Below are positions 1 to 42,111 of a stretch of 42,111 nucleotides of DNA, in pieces. Position 1 is the stretch's first letter. Every line of letters begins with the position of its first letter. The DNA is from a virus: positions 1 through 42,111 of IMG/VR virus record IMGVR_UViG_3300035670_000481; one strand, 5' to 3'. Position numbers and translations under genes: made by a program. The notes below the pieces were generated by a model. It worked only from the letters and a program-made list of their open reading frames with translations, made no database searches and was not told the DNA's origin.

Positions 1-76
1 GGTATTTCGCGACCTTGCGGGAGGGCTAGCGTGAGAAAAAACAAACCGCCCTACTGAGAACGGTTCGCAATAAGAC
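1..76 (+). promoter_or_regulatory. Left end and putative leader/promoter of the late operon
   Basis: The first 13 nt equal the last 13 nt of the window. TAGCGT at 27-32, in the context GGCTAGCGTGAG, matches a gCTANNNT box found ahead of most other plus-strand units, so it may be the -10 element for the packaging genes. A GTG at 31 opens only eight codons before a stop, so I do not call a gene here. No clear -35 element or strong ribosome site is visible. Confidence 0.4.
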
Positions 77-1339
77 ATGACAGCAGACGCCAGCCTCACC
101 ATTGCGATGGCAAAGCGCATCGAGCTGTGGCCGGTGGACCGGCTGACGCCTTACGAGCGCAACGCGCGGACCCACAGCAGCGAGCAGGTGGCGCAGATCG
201 CGGCGTCGATCGTGGAGTTCGGCTTCACCAACCCGATCCTGGTGGACAGCCATGACGGGATCATTGCCGGGCACGGCCGGTTGATGGCCGCGACGGAGTT
301 GGGCTTGAAGACGGTGCCGGTGGTGGTGCTCGACCACCTGAGCGACCGCCAGCGCAAGGCGTACATCCTCGCGGACAACCAGCTGGCGCTCAACGCTGGG
401 TGGGACACCGACCTGCTGCGAGCTGAGCTGCAGGATCTGGCGGAGCAGGATTTCGACCTGAACCTGATTGGCTTCAGCGATGAGGAGCTGGCGGACCTAC
501 TGCCTGAGGTGGAGGAGCTACCGCCGGAGGATGCGGACGCGGTGCCAGAGCCACCAGCTGAGCCGGTGACGAAGCCGGGGGATTTGTGGCTGCTGGGAAA
601 GCATCGGGTGATGTGCGGTGACAGCACATCGCTGACCGAGGTAGAGCGGTTGATGGATGGCAAAAAGGCCGACATGGTGTTCACCGATCCGCCGTATGGC
701 GTGGCCTACGAGGGCGGCCACAAGGACAAGAAGCGCCAGCAGATCCAGAACGACGCGCTGGAGGGCGAGGATCTGACCTCGCTGTTTTACGGCGCATTGA
801 CTGCGGCGGTGACAGCTACAGCAGACCACGCGGCGTTTTATGTCTGGTTTGCATCTGGCAAAAGCGTCGAGACGTTTGCAGCTTTTGCTGAGCTGCCGCT
901 GAAACTGCGCGCGGTGATTCAGTGGTACAAGGTCCGCTCTCCCCTGGGCGCCTTCATGTCTCAGTACATCCCCAACTGCGAGCCCTGCATCTACGCCTAC
1001 AAGGCTGGCTGCTCACCGCAGTGGTATGGACCGACAGACGAGAAGACTGTCTGGGAGCTGCAAAAGGAGTCACGCAATGAGTTTCACCCGACGCAGAAAC
1101 CTGTCGAGCTACCTGAGCGCGCCATCAGCAACAGCAGCAAAAAGGGCCAGCTGGTGCTCGACCTGTTTGGCGGCTCAGGCAGCACGCTGATCGCCTGCGA
1201 AAAGACCGGCCGCCATGCGCGGCTGATGGAGTTGGACCCGCGTTACTGCGACGTGATCGTGAAGCGGTGGCAGGCGTTCACGGGCAAGCGCGCCACGCTG
1301 GAGGCGACGGGTGAGAAGTTCCCTGAGGATGCTGCATGA
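77..1339 (+). CDS. ParB-like domain fused to a DNA methyltransferase (N6-adenine or N4-cytosine)
   Basis: Predicted to methylate phage DNA, either for protection from host restriction or for packaging-linked marking. Residues about 15-110 form a ParB/sulfiredoxin-like domain with the signature GIIAGHGRL (61-69). The catalytic half carries DPPY (204-207), the HPTQKP segment (337-342) and the SAM-binding FGGSGST (364-370). DPPY preceding the SAM motif is the order of beta-class amino-methyltransferases. A second in-frame ATG at 107 gives the more typical start MAKRIELWPV, and neither start has a good ribosome site. The stop overlaps the small terminase start by 4 nt, so it belongs to the packaging operon. 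No cognate restriction enzyme gene is adjacent. The target base and sequence cannot be read from the protein. Confidence 0.9.
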   Translation: MTADASLTIAMAKRIELWPVDRLTPYERNARTHSSEQVAQIAASIVEFGFTNPILVDSHDGIIAGHGRLMAATELGLKTVPVVVLDHLSDRQRKAYILADNQLALNAGWDTDLLRAELQDLAEQDFDLNLIGFSDEELADLLPEVEELPPEDADAVPEPPAEPVTKPGDLWLLGKHRVMCGDSTSLTEVERLMDGKKADMVFTDPPYGVAYEGGHKDKKRQQIQNDALEGEDLTSLFYGALTAAVTATADHAAFYVWFASGKSVETFAAFAELPLKLRAVIQWYKVRSPLGAFMSQYIPNCEPCIYAYKAGCSPQWYGPTDEKTVWELQKESRNEFHPTQKPVELPERAISNSSKKGQLVLDLFGGSGSTLIACEKTGRHARLMELDPRYCDVIVKRWQAFTGKRATLEATGEKFPEDAA

Positions 1340-1854
1340 ACCTGCTCGGCTACGCACAGGATCGAGGGGTTGAGTACACGCAGCTGAGCAAGTGGGCTGG
1401 CCAAGGCCGGTTCACCAGTGATGCGCTGCGCAAGGAAGGTCGCCGGTGGATGGTGGCTGACGCGCAGGAGCTGGACCGGCAGGTGGCCGCGGCTAAGGCG
1501 CCGGACCGTGGCGGGCGTGGCGGTGCGCCGGCGATCGACCAAGCGCTGGTGCAGCAGCAGAACCAGGCCGCGGCGATCCCGTCGTTTGCGCAGTCGCGGG
1601 CGATCAGGGAGGCGTATGCGGCGCGGCTGACGCGGCTGGAGTTCGACCAGAAAAGCGGCAAGCTGGTGGACAAGTCGGAGCTGAAGATGCGGCTGGCGAA
1701 GCTCCACATGGCGGTGCGCGACAGCCTGCGCACGATCCCGGATCGAGTGGCGCCTATCGTGGCGGCCGAGACTGACCAAGCAAAGATCCACGCGATGTTG
1801 CTGAAGGAGATTGGGCAGGCCTTGGAGGGCTTGAGCAGTGCCATCAGCGATTGA
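1336..1854 (+). CDS. Terminase small subunit, Nu1-like
   Basis: Probably recognises the packaging site and recruits the large terminase. The 172-residue protein starts with a short helix-turn-helix-like region (about 1-45: YAQDRGVEYTQLSKWAGQGR), as in lambda gpNu1 and MerR-type folds. A charged helical C-terminal half (about 95-172) is suited to oligomerisation and large-subunit binding. The call rests on that architecture and on its place immediately before the large terminase. It overlaps the methyltransferase by 4 nt (ATGA) and the next gene by 17 nt. Sequence similarity to gpNu1 is weak by eye, so the function is partly positional. Confidence 0.75.
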   Translation: MNLLGYAQDRGVEYTQLSKWAGQGRFTSDALRKEGRRWMVADAQELDRQVAAAKAPDRGGRGGAPAIDQALVQQQNQAAAIPSFAQSRAIREAYAARLTRLEFDQKSGKLVDKSELKMRLAKLHMAVRDSLRTIPDRVAPIVAAETDQAKIHAMLLKEIGQALEGLSSAISD

Positions 1855-3724
1855 CGAGCTGCTGCAGGTCTGCCGCGATGCGCTGCGGTTCGAGGCTGAT
1901 CTGACGGTGAGCCAGTGGGCTGATGCGCATCGGGTGTTATCCGGCAAGGCCAGCGCTGAGCCGGGACCGTGGCGGACGGACCGCACGCCGTACCTCAAGG
2001 AGGTGATGGACTGTCTGAGCACGACAAGCTCGGTGCAGCGGGTGGTGCTGATGGCTGGCGCGCAGCTGGGCAAGACAGAGGGCGGCGCCAACTGGCTGGG
2101 CTATGTGATCGACCACGCGCCGGGGCCGATGCTGATGGTGCAGCCGACCGTGGACATGGCAAAGCGGCTGAGCAAGCAGCGGCTGGAGAGCCTGATCACC
2201 GAGACGCCATGCCTGCGGGACAAGATCGCGCCAGCGCGCAGCCGGGACTCGGGGAACACGATGTTCTCCAAGGAGTATCCGGGCGGAATCATGATTTTGA
2301 CCGGGGCAAACTCGGCCACCGGCCTGCGATCAACGCCGTGCCGCTACATCTTCCTTGATGAGGTGGACGCCTTTCCTGGCGACGTGGACGGCGAGGGCGA
2401 CCCGGTAACGCTGGCGGAACGGCGGAGCACCACGTTCAGCCGGCGGAAGATCTTCATGACCTCCACGCCGACGGTGAAGGACTTCTCGCGGATTGAGGCG
2501 GAGTACCTGCTGAGCGACCAGCGGCGCTACTTCGTGCCATGCCCGTGCTGTGGCGCGATGCAGTGGCTGAAGTGGCCGCAGCTGAAATACCAGGACAACG
2601 AACCGAGCACGGTGCGCTACGAGTGTGAGGCTTGTTGCGAACGATTCTCAGAAAGCCACAAGACACGGATGCTGACGGCGGGCGAATGGCGCGCGACAGC
2701 ACCCGGCGACGGCAAGACTGCAGGGTTCCACATCTCATCGCTCTACAGCCCGCTGGGTTGGAAAAGCTGGGAAGAGGTGGTTGAGGACTTCCTGCGCTCC
2801 AAGGGTGATGCACCGCGGCTGAAGACGTGGGTCAACACGGTGCTCGGCGAGACCTGGGAGGAGGACTACGCCAGCAAGGTGAGCGCAGATGCGCTGCTCG
2901 AGCGCTGTGAGCCCTACCTGGCCGGCAAGCTCCCTGAGGCGGTGCTCACGGTCACGATCGGCGTGGACGTGCAGGGTGGTGGCGGCTCAGCCGGTGATCG
3001 CCTGGCGGTGAGCGTGTGGGGCTGGGGCCGCGGCGAGGAGGGCTGGCTGATCGACCACCAGGAGATCGCGGGCGACCCGTGTCAGGCGGAGGTGTGGAAG
3101 CAGCTTGATCTGCTGGTGCTGCACGAGTGGGAGCACGCCGGTGGCGGCAAGCTGCGGGCGGAAGTGACATGCGTGGACTCCGGCGGCCACGCGACGGCGG
3201 AGGTGTACCAGTACGCGCGGGAGCGCGCTGGTGTGGGCGTGATCGCGATCAAGGGTCAGAGCCAGCGTGGCAAGCCGCCGATCGGCAAGCCGGGCAAGGT
3301 GGACATCAACGCCAAGGGGCAGACGCTGAAGCGCGGCGCGCAGGTGTGGCCGGTGGGTGGCGACACGATCAAGACCACGCTGTTCGGGCGGCTGAAGCAC
3401 AACGAACCCGGCGAGGGTTACCTGCACTTTCATGCGCAGACGGGTGGGGAGTATTTCGAGCAGCTGACGGCTGAGAAGCAGGCGCTGCGGTACGTGAAGG
3501 GATTTCCCGTGAGGGAATGGGTGAAGAAGCCAAGCGCACGGAACGAGGCGTTGGACTGCCTGGTCTACGCCTATGCGGGATTAAATCGGCTCTATTCGCG
3601 GTATGACCGCAGAACAATCTGGGATCAGCTGGAAGCAAGGCTGCAGAAGGCAGCTGATGGTGGCAGCAAGCCGCAGCTAAGATCGGGCAAGGGCAAAGCG
3701 CCTTCGTTCGCTACCAGCTGGTGA
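1838..3724 (+). CDS. Terminase large subunit, GpA family
   Basis: ATP-driven DNA packaging motor and nuclease that cuts concatemers at the packaging site. The 628-residue length fits the lambda gpA family. The ATPase carries Walker A GAQLGKT (74-80) and Walker B FLDEVD (172-177). A cysteine cluster (C235, C237, C238, C263, C266, C267) looks like a zinc-binding insert between the ATPase and nuclease halves. GVDVQ and CVDSGG segments in the C-terminal half fit the RNase H-like nuclease core. The start is GTG, preceded by GGAGG at 1824-1828 with about 9 nt spacing. The GpA family, rather than the TerL_3 or P22 type, suggests cohesive-end packaging. Confidence 0.95.
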   Translation: MPSAIDELLQVCRDALRFEADLTVSQWADAHRVLSGKASAEPGPWRTDRTPYLKEVMDCLSTTSSVQRVVLMAGAQLGKTEGGANWLGYVIDHAPGPMLMVQPTVDMAKRLSKQRLESLITETPCLRDKIAPARSRDSGNTMFSKEYPGGIMILTGANSATGLRSTPCRYIFLDEVDAFPGDVDGEGDPVTLAERRSTTFSRRKIFMTSTPTVKDFSRIEAEYLLSDQRRYFVPCPCCGAMQWLKWPQLKYQDNEPSTVRYECEACCERFSESHKTRMLTAGEWRATAPGDGKTAGFHISSLYSPLGWKSWEEVVEDFLRSKGDAPRLKTWVNTVLGETWEEDYASKVSADALLERCEPYLAGKLPEAVLTVTIGVDVQGGGGSAGDRLAVSVWGWGRGEEGWLIDHQEIAGDPCQAEVWKQLDLLVLHEWEHAGGGKLRAEVTCVDSGGHATAEVYQYARERAGVGVIAIKGQSQRGKPPIGKPGKVDINAKGQTLKRGAQVWPVGGDTIKTTLFGRLKHNEPGEGYLHFHAQTGGEYFEQLTAEKQALRYVKGFPVREWVKKPSARNEALDCLVYAYAGLNRLYSRYDRRTIWDQLEARLQKAADGGSKPQLRSGKGKAPSFATSW

Positions 3725-3728
3725 GGCC

Positions 3729-4319
3729 GTGAACATCCCCGCGCAAATCAGGGCCGGTGACACGGTGACGTGGCGCGATGAGGCGGCACGCGACAACCTT
3801 GGCGCTGCGATCGATGGCAGCAATCATGGGCTGACCTACTACCTGCGCACGAACCACAACCATCAGGGCGCGACGGTGGCTGGCGTAACGGTGGCGGGCA
3901 CCCCAGCGGGCAGCGGGTGGACCTTCACGATCGCCGCGGCCACCACCGACGGCTTCGTGGCGGATCAGTGGTACTGGCAGGCGGTGGCAACGGCCAACGT
4001 TGGTGGCGCTGTGACCACGATCGGCGCTGGTCAGCTGACGGTGCTGGCCGGGCTGGACTACACCGGCCAGCCGAGCGCGTTCGATGGCCGCTCGCAGGCG
4101 CAGAAGGATCTCGAAGCGGTGCAGGCGGCGATCCGCGCGATCGTCTCCGGCGGCGTGGTGCAGGAGTACAAGATCGGCACCCGCAGCCTGAAGAAGTACG
4201 AAATGGCGGACCTGATCCAGCTGGAAAGCAAGCTGAAGGCGGAGGTTAAGCGCGAACAGGCGGCCACAATGGTCGCAAATGGGCTCGGAAGCCCGCACAA
4301 CCTGTTCGTGAGGTTCTGA
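3729..4319 (+). CDS. gpW-like head-tail connector with an N-terminal beta-rich extension
   Basis: The 196-residue protein sits between terminase and portal, where lambda carries W. The C-terminal part (about 115-180) is helical, with the pattern DLEAVQAAIRAIVSGG then GTRSLKKYEMADLIQLESKL, which resembles the short gpW/head-completion family. The first ~110 residues are Gly/Ala/Thr-rich beta-type sequence (GDTVTWRD..., GSGWTFTIAAATTDG), perhaps an immunoglobulin-like or decoration domain, and are extra compared with 68-residue gpW. The start is GTG at 3729, 5 nt after the terminase stop, and the stop overlaps the portal ATG by one base. The connector role is inferred from the C-terminal pattern and position. 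Confidence 0.6.
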   Translation: MNIPAQIRAGDTVTWRDEAARDNLGAAIDGSNHGLTYYLRTNHNHQGATVAGVTVAGTPAGSGWTFTIAAATTDGFVADQWYWQAVATANVGGAVTTIGAGQLTVLAGLDYTGQPSAFDGRSQAQKDLEAVQAAIRAIVSGGVVQEYKIGTRSLKKYEMADLIQLESKLKAEVKREQAATMVANGLGSPHNLFVRF

Positions 4320-5857
4320 TGGGCGTCCGCAGCGCGATTCTGGGCTGGCTGCAGCGCGGCACCCCCGAACCGGTAAAGGCACCGCGGCGGCGGATGTATG
4401 AGGGCGCGAAGTTCTCGCGGCTGACGGCTGACTGGGTGACGGGCAACACCAGCGCCGACAGCGAGGTGTACGGCTCAGCGCAGAAGCTGCGCGATCGGGC
4501 ACGTCAGCTGTGCCGGGACAACGACTACGCCAGGCAGGCGCTGCGTGCCATTGAGGGCAACGTGGTGGGGCAGGGCATCCCGTTCCAGGCGCAGGTGCGG
4601 ATGCTGCGCGGCGGCCGGCTGGACTCCGGCGTGAACGATCAGATCGAGCAGGCATGGCGCCAGTGGACGAAGGCGCGGCACTGCCACACGGGCGGGAAGC
4701 TGACGTTCCACGACATCGAGCGGCTGGTGGTGCGGGCGTGCGCCGAGTCGGGCGAGGTGTTCGTGCGGCTGGTGAAACAGCCGTTCGGCGGCAGCAGTGT
4801 GCCGCTGGCGATCGAGGTGCTTGAGGCTGATCTGCTGGATGACGGTCTGAACGGCCGCAGCCAGCAGGGCAATGAGATCAGGATGGGCGTCGAGGTGGAC
4901 ACTTGGGGCCGCCCGGTGGCCTATCACTTCCTCGCCTATCATCCCGGTGATTATCAGTTCAGCAACCAGCAGATCTCGACCCAGCGCCACAAGCGCGTGC
5001 CGGCCGAGGAGGTGATCCACCTCTACCGGATGGAGCGGCCGGGTCAGACCCGCGGCGTGACGTGGTTCGCCAGCGCGATCCAGCGGCTGCATCACCTGCA
5101 GGGCTACGAGCAGGCCGAGGTGGTGCGCGCGCGCGCGAGCTCCGCACTGATGGGCTTTATCACCAGCCCCGAGGGTGAGCTTCAGGGCGATGAGGTGATG
5201 AACGGCGAGCGGGTGTCGAATTTCGAGCCCGGCGTGTTCAAGTATCTGGCGCCCGGCGAGTCGGTGAGCGTGCCGCAACTGGATGCCCCGGACGGGCAGT
5301 TCGAGCCGTTCCTGCGCGCGATGCTGCGCGCGATGGCGGCCGGTGTCGGCTGCAGCTACGAGACGATCAGCCGCGACTTCAGCCAGACAAACTACTCGAG
5401 CAGCCGGCTGAGCCTGCTGGAGGACCGCGACCACTGGCGCATCCTGCAGAACTGGCTGATCGAGAACCTGCACCAGCGCGTTTTCGATGCCTGGCTCGAC
5501 ATGGCCGTGCTGAGCGGTGCGCTGCCCCTGCCGAACTACGAGATGCAGGCCGATCGCTACAAGGCGGTGCGGTGGATGCCGCGCGGCTGGGCGTGGGTGG
5601 ATCCGGCCAAGGAGGTGGAGGCCTACGCGCTGGCGGTGCGCAACGGCTTCAAGACGCTGAGCGAGGTGGTCGCGGAGCAGGGCGGCGACCTCGAGGAGCT
5701 GATGCGCGCACGCCGGCAGGAGCTGGATGAGGCCGAGCAGCTGGACCTGAAGTTTGACACCGATCCGGGCGCCGATGCAGTGCCGGCCGGTAACGCAGCG
5801 GCAGCGAACGATAATGGAACGGACAACCCGGACACCACCGATGGATCTATCGCGTGA
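4319..5857 (+). CDS. Portal protein, lambda gpB family
   Basis: Forms the dodecameric ring at the head vertex through which DNA enters and leaves. The 512 residues match the lambda-family portal in length and pattern. The N-terminus has YEGAKFSRLTADW and the GSAQKLRDRARQLCRDNDYARQALRAIEGNVVG segment, which is characteristic of this family. A central VLEADLLDD and a YRMERPGQTRGVTWFASAI clip/stem region follow. The C-terminus is acidic and low-complexity. It overlaps the preceding stop by one base (TGATG), and the capsid gene begins inside its last 17 nt. Confidence 0.95.
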   Translation: MGVRSAILGWLQRGTPEPVKAPRRRMYEGAKFSRLTADWVTGNTSADSEVYGSAQKLRDRARQLCRDNDYARQALRAIEGNVVGQGIPFQAQVRMLRGGRLDSGVNDQIEQAWRQWTKARHCHTGGKLTFHDIERLVVRACAESGEVFVRLVKQPFGGSSVPLAIEVLEADLLDDGLNGRSQQGNEIRMGVEVDTWGRPVAYHFLAYHPGDYQFSNQQISTQRHKRVPAEEVIHLYRMERPGQTRGVTWFASAIQRLHHLQGYEQAEVVRARASSALMGFITSPEGELQGDEVMNGERVSNFEPGVFKYLAPGESVSVPQLDAPDGQFEPFLRAMLRAMAAGVGCSYETISRDFSQTNYSSSRLSLLEDRDHWRILQNWLIENLHQRVFDAWLDMAVLSGALPLPNYEMQADRYKAVRWMPRGWAWVDPAKEVEAYALAVRNGFKTLSEVVAEQGGDLEELMRARRQELDEAEQLDLKFDTDPGADAVPAGNAAAANDNGTDNPDTTDGSIA

Positions 5858-7637
5858 CCTTGAAGGGCAACTGTTGAAACGCTCTGAGGTTGCTGACTTC
5901 ACGGTCAGCGAAGATGAGCGGTCGATTGAGTTCCCCTTCTCGAGCGAGTTTCCCGTCGCTCGCTACTTCGGCAATGAAGTGCTGCAGCACGATGAGCGCA
6001 GCGCTGACCTGTCGCGTCTGAATGACTCGGCACCGCTGCTGTTCAACCACGACCCGAACAAGGTGATCGGCGTGGTGGAGCGCGCCTGGATCGACGGCAA
6101 GAAGAAGCGTGGCTATGCCACGGTGAAGTTCAGCCGTAACGCCTTCGCGCAGGAAGTGCTGGCGGATGTACGCGACGGCGTGCTGCGTAATGTGAGCTTC
6201 GGCTACGCGATCAACGACATGGAGCAACGCGGCAGCGGTGATTTCGTCGCTACTAGCTGGGCTCCCTACGAGATCAGCGTGGTTAGCATACCTGCAGACC
6301 CCACTGTGGGTATGGGTCGGTCTCTTGAGACCGATCCTGCGGCCCCAGCCGCATCACCAACCCCCGAAACAGAACCTGAGGTTCCGATGGAAAACACCCC
6401 CGACATCTCGGCGGTGCGGGCTGAAGCGGCTGCTGAGGCTGCCAAAGCTGAGCGCGCTCGCATCTCCGGCATCACTGCTCTGACCGAAAAGCACGGCATG
6501 GCTGATCTGGGCCGCCAGCTGATCGAGGGTGGCCGCAGCCTCGACGAGGCTCGCGCTGCTGTGCTCGAGAAAATCGGCGCCAAGGTTGAACCCGTGGCTG
6601 AGAAGGCCTCCGATGTTGGCCTGACCGAGAAGGAGGTGCGCAGCTTTTCCTTCCAGCGCGCCATCAACGCACTGGCCAACCCCCAAGACCGCAAGCTGTG
6701 GGAAGCCGCTGCATTCGAGCGTGAGTGCTCCGAAGCTGCTGCCGCCAAGGCCGGCAAGACCGCGCAGGGCATCATGGTGCCCAACGAGGTGCTGCGCCGC
6801 GACCTGACCGTGGCCACCGCCGCATCGGCTGGTGATATGGTCGGCACCGACTTCCGCCCCGGCTCCTTCATCGAGCTGCTGCGCAATCGCTCCGCCCTTG
6901 CTGGTCTGGGCGTCGGTTCCCTGACTGGCCTCAGCGGCAACGTGGCGATCCCCCGCCAGACCGGCGCCGCCACCGCCTACTGGGTGGCTGAGTCCGGTGC
7001 TCCCACCGAGAGCAACCAGACCGTCGATCAGGTGAACCTGAGCCCCAAGACCGTGGGCGCCTTCACCGACTACAGCCGCCGCCTGATGCTGCAATCCAGC
7101 ATCGACGTGGAGCAGATGATCCGCCAGGATCTCGCCACCGTGCTGGCGCTTGAGATCGACCGCGTGGGTCTCTACGGACTGGGCAACTCCAACCAGCCTC
7201 TGGGCATCAAGCTCACCACCGGCATCAACACCGTGAACTTCGGTGCTGCCACCCCCACCTACGCCGAGGTGGTGGACATGGAGAGCCAGATCGCTGCCGA
7301 CAACGCCGACATCGGCGCCATGGCCTACCTGATGAACGCCTCCATGCGCGGCGCTCTGAAGACGAAGGACAAGGGCACCGACACCGGCGCTTATGTGTTC
7401 GAGCCCGGCGGCACCGTGAACGGCTACAACGCCGTGGTGTCCAACCAGGTGGCCTCCGGCGACATCTTCTTCGCCGTCTGGAGCCAGCTGATCATGGCGA
7501 TGTGGTCCGGCCTGGATCTGACCGTGGATCCCTACACCCACAGCACCAGCGGCACGGTGCGCGTGGTGGCTCTGCAGGATGTGGACTTCGCCGTCCGTCA
7601 TCCTGAGGCCTTCTGCCGCGGCGCCGACACTCTCTGA
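5841..7637 (+). CDS. Prohead protease fused to HK97-fold major capsid protein
   Basis: One reading frame carries both the maturation protease and the shell protein. From the ATG at 5841, residues 10-130 form an S78/U35-type protease with LLFNHD (His70) and RNVSFGY (Ser119), as expected for the His/Ser catalytic residues. Residues about 165-270 are Ala/Glu-rich and helical, like the scaffold (delta) region. The remainder is an HK97-fold capsid (AIPRQTGAATAYWVAESG, DLATVLALEIDRVGLYG, and the final VDFAVRHPEAF). Upstream in-frame ATGs at 5814 and 5754 are possible, but 5841 gives the smallest overlap with portal. An internal ATG at 6387 follows GAGG by 5 nt and could make a separate scaffold-capsid product. 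Confidence 0.93.
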   Translation: MDLSRDLEGQLLKRSEVADFTVSEDERSIEFPFSSEFPVARYFGNEVLQHDERSADLSRLNDSAPLLFNHDPNKVIGVVERAWIDGKKKRGYATVKFSRNAFAQEVLADVRDGVLRNVSFGYAINDMEQRGSGDFVATSWAPYEISVVSIPADPTVGMGRSLETDPAAPAASPTPETEPEVPMENTPDISAVRAEAAAEAAKAERARISGITALTEKHGMADLGRQLIEGGRSLDEARAAVLEKIGAKVEPVAEKASDVGLTEKEVRSFSFQRAINALANPQDRKLWEAAAFERECSEAAAAKAGKTAQGIMVPNEVLRRDLTVATAASAGDMVGTDFRPGSFIELLRNRSALAGLGVGSLTGLSGNVAIPRQTGAATAYWVAESGAPTESNQTVDQVNLSPKTVGAFTDYSRRLMLQSSIDVEQMIRQDLATVLALEIDRVGLYGLGNSNQPLGIKLTTGINTVNFGAATPTYAEVVDMESQIAADNADIGAMAYLMNASMRGALKTKDKGTDTGAYVFEPGGTVNGYNAVVSNQVASGDIFFAVWSQLIMAMWSGLDLTVDPYTHSTSGTVRVVALQDVDFAVRHPEAFCRGADTL

Positions 7638-7650
7638 TCTGATGGAGGCA

Positions 7651-7675
7651 GGGCGGCTTAACGGCCGCCCTTTTT
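7651..7675 (+). terminator. Rho-independent terminator after the capsid gene
   Basis: A perfect 7-bp stem GGGCGGC/GCCGCCC (7651-7657 and 7664-7670) with a 6-nt loop is followed directly by five T residues (7671-7675). It fills the 42-nt gap between the capsid stop and the next ATG, so it probably lowers transcription of downstream tail genes relative to capsid. Confidence 0.85.
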
Positions 7676-7679
7676 CGCA

Positions 7680-7898
7680 ATGAAGATCAGAATCCTGCGC
7701 GACACTGTTGCCGGTGGTCAGTCGGTCAAGGCCGGCGATGTGGTGGAGGCCTCCGAGGCTGACATCCGCTACCTGGTGGCAGTGAAGAAGGCGGAGCTGG
7801 CACCCGAGCCCGAGCCCGCCCCTGAGCCTGTGGAGGCTCCCAAACGCAAACCCCGCACCAAGGTGACCACCGATGGCGATCTACCAGCAGACGATTGA
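7680..7898 (+). CDS. Small protein downstream of capsid (DUF7210-like)
   Basis: The 72-residue product has a compact N-terminal domain (MKIRILRDTVAGGQSVKAGDVVEASEAD pattern, residues 1-40) followed by a Pro/Glu repeat (PEPEPAPEPVE) and a basic segment. Short proteins with this 'RDTVAGG...GDVVE' opening commonly follow the capsid gene in siphophages. The function is unknown, with a head-associated or assembly role likely from position. It starts right after the terminator and overlaps the next gene by 26 nt. Confidence 0.7.
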   Translation: MKIRILRDTVAGGQSVKAGDVVEASEADIRYLVAVKKAELAPEPEPAPEPVEAPKRKPRTKVTTDGDLPADD

Positions 7899-8262
7899 GA
7901 AGCTGCAGCACTTCCCGCTGCACCCCGTTGGGCAGGAGACTGCCACCTTCACCGGCGCTACCACCAACATCGCCGACCTGAAGGACTTCGACGGCGAGAT
8001 CCAGATCATCCTGGACTCTGGCGCTGCTGCTGCTTCCGGCACCATGACCGGCAAGATCCAGCACAGCGACACCACCACCTCCGGTGACTTCACCGATGTG
8101 ACCGGTGGCGGTTTCACCGCTGTGGCTCAGGAAGCCAGCAAGCAGGTGAAGACCCTGAACCGCGATGAGCTGAAGCGCTACATCCGCTTCGTCGGCACCA
8201 TCGCCTCCAGCGGCACCACCACCTACTCGGTCAACGGCTACGGACTGAAGAAGTACGGCTGA
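7873..8262 (+). CDS. Putative head decoration or accessory structural protein
   Basis: This 129-residue protein is rich in Thr, Ser, Gly and Ala, with an alternating beta pattern (TATFTGATTNIADLKDF, EIQIILDSGAAAASG, YIRFVGTIASSGTTTYSVNGYGLK). No enzymatic motif is visible. Its place between capsid and the FII-like joining gene is where decoration proteins are often found. AAGGTG precedes the ATG by 7-8 nt, and the stop overlaps the next ATG (TGATG). The role is inferred from composition and position only. Confidence 0.55.
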   Translation: MAIYQQTIEKLQHFPLHPVGQETATFTGATTNIADLKDFDGEIQIILDSGAAAASGTMTGKIQHSDTTTSGDFTDVTGGGFTAVAQEASKQVKTLNRDELKRYIRFVGTIASSGTTTYSVNGYGLKKYG

Positions 8263-8540
8263 TGGCGATCACCGAGGATCTGAACGGATTTCTCGACGAC
8301 TTCGGCGTCAGCTGCACGGCTGGCGCCGTTTCGGCGTTGGGCATCCTCGACATGCCGAGCCAGATCATTTCTGGCGACATGGTGCTGAGCACTGACTACT
8401 CGCTGACCGCTCGCACGGCGGACTTCGGCGGCCTGAAATACGGCGACGCGATCACAGTGGCTGGCGTGGCCTACACGGTGCGCGAGACGCGGCTGATCGA
8501 TGACGGCGCCTTCGTTGAGATCGGATTGCAGAAGGTATGA
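8262..8540 (+). CDS. Head-tail joining protein, FII-like
   Basis: The 92-residue protein fits the lambda gpFII family, which forms the interface between completed head and tail. The family pattern is visible in DLNGFLDDFG near the N-terminus and in YGDAITVAGVAYTVRETRLIDDG, where a beta-barrel strand leads to the terminal FVEIGLQKV. It overlaps both neighbours (TGATG upstream, ATGA downstream). In lambda, gene Z lies between FII and U. Here the FII-like and U-like genes abut, and a Z-like gene lies at 41201. Confidence 0.75.
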   Translation: MAITEDLNGFLDDFGVSCTAGAVSALGILDMPSQIISGDMVLSTDYSLTARTADFGGLKYGDAITVAGVAYTVRETRLIDDGAFVEIGLQKV

Positions 8541-8962
8541 CCACCAAGCGTGAAACGATCCTGGCCGCTGTCCGCACAGCGCTGACGGGCACCACCGGCG
8601 TGAGCACGCGGATCTACCGCAGCCGCGTGGAGCCGGTGAGCCGTGCCGAGAGTCCGGCGCTGGTGGTGGAGCCCCTCAGCGACACGGCGGCGCAGAACAC
8701 GGCGCTGCCGACGCTTGACTGGTCGATGATCGTGCGCGTGACCGTGATCGTGCGCGGTGCGGTGCCCGATCAGCTGGCGGATCCGATCATCGAGAGCCTG
8801 CACGGCAAGCTGATGGCTGACCTCACGCTGGGCGGTTACGCGATCGACATCCAGCCGATCGGCGTGACCTTCAACTTCACAGAAGCGGACGGCGCAGCTG
8901 GAGAAATCCAGTGCGACTATCGTGTGATGTATCGAACCTCCGTCACAAATCTGGCGAGCTGA
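8537..8962 (+). CDS. Tail terminator protein, gpU-like
   Basis: The 141-residue product probably caps the tail tube and provides the surface for head attachment. Features fitting minor tail U-type proteins are the N-terminal amphipathic helix (TKRETILAAVRTALTG), a RSRVEPVSRAESPALVVEP strand region, and a VRVTVIVRGAVPDQLADPIIESLHGKL helix after the central sheet. It overlaps the FII-like gene by 4 nt. Assignment is by pattern and gene order. Confidence 0.7.
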   Translation: MTTKRETILAAVRTALTGTTGVSTRIYRSRVEPVSRAESPALVVEPLSDTAAQNTALPTLDWSMIVRVTVIVRGAVPDQLADPIIESLHGKLMADLTLGGYAIDIQPIGVTFNFTEADGAAGEIQCDYRVMYRTSVTNLAS

Positions 8963-8964
8963 TC

Positions 8965-9141
8965 ATGGCTACGATGGTCGATGAATACTGGGGTCAGGGC
9001 GGGACTTACCTGCTGGACTCCAAAACCGGCAAACGGAAGCTCATCGAGCGGACAGAGCCGGCCAATTCCTCCGAACCCCCTGAAGAGGTAACGAGCAATG
9101 CCGCTCCTGAGCCGCAAACGCCTGATTCTGGCGAAGACTGA
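8965..9141 (+). CDS. Small acidic hypothetical protein in the tail operon
   Basis: The 58-residue product begins MATMVDEYWGQGGTYLLDSKTGKRKLIERTE and ends in a disordered Glu/Pro/Ser-rich tail. The ATG at 8965 lies 2 nt after the previous stop, and the gene overlaps the tail tube gene by 44 nt. Small proteins of this kind often sit before the tail tube gene in phage genomes, but I know no function. The coding call is moderate, based on spacing and codon pattern. Confidence 0.5.
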   Translation: MATMVDEYWGQGGTYLLDSKTGKRKLIERTEPANSSEPPEEVTSNAAPEPQTPDSGED

Positions 9142-10033
9142 AACCACCTACGGGACCGATCCCACCCCGACCGGTGCGGCGAACGCCATCCTGGTGCGGA
9201 ATCTTGAGATCACCCCGCTGCAGGCTGACACCGTTACCCGCGACCTGATCCGTCCCTATCTGGGCAACAGCGATCAGCTGCTGGCGCAGACCCGCGTCGA
9301 GGTGACGTTCGAGGTGGAACTGGCCGGCTCCGGCACTGCCGGCACTGCGCCCGCCTACGGCCCGGTGCTGAAGGCCTGCGGCCTCTCCGAAACCGTGGTG
9401 GCCACCACCAGTGTGACTTACGCCCCGGTGAGCTCGAGTTTCAGCTCGGTGACGATTCACTTCCACAACGACGGCATCCGCCACAAGGTGACCGGCTGCC
9501 GCGGCACCTTTGATCTCAACGCCGAGGTCGGTCAGATCCCGGTGATCTCCTTCACCATGACGGGCATCTATAACGCGCCCACCGATGAGGCACTGCCCAC
9601 TCCCACCTACGCCAACCAGTCGGCGCCGCTGATCTTCAAGAACGGCAACACCTCCAACTTCTCCATCTTCAGCTACAGCGGCTGCCTGCAGTCCCTGAGC
9701 TTCCAGATGGCAAACGAGGTGGTCTACCGCGAGCTGGTGGGTTGCACGAAGGAGTCGCTGATCGTGAACCGCGCACCGGCTGGTGATGTGGTGATCGAGG
9801 CGCCCAGCATCGCCACCAAGGACTTCTTCTCGATCGCCACGGGCTCGAGCACCGGCTCGATCAGCTTCCAGCACGGCGGCACGGCCGGCAACATCGTGAC
9901 CTTCACGACGGCTCAGTCCGACATTGCCAACCCCAGCTACTCTGACCAGGACGGCATCCAGATGCTGAACCTGCCCTACGTTGCGGTGCCCACCAGCGCC
10001 GGCAACGATGAGCTGAGCCTGGTCTACACCTGA
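9098..10033 (+). CDS. Major tail tube protein
   Basis: The 311-residue protein is the likely subunit of the tail tube. The opening (LSRKRLILAKTETTYGTDPTP) is typical of one siphophage tail tube family. The body is beta-rich (TRVEVTFEVELAGSGTAGTAPAYGPVLKACGLSET), including the common 'AYGPVLKACG' turn. It is followed directly by the G/GT chaperone genes, the standard order. The ribosome site GAGG lies 9 nt upstream. Two further tail-tube-like proteins are encoded at 18999 and 19445. Confidence 0.85.
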   Translation: MPLLSRKRLILAKTETTYGTDPTPTGAANAILVRNLEITPLQADTVTRDLIRPYLGNSDQLLAQTRVEVTFEVELAGSGTAGTAPAYGPVLKACGLSETVVATTSVTYAPVSSSFSSVTIHFHNDGIRHKVTGCRGTFDLNAEVGQIPVISFTMTGIYNAPTDEALPTPTYANQSAPLIFKNGNTSNFSIFSYSGCLQSLSFQMANEVVYRELVGCTKESLIVNRAPAGDVVIEAPSIATKDFFSIATGSSTGSISFQHGGTAGNIVTFTTAQSDIANPSYSDQDGIQMLNLPYVAVPTSAGNDELSLVYT

Positions 10034-10049
10034 TCCACGGAGCTACTGC

Positions 10050-10394
10050 ATGGCTTTTGTTCTCGCTCAGACTGAGAGCTACAGCTGGCCGGTCACTGTC
10101 GAATTTCCGATCGATGGTGGCCGGTTCGAGAAACAATCCTTCGATGCAGTCTTCAAGCGGCTGCCACAGCAGCGCATCCGCGAGATCTGGGACCTGATCC
10201 AGGCCGGTGATCTCAACGATGACGAGCTGTGCGCTGAGGTGCTGACCGGCTGGAAGGGCATTCAGGACGCCAAGGGTGAGGAGGTGCGCTTCAGCGAGAA
10301 GGCCAAGGCCGACCTGCTGAATGTGCCTCTGGTTGCCGCGGCCGTGGTGACCGCATGGCTGGAGAGCCTGGCGAAGGGCAAACGAAAAAACTGA
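10050..10394 (+). CDS. Tail assembly chaperone, short form (gpG-like)
   Basis: The 114-residue product precedes the tape measure gene and probably coats the tape measure during tail assembly. It has no enzymatic motif; the sequence is mixed alpha/beta (FPIDGGRFEKQSFDAVFKRLPQQRIREIWDLI). The last codons are CGA AAA AAC TGA, so the stop codon directly follows a slippery heptamer (10385-10391). The ribosome site GGAG lies 8 nt upstream of the ATG. The -1 frame continues in a 106-codon extension, giving the long form. Confidence 0.88.
   Translation: MAFVLAQTESYSWPVTVEFPIDGGRFEKQSFDAVFKRLPQQRIREIWDLIQAGDLNDDELCAEVLTGWKGIQDAKGEEVRFSEKAKADLLNVPLVAAAVVTAWLESLAKGKRKN
10385..10391 (+). promoter_or_regulatory. 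Programmed -1 ribosomal frameshift site (A_AAA_AAC)
   Basis: The heptamer AAAAAAC is in the correct phase (A AAA AAC) relative to the short chaperone frame, and the zero-frame stop TGA follows at once (10392-10394). A shift to -1 continues at CTG (10391) into the frame encoding LTEAAEHW. This is the arrangement of lambda G/GT, using a different but canonical slippery sequence. Confidence 0.9.
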
Positions 10395-10711
10395 CCGAGG
10401 CCGCCGAGCACTGGGCCGGCGGCGGCGTCGTTGATGAGTCTCAGGATGATGCGGCTGCGTTCGGGCTTGATCTGCCCGAGCAGGCCTCATCCGAGGACTT
10501 TGAGGTATGGCCTGAGAACTGGGATGCGGTGGTGATGTTCCTGCGCATCTCAACGCAGTGGCGCACATCGATGGGCGGGCCGATCGGGCTCGATTACGGC
10601 GCTCTGGAATGGCTCTTTAGACTGTACGAAGTGAAGGAGCCGCGCTCTCTCCTGGAGGATCTGCAGGTCATGGAAGGCGCGGCACTGACAGCGATGGCAA
10701 AGGAGGGTTGA
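10391..10711 (+). CDS. Frameshift extension of the tail assembly chaperone (T part of GT)
   Basis: This frame is read mainly as a C-terminal extension after the -1 frameshift, giving a fusion of about 220 residues (114 + 106). The extension holds the EDFEVWPENWDAVVMFLRISTQWRTSMGGPIGLDYGALEWLFRLYEV segment, typical of the T part, which binds tail tube subunits. Independent initiation is possible at 10355, but the phase of the slippery site makes fusion the better model. It ends 3 nt before the tape measure ATG, and that gene's AGGAGGG ribosome site lies inside it. Confidence 0.88.
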   Translation: MTEAAEHWAGGGVVDESQDDAAAFGLDLPEQASSEDFEVWPENWDAVVMFLRISTQWRTSMGGPIGLDYGALEWLFRLYEVKEPRSLLEDLQVMEGAALTAMAKEG

Positions 10712-10714
10712 TCC

Positions 10715-13700
10715 ATGGCGATGACCCTCGACACGGCGATCAAGTTCACCGCCAAGCTGGAAGGGCAGGGGCTCGATCAGCTGAAGCGCGGCCTGCAGGG
10801 CATGGCGCAGCAGGCCAACCGCTCGAGCAAGGATCTCGATCGGCTCTACGCAGCGAACAAGAAGCTGGCGCAGGCGGCCGGTGGTTCGCTCAACTCGCTG
10901 CAGCGTCAGATCACGGTGATGACGAACTTGCGCAACGAAGCGCAGATCGGCAGCCGGCAGTTCAAGTTCTACACATCCGAGCTGGAGAAGCTGCAGAAGC
11001 AGCAGGCGCGGCTCACGGGCACCACCAAGGGCGGCGGCGGCCTGCTCGCCATGGGCGGCAGCCTTGGCGGCCTTGCGGCGGCTGCAGGCGGTGCGCTGGC
11101 GGTGAAGTACATCGCCGACGTGGGGCTCGAGGCCGAGAGCGCGCAGGTGCGGCTGAAGGCGCTCGCTGATGAGTTCGGCGAATACAACCAGGCGCAGGAA
11201 GCGGCGGCACGGATCGCGCAGACCCTGCGCATCAGCAACACCGAGGCACAGGGCAGCTTCGCCTCGCTCTACGCCTCGCTGCGCCCAACTGGCATCACCA
11301 TTCAGGAGCTGGAGAAGGCTTTTATTGGCTTCTCGGCCGCAGCCCGCAACAGCGGCGCGACGGCGCAGGAAACCAGCAACGCACTGATCCAGCTGAAGCA
11401 GGGTCTGGCCTCCGGCGTGTTGCAGGGTGAGGAGCTGCGCTCCATCCGTGAACAGGCGCCACTGGCGGCGCAGGCGATCGCCAAGGAGCTCGGCGTCTCG
11501 ATCGGCGAGCTAAAGAAGCTGGCATCCGAGGGGCAGGTCACCACCGACGTGGTGCTGCGGGCACTGGGCAAGCTGCAGGAGACGCAGCTCGGCAAGCTGA
11601 ACGCACAGTTCCAGACCGGTGCGCAGGCACTGGCTGATCTGCAGAACGAGCTGCGCCGCACGGGTGAAGGCATCGCCAAGGCCTTCGGACCGACCGCGAT
11701 CGCGTTGCTGCGTGGCTTTACCAGCGCGCTGCAGCGCGTGTCGGATGCGCTGCGACTGACGGAAGGCTCACAGGAGCGCGAGGCAGATCGGATCCGCGCC
11801 ACCATCCAGGCGCAGAAGGAAGCCAGCAAGAAGTTCGGTATCGGCGGCTTTTTCCGCTACGGCTTTGAGATCGACCGCTTCCAGAACCAGCGCGCTGAGG
11901 AGCTGTTCAACCAGTTCCAAGCTGAGCGGCGCCAGCGGGCGATGGGCTCAATGGGCGACAACCCCAGCGCCGACCAGCGCGAGGCGCGTGAGGCCGCAGC
12001 AGCCGAGCGTGAAGCTGCCCGCCAGCGTGCGCGGAATGAGGCGCTGGAGGACGAGCTGAAGATCCGCAAGGATGCGGAGGAGAAGCTGGCGGATGCGGCG
12101 CAGCGCAACGCCGAGCAGATCGCCGACTTCCAGCGCGAGACGATCAAGCGCGCGATGGAGCTCGAGCGTGATCTCGCTGATGAGCGGCTGAACATCGAGC
12201 GGCAGATCGCCGACACGCGCACCAAGCTGCAGCAGACGCTGGAGGACCGCCAGCTGGAGGCCGAGCGGCAGCGCCTGGCAGCTGCTGGGCTCTCCACCGA
12301 GGGCATCGAGACCGCTAAGGAGGTGAAGGAGATCTTCCGCCGCTACGACGAGCAGCGGATTGAAAACGAGCGCGGCGCCGTCGATGCGCAGACCGATCTG
12401 CAGCGCCGGCTTGAGGAGTTCAAGATCAGCGTGGCCGAGGGCATCGGCAAGCTGCAGGAGGGCTACGCGCGCCAGGTCAGCAACATCCTGCAGGACGCAG
12501 GCGAGAAGCTGGCGGAGAAGATGAAGACCGGCGCCGAGGTCGCTGCTGCCACGTTCGGCGGCGCAGGTGGTGCAGGCGGGACGCTCGGACCGAACCGGCT
12601 CATTCCCGGCTCAGTCGGCCGCGGCCAGCTGAACGCCGGCCAGCTAAAGGCGCTCGCGCTGGCGGCCGGCTTCAACGACCGCGATGCGCCGATCATGGCG
12701 GCGATCGCCATGGCCGAGTCTGGCGGGCGCAGCAACGCGCACAACAACAACGCAGCCACCGGTGACAACAGCTACGGACTCTGGCAGGTCAACATGCTCG
12801 GCCGCATGGGACCGGAGCGGCGGCGATCGTTCGGCATCGGCAGCAATGAGGCGCTGTTCGATCCGGCGGTGAACGCCAGCGCGGCACGCAAGGTGTTCGA
12901 GAGCCAGGGCTTCGGCGCGTGGTCCGTGTTTAAGTCCGGCGCCTACAGGCAGTTCCTGCCGCAGGCCATGCGTGCGGGCGCTGCACCGATGGCGCCAGCG
13001 CTGCCCCCGGCAACCGCTCCGGCGATGGCTGGCGTGACGCAGGCCGGTGCCAACCTCAGCGCCGCGCAGGGTGCGCTTGCCAGCCAGCAGCAGCGGCTGA
13101 ACGAGCTGCAGACCATCACCGCGCTGGAGCAGAAGTACGGCGCGATCACCGATGCGCTCAGCCGCCAGCAGGAAGCGGCCAGCAACAAGCTGCGCGATGA
13201 GGTGCGCTATTTCGAGCTGCTGAAGCAGGGCATCAGCCCCGAGATCGCCAAGCAGCGGGTGGAGCTGGAGGCAACGGCCGCGATCGAGCAGGAGAAGCTG
13301 CTCGCGATGGACGCCGAGCTGCAGGCGAAGATCGCCACGCTGCCGGTGGAGAGCGCGCTGCGGCAAGAGCTGGAAAGGCAGGTCGCGGCGATCGAGGACC
13401 GGCTGAACCTGCAGGGGCAGATCGTGGACAAGACAATCGCGCTATCTGAAGCCGAGCGGAAGGCCAACGAACAGCGCGAGCGGCAGCAGCGTGCCATCGA
13501 TGCGGTGGCCAACAGCATCGGCGACGGCCTCTCGCGCGCGTTTGATCTGCTGGCGACCGGCACCGACGACTGGGGCGCAAGCCTCAAGGAGATCGCCAGC
13601 GGCGTGCTGAAGGACATCGCCAAGCAGCTGTTCCAGATCTACGTAATCGAGGCTGCGATCAAGGCATTGAAGGGCATCTTCAGCGCCGGCACTGATGCAG

Positions 13701-14143
13701 CTGGCAACGTCGCGCCCAGCCTGAGCGGCTTCGCCAACGGCGGCATCATGACTTCCAGCGGGCCGGCACCGTTGAAGCGTTACAGCCAGGGCGGCATCGC
13801 CAACCGGCCGCAGCTGGCGCTCTACGGCGAGGGCAGCAAGCCTGAGGCCTATGTGCCGCTGCCTGATGGCCGCCGCATCCCCGTGGCTCTGCAGGGGCAG
13901 GACAAGATGCGCGAGGCCATGGGTGCCGGGCCGACGCAAGGCATGGGCGCCCCGGTGCTGAACATGAGCTTCCAGAGCACCAACATCGGCGGCGTCGAAT
14001 ACGTCAGCCGCGATCAGCTTGAGGCCGCCATGGCCCAAACCCGGCGCGCTGCATCCCGCGACGGCGCAAAGCGTGGCATGACCATGACGCTCGATAAACT
14101 GCAGCAGAGCCCGTCCACCCGTACCCGTGTGGGGCTGCGCTGA
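10715..14143 (+). CDS. Tape measure protein with an internal lysozyme-like (transglycosylase) domain
   Basis: Sets tail length and probably leaves the tail during DNA injection. The 1142-residue protein has an N-terminal tape-measure domain (about 100-300, with ALIQLKQGLASGVLQGEEL and ELGVSIGELKKLASEG), a hydrophobic Gly/Ala stretch (about 108-130), long coiled coil (about 420-600), and an SLT-type lysozyme-like domain (about 640-755). The catalytic Glu candidate is Glu668 in AMAESGG, with SYGLWQVN further on. A second coiled coil and a Gly-rich C-terminal region follow. Such domains help local peptidoglycan cutting at entry. AGGAGGG at 10701-10707 precedes the ATG. At the family's usual ~0.15 nm per residue this suggests a tail of roughly 150-170 nm. 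Confidence 0.93.
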   Translation: MAMTLDTAIKFTAKLEGQGLDQLKRGLQGMAQQANRSSKDLDRLYAANKKLAQAAGGSLNSLQRQITVMTNLRNEAQIGSRQFKFYTSELEKLQKQQARLTGTTKGGGGLLAMGGSLGGLAAAAGGALAVKYIADVGLEAESAQVRLKALADEFGEYNQAQEAAARIAQTLRISNTEAQGSFASLYASLRPTGITIQELEKAFIGFSAAARNSGATAQETSNALIQLKQGLASGVLQGEELRSIREQAPLAAQAIAKELGVSIGELKKLASEGQVTTDVVLRALGKLQETQLGKLNAQFQTGAQALADLQNELRRTGEGIAKAFGPTAIALLRGFTSALQRVSDALRLTEGSQEREADRIRATIQAQKEASKKFGIGGFFRYGFEIDRFQNQRAEELFNQFQAERRQRAMGSMGDNPSADQREAREAAAAEREAARQRARNEALEDELKIRKDAEEKLADAAQRNAEQIADFQRETIKRAMELERDLADERLNIERQIADTRTKLQQTLEDRQLEAERQRLAAAGLSTEGIETAKEVKEIFRRYDEQRIENERGAVDAQTDLQRRLEEFKISVAEGIGKLQEGYARQVSNILQDAGEKLAEKMKTGAEVAAATFGGAGGAGGTLGPNRLIPGSVGRGQLNAGQLKALALAAGFNDRDAPIMAAIAMAESGGRSNAHNNNAATGDNSYGLWQVNMLGRMGPERRRSFGIGSNEALFDPAVNASAARKVFESQGFGAWSVFKSGAYRQFLPQAMRAGAAPMAPALPPATAPAMAGVTQAGANLSAAQGALASQQQRLNELQTITALEQKYGAITDALSRQQEAASNKLRDEVRYFELLKQGISPEIAKQRVELEATAAIEQEKLLAMDAELQAKIATLPVESALRQELERQVAAIEDRLNLQGQIVDKTIALSEAERKANEQRERQQRAIDAVANSIGDGLSRAFDLLATGTDDWGASLKEIASGVLKDIAKQLFQIYVIEAAIKALKGIFSAGTDAAGNVAPSLSGFANGGIMTSSGPAPLKRYSQGGIANRPQLALYGEGSKPEAYVPLPDGRRIPVALQGQDKMREAMGAGPTQGMGAPVLNMSFQSTNIGGVEYVSRDQLEAAMAQTRRAASRDGAKRGMTMTLDKLQQSPSTRTRVGLR

Positions 14144-14532
14144 TGGCTGAGCAGTTCCCCCGGATCAAGCCGACCACCCGAGCCTTCAAGCTCGGCACCT
14201 TCCCGGTAAAGACCTACCGGGCGCTGTCGGGTGCGACCGTGAAACGCGCCTTCGGCAACCGCGCCAGCGGCTACGAGCTGCAGCTCGGCTTCGACAACAT
14301 CTCGGACGCCACCACCGAGCAGCTGCTGGCGCACTACAACGGATCCAGCGGTGGCTTCGATCGCTTCACCCTGCCGGCTGACCTGTTCGCCGGTATGACC
14401 ACCACGCTGCGCGGCTACATACAAGCGCCGACCAGCATCCGCTGGGAGTATGCCGGGCCGCCTGAGGTGCAGTCGGTCTACACCGGCCGCAGCCGTGTCT
14501 CGATCACCCTGATCGGTGAGCTCGACTTCTGA
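14143..14532 (+). CDS. Minor tail protein, gpM-like
   Basis: The 129-residue protein follows the tape measure gene, where lambda has M. The sequence includes KRAFGNRASGYELQLGFDNISD and GGFDRFTLPADLFAGM, which fits small tail-tip proteins that pair a beta-barrel with an insertion loop. It overlaps the tape measure stop by one base (TGATG), and the same overlap links it to the next gene. It likely contacts the end of the tube in the tail-tip complex. Assigned by order and general pattern. Confidence 0.65.
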   Translation: MAEQFPRIKPTTRAFKLGTFPVKTYRALSGATVKRAFGNRASGYELQLGFDNISDATTEQLLAHYNGSSGGFDRFTLPADLFAGMTTTLRGYIQAPTSIRWEYAGPPEVQSVYTGRSRVSITLIGELDF

Positions 14533-14996
14533 TGGCCGAGATTCGCATTTGCCAGTTCTTCAAGCTGCAGACGACCGATGGCGTCACGCACCGCTACCAG
14601 AACTATTTCGTGGCGCAGACCGCCATCCTGCAGAGCGAGAGCTATTTCTTCGCGCCATTTCGCGCCGAAGGTGCGCTGGCCACGCTGAACGGCGAGAACG
14701 CGCAGCTGCAGGTGCTGTTCCCGCATGTGGACTTCGCGCTGGTGCTGGTGGAGCGCGGCAATGGCAACCGGCTCAGCGAGTTGACGCTCACGACCGCCTG
14801 GCTCAACGCAGCCGGTGCGATCACCAACACTGCCACCGACTACTACATCGGCCTCGGCGCCAGCTTCAGCGAGACCACCATCGAGCTGCGCTTCCGCTCG
14901 GCGATCGACAGCGTTGGCTCATCGTTCCCCGGCCGCAGCTTCATCCGCGACATGGTTGGACCGCTGCCGCTCAACTCGGAGCTCTACCTGCGATGA
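14532..14996 (+). CDS. Minor tail protein at the gpL position
   Basis: The 154-residue product lies between the M-like and K-like genes. The sequence shows strands and a hydrophobic core (FALVLVERGNGNRLSELTLTTAWL, DYYIGLGASFSETTIELRF) and ends GPLPLNSELYLR. I do not see the cysteine cluster of lambda gpL, which binds an Fe-S cluster, so this may be a structural replacement rather than a homologue. It overlaps its neighbours by 1 and 4 nt. A tail-tip role is inferred from order. Confidence 0.6.
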   Translation: MAEIRICQFFKLQTTDGVTHRYQNYFVAQTAILQSESYFFAPFRAEGALATLNGENAQLQVLFPHVDFALVLVERGNGNRLSELTLTTAWLNAAGAITNTATDYYIGLGASFSETTIELRFRSAIDSVGSSFPGRSFIRDMVGPLPLNSELYLR

Positions 14997-15370
14997 ACGA
15001 CCTGGTGGGTCTCGGCTACGGCTGGGGACACCGGCCGGGCGATGGCAGCGGGCTGACCGATTGCTTCCAGCTGGCGTGCGAGGTGCGTGACCGGCTGGGG
15101 CTCACCAGTTACCGCGACCGCTTCGCGTGGGTGTACCGCGACTGGAGCGAGGAGACCTTCCCGCGATCGATGATCGTGCGCTGGGTGCTCGAGCACGGTA
15201 GCCCGCTGAAGCGACCGCAGCGCGGCGCGGTGGCACTGCTGCCGGCCGGTGGTGGCACGGCGCTCGGCACCTGCTTCGGCCGGGCGCTGCTGTTCATCGG
15301 ACCGGGGCAGAATGTAGTTCAGGCGCCGCTGCCCGATGGCGTGGCGCGCTTCTTCTGGATGGATCGATGA
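14993..15370 (+). CDS. NlpC/P60-like tail protein at the gpK position, canonical His not seen
   Basis: The 125-residue protein opens with YGWGHRPGDGSGLTDCFQLACEV, the pattern of NlpC/P60 peptidases, which cleave cell-wall peptides (the expected catalytic Cys is Cys24). In active enzymes a His follows in a 'HVGI' strand. Here the matching segment reads ALGTCFGRALLFIG and has no His; the only His residues are in WGHRP and LEHG. The enzyme may be inactive and purely structural, or use an unusual partner. The ATG at 14993 overlaps the previous stop (ATGA); the same frame is open further upstream, but that part lies inside the previous gene. Confidence 0.65.
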   Translation: MNDLVGLGYGWGHRPGDGSGLTDCFQLACEVRDRLGLTSYRDRFAWVYRDWSEETFPRSMIVRWVLEHGSPLKRPQRGAVALLPAGGGTALGTCFGRALLFIGPGQNVVQAPLPDGVARFFWMDR

Positions 15371-18300
15371 CGCGCAAGCTGCTGCCCTACGAGCACGAGC
15401 TCATTCAGATCCTGAAGGTTTCAGAGGACGAATACCTCGAGTTCCTGGCGGTGCAGCACGACTTCACGCGATCGCGTGAGGAGAAGCTGCAGGAGCTGCG
15501 CGCCGAGCCGATTTCGATCATCCTCGCGGTGGTCGGCATCATCCTGCAGGCCGTCAGCTACCTGCTCGCTCCGAAGCCGGAGATGGAGCAGAAGAACCAG
15601 CGCCAGCGCCGTGATCAGACCTTCGCGCCACGGTTCGGCTTCAACTCACAGCAGGAGCTGGCGAAGTACGGCGACCCGGTGAACCTCGTCTACTGCAACG
15701 TGGACGACAACCCGACCGGCGGCGTGCGCGTGGCCACCTCGCTGATCTGGTCTGCGGTCCACAGCGAGGGTTCGAGCCAGTTCATGCAAATGCTGGTGGC
15801 GATCGGCGCCTCCGAGATCGCCCGTATCGGGCCGGGCCGCATTGCGTTCGGCCAGACCCCGATCCGTCAGCTGGCAGCCGGCAAGACTTGGGCGTATTTT
15901 GGCGCCAACCGCGGGTTGCGGTTTTCTGATCTGATCCGCGGTGACGAGAGCGATCCGACGCGCATCGGTGAGGCAGCCAGCGCGATCGCCTACCGGCCGA
16001 CCCTGATCGGCGACAACCATCAGGACGGCTTCAGCCAGGCGTTTTCGCCGAGCACCATGACGCGCTTCGGTGTCTACGCGCCGATCCCGATCAACGTGGT
16101 CTACATCGACCGCGATGAGGATGGAGAGGAGCGCGACGCACCGCTCGGCATCAAGATCGAGGGACTGGAAGATTACTGGCCGATCGACGTACTGGACGAC
16201 GCGCGGCCGGTGGTGCAGGTCGGGCAGCGGATGACCCTGATCTTCGAGCGTATCGGGTCTGGTGGCAGCGACACCGCACGCGCCGCCAAGGAGCTGCGCC
16301 GCACGCTTTCCAGCTACATCGATGCCGCCAGCACCTACAAGCTCGGCAGTGCGCAGTTTCGCGTGGCAGAGCCGATCAAGAATGTGGAGCTGGAAGATGG
16401 CTCGATGCGCGTGCGCATGGAGTGCGTCGAGGCCGGCACCATGCCGCGCGAGGACTACGGCACCACGGACTTCAAAAAGAACGGCCGCGAAGCACAGCGC
16501 GAAATCATCCAGCTTCAAGGCGAAGTCACGGCGCTGAATGAGCAGCTGCTGCGCAACGATCCGATCCTGCTGCCTGGCTTTGGATCAGGCCTCGGTATTG
16601 CAAAACGCTTGCAAGAAATCCAAGACCTTAAGGATCTGGTGGCTGATCTTGCAGATAGAAAGTGGACAGCCGCAGAACTTGATGCGCTGCTGAACAATGC
16701 TGAGTTGTTTGATGATCGTGTCCGTGATTATGCGGGGCGCGTTGATGCTCATCGGGATCGCCGCAAGACGTTGCGCGATCAACTTGAAGACGAACTGGAC
16801 AAGCCGCGCGCAGATCGAAATAGGACCAAGATAAAAGAGTGGCGAGATGAAATCAAAGCCACAAATATCCAGCTAAAAAAAGCACAAGCCAAACTCAGTA
16901 AGGCATTTGAACAGTACGGACTGGCCGATGGGGTCATTCCCGGCCGCGACAAGACACTCAAGCAAGAAAAGAAATGGCTGAACAATCGCGAACGTGAACT
17001 CAACAACGAGATCGCTGGCATCGTAAGCAAAGCGAGCAATCTCGACCTCGATGCCATGGCGGCACGAGACGAAGACCTGCGCAGCCAGATCGCCAGCAAG
17101 CAGGAGCGCATTGTCAAGCTGGAGAGTTACCTCGAAAACCCGAATAGCTGGAACGACTTCTTCAACACCAAGTGTCTGGTGAAGATGGAGCAGGCTGGCT
17201 ACGAGACCATCACCGAGTGCCGCGTGGTGGACTTTGCGCTGAAGGCCAAGGTGTTCAAGCGCATTCAAGGCCGTGCGCCCCGGTACGGCGAGGAGAAAGT
17301 CAAGCGCTTCCGCGACAGCGACAATGGCACCAAGGTGCGGGCCGCCTTCTTCTGGCTGCGTTACCGCCGCACCGGCGCCGAGTGGAGCCGCCTGCCCTAC
17401 ATCTTCGCCGTGCGCCGAGGCGCCGACGTGGACAATTTCATGTCGCTGAAGTTCATCGCCGACGACAATATCGGCAACTGGCAGTTCCGCTTCGATCCGA
17501 TCGCCGAGACGGCTGCCGAGATGACCCACCATGGCTTCGCCGACTTCGCCTACATCGAAAACAGCGGCGACGTGAACATTATCCCAGGACCGGCCGGCGG
17601 CCAGTTCACTTTCCTCGGTACTGTGCGTGACCGTGCCGGTCTGAAGCCACCGATCAACGTGAACCCCTACGAGGTGGACGAGTGGGGTCTGTTCTCCATG
17701 CGCTCTGACACGCAGACCAGCTTCAGCTTTGAAGGTGGTCCAGAGTTCACGATCAGTGCCGTGACCGAGCAGCGCATCGAGTCCTTCGACAACTACCCAA
17801 ACCTTTACAACGGCCTCACCCTGCTGGGCTTCAACGCCTACAGCGGCCAGGGCATCCAGGACCTGCGCTCGCTGTCAGTGTTCACGCTGGAGGGGAAGAA
17901 ACTGCGCCGCCTGCGTGATGACGGCACCTACCCTGCGCAGCCGGACGGCTCCAGCAGCTACGCGCCCGACATCTTCCTCGACACGATCCTCGACGGCGAG
18001 AACGGGATCGGCCAGTTCGCCAAGGTCGGCGGCGTCGATCTGCAGGCGTTGGCGCTGGCGAAGCGCTTCTGCTGTCAGAACCAGCTGTTCATGGATGGCG
18101 TGATCGCCGAGCAGGTGCCGTGGCGTCAGTTCTGGGCGGACGTGGCACCCTTTTCGCTGCTGGAGCTCGGCCGCGTGGGTGGCCGCGAAACGTTGGTGCC
18201 AGCCGTGCCCTGCGATGACGCCGGCAACATCACCCGGCAGGTGACCATCTCGGCGCTGTTCAACCAGGGCAACATCCTTGAGGACAGCTACCGCGAGGAG

Positions 18301-18972
18301 TTCCTCGATTTCGGCAGCAGCGTGCAGGATCTGATCGCTTCAATGATCTACCGCGACACCGAGATCGATGGCGTCTTTCCGCGCAACCGCAGCGTGGAGG
18401 TGAGCCGCGCTGATGCGATTGAGGCGAACAGTGTCCGGCAGACCTTCGACCTCTCCCAATACGTCACCAACCGCAGTCAGGCGATCCTGTTCGCCAAGCT
18501 GCTCTGCAACCAGCGGCGCCACATCCGCCGCGCGATCGAGTTCTCCACCTTTCCCACCGACAGCGTGCTGGAGCCCGGCAGCTACATCTACGTGGCGATC
18601 GGCGAGAACCAGTGGGATCAGGTGAGCACCGGCGTGGTGGAGGCCGGCGGTGTGCTCAACACACCGATTGGGCAGGTGCCAAACGGCAGCGGCCTGAAAG
18701 CGCTGGTCTACCAGTCCGGCAGCGCGGTGGTGACCGTGGACAGCGTGACCGTCAGCAACGGCACTGCGGCGGCACTGGAGCCCTATGTCGGCCGACTGTT
18801 TGTGCTCGGCACCTCGATCACCCGTAAGCGGGTGTTTCGCGTAACGGAGGTGCAAATGGATGAGGACGGGCAGGTTTCGGTGAAGGCCATCGAGCATCCG
18901 TGTGTTGAGTCCGGTTCGCAGACCTTGAGCCTGATCGCATCCTTCGCGGATAGTGGCTTCACCATTCGCTAG
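15367..18972 (+). CDS. Tail tip / host-specificity protein (gpJ-like) with a coiled-coil insertion
   Basis: The 1201-residue protein is the probable central tail-tip spike that contacts the cell surface. It has a hydrophobic segment at about 48-68 (ISIILAVVGIILQAVSYLLAP), as in gpI/gpJ-type proteins with a membrane-active stretch. Beta-rich hub domains follow (FGVYAPIPINVVYIDRD...). A long charged coiled-coil region lies at about 375-595 (16500-17150), and a conserved tail-tip body continues to the end. The inserted stretch is richer in A/T and in Lys/Glu/Asp codons than its flanks, suggesting separate origin. It overlaps the previous gene by 4 nt. The stop TAG lies in a TAGCCT promoter-like box. 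Confidence 0.88.
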   Translation: MTRKLLPYEHELIQILKVSEDEYLEFLAVQHDFTRSREEKLQELRAEPISIILAVVGIILQAVSYLLAPKPEMEQKNQRQRRDQTFAPRFGFNSQQELAKYGDPVNLVYCNVDDNPTGGVRVATSLIWSAVHSEGSSQFMQMLVAIGASEIARIGPGRIAFGQTPIRQLAAGKTWAYFGANRGLRFSDLIRGDESDPTRIGEAASAIAYRPTLIGDNHQDGFSQAFSPSTMTRFGVYAPIPINVVYIDRDEDGEERDAPLGIKIEGLEDYWPIDVLDDARPVVQVGQRMTLIFERIGSGGSDTARAAKELRRTLSSYIDAASTYKLGSAQFRVAEPIKNVELEDGSMRVRMECVEAGTMPREDYGTTDFKKNGREAQREIIQLQGEVTALNEQLLRNDPILLPGFGSGLGIAKRLQEIQDLKDLVADLADRKWTAAELDALLNNAELFDDRVRDYAGRVDAHRDRRKTLRDQLEDELDKPRADRNRTKIKEWRDEIKATNIQLKKAQAKLSKAFEQYGLADGVIPGRDKTLKQEKKWLNNRERELNNEIAGIVSKASNLDLDAMAARDEDLRSQIASKQERIVKLESYLENPNSWNDFFNTKCLVKMEQAGYETITECRVVDFALKAKVFKRIQGRAPRYGEEKVKRFRDSDNGTKVRAAFFWLRYRRTGAEWSRLPYIFAVRRGADVDNFMSLKFIADDNIGNWQFRFDPIAETAAEMTHHGFADFAYIENSGDVNIIPGPAGGQFTFLGTVRDRAGLKPPINVNPYEVDEWGLFSMRSDTQTSFSFEGGPEFTISAVTEQRIESFDNYPNLYNGLTLLGFNAYSGQGIQDLRSLSVFTLEGKKLRRLRDDGTYPAQPDGSSSYAPDIFLDTILDGENGIGQFAKVGGVDLQALALAKRFCCQNQLFMDGVIAEQVPWRQFWADVAPFSLLELGRVGGRETLVPAVPCDDAGNITRQVTISALFNQGNILEDSYREEFLDFGSSVQDLIASMIYRDTEIDGVFPRNRSVEVSRADAIEANSVRQTFDLSQYVTNRSQAILFAKLLCNQRRHIRRAIEFSTFPTDSVLEPGSYIYVAIGENQWDQVSTGVVEAGGVLNTPIGQVPNGSGLKALVYQSGSAVVTVDSVTVSNGTAAALEPYVGRLFVLGTSITRKRVFRVTEVQMDEDGQVSVKAIEHPCVESGSQTLSLIASFADSGFTIR

Positions 18973-18975
18973 CCT
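18970..18975 (+). promoter_or_regulatory. Promoter-like box CGCTAGCCTGA ahead of the tail-tube-like genes
   Basis: TAGCCT overlaps the stop codon of the gpJ-like gene and lies 23 nt before the ATG at 18999. It matches a box seen at 27, 22679, 25599, 27112, 28657 and elsewhere. There is no obvious -35, so it is a -10 candidate only. Confidence 0.4.
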
Positions 18976-18998
18976 GATTTCAGACTGGGCCGCCGTTC

Positions 18999-19448
18999 AT
19001 GGGCTTTTACACAGGCCGCACGGGCAAACTCGAGTTCTGGGACGGCGCGGCCTACAAACCCGTGGCGAAGATCCGCGACTGGTCGGTGGAGACCAGCGTG
19101 GAGCTGCTGAGCACCACTGCGATCGACAGCACCGCGGCAACCTTCACGCCTGGCATGAAGTCCGCCAGCGGTTCGGCCACGCTGCTCTACTACCGACTCG
19201 AGGCCGGCGAGTCGGCCACGCTGTCGCAGTTCACCGCACTGCTCGGCAAGGTGCAGAAGGTGGGCGCCGTCACCGAAACCGATCGCGTCAAGCTGCGCCT
19301 GCGCGTCAGCGATGACGCAGCCGATGATCTGGAGTTCTTCGCCTACATCACCTCCGCGCAGGTTGGCGTCAGCACCGGCGAGCTGGTGACCGTGCCGATT
19401 CAGTTCTCGGTCGATGGCGACTTCCTCGCTGGCGGCGTGATCGCATGA
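18999..19448 (+). CDS. Tail-tube-like structural protein
   Basis: The 149-residue product has the layout of tail tube proteins: an N-terminal strand (TGRTGKLEFWDGAAYKPVAKIRDWSVETSVELLSTTAIDS), an ATFTPGMKSASGSATLLYY turn, a long central segment, and a C-terminal VTVPIQFSVDGDF strand. It lies after the tip gene rather than before the tape measure, so it is unlikely to be the main tube subunit, and it could form a tip or side structure. It overlaps the next gene by 4 nt. The fold is inferred by pattern; the role is unknown. Confidence 0.6.
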   Translation: MGFYTGRTGKLEFWDGAAYKPVAKIRDWSVETSVELLSTTAIDSTAATFTPGMKSASGSATLLYYRLEAGESATLSQFTALLGKVQKVGAVTETDRVKLRLRVSDDAADDLEFFAYITSAQVGVSTGELVTVPIQFSVDGDFLAGGVIA

Positions 19449-20320
19449 CTTTCTTCCTCGGCACCAAGGGGAACGTCAGGCTGAGGCGTGCCACCTCTGT
19501 CAATATCGGCGAGCTGAGCGATCGCGTCGATCCATCTGACATCAACACCAGCCTGAACCGGTTGAGCTTCGATGGCGCCGGCGAGAACCTGCTCACCGGT
19601 GACCGGGTGGACATCAGCACCGACGACGCGCGCGGGTTGCTGTTCTTCAACACGGCGATCTGGACCAGCGGCACCGTCGAGCAGACGGTCAGCGCCTACG
19701 TGAACGTGAACGCAGCCGGTGGCCTGCGCTTCTTCGCCATTTTTGAAGACGCGATCAACAACACCCGCGCCAATGAGTACGCGCTGGCGGATTTTGCCGG
19801 CGATCCGGTCGCCATCCGCTACCAGGTGCGGGACGTGAGCGCGAGCGTGCTCGGCAACGTGATCGAGTACACCTTCGCGACAGATCGGGAGGCGATCGAC
19901 GCCACGGCGCTGAACGACAAGTTCCGCCAGCTCTACAGCGCCGGCATCCTGAGCGGCAGCGGCTCGATCACCTGCGCTTTTGACTACACGACGGCAGGCG
20001 TCACCGAGACACCACTGCTGATGCTGCAGCTGATCCAGCGGCTCGAAATCGGCAGCGAGTTTGATTGTGGGCTCTACCTGACCGACAAGACGAACGACGC
20101 CAGCGTGAATGATGTGTTCTATTCGTTCACGGCGATGATCACCAAGGCTGGCGTGGAAGTTCGCGCCAATGACATCATCAACTGCACGATAGATTTCGTG
20201 GCGACAGGCGAGATTCGCCTGCTGATCGGTCAGCTTGAAGACTACATTCTGAAAGAAGACGACGACAGGGTGAAGCTTGAGCAGTCGCTCGACTTCTTGC
20301 TGAAGGAAACTGAGGACTAA
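19445..20320 (+). CDS. Tail-associated structural protein, unknown role
   Basis: The 291-residue protein opens FFLGTKGNVRLRRATSVNIGEL and contains repeated tube-like phrases (DPSDINTSLNRLSFDGAGENLLTGDRVDIST). It probably carries a tube-like domain followed by an alpha/beta half (NDKFRQLYSAGILSGSGSITCAFDYTTAG). The end is a charged helix (LEDYILKEDDDRVKLEQSLDFLLKE). It is coupled by a 4-nt overlap to the tail-tube-like gene upstream and precedes the fibres, so it may link tip and fibre. No enzymatic motif is seen. Confidence 0.55.
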   Translation: MTFFLGTKGNVRLRRATSVNIGELSDRVDPSDINTSLNRLSFDGAGENLLTGDRVDISTDDARGLLFFNTAIWTSGTVEQTVSAYVNVNAAGGLRFFAIFEDAINNTRANEYALADFAGDPVAIRYQVRDVSASVLGNVIEYTFATDREAIDATALNDKFRQLYSAGILSGSGSITCAFDYTTAGVTETPLLMLQLIQRLEIGSEFDCGLYLTDKTNDASVNDVFYSFTAMITKAGVEVRANDIINCTIDFVATGEIRLLIGQLEDYILKEDDDRVKLEQSLDFLLKETED

Positions 20321-20358
20321 CATGGGCTCTAGCAGTGGTGCCCTTGGAGGCTTGAGCC

Positions 20359-22677
20359 TTGGCTGACCAGCGGATAACCCAACTCACAGCCCTGCCCAAG
20401 GCCTCGGTGGCAGCCACCGACGTGCTGCCCATTGCCGACGTTTCGGCATCGCAGACGAAGAAGGTCACCGCCAAGGATCTGGTGGATGCCGGCCTCGATC
20501 TGGTCGATGCCGCCTCGATCGATCTCGACAAGCTGGATCAGTCCAGCGTCACCAAGATCGGCAGCACCGCTCTGGCATCCGGTGCCGTCACGGCTGCCAA
20601 GCTTGGCAACAGCAGCTCGGTGGCAATTAGCGCCTCGGCGCCCGTTTCTGACAACTTCGACGGTCGCGGCTGGGTGAACAGCAGCACCGGCGAGCTGCAG
20701 GTCTACCGCTCCGGCGCCTACAGCGCGATTACCCCGGCGCTGGTCGATGGCTCGGTGAGCACCGCCAAACTGGCGGATGGCGCAGTCACCACCGCCAAGG
20801 CCAGCAGCCTCGGCACAGCCGCGCTTGCTGATGGTGCGGTCACCTACGCCAAGCTGCAGGACGTTTCGGCCACTGATCGCCTGCTCGGCCGCAGCAGCTC
20901 GGGCTCGGGTGACGTTGAGGAGATCACCTGCACCGCGGCGGGCCGTGCGCTGCTCGATGACGCTGACGCTGCGGCACAGCGCGCCACACTCGGCCTCGGC
21001 ACGCTCGCCACGCAGTCCGGCACCTTCTCCGGCACCCATAGCGGGACCACATCAGGCACCAACACCGGCGACCAGACGATCACCCTCACGGGTGACGTGA
21101 CCGGCTCCGGTACAGGTTCTTTTGCGGCAACGATCGCCAGCGGCGCCGTGGTAGAGGCCAAGATCGGCACTGGCGCCGTCACCACCGGCAAGGTGGCAGA
21201 TGACGCGATCACCGCCGCCAAGCTGGCCGACAGTTCAGCCGCAGTGGTGGCAGCCTCCACCCCATCAGGGTCTGGCGCCTTCATCGGGCAGCAGTGGATC
21301 AACACCGCCACCGCGATCGAATACACCTGGGACGGCACCACCTGGCTCCGGCAGGCATCGCTGAGCACGATCAGTTTCAGCGACACCAGCCCGCTGTCCT
21401 TCAGCGTTGCCTATCCCGACGCCTACAGCGCGACCATCACCACCTCGATGGATCAGCAGGCGGCTAATCAGGTGCTGGCCGGCCCGACCACCGGATCGGA
21501 GGCAGCGCCCACATTCCGCGCGCTGGTGCCATCTGATCTGCCGGATGCCACCGGCAGCACAAAGGGCATCATTCAGCCCGGCACCGGCCTGTCGGTCAGC
21601 AGCGGCACGCTGAACCACAGCAACAGCACCACCGTTGGCACCTACACCAAGCTGACGGTGGACGCGCAGGGGCACGTCACCACCGGCACCACGCTGGATG
21701 CCGCCGACATCCCGGTGCTCGATGCCAGCAAGGTCACCACCGGCACCTTCGCCACGGCGCTGCTTGCTGACAACGCGGTGACAGCCGCCAAGGTCGCCGA
21801 TTACGCCACCGCGCAGATCGGCTCCACGTTCCCCACTGCGGACTTCATCGGCCAGCTGTTCCTGAACCCGCTGGAAAAAACCGTCTACATGTGGGACGGC
21901 AACGTGTGGCAGCCGGTGGGCATCACCGCTGGCACCGTGATCTTCGGCGGCACCTATGACGCCAACAGCAACCAGATCGCTTCGGTCACGCCTGACGGCG
22001 CAGCGCTCGGACTGAGCATTGGCCAGCCACTGCCTGCCGCCAGCGCCAACAACCAGAACTACTTCGTCATCGTCAGCAACGCTGGCACCGGCACTGCGCC
22101 GGCTCCTGCCGTGGCGATGCTGCCGCCCGACCTGATCCTGTCCACCGGCACCTCATGGGTGCGGATCGAGTCTTCTGATGCCTACGTGGCGCAGGTGGCC
22201 ACGCAGGTCTCCTTCACCCCTGCCGGACAGATCGCCAGCACCAACGTGCAGGCTGCGATCGAGGAGGTGAGCAGCGAGTGTCGCAATGCCACCAACATCA
22301 CCAGCGGCACGCTGGCGCCCACAGTCGGCGGCACCGGCATCACCACCTACGCCAAGGGCGACCTGATCGCCGGCTCCGGCACCAACACGTTGGCCAAGCT
22401 GACAGCAGGCACCAACGGCTACGTACTGAAGGCCAACAGCTCGGCGGCCACTGGCCTCGAGTGGGCGGCCTATGACGCGCTGGTAACCGGTGGCGGCACC
22501 ATGATCGGCAACCTAGAGATCGGCTCCAGCGCCGCGATCGTGTTTGAAGGCGCCACCGCAGACACCTACGAGACCACGCTCACTGTTGCTGACCCCACCG
22601 CAGATCGCACGATCACGCTGCCAAACAACACCGGCACCGTGGCGCTCACCAGCGATCTGGATGACGGGACGTTCTGA
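20359..22677 (+). CDS. Tail fibre protein with repeated 'LADGAVTTAK' units
   Basis: The 772-residue fibre is built from short Ala/Thr/Gly-rich repeats such as TAKLADGAVTTAK, AALADGAVTYAK and GAVVEAKIGTGAVTTGK. At least two small domains of the type FIGQQWINTATAIEYTWDGTTW and FIGQLFLNPLEKTVYMWDGNVW are interspersed, and similar 'phage fibre' modules are common in cyanophages. The gene starts with TTG at 20359, supported by GGAGG (20346-20350) with 8 nt spacing; a competing ATG at 20322 gives only 14 codons. GC-rich codon use is uniform along the gene, unlike the next fibre. It likely serves as a shaft or adaptor for receptor binding. Confidence 0.85.
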   Translation: MADQRITQLTALPKASVAATDVLPIADVSASQTKKVTAKDLVDAGLDLVDAASIDLDKLDQSSVTKIGSTALASGAVTAAKLGNSSSVAISASAPVSDNFDGRGWVNSSTGELQVYRSGAYSAITPALVDGSVSTAKLADGAVTTAKASSLGTAALADGAVTYAKLQDVSATDRLLGRSSSGSGDVEEITCTAAGRALLDDADAAAQRATLGLGTLATQSGTFSGTHSGTTSGTNTGDQTITLTGDVTGSGTGSFAATIASGAVVEAKIGTGAVTTGKVADDAITAAKLADSSAAVVAASTPSGSGAFIGQQWINTATAIEYTWDGTTWLRQASLSTISFSDTSPLSFSVAYPDAYSATITTSMDQQAANQVLAGPTTGSEAAPTFRALVPSDLPDATGSTKGIIQPGTGLSVSSGTLNHSNSTTVGTYTKLTVDAQGHVTTGTTLDAADIPVLDASKVTTGTFATALLADNAVTAAKVADYATAQIGSTFPTADFIGQLFLNPLEKTVYMWDGNVWQPVGITAGTVIFGGTYDANSNQIASVTPDGAALGLSIGQPLPAASANNQNYFVIVSNAGTGTAPAPAVAMLPPDLILSTGTSWVRIESSDAYVAQVATQVSFTPAGQIASTNVQAAIEEVSSECRNATNITSGTLAPTVGGTGITTYAKGDLIAGSGTNTLAKLTAGTNGYVLKANSSAATGLEWAAYDALVTGGGTMIGNLEIGSSAAIVFEGATADTYETTLTVADPTADRTITLPNNTGTVALTSDLDDGTF

Positions 22678-22678
22678 G

Positions 22679-22721
22679 TAGCCTGAACAGGTAACTTCCG
22701 GCCTCAAGGAGGCGTTAAGGA
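22679..22721 (+). promoter_or_regulatory. Promoter-like box and ribosome-site hairpin before the S74 fibre
   Basis: TAGCCT (22679-22684) matches the recurrent box. Further on, GCCTC (22701-22705) and GAGGC (22709-22713) can pair around a 3-nt loop, burying most of the AAGGAGG ribosome site (22706-22712). A second weaker site, TAAGGA, abuts the ATG. Folding could limit translation of the fibre. The hairpin is short, so the effect is uncertain. Confidence 0.4.
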
Positions 22722-24824
22722 ATGGCACTGCAGCACCTGCGCTCGAGCACTGCGAACAAGCGCCCCACGCCGGCCGCGATGAGCGATGGCCAGCTGGCCA
22801 TGAACACCAACAGCGCCAGCCCTGGCCTGTTCCTGAAGGACAGCAGCGGCGCGCTGGTGAAGGTGGGACCGGTGCATGTCGGCACGACCGCTCCTAACGC
22901 CAGCCCGGCCAGTGGCGGCCAATCGGGCAACACCGTGGGCGAGCAGTGGCTCGATACCAGCGGCAGCACCTACGTCTTCAAGATCTGGGACGGCTCAGCC
23001 TGGCGCAGTGAGGCCGGCGAGTTCGTGAACGCAACCGGCGACGTGATGACCGGCGCGCTGGGCATTATCGCGGGCTTGGCCGGATCGCCGGGTCTGTACT
23101 TCTCCGGCTCCACCTCCACCGGCATCTACTCCCCCGGCGCAGACCAACTAGCCATCTCGACTAATGGCACTGGGAGGTTGTTTATTGATAGCAGTGGAAG
23201 GGTTGGTATCGGAACTTCGAATCAGAACTTTCCTTTATCTATCCAGACAGACTCTTCTGCTCAGTCAATCTCACTGTTTGGTAGAGCTGCAGATGATATT
23301 AGTGAAATCAAGTTTCTTGAAAATGATCAAACAACTGTACTGGGTGAGCTGCAATACAGGCAAGATCATCTGAACTTCCGCCACCGTGTTGGCTACATGT
23401 CGTTTTCGACGGGAGGCGTATCAGAGAGAATGCGCCTTACCGCGGACGGGAAACTAGGTCTGGGGACTAGTAGCCCTAGCGTTCTGCTTCATTTGGCTGG
23501 CAGCGCCGCTCAAAACGCCAGAATTGATCGGACAGGCAGTATTGCGGCCGCTGGCGAAAACTACGGAAGCATCGAATTTGTTGGTCGAAATTCAACCGGA
23601 TCTGCACCTCCTGATTATTCAGCTCGCATTGTTGCTGCCCATGATTCCGCGCAAACCGCATCTACACGGGCTTCATCACTTTCTTTCTTTACGCAATTTT
23701 CTAGCGCAAACGCATCTGAAAAGATGCGAATTGATTCGCAAGGCCGCGTAGGGATTGGCACTACTTCGCCTGGCTATGCACTAGATGTGGCCGGCGACAT
23801 CGTGTCTCGTTCGGTTAGCGGTGCAACTCGTTTTGTTGGAGGCGATTATGACTCAGGCAATTACCGCTTCGGACTGAGGCATGACTTAGATTCTCGCAGT
23901 GCTGGCATTATTGCGACAAGTGCTGCAGGAAATGCTCCATACATTTGGTTCGGCCTTGGATCTGGCACGACAACGGCAACCGAACGCGCCCGCATCACAT
24001 CAAGTGGGCAGCTTTTAGTTGGCACGTCTAGTAGCTCTTCTGCAGCACTTCTAATTACACAAGGCAGTGCAACAAACTCCGCAGCTTCTAGTTCAATAAC
24101 TCTTGCCCGTGGACAAAACAACCCTAGCGATGGCTTCGCTCTTGGTATTTTAGGATTTTCAGATAGCGGCCACGTCCAATCAGCGCAGGTTAGTGCGGCT
24201 AGAGATGGCGGAACCTGGACTTCTGGCAGTAGCCAGCCAACCCGCCTAATGTTCTCCACTACTGCCGACGGAGCGAGCAGCCCAACGGAGCGGATGAGGA
24301 TTGCGCAAGATGGCCAAACAAATATTTACGCAAACCTTACAGGTCTGCAAGTTCGCTCTGGAGAAGGCAACAACACTAATTCTTATGTTTACATTGGAAG
24401 GTATGGTGCAACCAGCACTTCAACAGGCACCATATCTTTTGGAGTAAGAGCTAACGGAAACGTAGAAAACCAAAACAATTCCTACGGTGCTATCTCTGAC
24501 ATCAAGCTAAAGGAAAATATCGTTGAGGCCAATTCCCAATGGGATGATCTCAAGTCTCTCCAAGTTCGCAACTACAACTTCAAGCCTGAAACCGGCTATA
24601 GCGACCATACCCAAATCGGCTTGGTTGCCCAAGAAGTTGAACTTGTCTCTCCTGGTCTCGTCACCGAATCCCCTGATCTTGACAAAGACGGCAACGACCT
24701 TGGCACCGTCACCAAGAGCGTCAACTACTCGGTGCTTTACATGAAGGCAGTCAAGGCGCTGCAGGAAGCAATGGAACGCATCGAAGCTCTGGAAGCCAAA
24801 GTTGCAACCCTTGAGGCCGTGTAG
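22722..24824 (+). CDS. Tail fibre / receptor-binding protein with C-terminal S74 chaperone domain
   Basis: The 700-residue fibre trimerises and then self-cleaves. The N-terminus (1-145) keeps the GC-rich style of the other fibre (FKIWDGSAW...). The middle has 'GRVGIGT' repeats (SSGRVGIGTSNQ, ADGKLGLGTSSP, SQGRVGIGTTSP), common in bacterial and phage adhesins. The C-terminal intramolecular chaperone starts at Ser592 in ISDIKLKEN, the family cleavage point, and ends in a helix (ALQEAMERIEALEAKVATLEAV), giving a chaperone of about 109 residues. From about 23160 to 24690 the base composition drops sharply towards A/T, consistent with exchange of the receptor-binding part by horizontal transfer. 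Confidence 0.92.
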   Translation: MALQHLRSSTANKRPTPAAMSDGQLAMNTNSASPGLFLKDSSGALVKVGPVHVGTTAPNASPASGGQSGNTVGEQWLDTSGSTYVFKIWDGSAWRSEAGEFVNATGDVMTGALGIIAGLAGSPGLYFSGSTSTGIYSPGADQLAISTNGTGRLFIDSSGRVGIGTSNQNFPLSIQTDSSAQSISLFGRAADDISEIKFLENDQTTVLGELQYRQDHLNFRHRVGYMSFSTGGVSERMRLTADGKLGLGTSSPSVLLHLAGSAAQNARIDRTGSIAAAGENYGSIEFVGRNSTGSAPPDYSARIVAAHDSAQTASTRASSLSFFTQFSSANASEKMRIDSQGRVGIGTTSPGYALDVAGDIVSRSVSGATRFVGGDYDSGNYRFGLRHDLDSRSAGIIATSAAGNAPYIWFGLGSGTTTATERARITSSGQLLVGTSSSSSAALLITQGSATNSAASSSITLARGQNNPSDGFALGILGFSDSGHVQSAQVSAARDGGTWTSGSSQPTRLMFSTTADGASSPTERMRIAQDGQTNIYANLTGLQVRSGEGNNTNSYVYIGRYGATSTSTGTISFGVRANGNVENQNNSYGAISDIKLKENIVEANSQWDDLKSLQVRNYNFKPETGYSDHTQIGLVAQEVELVSPGLVTESPDLDKDGNDLGTVTKSVNYSVLYMKAVKALQEAMERIEALEAKVATLEAV

Positions 24825-24857
24825 TCCTACTCTCTAATCCCATTCGCTCCCCACCCC

Positions 24858-25031
24858 ATGACCACCTACGAAATCAGCGCCCAAGACAACGACGAAGACG
24901 TGACTGAGCTGGTCAAGCACGTCGCCGAGAAGGTGGATGGCGTCAGCGTCACCACCAAAGAAGGCGGCAGCATCAAGATCAGCGGCAACGCCACGATCCA
25001 GATGTCTGACGGCGCCATCAAAATTGGCTGA
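24858..25031 (+). CDS. Small hypothetical protein after the fibre
   Basis: The 57-residue product (MTTYEISAQDNDEDVTELVKHVAEK..., ending SDGAIKIG) combines an acidic helix with a beta-like C-terminus (VSVTTKEGGSIKISGNATIQM). The start lies 33 nt after the fibre stop and lacks a ribosome site, as does the following gene. Its tail-fibre neighbourhood suggests a virion or assembly role. I do not recognise a family. Regular third-position GC codon use supports coding. Confidence 0.55.
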   Translation: MTTYEISAQDNDEDVTELVKHVAEKVDGVSVTTKEGGSIKISGNATIQMSDGAIKIG

Positions 25032-25050
25032 CCCCATCACCACCAGACCC

Positions 25051-25368
25051 ATGAGCACCACCTTCACCTGGAACATCGCCCAAATGGAGCGGGAGACCGC
25101 TGACGGCTATGTCTTCACTGTCCACTACACCGTGGACGCCGTTTCTGACGATCAGGTCTATCGCGCCGGGGCCTATGGCTCACTCGGCCTTGAGCGCCCT
25201 GAGGGCAGCATGATCCCTTTCGCAGATCTGACCCCTGAGGTTGTGATCGGCTGGGTTAAGGACAAGTTCGGCGCCGAGAAGGTGGCCGAGATCGAGGCCG
25301 CACTCCAGCAGCAGCTGGATCAGCAGCGCCAGCCCGTCACCGGCCAAGGTCTCCCTTGGGCTAGCTGA
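25051..25368 (+). CDS. Conserved cyanophage-type protein (DUF7936-like)
   Basis: The 105-residue product begins MSTTFTWNIAQMERETADGYVFTVHYTVDAV and continues AYGSLGLERPEGSMIPFADLTPEVVIGWVKDKFG. I recognise this pattern from short proteins near the fibre genes of many cyanophages; the function is unknown. The frame is open upstream to 24937, but ATG 25051 is preferred because the longer start would overlap the previous gene. It overlaps the next gene by one base (TGATG). Its presence is one of the better host clues in the window. Confidence 0.8.
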   Translation: MSTTFTWNIAQMERETADGYVFTVHYTVDAVSDDQVYRAGAYGSLGLERPEGSMIPFADLTPEVVIGWVKDKFGAEKVAEIEAALQQQLDQQRQPVTGQGLPWAS

Positions 25369-25520
25369 TGGCCGTCAAGTCCAAGACCGGCACCGCGCGG
25401 GTCGACCATCAGGCCGGTCCGCCGAAGCGCACCCGGCAAGGCCGCTCGCTGCGCACCAAGCTCAGCGGCACCAGCCGTAACCCGCAACAAAAGCGGCGCT
25501 ATCGCGGGCAGGGCCGGTGA
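25368..25520 (+). CDS. Small very basic protein of cyanophage type
   Basis: The 50-residue product, MAVKSKTGTARVDHQAGPPK at the start and RRYRGQGR at the end, is rich in Lys, Arg and Gly. Similar 'MAVKSKTG...GPPKKTRQGRS' proteins occur in cyanophages next to the preceding family. It may bind nucleic acid or a structural partner; function is unknown. The ATG overlaps the previous stop (TGATG), so translation is coupled. Confidence 0.7.
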   Translation: MAVKSKTGTARVDHQAGPPKRTRQGRSLRTKLSGTSRNPQQKRRYRGQGR

Positions 25521-25548
25521 TCGCCTAGACCTGCAACGAAGCCAACGA

Positions 25549-25604
25549 TCAGGCCTGCCCTTGCCATTAGCTCGGGGAGGCCTGACCTTTCCGCTCGCTA
25601 CGAT
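25549..25604 (+). promoter_or_regulatory. Inverted repeat and promoter-like box before the lysis genes
   Basis: TCAGGCCT (25549-25556) and AGGCCTGA (25578-25585) form a perfect 8-bp inverted repeat separated by 21 nt. TACGAT at 25599-25604, in CGCTACGATG, fits the recurrent box and lies 22 nt before the preferred start at 25627. The repeat could be an operator or a weak terminator for the preceding genes; no T-run follows. Confidence 0.4.
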
Positions 25605-25626
25605 GCGATCAAGCGACGGAACCCCG

Positions 25627-25860
25627 ATGGCGGACGAACCGAAGACCGTTAGCGGCCTGTTCGCTGCCTCCCTCCCAGCTGCACTGGCCGCCGGTATGGT
25701 CGCCATCGGGGCACTCCTCATCTCGATGCAGGTGCAGTCCGCACGGATCGAAGCCACGCTGGTGCAGCTGGCGAAGTCCGTCGATGAGATCAAGACCGAT
25801 GCGCGCGCCGAGCTCGCTGATCTCGATCGCCGGGTGCGCGCTCTTGAAATCCAACCCTAA
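25627..25860 (+). CDS. Small membrane protein, holin candidate
   Basis: The 77-residue protein has one clear transmembrane segment (LFAASLPAALAAGMVAIGALLISMQV, about 11-36) and a charged coiled-coil-like tail (ATLVQLAKSVDEIKTDARAELADLDRRVRAL). This single-span layout with a helical tail is common in small phage membrane proteins before endolysins. It lies two genes upstream of the endolysin. An in-frame ATG at 25603 would add 8 residues, but it overlaps the putative promoter box. A holin role is inferred from topology and position. Confidence 0.6.
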   Translation: MADEPKTVSGLFAASLPAALAAGMVAIGALLISMQVQSARIEATLVQLAKSVDEIKTDARAELADLDRRVRALEIQP

Positions 25861-25875
25861 TCTGAGGGCACAAGC

Positions 25876-26028
25876 ATGGATGCCATGAGCCCCGAAACCA
25901 TCGCGATGATCGCCATCATCATCGCGGCCGGCAGCGAAATCATCGCTCTGACGCCGCTTAAATCGAACAGCTGGATCCAGCTGCTGCTGACCGCTGCCCG
26001 GATGGCCTTCCCAAAGCGCAAGGGCTGA
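25876..26028 (+). CDS. Small hydrophobic protein next to the endolysin
   Basis: The 50-residue product (MDAMSPETIAMIAIIIAAGSEIIALTPLKSNSWIQLLLTAARMAF...) has one hydrophobic helix, then a 'KSNSWIQLLLTA' amphipathic stretch and a basic tail (PKRKG). Short proteins with a 'SEII...KSNSW.QL' pattern sit in cyanophage genomes beside lysis or tail genes. GAGGG (25864-25868) precedes the ATG by 7 nt, and the stop is 3 nt from the endolysin ATG. It is a second holin or antiholin candidate. Confidence 0.6.
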   Translation: MDAMSPETIAMIAIIIAAGSEIIALTPLKSNSWIQLLLTAARMAFPKRKG

Positions 26029-26031
26029 ATC

Positions 26032-27114
26032 ATGGCCAACGTCGCGCCGATCACGATCGAGCAGCTGTTCCGCTACTACCGGAACCTGCCGCATCAGGCG
26101 GCCGCGATTCAGCAGCTCGAGCAGGATCTCGCCGTGAACGGCTACGCGGCAGCGATGCGCCGCGACCGGGCATGGTTCAACACATGGAGCCAGGACGGCA
26201 AGCAGGCGGACCTGGCGGCAGCGCTGAAGCTGATCAAGGAGTTCGAGGGCTGCCATCTGACGGCCTATCCCGACCCGCTAAGCGGCGGCGCACCGTGGAC
26301 GATCGGCTACGGGACCACGCGCTACAGCGACGGGCGCGCCGTCAGCAAAGGCGACGAGATCAACGCGATCGAGGCTGATCTGCTGCTGCGGCAGGAGGTG
26401 GATCGCATCGCCGAGAAGCTACGCGTCACCATCCCCTATTGGGTGGAGATGACCGATGCGCAGAAGTGCGCGCTGATCTCCTTCGCCTACAACCTCGGCT
26501 CCGGCTTCTATGGCGCCAAGGGGTTTGAGACGATCAGCAAGCGCCTGCGCGAGAAGGACTGGGCCGGTGTGCCCGATGCCCTGCTGCTCTACCGCAACCC
26601 CGGCACCAACGTGGAGGCCGGCCTCAAGCGGCGCCGCATTGCAGAAGGCGACCTGTGGGGGCGCGAGCGGCAGACCACCGGGCCGATCTCCGCCATGTTC
26701 ACGCCAGAGAGCCCGTTCAGCCAGAAGATCACGCCTCACATCACCGCGGGTGAGTTTGCGCTCGGCCAGGAGGCGCGGCGCTTCGATCATCAGCACCAGT
26801 GCGACACCGCGCTGAAGCTGGCGCAGTTTCTCGAGCGTGTGCGCGCGCAGTTCGGTGGGCGGCCGGTAGTGATCACCTCGGGCTATCGCCCCGCCGCCAT
26901 CAATAAGCTGGTGGGCGGCGCCAGCAGCTCTGAGCACCTCTACGACAGCATCGGCGTGGGGGCCGTGGACTTCTACGTTGATGGCGCCGACATGATGGCC
27001 GTGCAGCGCTGGTGTGATCAGAACTGGCCACACTCACTCGGCTACGCGGCGCCGAGCTTCATCCACCTCGGAATCCGCAAGGGTGGGCCTCGCGTTCGCT
27101 GGGATTACGCCTAA
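26032..27114 (+). CDS. Endolysin: GH24 lysozyme plus M15-type peptidase
   Basis: Two-domain peptidoglycan hydrolase for host lysis. Residues about 65-215 are a T4-lysozyme-like muramidase: IKEFEGCHLTAYPDP gives Glu72 and Asp81, and WTIGYGTT gives the catalytic Thr95/96 region. Residues about 232-360 resemble a zinc M15 peptidase, with SGYRPAAINKLVGG, then SEHLYDSIGVGAVDF (His302, Asp313) and FIHLGIR (His345) as likely zinc ligands. The N-terminal 60 residues are helical with no signal peptide, so release would depend on the small membrane proteins upstream. The two domains would cut glycan strands and peptide cross-links respectively. GH24-M15 fusions are unusual by my knowledge. Confidence 0.9.
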   Translation: MANVAPITIEQLFRYYRNLPHQAAAIQQLEQDLAVNGYAAAMRRDRAWFNTWSQDGKQADLAAALKLIKEFEGCHLTAYPDPLSGGAPWTIGYGTTRYSDGRAVSKGDEINAIEADLLLRQEVDRIAEKLRVTIPYWVEMTDAQKCALISFAYNLGSGFYGAKGFETISKRLREKDWAGVPDALLLYRNPGTNVEAGLKRRRIAEGDLWGRERQTTGPISAMFTPESPFSQKITPHITAGEFALGQEARRFDHQHQCDTALKLAQFLERVRAQFGGRPVVITSGYRPAAINKLVGGASSSEHLYDSIGVGAVDFYVDGADMMAVQRWCDQNWPHSLGYAAPSFIHLGIRKGGPRVRWDYA

Positions 27115-27117
27115 GCT
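27112..27117 (+). promoter_or_regulatory. Promoter-like box CCTAAGCTG before the dCTP deaminase gene
   Basis: TAAGCT overlaps the endolysin stop codon and lies 23 nt before the GTG start at 27141. It fits the recurrent TA(N3)T pattern. No -35 is evident. Confidence 0.35.
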
Positions 27118-27140
27118 GCGCGCGCCAATGCCCGCAGCCT

Positions 27141-27656
27141 GTGCCCCTTCCCGACTACGAGATCCACGACCTGTGCAAGCGCCACGCAATGGTGGTGCCG
27201 TTTGATCCTGATCTGGTCAACCCCGCCAGCATCGATGTGCTGCTGGGTGATCGGATCATGATCGAGGTGGCCGAAACCCCACAGCTGCAGATCCACGGCA
27301 TCGCCGGCCACACTGCAGAGGATCCGTACCTGCTGCAGCCGGGTGAGTTCTGCCTAGCGGAAACACGCGAGATCTTCAACCTGCCGGACTGCATCGCTGC
27401 GCAGTTCGTGCTCAAGTCCAGCCGCGCACGCGAGGGCATCGAGCACCTGCTGGCCGGATTTTGCGATCCAGGTTGGCATGGCAGCCGGCTGACGCTGGAG
27501 CTGAGCAACGCGCGCCGGATGCACCCGGTTGCGATCTGGCCCGGCATGAAGATCGGCCAGATGGTGTTCCACAAGATGGAAGGCATTCCCGGCCGCAGTT
27601 ATGCGGTGACCGGCCGCTACAACGGCGATCTGGCAGTGACCGCCAGCAAGGGCTAG
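27141..27656 (+). CDS. dcd: dCTP deaminase / dUTPase family protein
   Basis: Probably converts dCTP to dUTP (or hydrolyses dUTP), feeding dTTP synthesis for phage DNA. The 171 residues match bacterial dCTP deaminases. Family signatures are FVLKSSRAREGIEH (SSRAR 93-97, nucleotide binding), GFCDPGWHGSRLTLEL with the expected catalytic Glu120, and PGMKIGQMVF. The start is GTG; an ATG at 27128 is out of frame. It is separate from the replication genes, standing last in the late operon just ahead of a strong terminator. Whether it is mono- or bifunctional cannot be decided by eye. Confidence 0.88.
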   Translation: MPLPDYEIHDLCKRHAMVVPFDPDLVNPASIDVLLGDRIMIEVAETPQLQIHGIAGHTAEDPYLLQPGEFCLAETREIFNLPDCIAAQFVLKSSRAREGIEHLLAGFCDPGWHGSRLTLELSNARRMHPVAIWPGMKIGQMVFHKMEGIPGRSYAVTGRYNGDLAVTASKG

Positions 27657-27687
27657 CCTGATAGCGGAGAAATCCGGTGAGAACGCG

Positions 27688-27715
27688 GCCCCGGTCTAGT
27701 CAGCCGGGGCTTTTT
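27688..27715 (+). terminator. Rho-independent terminator of the late operon
   Basis: A perfect 7-bp stem GCCCCGG/CCGGGGC (27688-27694, 27704-27710), a 9-nt loop and five T residues (27711-27715). It ends the plus-strand late block just before convergent minus-strand genes; the minus gene at 27714 stops inside its T-run. The reverse strand lacks a T-run, so the site acts mainly on plus-strand transcripts. Confidence 0.88.
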
Positions 27716-27902
27716 ATTTGCGCATCGGATGCCGCAGCGGTGCCATGCGCATCCGGTGGATGCGACCCGGTGCCTCAGCCGGATCATCCAGCGGGATAAG
27801 GGTGTAGTCATCACAGCCGTGGCTCTCAGCGAAGTGCTGCGCGCCGATGTGGGTCGGGAACGGCCCGACGTGCCACGGGCCGATGCGGAGGATGTAGGTC
27901 AT
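27714..27902 (-). CDS. Small hypothetical protein at the end of the minus-strand accessory block
   Basis: The 62-residue product (MTYILRIGPWHVGPFPTHIGAQHFAESHGCDDYTLIPLDDPAEAP...) has an opening sheet-like segment and a Pro/Arg-rich tail. I have a general memory of short cyanophage proteins starting 'MTY.LRIGP..VGPFP', but no function. The start overlaps by 4 nt (ATGA) the stop of the broken methyltransferase-like gene, so it was probably translationally coupled to it. Confidence 0.6.
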   Translation of the reverse strand: MTYILRIGPWHVGPFPTHIGAQHFAESHGCDDYTLIPLDDPAEAPGRIHRMRMAPLRHPMRK

Positions 27903-28364
27903 AGCGCGAAGGTTAGTTGCTGGGTGATGGTTGGCAGCTCACGGGCGCCCCACTGCGCGCCCATGGCCTCGGCGATGCCTTCGTAGGTGCGGCTGCGCTC
28001 CTTCCAGCGATCAGGGCTGGGCGGCATCATGTGAACGCGCGCCTCACGGCCGGGCACCACCTTGGTGGCGCGCAGGCGTGGCAGGTTGTGCAGCCATCAG
28101 CAGACGCACGAAGTCCAAGGCCTCGGCCTGTTCGCGTGCCTTGCGATGAAAATGGCGTGAGCCGGACACGGCAAGGTGCGTGCAGGGCGGGTGAGCGATC
28201 ATCAGATCCCAGCCAAGCTGCAGCACCTCCTCCACGGGGCGCTGGTAGTGCCAGCTGGGGTCGGCCTCGCACTCGAGCAGGTCGCAGCTCCATGCGTCAT
28301 GGCCGCGGCACCTGAAGGCGTCACGGACCCGGCCGCTGTATTCACAGGCGACCAGCACGCGCAT
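27899..28364 (-). pseudogene. Internally deleted, frameshifted methyltransferase-like gene
   Basis: Read from 28364, the frame gives MRVLVACEYSGRVRDAFRCR then GHDAWSCDLL, LMIAHPPCTHLAVSGSRHF and DFVRLLMAA, the N-terminal half of a phage DNA-methyltransferase-like family of about 210 residues. After about 28090 it runs off-frame to a stop at 28044. A different minus frame then resumes the family's C-terminus (LPRLRATKVVPGREARVHMM, then ERSRTYEGIAEAMGAQWG) and stops at 27899. The family's middle, about 60 residues that include an 'IENP' motif, is absent. So the gene has lost roughly 180-200 nt and its reading frame at 28089-28097. The start overlaps the preceding gene by TGATG. Confidence 0.8.
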
Positions 28365-28546
28365 CAGAGGCTCGCGGCGTAGGCGGTCATGGCGGCTTGG
28401 CGAGCCTTGGTGGCTGCAATCATGGCGGCCTGAAGCTTGACTTGCTTGGCGGTCATTTTGGAACCGGGCGCACCAGCGGCGGCGTAGAAGGCATCCTTGG
28501 CAGCGCGCTCGGCGGCTTGAAACTGACGGACTTACTGGAGGGTCAT
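28364..28546 (-). pseudogene. Small helical gene interrupted by an in-frame TAA
   Basis: From ATG 28546 the frame reads MTLQ, TAA (28534-28532), then VRQFQAAERAAKDAFYAAAG... to LQAAMIAATKARQAAMTAYAASL and a TGA at 28366. The post-stop part has regular Ala-rich helical codon use and ends with a TGATG overlap onto the methyltransferase-like gene, as an intact operon gene would. One substitution in codon 5 would restore a 60-residue protein. A shorter product could start at an internal ATG (MTAKQVKLQ, 30 residues). It is either a nonsense mutation or a sequencing error. Confidence 0.55.
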
Positions 28547-28683
28547 CGGAGTGGTTGGCTGTCGATGTGTGAACTATACACCGCCCACGGGGCACCCTGC
28601 GCTGATCGGCCAGCCCGTTCACAATCCGTCACAGTGCCTGTCACTGTTCCCGTCGCTACCGTGTGCCCAGCGGCGGCCAGCCC
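28547..28683 (+). promoter_or_regulatory. Divergent control region with perfect operator-like dyad
   Basis: This gap separates minus- and plus-strand units. ACAGTG (28631-28636) and CACTGT (28642-28647) form a perfect 17-bp dyad, the size of a repressor operator. On the minus strand, TATAGT (28578-28573) inside GGCGGTGTATAGTT is a good -10 for the minus gene, and the element recurs at 33217-33230. On the plus strand, TACCGT (28657-28662) fits the recurrent plus box, 21 nt before ATG 28684. The dyad thus lies between the two putative promoters. Confidence 0.5.
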
Positions 28684-28869
28684 ATGCGGGCGTTCTACCT
28701 AGAGATCACCGCCAAGCTCATCATCCGATCCAACGCCGACCCCGACGACCTGCCAGCCGAGATCTACTCCCGACTGGCCGAGTTCATCCCCTCCGATGAC
28801 GACATCATCGACATCGAGGTGAACGCTGTACCCCTGCCGCCGGACCTCTGTGGATCAGCACCACATTGA
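28684..28869 (+). CDS. Small hypothetical protein upstream of the HNH gene
   Basis: The 61-residue product (MRAFYLEITAKLIIRSNADPDDLPAEIYSRLAEFIPSDDDIIDIEVNAVPL...) is acidic with an alpha/beta pattern. An in-frame GTG at 28663 would add 7 residues but lies at the putative promoter. It overlaps the HNH gene by 20 nt. I recognise no family with a known role. Confidence 0.6.
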   Translation: MRAFYLEITAKLIIRSNADPDDLPAEIYSRLAEFIPSDDDIIDIEVNAVPLPPDLCGSAPH

Positions 28870-29155
28870 AGAGACGCGCCTCGTCACCCGGCGCTCTGCC
28901 CGTGATCAGATCCACCTCGCCTGGAACCACTGCTGCGCCTACTGCGGCGATCCGCTCGGCCGCAGCCCGACGCTCGATCACGTCATCCCCAAGGTCCACG
29001 GCGGCCTCACCGTCCGTCAGAACCTCGTCTCCTGCTGCTTGATGTGCAACAGCCAGAAGGGCCACAAGGATTGGGTGGACTGGTATCGGCAGCAGCCCTT
29101 CTGGTCCGCCATGGGCGAATGGGCGATCGCGCAGTGGCTAGCCGATGAGCGCTAA
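28850..29155 (+). CDS. HNH endonuclease
   Basis: The 101-residue protein is a compact HNH nuclease with zinc ligands: HCCAYCGDPLG (about 27-37) and SCCLMCNSQKG flank the catalytic core LDHVIPKVHGG (His in 'DH'), and the following NLVSCC supplies the Asn region. Such proteins in phages can be free-standing homing enzymes, or can assist packaging when near terminase; this one is far from terminase, so mobility is more likely. The start is GTG at 28850, overlapping the previous gene. It directly precedes a hairpin-rich untranslated stretch. Confidence 0.88.
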   Translation: MDQHHIEETRLVTRRSARDQIHLAWNHCCAYCGDPLGRSPTLDHVIPKVHGGLTVRQNLVSCCLMCNSQKGHKDWVDWYRQQPFWSAMGEWAIAQWLADER

Positions 29156-29430
29156 GCTGAGCGCCTTGAACTTTCAAAGTCTCAAGGCGTCCGCTGCGCC
29201 CGGCAGCGGTGAGGTTGGCACCGCGTGAGGACCAACTACCGGGCACACAAATACACCAAACCCCCCGGTTTCCCAGGGGCTCGGCTATTTCGGCGGTCTT
29301 GGCGAATCCGCGACCGCTGAGTTGTCGCATCGGGGGGGCTGCCTACAGAGAGTCAGCCTTGTTAAACCCGATGAGGCCCTGTTGCCAGGGACTTAGCCCG
29401 ATGCCGAGGCAGAGCGGGAACCTGCTCAGG
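29153..29430 (+). other. Hairpin-dense non-coding stretch after the HNH gene (candidate structured RNA)
   Basis: No convincing gene is present. Starting at the HNH stop, TAAGCT (29153-29158) fits the plus-strand box. Then come five stems: CGCCTTGAACTTT (29162-29174) paired to 29176-29189 with one bulged C; CCGCTGC/GCAGCGG (29191-29209); GTTGG/CCAAC (29214-29236) with an inner CAC/GTG; ACCGGG/CCCGGT (29238-29269); and GCGGTC/GACCGC (29293-29317). No T-run follows any of them. The stretch lies between convergent units, so it could be a bidirectional terminator, a small RNA, or the remains of an intron-like element with its HNH gene. Confidence 0.4.
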
Positions 29431-29601
29431 CTATCGTCCCAGCATCTGGTCCAGATACAGCTCGGCCTGCCACAGGTCGCTGCTGTACCTGCAGACACCA
29501 CCGACACAGCTGCGGTAGTAGATCTCGCCCTTCACGGGCATCAGCGTCTCGATGCTGCCGCCATCGCGCTCGGTGCGGCTCAGAACCTCAGGTCCGAACA
29601 T
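29431..29601 (-). CDS. Small hypothetical protein, distal gene of the minus operon
   Basis: The 56-residue product (MFGPEVLSRTERDGGSIETL, then MPVKGEIYYRSCVGGVCRYS and SDLWQAELYLDQMLGR) has two Cys residues in SCVGGVC. The start overlaps the preceding gene's stop by 14 nt, and the stop is TAG. It is the last intact gene of the operon running down from 33024. The family is not recognised. Confidence 0.6.
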   Translation of the reverse strand: MFGPEVLSRTERDGGSIETLMPVKGEIYYRSCVGGVCRYSSDLWQAELYLDQMLGR

Positions 29602-29911
29602 ACAGATCACACCTGGCCGCGAAACGGCCGCCGCTTCGTTTCGATTCTGGCAAGTCGTACCCGCACCGCTGGTGCTGCATCTCCCAGAACTTGCAATCCC
29701 AGCATATCGGCGCGCTGCCGGCCGGCCGCAGGTTGGTGACCGCTGCGCGGTAGATCGTCTGTGCCCTGATCAGCGCCTCCTGCAGCTGCACGGTGCCAGT
29801 GTCGGCCTCGATCTGAAGCTCGGGCTTCGGGCCGAGCACAATGCGCGCGTGCCAGTTCCGATCAGAGCGGCTGCACACCAGCAGCAGGCGGCCGGCGTGC
29901 AGACTGATCAC
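29588..29911 (-). CDS. Hypothetical protein with a C-terminal four-cysteine motif
   Basis: The 107-residue product begins at GTG 29911 (ISLHAGRLLLVCSRSDRNWH...) and has beta-type strands followed by a Cys cluster, CWDCKFWEMQHQRCGYDLP...RFAARCDLY, that could bind zinc or a metal. The GTG overlaps the upstream stop by 4 nt (GTGA) next to a purine-rich GAGAGGAGGA, supporting coupled translation. The frame is open further upstream, but that would overlap another gene. The function is unknown; the Cys layout resembles small electron-transfer or zinc-ribbon proteins. Confidence 0.6.
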   Translation of the reverse strand: MISLHAGRLLLVCSRSDRNWHARIVLGPKPELQIEADTGTVQLQEALIRAQTIYRAAVTNLRPAGSAPICWDCKFWEMQHQRCGYDLPESKRSGGRFAARCDLYVRT

Positions 29912-30141
29912 TCCTCCTCTCCGTAGCTCGGCAGGTGGTAGATCCGCTCCAGCTGCATCGACGCAGGTTCGGCGTGCCCCTGCGTCACATACCCCGAGAT
30001 CGGGTCGTTTGGATTGGCAGCCGTGAACACGGTCGGCCAGTGCAGCTCCTTCACCACCACCAAGCTGGTCCGCGGGCTGCGCACCAGCACCCACAGCGCA
30101 AGGCGCTCGAGAATGCTTAGGCCGGGCAGGTAGCGCATCAT
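29908..30141 (-). CDS. Small hypothetical protein of the minus operon
   Basis: The 77-residue product (MMRYLPGLSILERLALWVLVRSPRTSLVVVKELHWPTVFT...) has a hydrophobic LALWVLVRSP stretch near the N-terminus that may be a short membrane or surface helix, then a polar tail. The ATG overlaps the DUF3310-like stop (ATGA). Of two adjacent ATGs, 30141 is chosen for this overlap. The function is unknown. Confidence 0.6.
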   Translation of the reverse strand: MMRYLPGLSILERLALWVLVRSPRTSLVVVKELHWPTVFTAANPNDPISGYVTQGHAEPASMQLERIYHLPSYGEEE

Positions 30142-30350
30142 GCCTTCAGTTTGCCAAGCAGGCGGCGGATGTACCACTGCGCCTTTGCAAGCGACACGGC
30201 CTCACCCTTGTGGCGCTCGCGCCAGGTGTATTTGATGATGTTGCCCTTGCAGTAGCCGCGGAACTCCTCCGGCGTCAGGGCGGCCTCGATCGCATCGATG
30301 CACTCGATGCCACCCTGCCGGTAGTGGTCTGGGTTGATCTGATCAGTCAT
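30138..30350 (-). CDS. DUF3310 (SaV-like) protein
   Basis: The 70-residue product (MTDQINPDHYRQGGIECIDA, then IEAALTPEEFRGYCKGNIIKYTWRERHKG...) matches the DUF3310 family found across phages; the signature is 'INPDHY..GGIE.IDAI' followed by 'GN.IKY..R...KG'. Its role is unknown, although some annotations link it to nucleotide kinase genes. ATG 30350 is taken because the longer start at 30407 would lie inside the neighbouring gene; this ATG is embedded in the upstream stop region (LDD/MTD junction). Confidence 0.8.
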   Translation of the reverse strand: MTDQINPDHYRQGGIECIDAIEAALTPEEFRGYCKGNIIKYTWRERHKGEAVSLAKAQWYIRRLLGKLKA

Positions 30351-30546
30351 CGAGCCATCCCCATGCGATGCGTTTGCAGATGCGCCATGCGTGTTTTTCG
30401 TCCACATCGAACTCAGCCGCCAGCTGGCGATAGCTCCACCCCTCGCGTTGAAGCTGGCGCAGCTTGCGCACCAGCTCCGGCGTCAGGATCGCGGCGATGT
30501 TCTCCTCGCCGGCCTTGAATGGCCGGCCGCGCGGGATCACCTCCAC
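30343..30546 (-). CDS. Small helix-turn-helix protein
   Basis: The 67-residue product contains LTPELVRKLRQLQREGWSYRQLAAEFDVDEKHAWRICKRIAW, a resolvase/sigma-like helix-turn-helix of the kind found as DNA-binding tails of HNH enzymes and as free regulators. The start is GTG 30546; a second GTG two codons later is possible. The end WLDD overlaps the DUF3310-like start by 8 nt. It probably binds DNA; the target is unknown. Confidence 0.65.
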   Translation of the reverse strand: MEVIPRGRPFKAGEENIAAILTPELVRKLRQLQREGWSYRQLAAEFDVDEKHAWRICKRIAWGWLDD

Positions 30547-30803
30547 TTATCCCCCAGCAGCTGCTGACGGCACACCTCGATCGCCTGCTGTGCCTGCTTT
30601 TGGCTAAACACCGACTCGGTGGCATCCATGGCGTGCACGACGCGGGCGAGCAGATCGGGATAGTCCGTATCGCGGAAGTTGGCCGCCATGTCGCGGGCAA
30701 ACTCCTGCCACAGACCGGTGTAGGTGCCGCAAGTGCGACCGCTGCGTTCGTACAGCGCGTCGATCATGTCGGCGCGTTGCTGATCCAGCTGGAATGACTT
30801 CAT
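30537..30803 (-). CDS. Helical hypothetical protein of the minus operon
   Basis: The 88-residue product (MKSFQLDQQRADMIDALYERSGRTCGTYTGLWQEFARDMAANF...) is predicted helical with mixed charge. Neither enzymatic nor DNA-binding motif is seen. The ATG overlaps the previous stop by 4 nt (ATGA), and the stop overlaps the HTH gene by 10 nt. Codon use matches the operon. Confidence 0.6.
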   Translation of the reverse strand: MKSFQLDQQRADMIDALYERSGRTCGTYTGLWQEFARDMAANFRDTDYPDLLARVVHAMDATESVFSQKQAQQAIEVCRQQLLGDKWR

Positions 30804-30997
30804 GGTTCAAGCAGTTGGCGTAGGTGGAGCAGCTCAGCGCAAAGCTGCTCGCGGTTGCGGATGCCGGTGATGCCGTTCAGCTGGTCGATGCGGATGTCGA
30901 TCAGCTGCTGCAGCCGGTGGCGCTCATCATGGCGCCCCTGCTGGTAGGTGCCGCTGTCGCTGAGCAGCTGCTCGAGGCGGTGGCGGATGTCGCTCAT
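30800..30997 (-). CDS. Small charged coiled-coil-like protein
   Basis: The 65-residue product (MSDIRHRLEQLLSDSGTYQQGRHDERHRLQQLIDIRIDQLNGI...) is strongly helical with Arg, Gln and Leu in heptad-like spacing. The start at 30997 overlaps the RlpA-like stop by 4 nt, and the stop overlaps the next gene (ATGA). The function is unknown. Confidence 0.6.
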   Translation of the reverse strand: MSDIRHRLEQLLSDSGTYQQGRHDERHRLQQLIDIRIDQLNGITGIRNREQLCAELLHLRQLLEP

Positions 30998-31317
30998 GGG
31001 TGGTCGATCGTGACGGTAGCGATGCCATCCAGCGGCACACCAAGGCGATGCGCAGCGCCGGCACTGAGATCTAGGCTGGAGCAATCGCAGCGGTCAGTGA
31101 CTGGCACCGTCAGCACGCGGCCGCGGTGGCTGACGCGCACCGGCGTGCCGCAGGGCAGCCATGGATGCGCGGCGCTGATGCCCCAGTGCTGGTAGGTGCC
31201 TCCGCAGGCGGTCTGCCGGCCGTGATACCAGCCGTCATAGACCGTGGCGGTCACCGATCGCGCGTGGCTGGGCATGGCAGCCAGCAGCAGCGCTGCGGCG
31301 AGCAGGTGGCGCACCAT
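30994..31317 (-). CDS. RlpA-like secreted protein (double-psi beta-barrel)
   Basis: The 107-residue product has a signal peptide (MVRHLLAAALLLAAMPSHA, cleavage near residue 19-20) and an RlpA-type barrel: TATVYDGWYHGRQTACGGTY, HPWLPCGTPVRV, and VPVTDRCDCSSLDLSAGAAH RLG, where Asp75 and the DLS segment (83-85) fit the family's catalytic region. RlpA cuts denuded glycan strands, so this phage copy may loosen the wall or help lysis. It stands in the accessory operon, away from the endolysin. A GTG at 31320 directly before the ATG is an alternative start. Four Cys residues could form disulfides outside the cytoplasm. Confidence 0.75.
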   Translation of the reverse strand: MVRHLLAAALLLAAMPSHARSVTATVYDGWYHGRQTACGGTYQHWGISAAHPWLPCGTPVRVSHRGRVLTVPVTDRCDCSSLDLSAGAAHRLGVPLDGIATVTIDHP

Positions 31318-31553
31318 CACGCCACCTCCACCGTGGCACCGGGCCAGCGGGCTTGCGCGTAGCGGATCGCGTGCTTCTTGGTTTCAGCGCGCGTGATCCA
31401 CGTCATCGGCTGGGCGCCGACTGGGTAGACGATCAGCCGATACTCGCGGGTGCGCGCCTTCGGCCGCGGCCGGCTGATGCCGTCGCCGTGCTTGCTGGTG
31501 GGTGCCTCCTCTGCCCATTGCCAAGGCAGCATGGCGCCAGTGGTTTCAGGCAT
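31317..31553 (-). CDS. Small basic hypothetical protein
   Basis: The 78-residue product has a disordered N-terminal half (PTSKHGDGISRPRPKARTR) and a small alpha/beta C-terminal half (EYRLIVYPVGAQPMTWITRAETKKHAIRYAQARWPGATVEV) resembling tiny phage sheet-helix folds. Its stop overlaps the RlpA-like start (TGATG), and its start is inside the preceding gene by 8 nt. The function is unknown. Confidence 0.6.
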   Translation of the reverse strand: MPETTGAMLPWQWAEEAPTSKHGDGISRPRPKARTREYRLIVYPVGAQPMTWITRAETKKHAIRYAQARWPGATVEVA

Positions 31554-31704
31554 TGGTCTCCTCAGGGTTAAGCCATTCGATCTGCGACCACCACTCGAGC
31601 CATGTGTCGGCGGCGATCAGCTTGGCCTCGGTAAGGCTGGCTGCTTCCACGCACTCGAGCACGTTGGCGGCCTTGATCTGGAAGTAGAAGCGGCGCTCAG
31701 TCAT
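31546..31704 (-). CDS. Small acidic hypothetical protein
   Basis: The 52-residue product (MTERRFYFQIKAANVLECVE, then AASLTEAKLIAADTWLEWWS and QIEWLNPEETNA) shows a strand followed by a helix with Trp residues. The ATG sits in the repeated stop/start junction (CTCGATGACTGA), so its start is fused to the previous gene's stop. It overlaps the downstream gene by 8 nt. No family is known to me. Confidence 0.65.
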   Translation of the reverse strand: MTERRFYFQIKAANVLECVEAASLTEAKLIAADTWLEWWSQIEWLNPEETNA

Positions 31705-31918
31705 CGAGCTGCTCCAGTTCTTCCAGCGCCTGCTCCTTCAGGGTCGGCCCCTCCGGCTCGGGCTTCCAGGCTTCAATCGACTGAGCGAGCGCCTCACGAA
31801 CGGTTTTGATGGCGACGTACGCGAAAATTGCAGGAAGCAGAACCGGCACTCCGAAAAGGATAAACAAGCGCCGAACGTAGAGGTTTCGAAGCCAAGGTTT
31901 GCAAGAAGATACTGTCAT
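31697..31918 (-). CDS. Small membrane protein with a shared 'LKEQALEELEQLDD' tail
   Basis: The 73-residue product has one transmembrane helix (LFILFGVPVLLPAIFAYVAIKTV, about 18-40) preceded by basic residues and followed by a C-terminal tail PEGPTLKEQALEELEQLDD. That tail resembles the C-termini of the next two paralogues (RRP.P..LKEQ.., ALEQLDD), but its N-terminal part does not match them. It may be a chimera between a membrane protein and a duplicated tail. The final codons form the junction repeat described separately. Confidence 0.6.
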   Translation of the reverse strand: MTVSSCKPWLRNLYVRRLFILFGVPVLLPAIFAYVAIKTVREALAQSIEAWKPEPEGPTLKEQALEELEQLDD

Positions 31919-31937
31919 GGGAAGTTAGTGGAAGCGA

Positions 31938-32255
31938 CTACTCGTTGTCGGGAAGCTCTTCGAGGGCGCGGCGGATGGTGTGGATAGCAAAATGTTCCTC
32001 AACCCACGCCAGCTCTCTTAGAGCTTCCTCCTTTAGCGTTTTAGGTTCAGGACGACGGCGTGAACGGAGGATTTCACTCCAGTACATGCTCGGGTTGTGC
32101 TCATTAAGCACTTCACAGCACGCCTTCAGCTCGCAATCTGAGGCCCATTGGGCGGCTTGGGTGGCGAGGTAGTCAGCGGCAAATCCACGTTCGTACTCTT
32201 CACTCAGCCACTGCCGCACCAACTCAGGTGGTGGGGTGATGGGATGGTCAGTCAT
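31938..32255 (-). CDS. Paralogue A of a picocyanobacterial-type small family
   Basis: The 105-residue product (MTDHPITPPPELVRQWLSEE..., AAQWASDCELKACCEVL, RRRPEPKTLKEEALRELAW, RRALEELPDNE) is related to the next gene. I recognise the 'MT(D/E)HPITPPPELV...RAAQWGAD.ELEACCEWL' pattern from short proteins in picocyanobacteria and their phages. Function is unknown; a conserved CC pair may bind metal. ATG 32255 lies in the junction repeat. This copy is richer in A/T than neighbours. Confidence 0.75.
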   Translation of the reverse strand: MTDHPITPPPELVRQWLSEEYERGFAADYLATQAAQWASDCELKACCEVLNEHNPSMYWSEILRSRRRPEPKTLKEEALRELAWVEEHFAIHTIRRALEELPDNE

Positions 32256-32592
32256 CGAGCTGCTCCAGTGCGCGGCGAACCACGTCCAAGTCTTCAAGCT
32301 GCCAACGATCTTTGTTGCCTTGGATCAAATCGAGCAAGGCAATGGATTGCTCCTTCAAACTCAGCGGCGTGGGGCGGCGGGCGGCGCGGAGTGGACCTGT
32401 GACATCTTCCCAGCCTCTCCTCTTCCCCAGCCACTCACAGCACGCCTCCAGCTCCTGATCTGCGCCCCATTGGGCAGCTCGGGTAGCAAGGTCTACATGA
32501 AAATTGGACTGGGAAATTTTGCCACCAAAGTAAGTGTCAACCCACTGCTGCACCAGCTCAGTCGGCGGTGGGGTGATGGGGTGTTCAGTCAT
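32248..32592 (-). CDS. Paralogue B of the same small family
   Basis: The 114-residue product (MTEHPITPPPTELVQQWVDT..., RAAQWGADQELEACCEWLGK, RRPTPLSLKEQSIALLDL, VRRALEQLDD) has the same order of blocks as paralogue A, with a full C-terminal tail. The ATG at 32592 fits the MTEHP start. Its end is identical at the DNA level to that of the gene at 31697 over 22 nt. Tandem duplication, with divergence of the middle, is the likely origin. Function is unknown. Confidence 0.78.
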   Translation of the reverse strand: MTEHPITPPPTELVQQWVDTYFGGKISQSNFHVDLATRAAQWGADQELEACCEWLGKRRGWEDVTGPLRAARRPTPLSLKEQSIALLDLIQGNKDRWQLEDLDVVRRALEQLDD

Positions 32593-32600
32593 TGTGAGGT

Positions 32601-32708
32601 TCACGAAATCAGAAGGTTGATACCGATAACCAGTAGGACTGGGATCACGACAATGACTGCTGTGGCCTGAAGCAGGAACAGCGCGTCTGCTTTGGTGAAA
32701 TCCTTCAC
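32601..32708 (-). CDS. Very small membrane protein (35 residues)
   Basis: The product begins at GTG 32708 (VKDFTKADALFLLQATAVIV, VIPVLLVIGINLLIS) and is a single transmembrane helix with a short charged N-terminus. The GTG overlaps the upstream stop by 4 nt (GTGA), the usual coupling in this operon, which supports it as real despite its length. The role is unknown. Confidence 0.55.
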   Translation of the reverse strand: MKDFTKADALFLLQATAVIVVIPVLLVIGINLLIS

Positions 32709-32833
32709 TTTCGCACCATTTGCTGCGTGCCGGAGTGGGTGGGGCTGTGATGTGCGCCGGACTCGACGCCGATCATGGCGAACACGGCCGCCACGATCAG
32801 GCAGCAGATGGCGTTGTTGATGCGGTCGATCAT
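32705..32833 (-). CDS. Very small membrane protein (42 residues)
   Basis: The product MIDRINNAICCLIVAAVFAM followed by IGVESGAHHSPTHSGTQQMVRK has one transmembrane helix (about 9-22) and a His/Ser/Thr-rich tail that may lie outside the membrane. The ATG overlaps the previous stop by 4 nt, and the stop overlaps the next GTG. It may be a lysis-regulating or membrane peptide. Function is unknown. Confidence 0.55.
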   Translation of the reverse strand: MIDRINNAICCLIVAAVFAMIGVESGAHHSPTHSGTQQMVRK

Positions 32834-33024
32834 GATGCGAGCGCCGCACGGACGCGGTAACGGGTGATGTTGAGGCGGGTGGCGATCTGTCGCTGGCTGA
32901 GACCCGTGCGACGCAACACGCGAACGCGGCGCGTTTCGGAGGCGGTGAGCCAGTCGATCACTGCCACCAAGAACAGCAGCGGCAGGATCAGTTTCCAGAT
33001 CACCAGTAGAAGGGTGGTGAGCAT
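32830..33024 (-). CDS. Membrane-anchored helix-turn-helix protein
   Basis: The 64-residue product has an N-terminal membrane segment (LTTLLLVIWKLILPLLFLVAVIDWL, about 2-26) followed by a basic helix-turn-helix (RRVRVLRRTGLSQRQIATRLNITRYRVRAALAS). The order suggests a DNA-binding domain tethered to the inner face of the membrane. The frame is open to 33087, but ATG 33024 is preferred because it starts at the hydrophobic segment. It is the first gene of the minus operon and might control it. Function is inferred from layout only. Confidence 0.65.
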   Translation of the reverse strand: MLTTLLLVIWKLILPLLFLVAVIDWLTASETRRVRVLRRTGLSQRQIATRLNITRYRVRAALAS

Positions 33025-33255
33025 GGCGGTGTAGCGAATGGGTGCCGGGATCGCTGCTCCCGGCCGGCAGGCTGTTCTCTTGTCCACAGCGGAGAATCCG
33101 GGGCGCGCTATCCGGCTTGTGGCCTATTCAGTTGTGAGCGGGATTGGCGACTACCTGCCAGGCTCCCGCGGGCCAGGGGACTTGCCCCGGAGGAGGCGGT
33201 TGCCTCCCGATGACCAAACAATACACCGCCGACAGCGCACACCGCGACCCGGCTG
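33025..33255 (-). promoter_or_regulatory. Long leader and promoter of the minus-strand accessory operon
   Basis: TATTGT (33223-33218) within GGCGGTGTATTGTT is a -10 candidate; the same element precedes the other minus unit at 28585-28572. About 190 nt separate it from the first ATG. The leader holds GGAGGC/GCCTCC (33192-33197, 33202-33207) around GGTT, and GGGG/CCCC (33176-33179, 33185-33188). These could be an attenuator or stabilising hairpins. No gene is seen in this interval. Confidence 0.45.
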
Positions 33256-33591
33256 TCACATTCCGTAACGCGCCTCGGCCTCGGCTGCACGCCGCGCGTT
33301 CGCCTCACGCAGCGCCTCCAGTGAGTTCTGCGCCTCTTCATGCTGCAGCGTGATGATCGGTCGATCGCGCATCCCCGTGCCAACAGCGCTCAGCTCCATC
33401 GGCACACGCAGCACCGGCTTGCGCAGCTGCGTGGAGCTCCACCCCACCGCGTAATCCGGCACACCAACCTCCACCGTGAACCACCGGTGCCCGCAGTCCA
33501 GACACTGCCGGCCGCGCACCACTTGGTCCGCCATCCTGTTGTTCGTATACGGCACCCGGATGGAACCGCTACTGCATTTGGGGCATCGCAT
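33256..33591 (-). CDS. Zinc-ribbon protein with NrdR-like N-terminus
   Basis: The 111-residue product opens MRCPKCSSGSIRVPYTNNRM and continues RGRQCLDCGHRWFTVEV, i.e. CxxC...CxxC with the 'RxRQCxxCGxRWFT' form typical of the NrdR repressor ribbon. Full NrdR has a following ATP-cone (~150 residues in total). Here the rest is short and ends in a helix (LEALREANARRAAEAEARYGM), so NrdR function is uncertain. ATG 33591 is chosen because it starts exactly at the ribbon. It faces the plus gene at 33623 across a small dyad and may regulate that gap. Confidence 0.65.
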   Translation of the reverse strand: MRCPKCSSGSIRVPYTNNRMADQVVRGRQCLDCGHRWFTVEVGVPDYAVGWSSTQLRKPVLRVPMELSAVGTGMRDRPIITLQHEEAQNSLEALREANARRAAEAEARYGM

Positions 33592-33622
33592 CGGCAACAT
33601 AGGGGCAGTTCGCCCCAGAACA
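33592..33622 (+). promoter_or_regulatory. Short divergent gap with a GGGGC/GCCCC dyad
   Basis: GGGGC (33602-33606) and GCCCC (33612-33616) form a perfect 5-bp dyad with a 5-nt spacer in the 31-nt gap between the divergent zinc-ribbon gene and the small plus gene. It could be an operator covering both start regions. CCTATGTTG on the minus strand offers a weak -10. Confidence 0.3.
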
Positions 33623-33826
33623 ATGAACTTCGGTGAGTGGATGGTGGCGCAGATACCACCGGAGAAACAGTTCCTGATCGAAAAGCAATGCCGCGACATC
33701 GAGCGCCATTCGGAGGTGGGGCCACTCGCGGCAAAGCTCCTCAAGCAGTGCTACCACCAGCAGGAAATGCTCCAAGCCGCAGTCCACGAGATCGCGCGCC
33801 TGGAGCTCCTGCTGATGCAGTCCTAG
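33623..33826 (+). CDS. Small plus-strand gene embedded in the minus-strand region
   Basis: The 67-residue product (MNFGEWMVAQIPPEKQFLIEKQCRDIERHSEVGPLAAKLLKQCYHQQEMLQAA...) is helical and charged. The opening 'MNF.E.M...IPP.KQF..E.QCR' pattern is familiar from small cyanophage proteins of unknown role. Its stop TAG overlaps the stop of the convergent SSB-like gene. The start faces the zinc-ribbon gene, so the two are probably co-regulated. Confidence 0.65.
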   Translation: MNFGEWMVAQIPPEKQFLIEKQCRDIERHSEVGPLAAKLLKQCYHQQEMLQAAVHEIARLELLLMQS

Positions 33827-34149
33827 AACAGATCGGCCTCGGTGATCTCGCTCACCACGCCGTCAGTCGCCTGCGCCAGGCTGGCCGCTGCGCTCTGGGC
33901 AGTCACGGGCGGCACCCAGTCACGGGGAGGCTGAGCCACCGCGCTCACGTAGGCCACACCGCTGCTGCTCTGCTTTTTCCAGCCGCTCACCGGCACCTGC
34001 ACGCTGCCGTACTGGTCCACCGGCTGGCTGAGCACGAACGCGCACAGCGCATCGAGCTCCTCCGGCTTGATGTTCATCCGGCCGCTGAAGTCCACCTTGC
34101 TGTCGGGCTTGGTGGACTTGAAGATCGCCAGGTTCAACTTGAAGCTCAT
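33823..34149 (-). CDS. SSB-like or recombination-associated protein with acidic tail
   Basis: The 108-residue product (MSFKLNLAIFKSTKPDSKVDFSGRMNI..., VPVSGWKKQSSSGVAYVSAVAQ) has a strand-rich core, and its terminal SEITEADLF resembles the acidic, aromatic-ended tip of bacterial SSB. It is the last gene of the RecE/RecT block and follows the Xis-like gene with an ATGA overlap. Single-stranded DNA binding is inferred; the core is shorter than classic SSB and the OB fold cannot be proven by eye. Confidence 0.5.
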   Translation of the reverse strand: MSFKLNLAIFKSTKPDSKVDFSGRMNIKPEELDALCAFVLSQPVDQYGSVQVPVSGWKKQSSSGVAYVSAVAQPPRDWVPPVTAQSAAASLAQATDGVVSEITEADLF

Positions 34150-34376
34150 GGTCTCGGTTGGGTAGGTGGATTGTTGGGCATCCCGCGCAGGTTTCGAGCC
34201 TCGTAGGCCTCCACCTCGGCGACGGGATACAGCACACGGCCTCCGATCTTCACGAATCTCGGGCCGCGGTTCTGGCTGCGCCAGTTATCGAGCGTGCTCA
34301 GCGTGACGACTCCGCGCCACCTGGCTGCCAGCTCGCGGGGCTGCAGGTAGCCCGGCTCAGAAGATTTCATCTGCAT
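34146..34376 (-). CDS. Xis/AlpA-like winged HTH DNA-binding protein
   Basis: The 76-residue product contains the HTH_17-type pattern YLQPRELAARWRGVVTLSTLDNWRSQNRGPRFVKIGGRVLYPVAEVEAYE, typical of excisionases and small activators. GGAGGAGG lies 6 nt upstream of ATG 34376, favouring this start over ATG 34370. It overlaps the RecT-like stop by 20 nt. No integrase is visible, so a regulatory role is at least as likely as excision. Confidence 0.8.
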   Translation of the reverse strand: MQMKSSEPGYLQPRELAARWRGVVTLSTLDNWRSQNRGPRFVKIGGRVLYPVAEVEAYEARNLRGMPNNPPTQPRP

Positions 34377-35043
34377 CGCTTGCCTCCTCCACCACCTCAA
34401 CCGGCTCAGCCGCCGGCTGCTTGATCTTCGCGTTCAGCTGCTCCACCGCTGACTTCGGGGCAGGCTCTGCCGACCGCACCGTGACGGGCTCCACGTCCAC
34501 CACCTCCTCCTCCGTCTGGATGCCGACCAGCAGCTCGGGGATGTACAGCCGACCCCAGAAGGCCGCGGCGCGGTAGCGGATCATCAGCTCCGGCATGGTC
34601 TGCCACTTGCTGCCGCTCTTCGTCGCCCAGCCTTCCTTCTTGGCCATTGCCATGCTCACGGCAGGACCCTTAAGGTCGTTGCCGCTGGCGATCTCGGTGG
34701 CCACGCAATAGCAGCTCAGGCTGTCGCCGCTGCCCGTCATCTCGTAGCGCAGCGGGCTGAACCGGCCGCAGCCGTTGATCAGGCCGATGATGAACTGGCT
34801 GCTCCAGCTCGGGCGCCCGTGGATGATGTGCAAGTTCTGCATCACCTGGAACGGGCTCATCCGCATCCGGTTGGCGATCTCCAGCGCCACCAAGCAGTTC
34901 GCGAACCCCTGCTGCCCCTGGAACTGCGGCGGGATCAGCGTCGAACTGGCCAGCGCCTTCGCGATGCGCTGCGCATCCTCGAACGCCTGGATGCCGGAGA
35001 ACACGCTGCCTCCGGTCGTTGTCAGTGCTGTGGACTCGCTCAT
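34357..35043 (-). CDS. recT: RecT-like single-strand annealing protein
   Basis: The 228-residue protein probably anneals complementary single strands after exonuclease resection. The pattern NCLVALEIANRMRMSPFQVMQNLHIIHGRPSWSSQFIIGLIN, then GPAVSMAMAKKEGWATKSGSKWQTMPELMIRYRAAAFWGRLYIPE fits a RecT-type family common in phages. The C-terminus, after a Pro/Glu linker, ends EEASDADEIF, an acidic tip. ATG 35043 overlaps the upstream stop by 4 nt; the frame is open far upstream but that part overlaps the RecE-like gene. The pairing with a RecE-like nuclease supports the call. Confidence 0.75.
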   Translation of the reverse strand: MSESTALTTTGGSVFSGIQAFEDAQRIAKALASSTLIPPQFQGQQGFANCLVALEIANRMRMSPFQVMQNLHIIHGRPSWSSQFIIGLINGCGRFSPLRYEMTGSGDSLSCYCVATEIASGNDLKGPAVSMAMAKKEGWATKSGSKWQTMPELMIRYRAAAFWGRLYIPELLVGIQTEEEVVDVEPVTVRSAEPAPKSAVEQLNAKIKQPAAEPVEVVEEASDADEIF

Positions 35044-35183
35044 GGTTGAAGTCTCAGGGTCAGGTAGATGAACAGGCAGCCGGCCACCGCCGGCCAGTAG
35101 GTGATCGGCCACAGCTCCGTCAGGAACCAGCCGCCGGCCAACGCCGCTACGGGCGCACGGATGGCCACGGAAGGGATCCGCAT
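35040..35183 (-). CDS. Small membrane protein between RecE-like and RecT-like genes
   Basis: The 47-residue product (MRIPSVAIRAPVAALAGGWF, LTELWPITYWPAVAGCLFIY, LTLRLQP) has one or two hydrophobic segments. It starts with a TGATG overlap on the RecE-like gene and ends with an ATGA overlap on the RecT-like gene, so all three are translated as a unit. A membrane peptide between recombination genes is odd; superinfection exclusion or host-membrane anchoring are possible but unproven. Confidence 0.6.
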   Translation of the reverse strand: MRIPSVAIRAPVAALAGGWFLTELWPITYWPAVAGCLFIYLTLRLQP

Positions 35184-36082
35184 CAGTAGAGCTCGATCTC
35201 GGGTGGCGCTCCGGCTGGCAGCGATCCATCCGGCCGCGGGCGCATCCATGCCGGCAGCCCGATCGGCTGGATCTCCTCGCTGTAGCCCGGCCAGCGGCCA
35301 GCAGCGCGGCACTCTGCCAGCCGCTCCAGATCCTGCAGCGCCTGCTCGCCACCGGCGCCGATCATCTCGCCATCGGCCACGTAGACCGCCACGGCGTGCG
35401 GTGGCTTCTTCTCCACGCAGATGAAGATGAACCCCTCCGGCCGGCGCACCGTCGCCTGCTCGAGGCCGTGCAGATACCAGGCCGCCTGCACGTGGTAGCG
35501 GAAGTTGGCGATCGACTTTCTGAACCCAGCCGGGCTGGCATCCTCAGTGGTCTTCAGGTCCACGATCAGGCTGCCGTCATCGACCAACCAGTCGGGACGG
35601 CACTTGCACTCGAGCCCGGTCGTCTCATCGGTCCACATGTGCGTGGTCTCGGCCTTGCCCTTCAGCTTCAGCAGCGCACCGGCAGCAGGGTGCGTCCACA
35701 CCGCCTCGGCCATGCGGCTGATGGTGGCGCGATCGTCGCAGCTGATCAGCTCACGGCCAGCGGCTTCAGCCTCGAACGCAGCCCACTCCTCCTTGCCGGC
35801 CTTGGTGCGGCGATCAATCTGCGGCGCGGTCACGTAGCGCTCCTCCCAGGTCTCGGGCTCCAGCGTCAGCGTGTGAACTGCAGTGCCGAGCCGCATCGCT
35901 GGCGTCGGCTCAGGCTCCACCCGGTTCGGGTCCAGATAGCGCGCCCAGTAATGCAGCGGGCTGCGCGCTATCTGATCGAGGTGTGATTTCGATACCGCCG
36001 TGAGGCGGTGGTAGTCGGCGTTGTCCAAAGGCAGCGCGTACCGAAGGCTCACGCAACTTACCACTGTTTCCCTGCCTGTCAT
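35183..36082 (-). CDS. RecE-like exonuclease, PD-(D/E)XK type
   Basis: The 299-residue protein probably digests one strand from double-strand ends to supply substrate for the annealing protein. It shows the family pattern: SKSHLDQIARSPLHYWARYL (about 31-50), LGTAVHTLTL with His70, CRPDWLVDDGSLIVDLKTTEDASP carrying the catalytic Asp164/Asp175/Lys177, and a following FRYHVQAAWYL with Gln199. This matches the PDDEXK/exonuclease VIII type (DUF3799). It is the first gene of the recombination operon, facing the helicase gene across a dyad-bearing region. Confidence 0.88.
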   Translation of the reverse strand: MTGRETVVSCVSLRYALPLDNADYHRLTAVSKSHLDQIARSPLHYWARYLDPNRVEPEPTPAMRLGTAVHTLTLEPETWEERYVTAPQIDRRTKAGKEEWAAFEAEAAGRELISCDDRATISRMAEAVWTHPAAGALLKLKGKAETTHMWTDETTGLECKCRPDWLVDDGSLIVDLKTTEDASPAGFRKSIANFRYHVQAAWYLHGLEQATVRRPEGFIFICVEKKPPHAVAVYVADGEMIGAGGEQALQDLERLAECRAAGRWPGYSEEIQPIGLPAWMRPRPDGSLPAGAPPEIELY

Positions 36083-36177
36083 CGCTTCCCCCAGTAGTTC
36101 TCAGTATTTCCCTCTCTGCCGGCTAGTATCCGGCCGCTGACCTTGGTATTCCTTCCCGCTATCCAAGGTCAAGTCTC
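36083..36177 (+). promoter_or_regulatory. Divergent control region between recombination and replication genes
   Basis: TGACCTTGG (36138-36146) and CCAAGGTCA (36163-36171) are a perfect 9-bp inverted repeat separated by 16 nt. TAGTAT (36124-36129) in GGCTAGTATCC fits the recurrent box and would put transcription start just before the left arm. The right arm contains the AAGG ribosome site of the helicase gene. So the dyad could be an operator at the start point, or an mRNA hairpin hiding the ribosome site. Confidence 0.5.
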
Positions 36178-37557
36178 ATGGGTCTCACGCTTCGCGACTA
36201 TCAAGCACAGGCAATCTCAGACCTTCGTGCTGCCTACCGCCAAGGCGCGCGCGCTCCTTTGCTTGTCGCCCCCACGGGGATGGGCAAGACGGTCGTTTTC
36301 TCAGCGATCACCGCTGGCGCGGCCGAGCGTGGCCGCCGCGTGCTCATCCTCGTCCACAGGCGTGAGCTCATCCTGCAGGCCAGCGCGAAGCTCCACCTTG
36401 CTGGTGTGCCCCATGGCCTGATCGCGGCTGGCCACCCGGAAGCCGATCATCCGGTGCAGGTGGCCTCCGTGCAGACGCTTGCAAGACGCCTGAATCGCCA
36501 GCAGTGGCAGCCAGATCTCATCGTGATCGATGAGGCTCATCACGCTGTCGCTGGCACCTGGTCTTCAGTGCTCAGCCATTGGCCAGAAGCCTTCCGTCTT
36601 GGCGTTACTGCCACTCCTGTGCGCCGTGACGGTCAAGGCCTGCAGAGGATGTTCGATCGCATGGTGCTTGGTCCATCGGTGGCAGCCCTTATTGCCAAAG
36701 GCCACCTATCGCCTGCGCGGATCTTCGCTCCGCCTGTTGTCGCAGACCTATCGAGAATCGCAATTCGCGCTGGTGACTATTCAGCAGAGCAGGCAGCAGA
36801 TCGCATGGATCGACCCACCGTCACAGGTGACGCGATCGCCCATTACATGCGCATCTGCGCAGGCAAGCGAGCAATTGCGTTCTGCTGTTCTGCCAAGCAC
36901 GCAGACTCCGTGGCCGCGGCCTTTACCGAATCAGGCATCACGGCCGCCACGCTGCTCGGCACGACTTCAACGCAACATCGCGACGATCTGGTGCGGCAGT
37001 TCGTCGCAGGCACCCTGCAGGTGCTGGTCACCGTCGATGTGGTCTCCGAAGGTTTCGACTGCCCCGATGCCGAAGCCGCCATCCTGCTGCGCCCCACCGC
37101 CAGCCTCGGCCTCTACCTGCAGCAGGTCGGCCGCGTGCTGCGCCCGGCACCCGGCAAGGCGCACGCCGTGATCCTCGATCACGTCGGCAACGTCCACCGG
37201 CATGGCTTTCCCGATGATCACCGCGACTGGTCGCTCGACGATCGCCTGAAGCGCAGCCGCGCAGCTGGTGCTGCAGCGCCCACCGTCCGCACCTGCCAGG
37301 TCTGCTTCGCGGCCTTTCCACCACAGCCGGCCTGTCCCTGCTGCGGCACACCGGTGCCGATCCAGCCTGCGCGTCAGCTGCGCCAAGTCGATGGCGAGCT
37401 GAAGGAGCTTCACCGCGAGGCCGTGCGCCAGCGTGTCGCCGAGCGCAAGAAGGCGCGCACCTACAGCGAGCTCATCCAAGTCGGCATTGCTCGGGGCATG
37501 AAGAACCCGGCTGGCTGGGCGCGCCACGTGTACCTTGCGCGTCAGCAGCGCGCATGA
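36178..37557 (+). CDS. SF2 DEAD/DEAH-type DNA helicase with C-terminal zinc ribbon
   Basis: ATP-dependent DNA unwinding or remodelling at replication. The 459-residue protein has motif I APTGMGKT (31-38), DEAH (118-121), motif III TATP (144-147), and the motif VI region QQVGRVLRP (315-323). Motif V is near TVDVVSEGFDCPD (285-297). A cysteine cluster follows (C373, C376, C386, C388/389) and then a basic helix. This is the radD/UvsW-like size class. It overlaps the VRR-NUC gene by 4 nt and heads the replication operon. AAGG lies 9 nt before the ATG. Confidence 0.92.
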   Translation: MGLTLRDYQAQAISDLRAAYRQGARAPLLVAPTGMGKTVVFSAITAGAAERGRRVLILVHRRELILQASAKLHLAGVPHGLIAAGHPEADHPVQVASVQTLARRLNRQQWQPDLIVIDEAHHAVAGTWSSVLSHWPEAFRLGVTATPVRRDGQGLQRMFDRMVLGPSVAALIAKGHLSPARIFAPPVVADLSRIAIRAGDYSAEQAADRMDRPTVTGDAIAHYMRICAGKRAIAFCCSAKHADSVAAAFTESGITAATLLGTTSTQHRDDLVRQFVAGTLQVLVTVDVVSEGFDCPDAEAAILLRPTASLGLYLQQVGRVLRPAPGKAHAVILDHVGNVHRHGFPDDHRDWSLDDRLKRSRAAGAAAPTVRTCQVCFAAFPPQPACPCCGTPVPIQPARQLRQVDGELKELHREAVRQRVAERKKARTYSELIQVGIARGMKNPAGWARHVYLARQQRA

Positions 37558-37946
37558 TCGTGGCGAACCCCGAGACCGACCTGCAACAGCGCATCCGTCT
37601 CGCGCTCGGCACGCATCCCGATGCCAGACTTTTTCGCAACCAGGTCGGATCGCTCCCTGATCCACGCAACGGCCGCCTTGTCACCTTCGGCCTCGCCCGC
37701 GGTTCCGCTGACCTGATCGGCTGGCGCACCCTAGTGGTGACCCCTGAGATGGTCGGCCAGCGCATTGCCGTGTTCACCAGCCTCGAGGTGAAGACAGCCA
37801 CAGGTCGCCTCTCGCCTGCACAGACCCAATGGCTCCATGCCGTCCGTACCGCCGGTGGCATCGCTGGCGTGGCGCGCAGCGTGCCGGATGCCTTGCGAAT
37901 TGTCACAGAGCCCGTCCAACCGTCTAACCCTCCCGGCAACATCTGA
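37554..37946 (+). CDS. VRR-NUC domain nuclease
   Basis: Structure-specific endonuclease of the VRR-NUC group, possibly resolving branched replication or recombination DNA. The 130-residue protein has the core LFRNQVGSLPDPRNGRLVTFGLARGSADLIGW, with Asp53, and FTSLEVKTATGRLSPAQTQWL, where Glu78-x-Lys80 and Gln90/Gln92 form the expected motif. Such small VRR-NUC proteins usually sit beside phage helicase and primase genes, as here. The ATG overlaps the helicase stop by 4 nt. The C-terminal codons contain one copy of the iteron-like repeat. Confidence 0.92.
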   Translation: MIVANPETDLQQRIRLALGTHPDARLFRNQVGSLPDPRNGRLVTFGLARGSADLIGWRTLVVTPEMVGQRIAVFTSLEVKTATGRLSPAQTQWLHAVRTAGGIAGVARSVPDALRIVTEPVQPSNPPGNI

Positions 37947-37966
37947 CAGCGCAAGAGACCGCATGA

Positions 37967-40066
37967 ATGTCGCTGATCGATCAGCTCGCCCTTCTTCCCG
38001 ATGACTGGGGCTATGTCGCCGTAGGCCAAGGCAAGCGTCCCTACCAGCCCGGCTGGCAGAAGAACCCCCTCACCAAGCAGCAGCTCACCGCCGAGATCAC
38101 CGCAGGCCGTGCCGTCGCCATCGGCGTGATCGCCGGGCCGCAGTCCGGTGGTCTCCTCTTCGTTGATCACGACGGGATCTCAGCCGGTGAGATCCTCGAC
38201 AAGCTCGGTGTACCGCTCCGCGACCTGCCGAAGTCCTGGGCAGTCACATCAGGCCGCAACGGCCGCCTGCAGATCATCTACCGCGTCCCCGAGCAGTTCT
38301 GGTCGGACATCTCAACCCGGAAGTTCAAGACCGGGAAGTTCGATGAGGAGGGCAAGCCCGAACAGCTCGAGCTCCGCTGGTCCGGCTGCCAGTCCGTCGT
38401 CGCAGGCGCTCATCCCATCACCGGCGCCTACCGCTGGTTGAAGGGCCGCGAACCGGGCCGCCTACCGCTGGCTGAGGCGCCCCTTGCGCTGATCGAGCAG
38501 ATGCTGCCCCAGCAGCCACCGGAACCGCAGCCGATCCTTCCACCGCCTCCCCCACGGCAAACGGATCGCACCGATGAAGACTGGGCGCGCATCTGGCTCG
38601 ATGCTCTCAGCCCCTCGCGCGCTGAGGACTACGACTACTGGATCGAAGTCGGCCAGTGCCTGCAGAGCGTCGGTGATCACATGCTTGCCGACTGGGATGC
38701 CTGGTCACGGCAATCCGCCAAATGGGAGGCAGGCGCCTGCGACTACCACTGGCGCACCTTCTCACCTGACGGCAAGCGCGACATCCGCCACCTCTGCAAC
38801 CTCGCCAAGGAGGACGGCTGGCAACCAAAGCAGCGCCAGCTGCCGCCTGTGCCCACCACCAAGGCCGCACCGCCTGCAAGGCAGCAGCAGCAACCGCAGC
38901 AGGCCGCTCCGATCGTGGACAAGCCCCACAAGCTCGAGGCCAAGGAGCTCCTCAACATGCTCCGCGTGCCAGACAAGAACAAGCTGCCGCGCTTTCGGTA
39001 CAACGTCTTCACGCAGCAGATCGAGATCTACGGCAACGTGGCAGAAGGTGCCGAACGCTTTTACCTTCAGCTCTCAGAAGAGGGCTACAAAGTATCGAAA
39101 GAAATGGCACTGGACTGCCTCGTTCAGGTAGCCCGCGAAAACCCATACGATCCCGTCAAGCTATACCTCGAGCACGTCGCTGCTCAGGTTCAACCGACCT
39201 ACATCGACCGATTGGCATCCACCTATCTGCGGCCGATTGATGCCGATCTAAATGAGCCAACCCTCTACGATGCGATGCTCAAGAAGACGCTGATCGGTGC
39301 AGTTCGGCGCATCTTTCAACCCGGCTGCAAGCACGATTACGCCTGCGTCCTGATGGGTGATCAAGGCGCTCGAAAGTCATCCTTCTGGGCCGCATTGGGT
39401 GGTCCGTTCTTCTCTGATGCACTGCGTGACATCAGCTCAAAAGATGACCTGATGGTGCTGCATCGCAGCTGGCTGATGGAGTGGGCAGAGCTCGATCACA
39501 TCACCAACAAGAAGCACGCAGGGCAGGTGAAGGCCTTCCTTTCGCAGTCCACCGACATGTTCCGCGTGCCCTACGGCAAGGCCACAGAGGCCTTCCCGCG
39601 CCGCTGCATCATCGTGGGCTCTACCAACCGCGACAGCGGCTTTTTGGTCGATGAGACCGGCAACAGGCGCTTCTGGGTGATCCCGGTCACCTGCACCCTC
39701 GCCAAGCCGATCGACGTGCCAAACCTCCTGCTGGAGCGGGACGCCATCTGGAGCGCCGCTGTGGCCGCCTACAAGGCCGGCGAGGGCAATGACCTCAAGG
39801 CCGAGCAGCACGCAGCGGTGGAAGCCGAGAACGAGAGCTATCTGGTCAGCAACCCGTGGCTCAACGCCGTGGAGCAATACCTGGCACGTCGCCCATCCGT
39901 CGATCCGCTCACATCGGAGGAGATCCTGCTGCAAGCCATCCAGAAGCCGCTGGAGCGCCAGACCCGCGCAGACCAGATGCAGGTGGCCTCAATTCTCAAG
40001 GATCTCGGATGGGTCAAGAAGCGAGAGCCGAAAGGCCGCCGCAGGTGGATCTACAGCCGCCCATGA
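37967..40066 (+). CDS. Primase-polymerase with PriCT-2 and VapE-like ATPase domains
   Basis: Probably the initiator/primase-helicase of phage replication. In the 699-residue protein, residues 1-170 are a Prim-Pol domain (bifunctional primase-polymerase) with the metal-binding pair in LLFVDHDG (Asp67, Asp69). Residues 203-286 match PriCT-2 (DEDWARIWLDALSPSRAEDYDYWIEVGQCL..., RTFSPDGKRDIRHLCNLA). A Pro/Gln linker follows, then a VapE-like P-loop domain with GDQGARKS (464-471), EWAELD (505-510) and the later GSTNRDSGFLVDETGNRRFW block. No DNA polymerase is visible, so host polymerase is probably used. The ATG at 37967 lies 20 nt after the previous stop. Confidence 0.92.
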   Translation: MSLIDQLALLPDDWGYVAVGQGKRPYQPGWQKNPLTKQQLTAEITAGRAVAIGVIAGPQSGGLLFVDHDGISAGEILDKLGVPLRDLPKSWAVTSGRNGRLQIIYRVPEQFWSDISTRKFKTGKFDEEGKPEQLELRWSGCQSVVAGAHPITGAYRWLKGREPGRLPLAEAPLALIEQMLPQQPPEPQPILPPPPPRQTDRTDEDWARIWLDALSPSRAEDYDYWIEVGQCLQSVGDHMLADWDAWSRQSAKWEAGACDYHWRTFSPDGKRDIRHLCNLAKEDGWQPKQRQLPPVPTTKAAPPARQQQQPQQAAPIVDKPHKLEAKELLNMLRVPDKNKLPRFRYNVFTQQIEIYGNVAEGAERFYLQLSEEGYKVSKEMALDCLVQVARENPYDPVKLYLEHVAAQVQPTYIDRLASTYLRPIDADLNEPTLYDAMLKKTLIGAVRRIFQPGCKHDYACVLMGDQGARKSSFWAALGGPFFSDALRDISSKDDLMVLHRSWLMEWAELDHITNKKHAGQVKAFLSQSTDMFRVPYGKATEAFPRRCIIVGSTNRDSGFLVDETGNRRFWVIPVTCTLAKPIDVPNLLLERDAIWSAAVAAYKAGEGNDLKAEQHAAVEAENESYLVSNPWLNAVEQYLARRPSVDPLTSEEILLQAIQKPLERQTRADQMQVASILKDLGWVKKREPKGRRRWIYSRP

Positions 40067-40356
40067 GGGCAGGTTGGACGGGTCAGACGGCGAAACTTAT
40101 TGCAAACACTGGATTTTGTGCTCGTCCAACCCGTCTGACGTCCGACTTCGCCTATAGGAGTTACCCGCGTGTCCCCTACCCCTCCCCTACCTACCTATTT
40201 ATTTATACTCTTTTAGAGAGGTTAGGAGGTTAGACGGTTAGGAAAAGCCTTGTGCTGCAGTGGATCTCCCGTCCTAACGGGGTAAATCGAGGTTGGACGG
40301 GCTGAAAACAGGCGCAACGCACTGGAAGTGCTACGGTTGAACGGTTGCACACCGTT
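40067..40356 (+). repeat. Iteron-like repeat region, candidate replication origin
   Basis: No gene is seen in this gap. Units related to GGTTrGACGG occur in tandem or inverted form at 40072-40090, 40123-40140 (inverse), 40220-40242, 40268-40278 (inverse), 40291-40301 and 40335-40348. Further copies lie within coding DNA at 37911-37930 and 40628-40640. An A/T-rich stretch (about 40195-40218, ATTTATTTATACTCTTTTAG) sits inside, as in origins. TACGGT at 40332-40337 may be a promoter box for the next gene. Iterons next to an initiator-like Prim-Pol gene fit an origin; operator function is the alternative. Confidence 0.55.
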
Positions 40357-41010
40357 ATGGCCACATCCGCATCGCAGCCCTACATCGCCAAGCTCGGTTT
40401 CCAAGACCGCGACCGCAGCAGCTACCGCCACGGCCTTGCCTGTGAGTACCTTTTCGAGCGTCTTCTGGAGCTGGAGGTGGCGCCGTTCACTTATGACTGC
40501 CAATGCGCAGAGCTGCAGAGGGCAATCGACTATCGATCGCAGTCTATTGAGCAAGGCTATTCATTCTTCGGAGACGCGCTCGATGAATTAACACAGCAAC
40601 TGCCAGGCTTAACAGCAGAGTTTCAACGGTTGACGGTTGATTCTGTCTTGGCCGAACTCCGTGGCTCGTGCAAGGTCGGAGAATGTCTTAACGTGCCGAT
40701 CACTTCGCGCTCTTACGTCAACGGGTTTGCCGACATACTCATCACAAAGAAAAACACTAATGGCCGTGACGTTGCCGGCTGGCTTGGCGAAGTGAAAATC
40801 ACCAAGGAGCCAGCTGAAAACGTTTTGCAGCAGATCAATTTCTACTTGAGTTATCTACCTCACGTTCATTCGGTCTACCTATTGACTGACTACGATCCGT
40901 CTGATCTGCAGCGCTTGTGCGCCGGCACCAAGATCAAGGTCTTTCGACTCGGCCAACGCTTCGAGCAATGGCTCAGCAATCGCCCCTCGCACGCCACTAA
41001 CGAACTCTGA
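40357..41010 (+). CDS. PD-(D/E)XK nuclease-like protein of unknown role
   Basis: The 217-residue protein carries a motif pattern of the PD-(D/E)XK fold in its second half: GFADILI (Asp126), GEVKITK (Glu145-x-Lys147) and NVLQQINFYLSYL (Gln158/159), with a helical first half (residues 1-110). This layout resembles Cas4-, RecB- or restriction-type nucleases, but no specific family is clear to me. The codons from about 40540 to 40900 are distinctly richer in A/T than the neighbours, suggesting transfer. A TTG at 40345 would add four residues. It is followed by an overlapping ribbon-helix-helix gene, perhaps its regulator. Confidence 0.6.
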   Translation: MATSASQPYIAKLGFQDRDRSSYRHGLACEYLFERLLELEVAPFTYDCQCAELQRAIDYRSQSIEQGYSFFGDALDELTQQLPGLTAEFQRLTVDSVLAELRGSCKVGECLNVPITSRSYVNGFADILITKKNTNGRDVAGWLGEVKITKEPAENVLQQINFYLSYLPHVHSVYLLTDYDPSDLQRLCAGTKIKVFRLGQRFEQWLSNRPSHATNEL

Positions 41011-41150
41011 TGCCCAGCAAGCTGCCTCGCCTCAACGTGGTTATGTCCGCCAACATGCGCGAATGGGTGGATCGGCAGCGCCAGCCCTGTGAGTCCGCAT
41101 CGCAGGTGGTGCGGCGCTTGATTGCAGAAGCGATGCAGCGCTCCCGCTAG
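41010..41150 (+). CDS. Ribbon-helix-helix DNA-binding protein
   Basis: The 46-residue product (MPSKLPRLNVVMSANMREWV, DRQRQPCESASQVVRRLIAE, AMQRSR) fits a ribbon-helix-helix (Arc/CopG/ParD) fold: a short basic strand, then helix 'ANMREWVDRQRQ' and helix 'SASQVVRRLIAEAMQ'. It begins with a TGATG overlap on the PD-(D/E)XK-like gene, so the pair is coupled. It could be the autoregulator of that gene or an antitoxin-like partner. About 50 nt without a gene follow. Confidence 0.7.
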   Translation: MPSKLPRLNVVMSANMREWVDRQRQPCESASQVVRRLIAEAMQRSR

Positions 41151-41200
41151 CTCACCGCTTCTCGCTGGATGGCGCGGTTTGCCGCCCCTACCCTTGATCC

Positions 41201-41929
41201 ATGGCCACCGTCCGCATCGACCTTCAGAGCGACCTGCAACGGCTCTCGAGCCGCGTGGCGCTGCTCACGGACCAGAACCTGCGCTTCGCCACCTCCAGGG
41301 CGCTCACAGCGGCCTCTCGCGCTGCACAGGCTGAGCTAAAGCAGCAGACCCCCCGCTACATCGACCAGCCAACCCGCTGGACGCTCAATGGCACTTACGT
41401 GCGCTTCGCACGGCCGGACACCCTCGAGACCGAGGTGGGCTTCCGCCAGGACACCCAAGGCCGCGGCAATGCCGCAGGCCGCTACCTGCAGCCGATCGTC
41501 AAGGGCACCACGCCAAAGCTGAAGGCCGTGGACCTGTCGGCCACCAAGATCGCCCGTGAGGCGCCCGGCGCTGTGCTGGTGCCAGCCAAGGGCTCAAGCC
41601 TCACCAACGCAGCAGGCAACGTCTCGCTGAGCAAGTACGCCACGATCCTCGGCAAGGCACGCCAAGGCGGCGGGCAATACTTCATCGGGCCGGTCAAGCC
41701 GGGCAGCACGATCAAGGCCGTGTTCGAGCGGAAGGAGGGCTTCATCAGTCGCAGTTCCACGCTGGAGAACAGCACCCGGCGGGTGTTCACCATCGACCCC
41801 AACCCCAAGCCGCGCAGGCCGCAGTTCCCGGTGAGGGAGATCCTGACCAAGGCGTTCGGGCAGGTATGGCCGGCCGAGGTGCGGAAGGCCTACGAGGCTG
41901 AGGTGCAGCGCAAGCTGGGGAGGCGCTGA
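41201..41929 (+). CDS. Minor tail protein, gpZ-like, at an unusual location
   Basis: The 242-residue protein resembles tail-completion proteins of the gpZ type: an N-terminal 'LRFATSRALTAASRAAQAELKQQTPRY' segment, a central beta-rich body with GGGQYFIGPVKPGSTIKAVFERK, and a C-terminal FPVREILTKAFGQVWPAEVRKAYEAEVQRKLGRR helix. Lambda Z lies between FII and U; here those genes touch, and this gene sits before the cos-like region instead. TACCCT (41189-41194) lies only 6 nt before the ATG, which may imply a leaderless transcript. No ribosome site is visible. The call is by pattern and by the missing Z upstream. Confidence 0.6.
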   Translation: MATVRIDLQSDLQRLSSRVALLTDQNLRFATSRALTAASRAAQAELKQQTPRYIDQPTRWTLNGTYVRFARPDTLETEVGFRQDTQGRGNAAGRYLQPIVKGTTPKLKAVDLSATKIAREAPGAVLVPAKGSSLTNAAGNVSLSKYATILGKARQGGGQYFIGPVKPGSTIKAVFERKEGFISRSSTLENSTRRVFTIDPNPKPRRPQFPVREILTKAFGQVWPAEVRKAYEAEVQRKLGRR

Positions 41930-42098
41930 GATCCCTTGCAGCGCAAGCGTTCTCAACTGAGACCCATGTTGAGATCACGGCATCGTTGTATCGTCATACA
42001 CCCCCATCGCTGAGATCCCTTGCGCCGCAAGGGGTTTGGGCTGCCGGGGTCGAGGTATGCGCCGAGGCGCATGGGTCCTCCCCACCGCCTAGGCCGCG
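41924..42098 (+). repeat. Repeat- and dyad-rich non-coding end, candidate terminase-binding (cos) region
   Basis: No gene is seen. CGCTGAGATCCCTTGC occurs at 41924-41939 and 42008-42023; each extends (with 2 mismatches) through CGCAAG, a 24-nt direct repeat whose starts lie 84 nt apart. The second copy is a CCCTTGC/GCAAGGG dyad (42017-42033). ATGCGCC/GGCGCAT (42057-42072) is another perfect dyad. Together with the position beside the terminase genes across the closing ends, this resembles a terminase-binding site array (cosB-like). Confidence 0.5.
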
Positions 42099-42111
42099 GG
42101 TATTTCGCGAC
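42099..42111 (+). other. 13-nt terminal direct repeat matching positions 1-13
   Basis: GGTATTTCGCGAC at the right end equals the first 13 nt. Two explanations fit: filled-in 5' cohesive ends of a cos phage, or a short assembly overlap of a circularly mapped genome. Lambda overhangs are 12 nt, so 13 nt is a credible size. Terminase type and neighbouring repeats favour cos. Confidence 0.5.

Follow-up and report, generated by a model that had tools for sequence, protein, structure and literature searches.

The replication origins of SaPI and PICI elements are the closest described counterparts of the locus reported here. The C-terminal domain of the SaPI Rep protein acts on iterons situated immediately 3' of the rep gene (PMC7581432), and in PICI origins two iteron sets flank an A/T-rich region, a plan that was reported in 2018 to be unique to PICIs (PMC6092414). 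The initiators of these elements (SaPIbov1 Rep, SaPI5 PriRep1) are helicases whose C-terminal domain confers origin specificity (PMC6092414, PMC7581432), and a counterpart is proposed for the phage genome considered here, where the putative origin likewise lies directly 3' of the initiator gene. In pRN1 ORF904 and Bordetella phage BIP-1, an AEP primase, an SF3 helicase and a winged helix are also combined and the origin is located behind the gene, but there the origin was proposed to be a long stem-loop, with iterons discounted (PMC4234260), whereas tandem opposed iterons are conserved here and only short imperfect inverted repeats are seen in the gap, compared with the conserved stem-loop of ~100 nt of the pRN1 type. 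The DNA-binding domain and iterons of the RepA/ori pair of the Vibrio cholerae PLE swap as a module (PMC8263062), as in the present case, although the PLE initiator is of the RepA_N type, its iterons are ~30 bp long and its DNA-binding domain is not C-terminal. In SCCmec, the D5-family helicase Cch2 has a C-terminal domain that, in isolation, binds direct repeats lying behind the cch2 gene (PMC7581432). This system differs in having a separate primase-polymerase and only three 5-nt iterons.

The alpha protein of phage P4, a primase, helicase and origin binder with a C-terminal winged helix and two separated iteron sites (ori and crr), provides another parallel, as does the origin of Streptococcus thermophilus phage Sfi21. 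The P4 iteron sequence is, however, unrelated, and the second site in the present genome adjoins the initiator start codon.

The array behind the Prim-Pol gene

The window, that is, the whole stretch of 42,111 nt that was analysed, constitutes the complete IMG/VR virus record IMGVR_UViG_3300035670_000481 and has a GC content of ~63%. Tail-fibre, minor-tail, lysozyme and terminase-type genes are encoded on it, with TerS and TerL assigned by position and a weak DUF1441 match. Unlike SaPI/PICI elements, which are helper-dependent satellites with no virion genes of their own, the window is a full tailed-phage genome whose initiator includes a PF09250-type AEP Prim-Pol; the two have only the type of origin in common. 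A ParB_N domain fused to an N6/N4 DNA methylase is encoded at 77-1339, adjoining the DUF1441 (TerS-like) gene. To the left of the Prim-Pol gene lie SF2 helicase and VRR-NUC genes and, further left on the minus strand, ExoVIII/RecT. Among cultured phages, Synechococcus phage S-LBS1 (MG271909) is the closest, and a Cyanobium contig encodes a protein 51% identical to the Prim-Pol, suggesting that a picocyanobacterium is the likely host. The features of the locus are as follows.

37912-37929, minus strand: two tandem iterons directly upstream of the initiator gene, a probable autoregulatory operator, kept near the Prim-Pol start and of the iteron type of its own locus
37967-40066, plus strand: Prim-Pol, PriCT_2 and VapE-type SF3 helicase of 699 aa (PF09250, PF08707, PF05272), the proposed initiator, with PriRep1 (7pds) as best solved relative
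39812-40063, plus strand: part coding for the C-terminal winged helix (residues ~616-699), proposed to bind iterons (two models, iteron tracking, AU tests)
40072-40090, plus strand: iteron pair A, directly 3' of the initiator stop codon (units read in the sequence)
40122-40148, minus strand: core iteron set 1, three units pointing out of the core (motif count, core alignment)
40149-40166, no strand: conserved box, reading GGTAACTCCTATAGGCGA on the minus strand (alignment of 44 cores)
40172-40196, no strand: strand-biased tract, C-rich on the plus and G-rich on the minus strand (sequence, core alignment)
40197-40217, no strand: A/T-rich block, the proposed melting site (core alignment, GC scan)
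40220-40243, plus strand: core iteron set 2, three units with an 8-bp period (sequence, motif count, core alignment)
40269-40278, minus strand: outer iteron D, kept in relatives L006-L009 and the form I relatives
40291-40300, plus strand: outer iteron E (motif count, relatives)

The initiator is related to PriRep1 (7pds), a member of the Rep/Pri-Rep helicases, in both sequence (phmmer E 6.5e-28) and structure (Foldseek E 2.1e-11), and a whole-protein fold search returned PriRep1 of SaPI5 first, followed by pRN1 ORF904 and the NrS-1 Prim-Pol. Two AlphaFold2 models display a helix-helix-helix-strand-strand succession at residues 632-697, which is the winged-helix pattern. When the C-terminal domain alone was searched by fold, no single match was significant (best E 0.07), the top ones being winged-helix-containing proteins only.

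The earlier note had described units related to GGTTRGACGG, in direct and inverted form, through the gap that follows this gene, and the motif count against shuffled controls confirms the array. With at most one mismatch the motif occurs ten times in the window, against 3.6 +/- 1.6 times in shuffles, none of 100 of which reached ten, and eight of the ten matches fall at 37912-37929 and 40072-40344. The densest 300 bp contain six matches at this threshold (no more than two in 40 shuffles) and nine when two mismatches are allowed (no more than five in 40 shuffles). This clustering, together with the conservation described below, rules out a chance origin of the array. The array begins within 6 bp of the initiator stop codon, and units can be read directly at 40072, 40081, 40220, 40228, 40236 and 40291 on the plus strand and at 40122, 40131, 40139 and 40269 on the minus strand, as well as at 37912 and 37920 (minus strand) in the upstream pair. 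All of the gap sites originally listed were thus retained except 40335-40348, where the alignment with the 98%-identical L006 stops at 40337 and the sequence of L009 differs. The two clusters noted within coding DNA fared differently from one another: that at 37911-37930 is conserved and forms part of the system, probably as an operator at the initiator's own promoter, whereas that at 40628-40640 is not kept in L009, which has the same downstream gene. Sites 40335-40348 and 40628-40640 are probably chance occurrences. The A/T-rich block reported among the units was substantiated, with a 30-bp GC minimum of 23% that is matched by only 0.024% of the 30-mers of the genome. A pseudo-palindromic element (ATCCnnTGCnnTGCAnTGG-like) is found on both sides of the core, at 40089-40115 and 40244-40268, and is kept in relatives. 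A search for structured RNA gave no Rfam match.

Conservation, covariation and exchange among relatives

The same kind of array is located immediately 3' of the Prim-Pol/VapE gene in all 80 relatives fetched by Prim-Pol protein and in S-LBS1, so that the array which the earlier note proposed to seek in related phages is present throughout. Position and layout are kept; the exact sequence is not. An alignment of 44 non-redundant cores gives, in one direction, an outer pseudo-palindrome (ATCC..TGC..TGCA.GG), three outward iterons, a T/A block with ..AAAAGAGTA.., a G-rich tract, the box GGTAACTCCTATAGGCGAA and three iterons pointing outward in the other direction. The iterons are of 8-9 bp, with a constant core and a variable tail, and form two opposed sets of about three, flanking the A/T-rich region as in the PICI plan. 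L041 is a divergent exception, whose core is not alignable over its whole length. In form II loci a short palindrome occurs 3' of the right iterons (e.g. GGCC-gtggat-GGCC or CCCC-tggat-GGGG), the stems of which seem to co-vary.

In one lineage the core has been turned round as a whole: its orientation relative to the gene in the window, L006-L009 and L045-L085 is opposite to that in L010-L044 and S-LBS1. When reverse-complemented, the window gap aligned locally with 11 form II gaps at scores of 30-87, against shuffle maxima of 24-33, while forward alignment remained at chance level; the match is clear in nine or ten of the 11 and marginal for L034 and L019. A core that functions in either orientation fits better with an origin than with a terminator or promoter. 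This invertibility, along with the extra iteron pair before the gene, distinguishes the window type from SaPI/PICI origins. In L006 the array remains behind the initiator gene although the downstream gene has been replaced. Past 40337 this relative, with a 98%-identical Prim-Pol and array, continues into an unrelated gene, forming a sharp recombination edge. In the last ~370 bases of the S-LBS1 record (MG271909; L086), a 127-bp iteron-bearing piece is repeated 254 bp apart at the record end, representing either an assembly overlap or a doubled origin flank.

The iteron unit differs between groups, being GGTTRGACG in the window group, GGTTGGCAA or GGTCGGCA in L010-L032, GGTAGGAA in L033-L039 and GGTTGGGCA in S-LBS1. 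Within one locus the left and right sets resemble each other more closely than when permuted (0.362 vs 0.211, p=1e-4; shared ancestry is not fully removed in this and the other permutation tests). Corrected for whole-protein distance, iteron distance tracks only residues ~600-699 of the initiator (partial r 0.35-0.57; elsewhere <=0.10). Among the form I relatives, spacer and iterons follow the C-terminal domain to a similar degree (r 0.58-0.68), so that part of the covariation in this group is attributable to linkage. Linkage as the sole cause is ruled out for form II loci, where the iteron-domain correlation persists after control for spacer distance (r=0.43, p=5e-4) and no such relation to the domain is seen for the spacer (r=0.10, p=0.19).

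The initiators of the window and of the form II relative L010 share 68-98% identity, block by block, over residues 1-600, but 48-57% over the last 100, while the last 50 residues of the window protein are 76-84% identical to those of L045, L047 and L052, with a global identity near 62%. In AU tests the grouping derived from the N-terminal part is rejected by the C-terminal data (p=9.5e-5), as is the C-terminal grouping by the N-terminal data (p=0.002), the trees showing that the predicted winged-helix domain and the iterons were exchanged together. Since the repeat sequence and one end of the replication protein change together across ~80 relatives, the two appear to behave like lock and key. 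Almost no variation is seen in the putative recognition helix (ERQTRADQMQVASIL), and it is the wing that changes from one iteron type to another, which suggests that the GGT core, being constant, may be read by the helix and the variable tail by the wing.

The upstream pair, ~2 kb from the array, matches the iteron type of its own downstream array (p=2e-4) and switches type along with it among relatives. Adjacency alone does not explain this agreement, as 2 kb of unexchanged N-terminal coding DNA lies in between. The pair is missing in L033-L039. It is rather likely that the pair autoregulates the initiator gene; no sigma-70 promoter was found by consensus upstream of Prim-Pol, and this role is accordingly proposed from position and conservation.

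The origin reading and its rivals

The gap at 40068-40337 is very probably a cyanophage replication origin served by an iteron-binding initiator, and a self-loading SF3-initiator origin of the SaPI/PICI type is the best reading of the sequence data. It is supported by the conserved position and layout, the coupling of the iterons to the C-terminal winged helix and the match to the published SaPI/PICI plan, and the earlier suggestion of an origin layout composed of iterons, an initiator-type protein and A/T-rich DNA is upheld on the same grounds. The Prim-Pol/VapE protein would bind the 8-9 bp iterons through its C-terminal winged helix, and the two opposed sets would place a pair of SF3 helicase rings in head-to-head arrangement over the A/T-rich block, and this block would be melted. 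The fused Prim-Pol domain could then prime both forks, which would proceed bidirectionally, and binding to the two iterons before its own gene would allow the initiator to limit its own synthesis.

An initiator that binds the array purely for autoregulation or copy control, with replication starting elsewhere, is very improbable. The regulatory appearance of the upstream pair would suit it, as would the GC skew: the earlier note had anticipated a switch near 40.2 kb, and one was found in the region, but the best switch in the window lies at 41.65-41.85 kb, 1.5-1.7 kb from the array, between it and the genome end and near the cos end. On circularised maps the cumulative skew minimum falls 0.3-1.6 kb from the array in the window, G002, G003 and G006, in three of which the maximum is about half a genome away; no minimum at the array was seen in G005, G011 and G012. 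Bidirectional replication from the array would agree with this skew, which is nonetheless not decisive. Against a regulatory role only, the opposed sets flank a site that ranks among the most A/T-rich in the genome, and the same layout has a published replication function in SaPI/PICI (PMC6092414, PMC7581432).

Equally improbable is an operator array for a phage repressor, such as a ribbon-helix-helix (RHH) protein, an alternative which the earlier note had raised and which is weakened here. Short tandem repeats are indeed targets of RHH proteins, some relatives at 60% identity have RHH-like genes flanking Prim-Pol, and the upstream pair precedes a gene. The RHH protein mentioned in the earlier note was, however, not found with PF01402 in the window, nor was this family detected in G001-G006, all of which carry the array. 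The variation moreover follows the C-terminal domain of the initiator, the array stays behind the initiator gene whatever gene comes next, and opposed sets around an A/T-rich melt region correspond to no operator plan. A phage-plasmid partition centromere, although centromeres are likewise short tandem arrays, is extremely unlikely given that no ParA-type ATPase (PF13614) was found in the window or four relatives, that no RHH partner (PF01402) was found and that the array is tied to the initiator gene.

The sequence GGTATTTCGCGAC is present at both ends of the window (1-13 and 42099-42111). A homologous site (GGGTnnTTCGCGCG, with GGGTCCTTCC before it) marks, to within 2 nt, the end of about ten other contigs; 13-nt repeats (GGTTGTTCGCGCA) are found at the ends of G006, and the circular G003 contains a single internal copy. 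The end repeat probably represents a cos site whose cohesive end is 13 nt long, located ~1.9 kb from the proposed origin.

Spread of the layout

A pattern-blind count of opposed 7-mers with no tandem requirement proved too noisy for the GC-rich window (2 of 60 shuffles reached it) and was replaced by a motif-free score for opposed tandem chains of 7-mers, with at least five units within 350 bp behind the gene. This layout was found in 21 of 43 near relatives, 12 of 18 cultured elements with a VapE initiator (one a satellite) and 24 of 47 loci in bacterial genomes. The corresponding frequencies were 0/172, 1/72 and 1/188 in shuffles and 1/86, 0/36 and 8/92 in windows inside genes. Clear cases by eye are Marinobacter PS3, Pseudomonas vB_Pae_U5, APSE-1, Corynebacterium IME1320_01 and Paenibacillus Bob; Burkholderia Mica, Xanthomonas FoX5 and Bacteroides BU183P1 do not count among the clear cases.

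A tentative generalisation, held with slightly more doubt than confidence, is that an opposed-iteron origin, a VapE-type SF3 initiator, an exchangeable winged helix and an autoregulatory outpost constitute a general module of tailed phages and prophages in many bacterial phyla, with PICIs as one borrower, and that exchange of the domain with its iterons would let related phages avoid cross-recognition or origin-targeting defences. Origins of this general kind were already known; what is added is the setting in whole phages, a core that can be inverted, the outpost and documented co-exchange. A plan described as confined to PICIs (PMC6092414) is extended to many whole phages, and a candidate origin and initiator pair is defined for widespread, mostly uncultured cyanosiphoviruses, with S-LBS1 as cultured representative. 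Iteron types occur in nature paired with winged-helix variants, and this series provides a data set on change in the DNA specificity of initiators.

Tyrosine integrases are present in G002 and G003 and absent from the window, the L006 contig and G006; temperate and non-integrating members may thus have a common origin type. The 73-kb contig of L043 (G014) carries two Prim-Pol genes, at 3145 and 49529, and represents either two joined phages or a double initiator.
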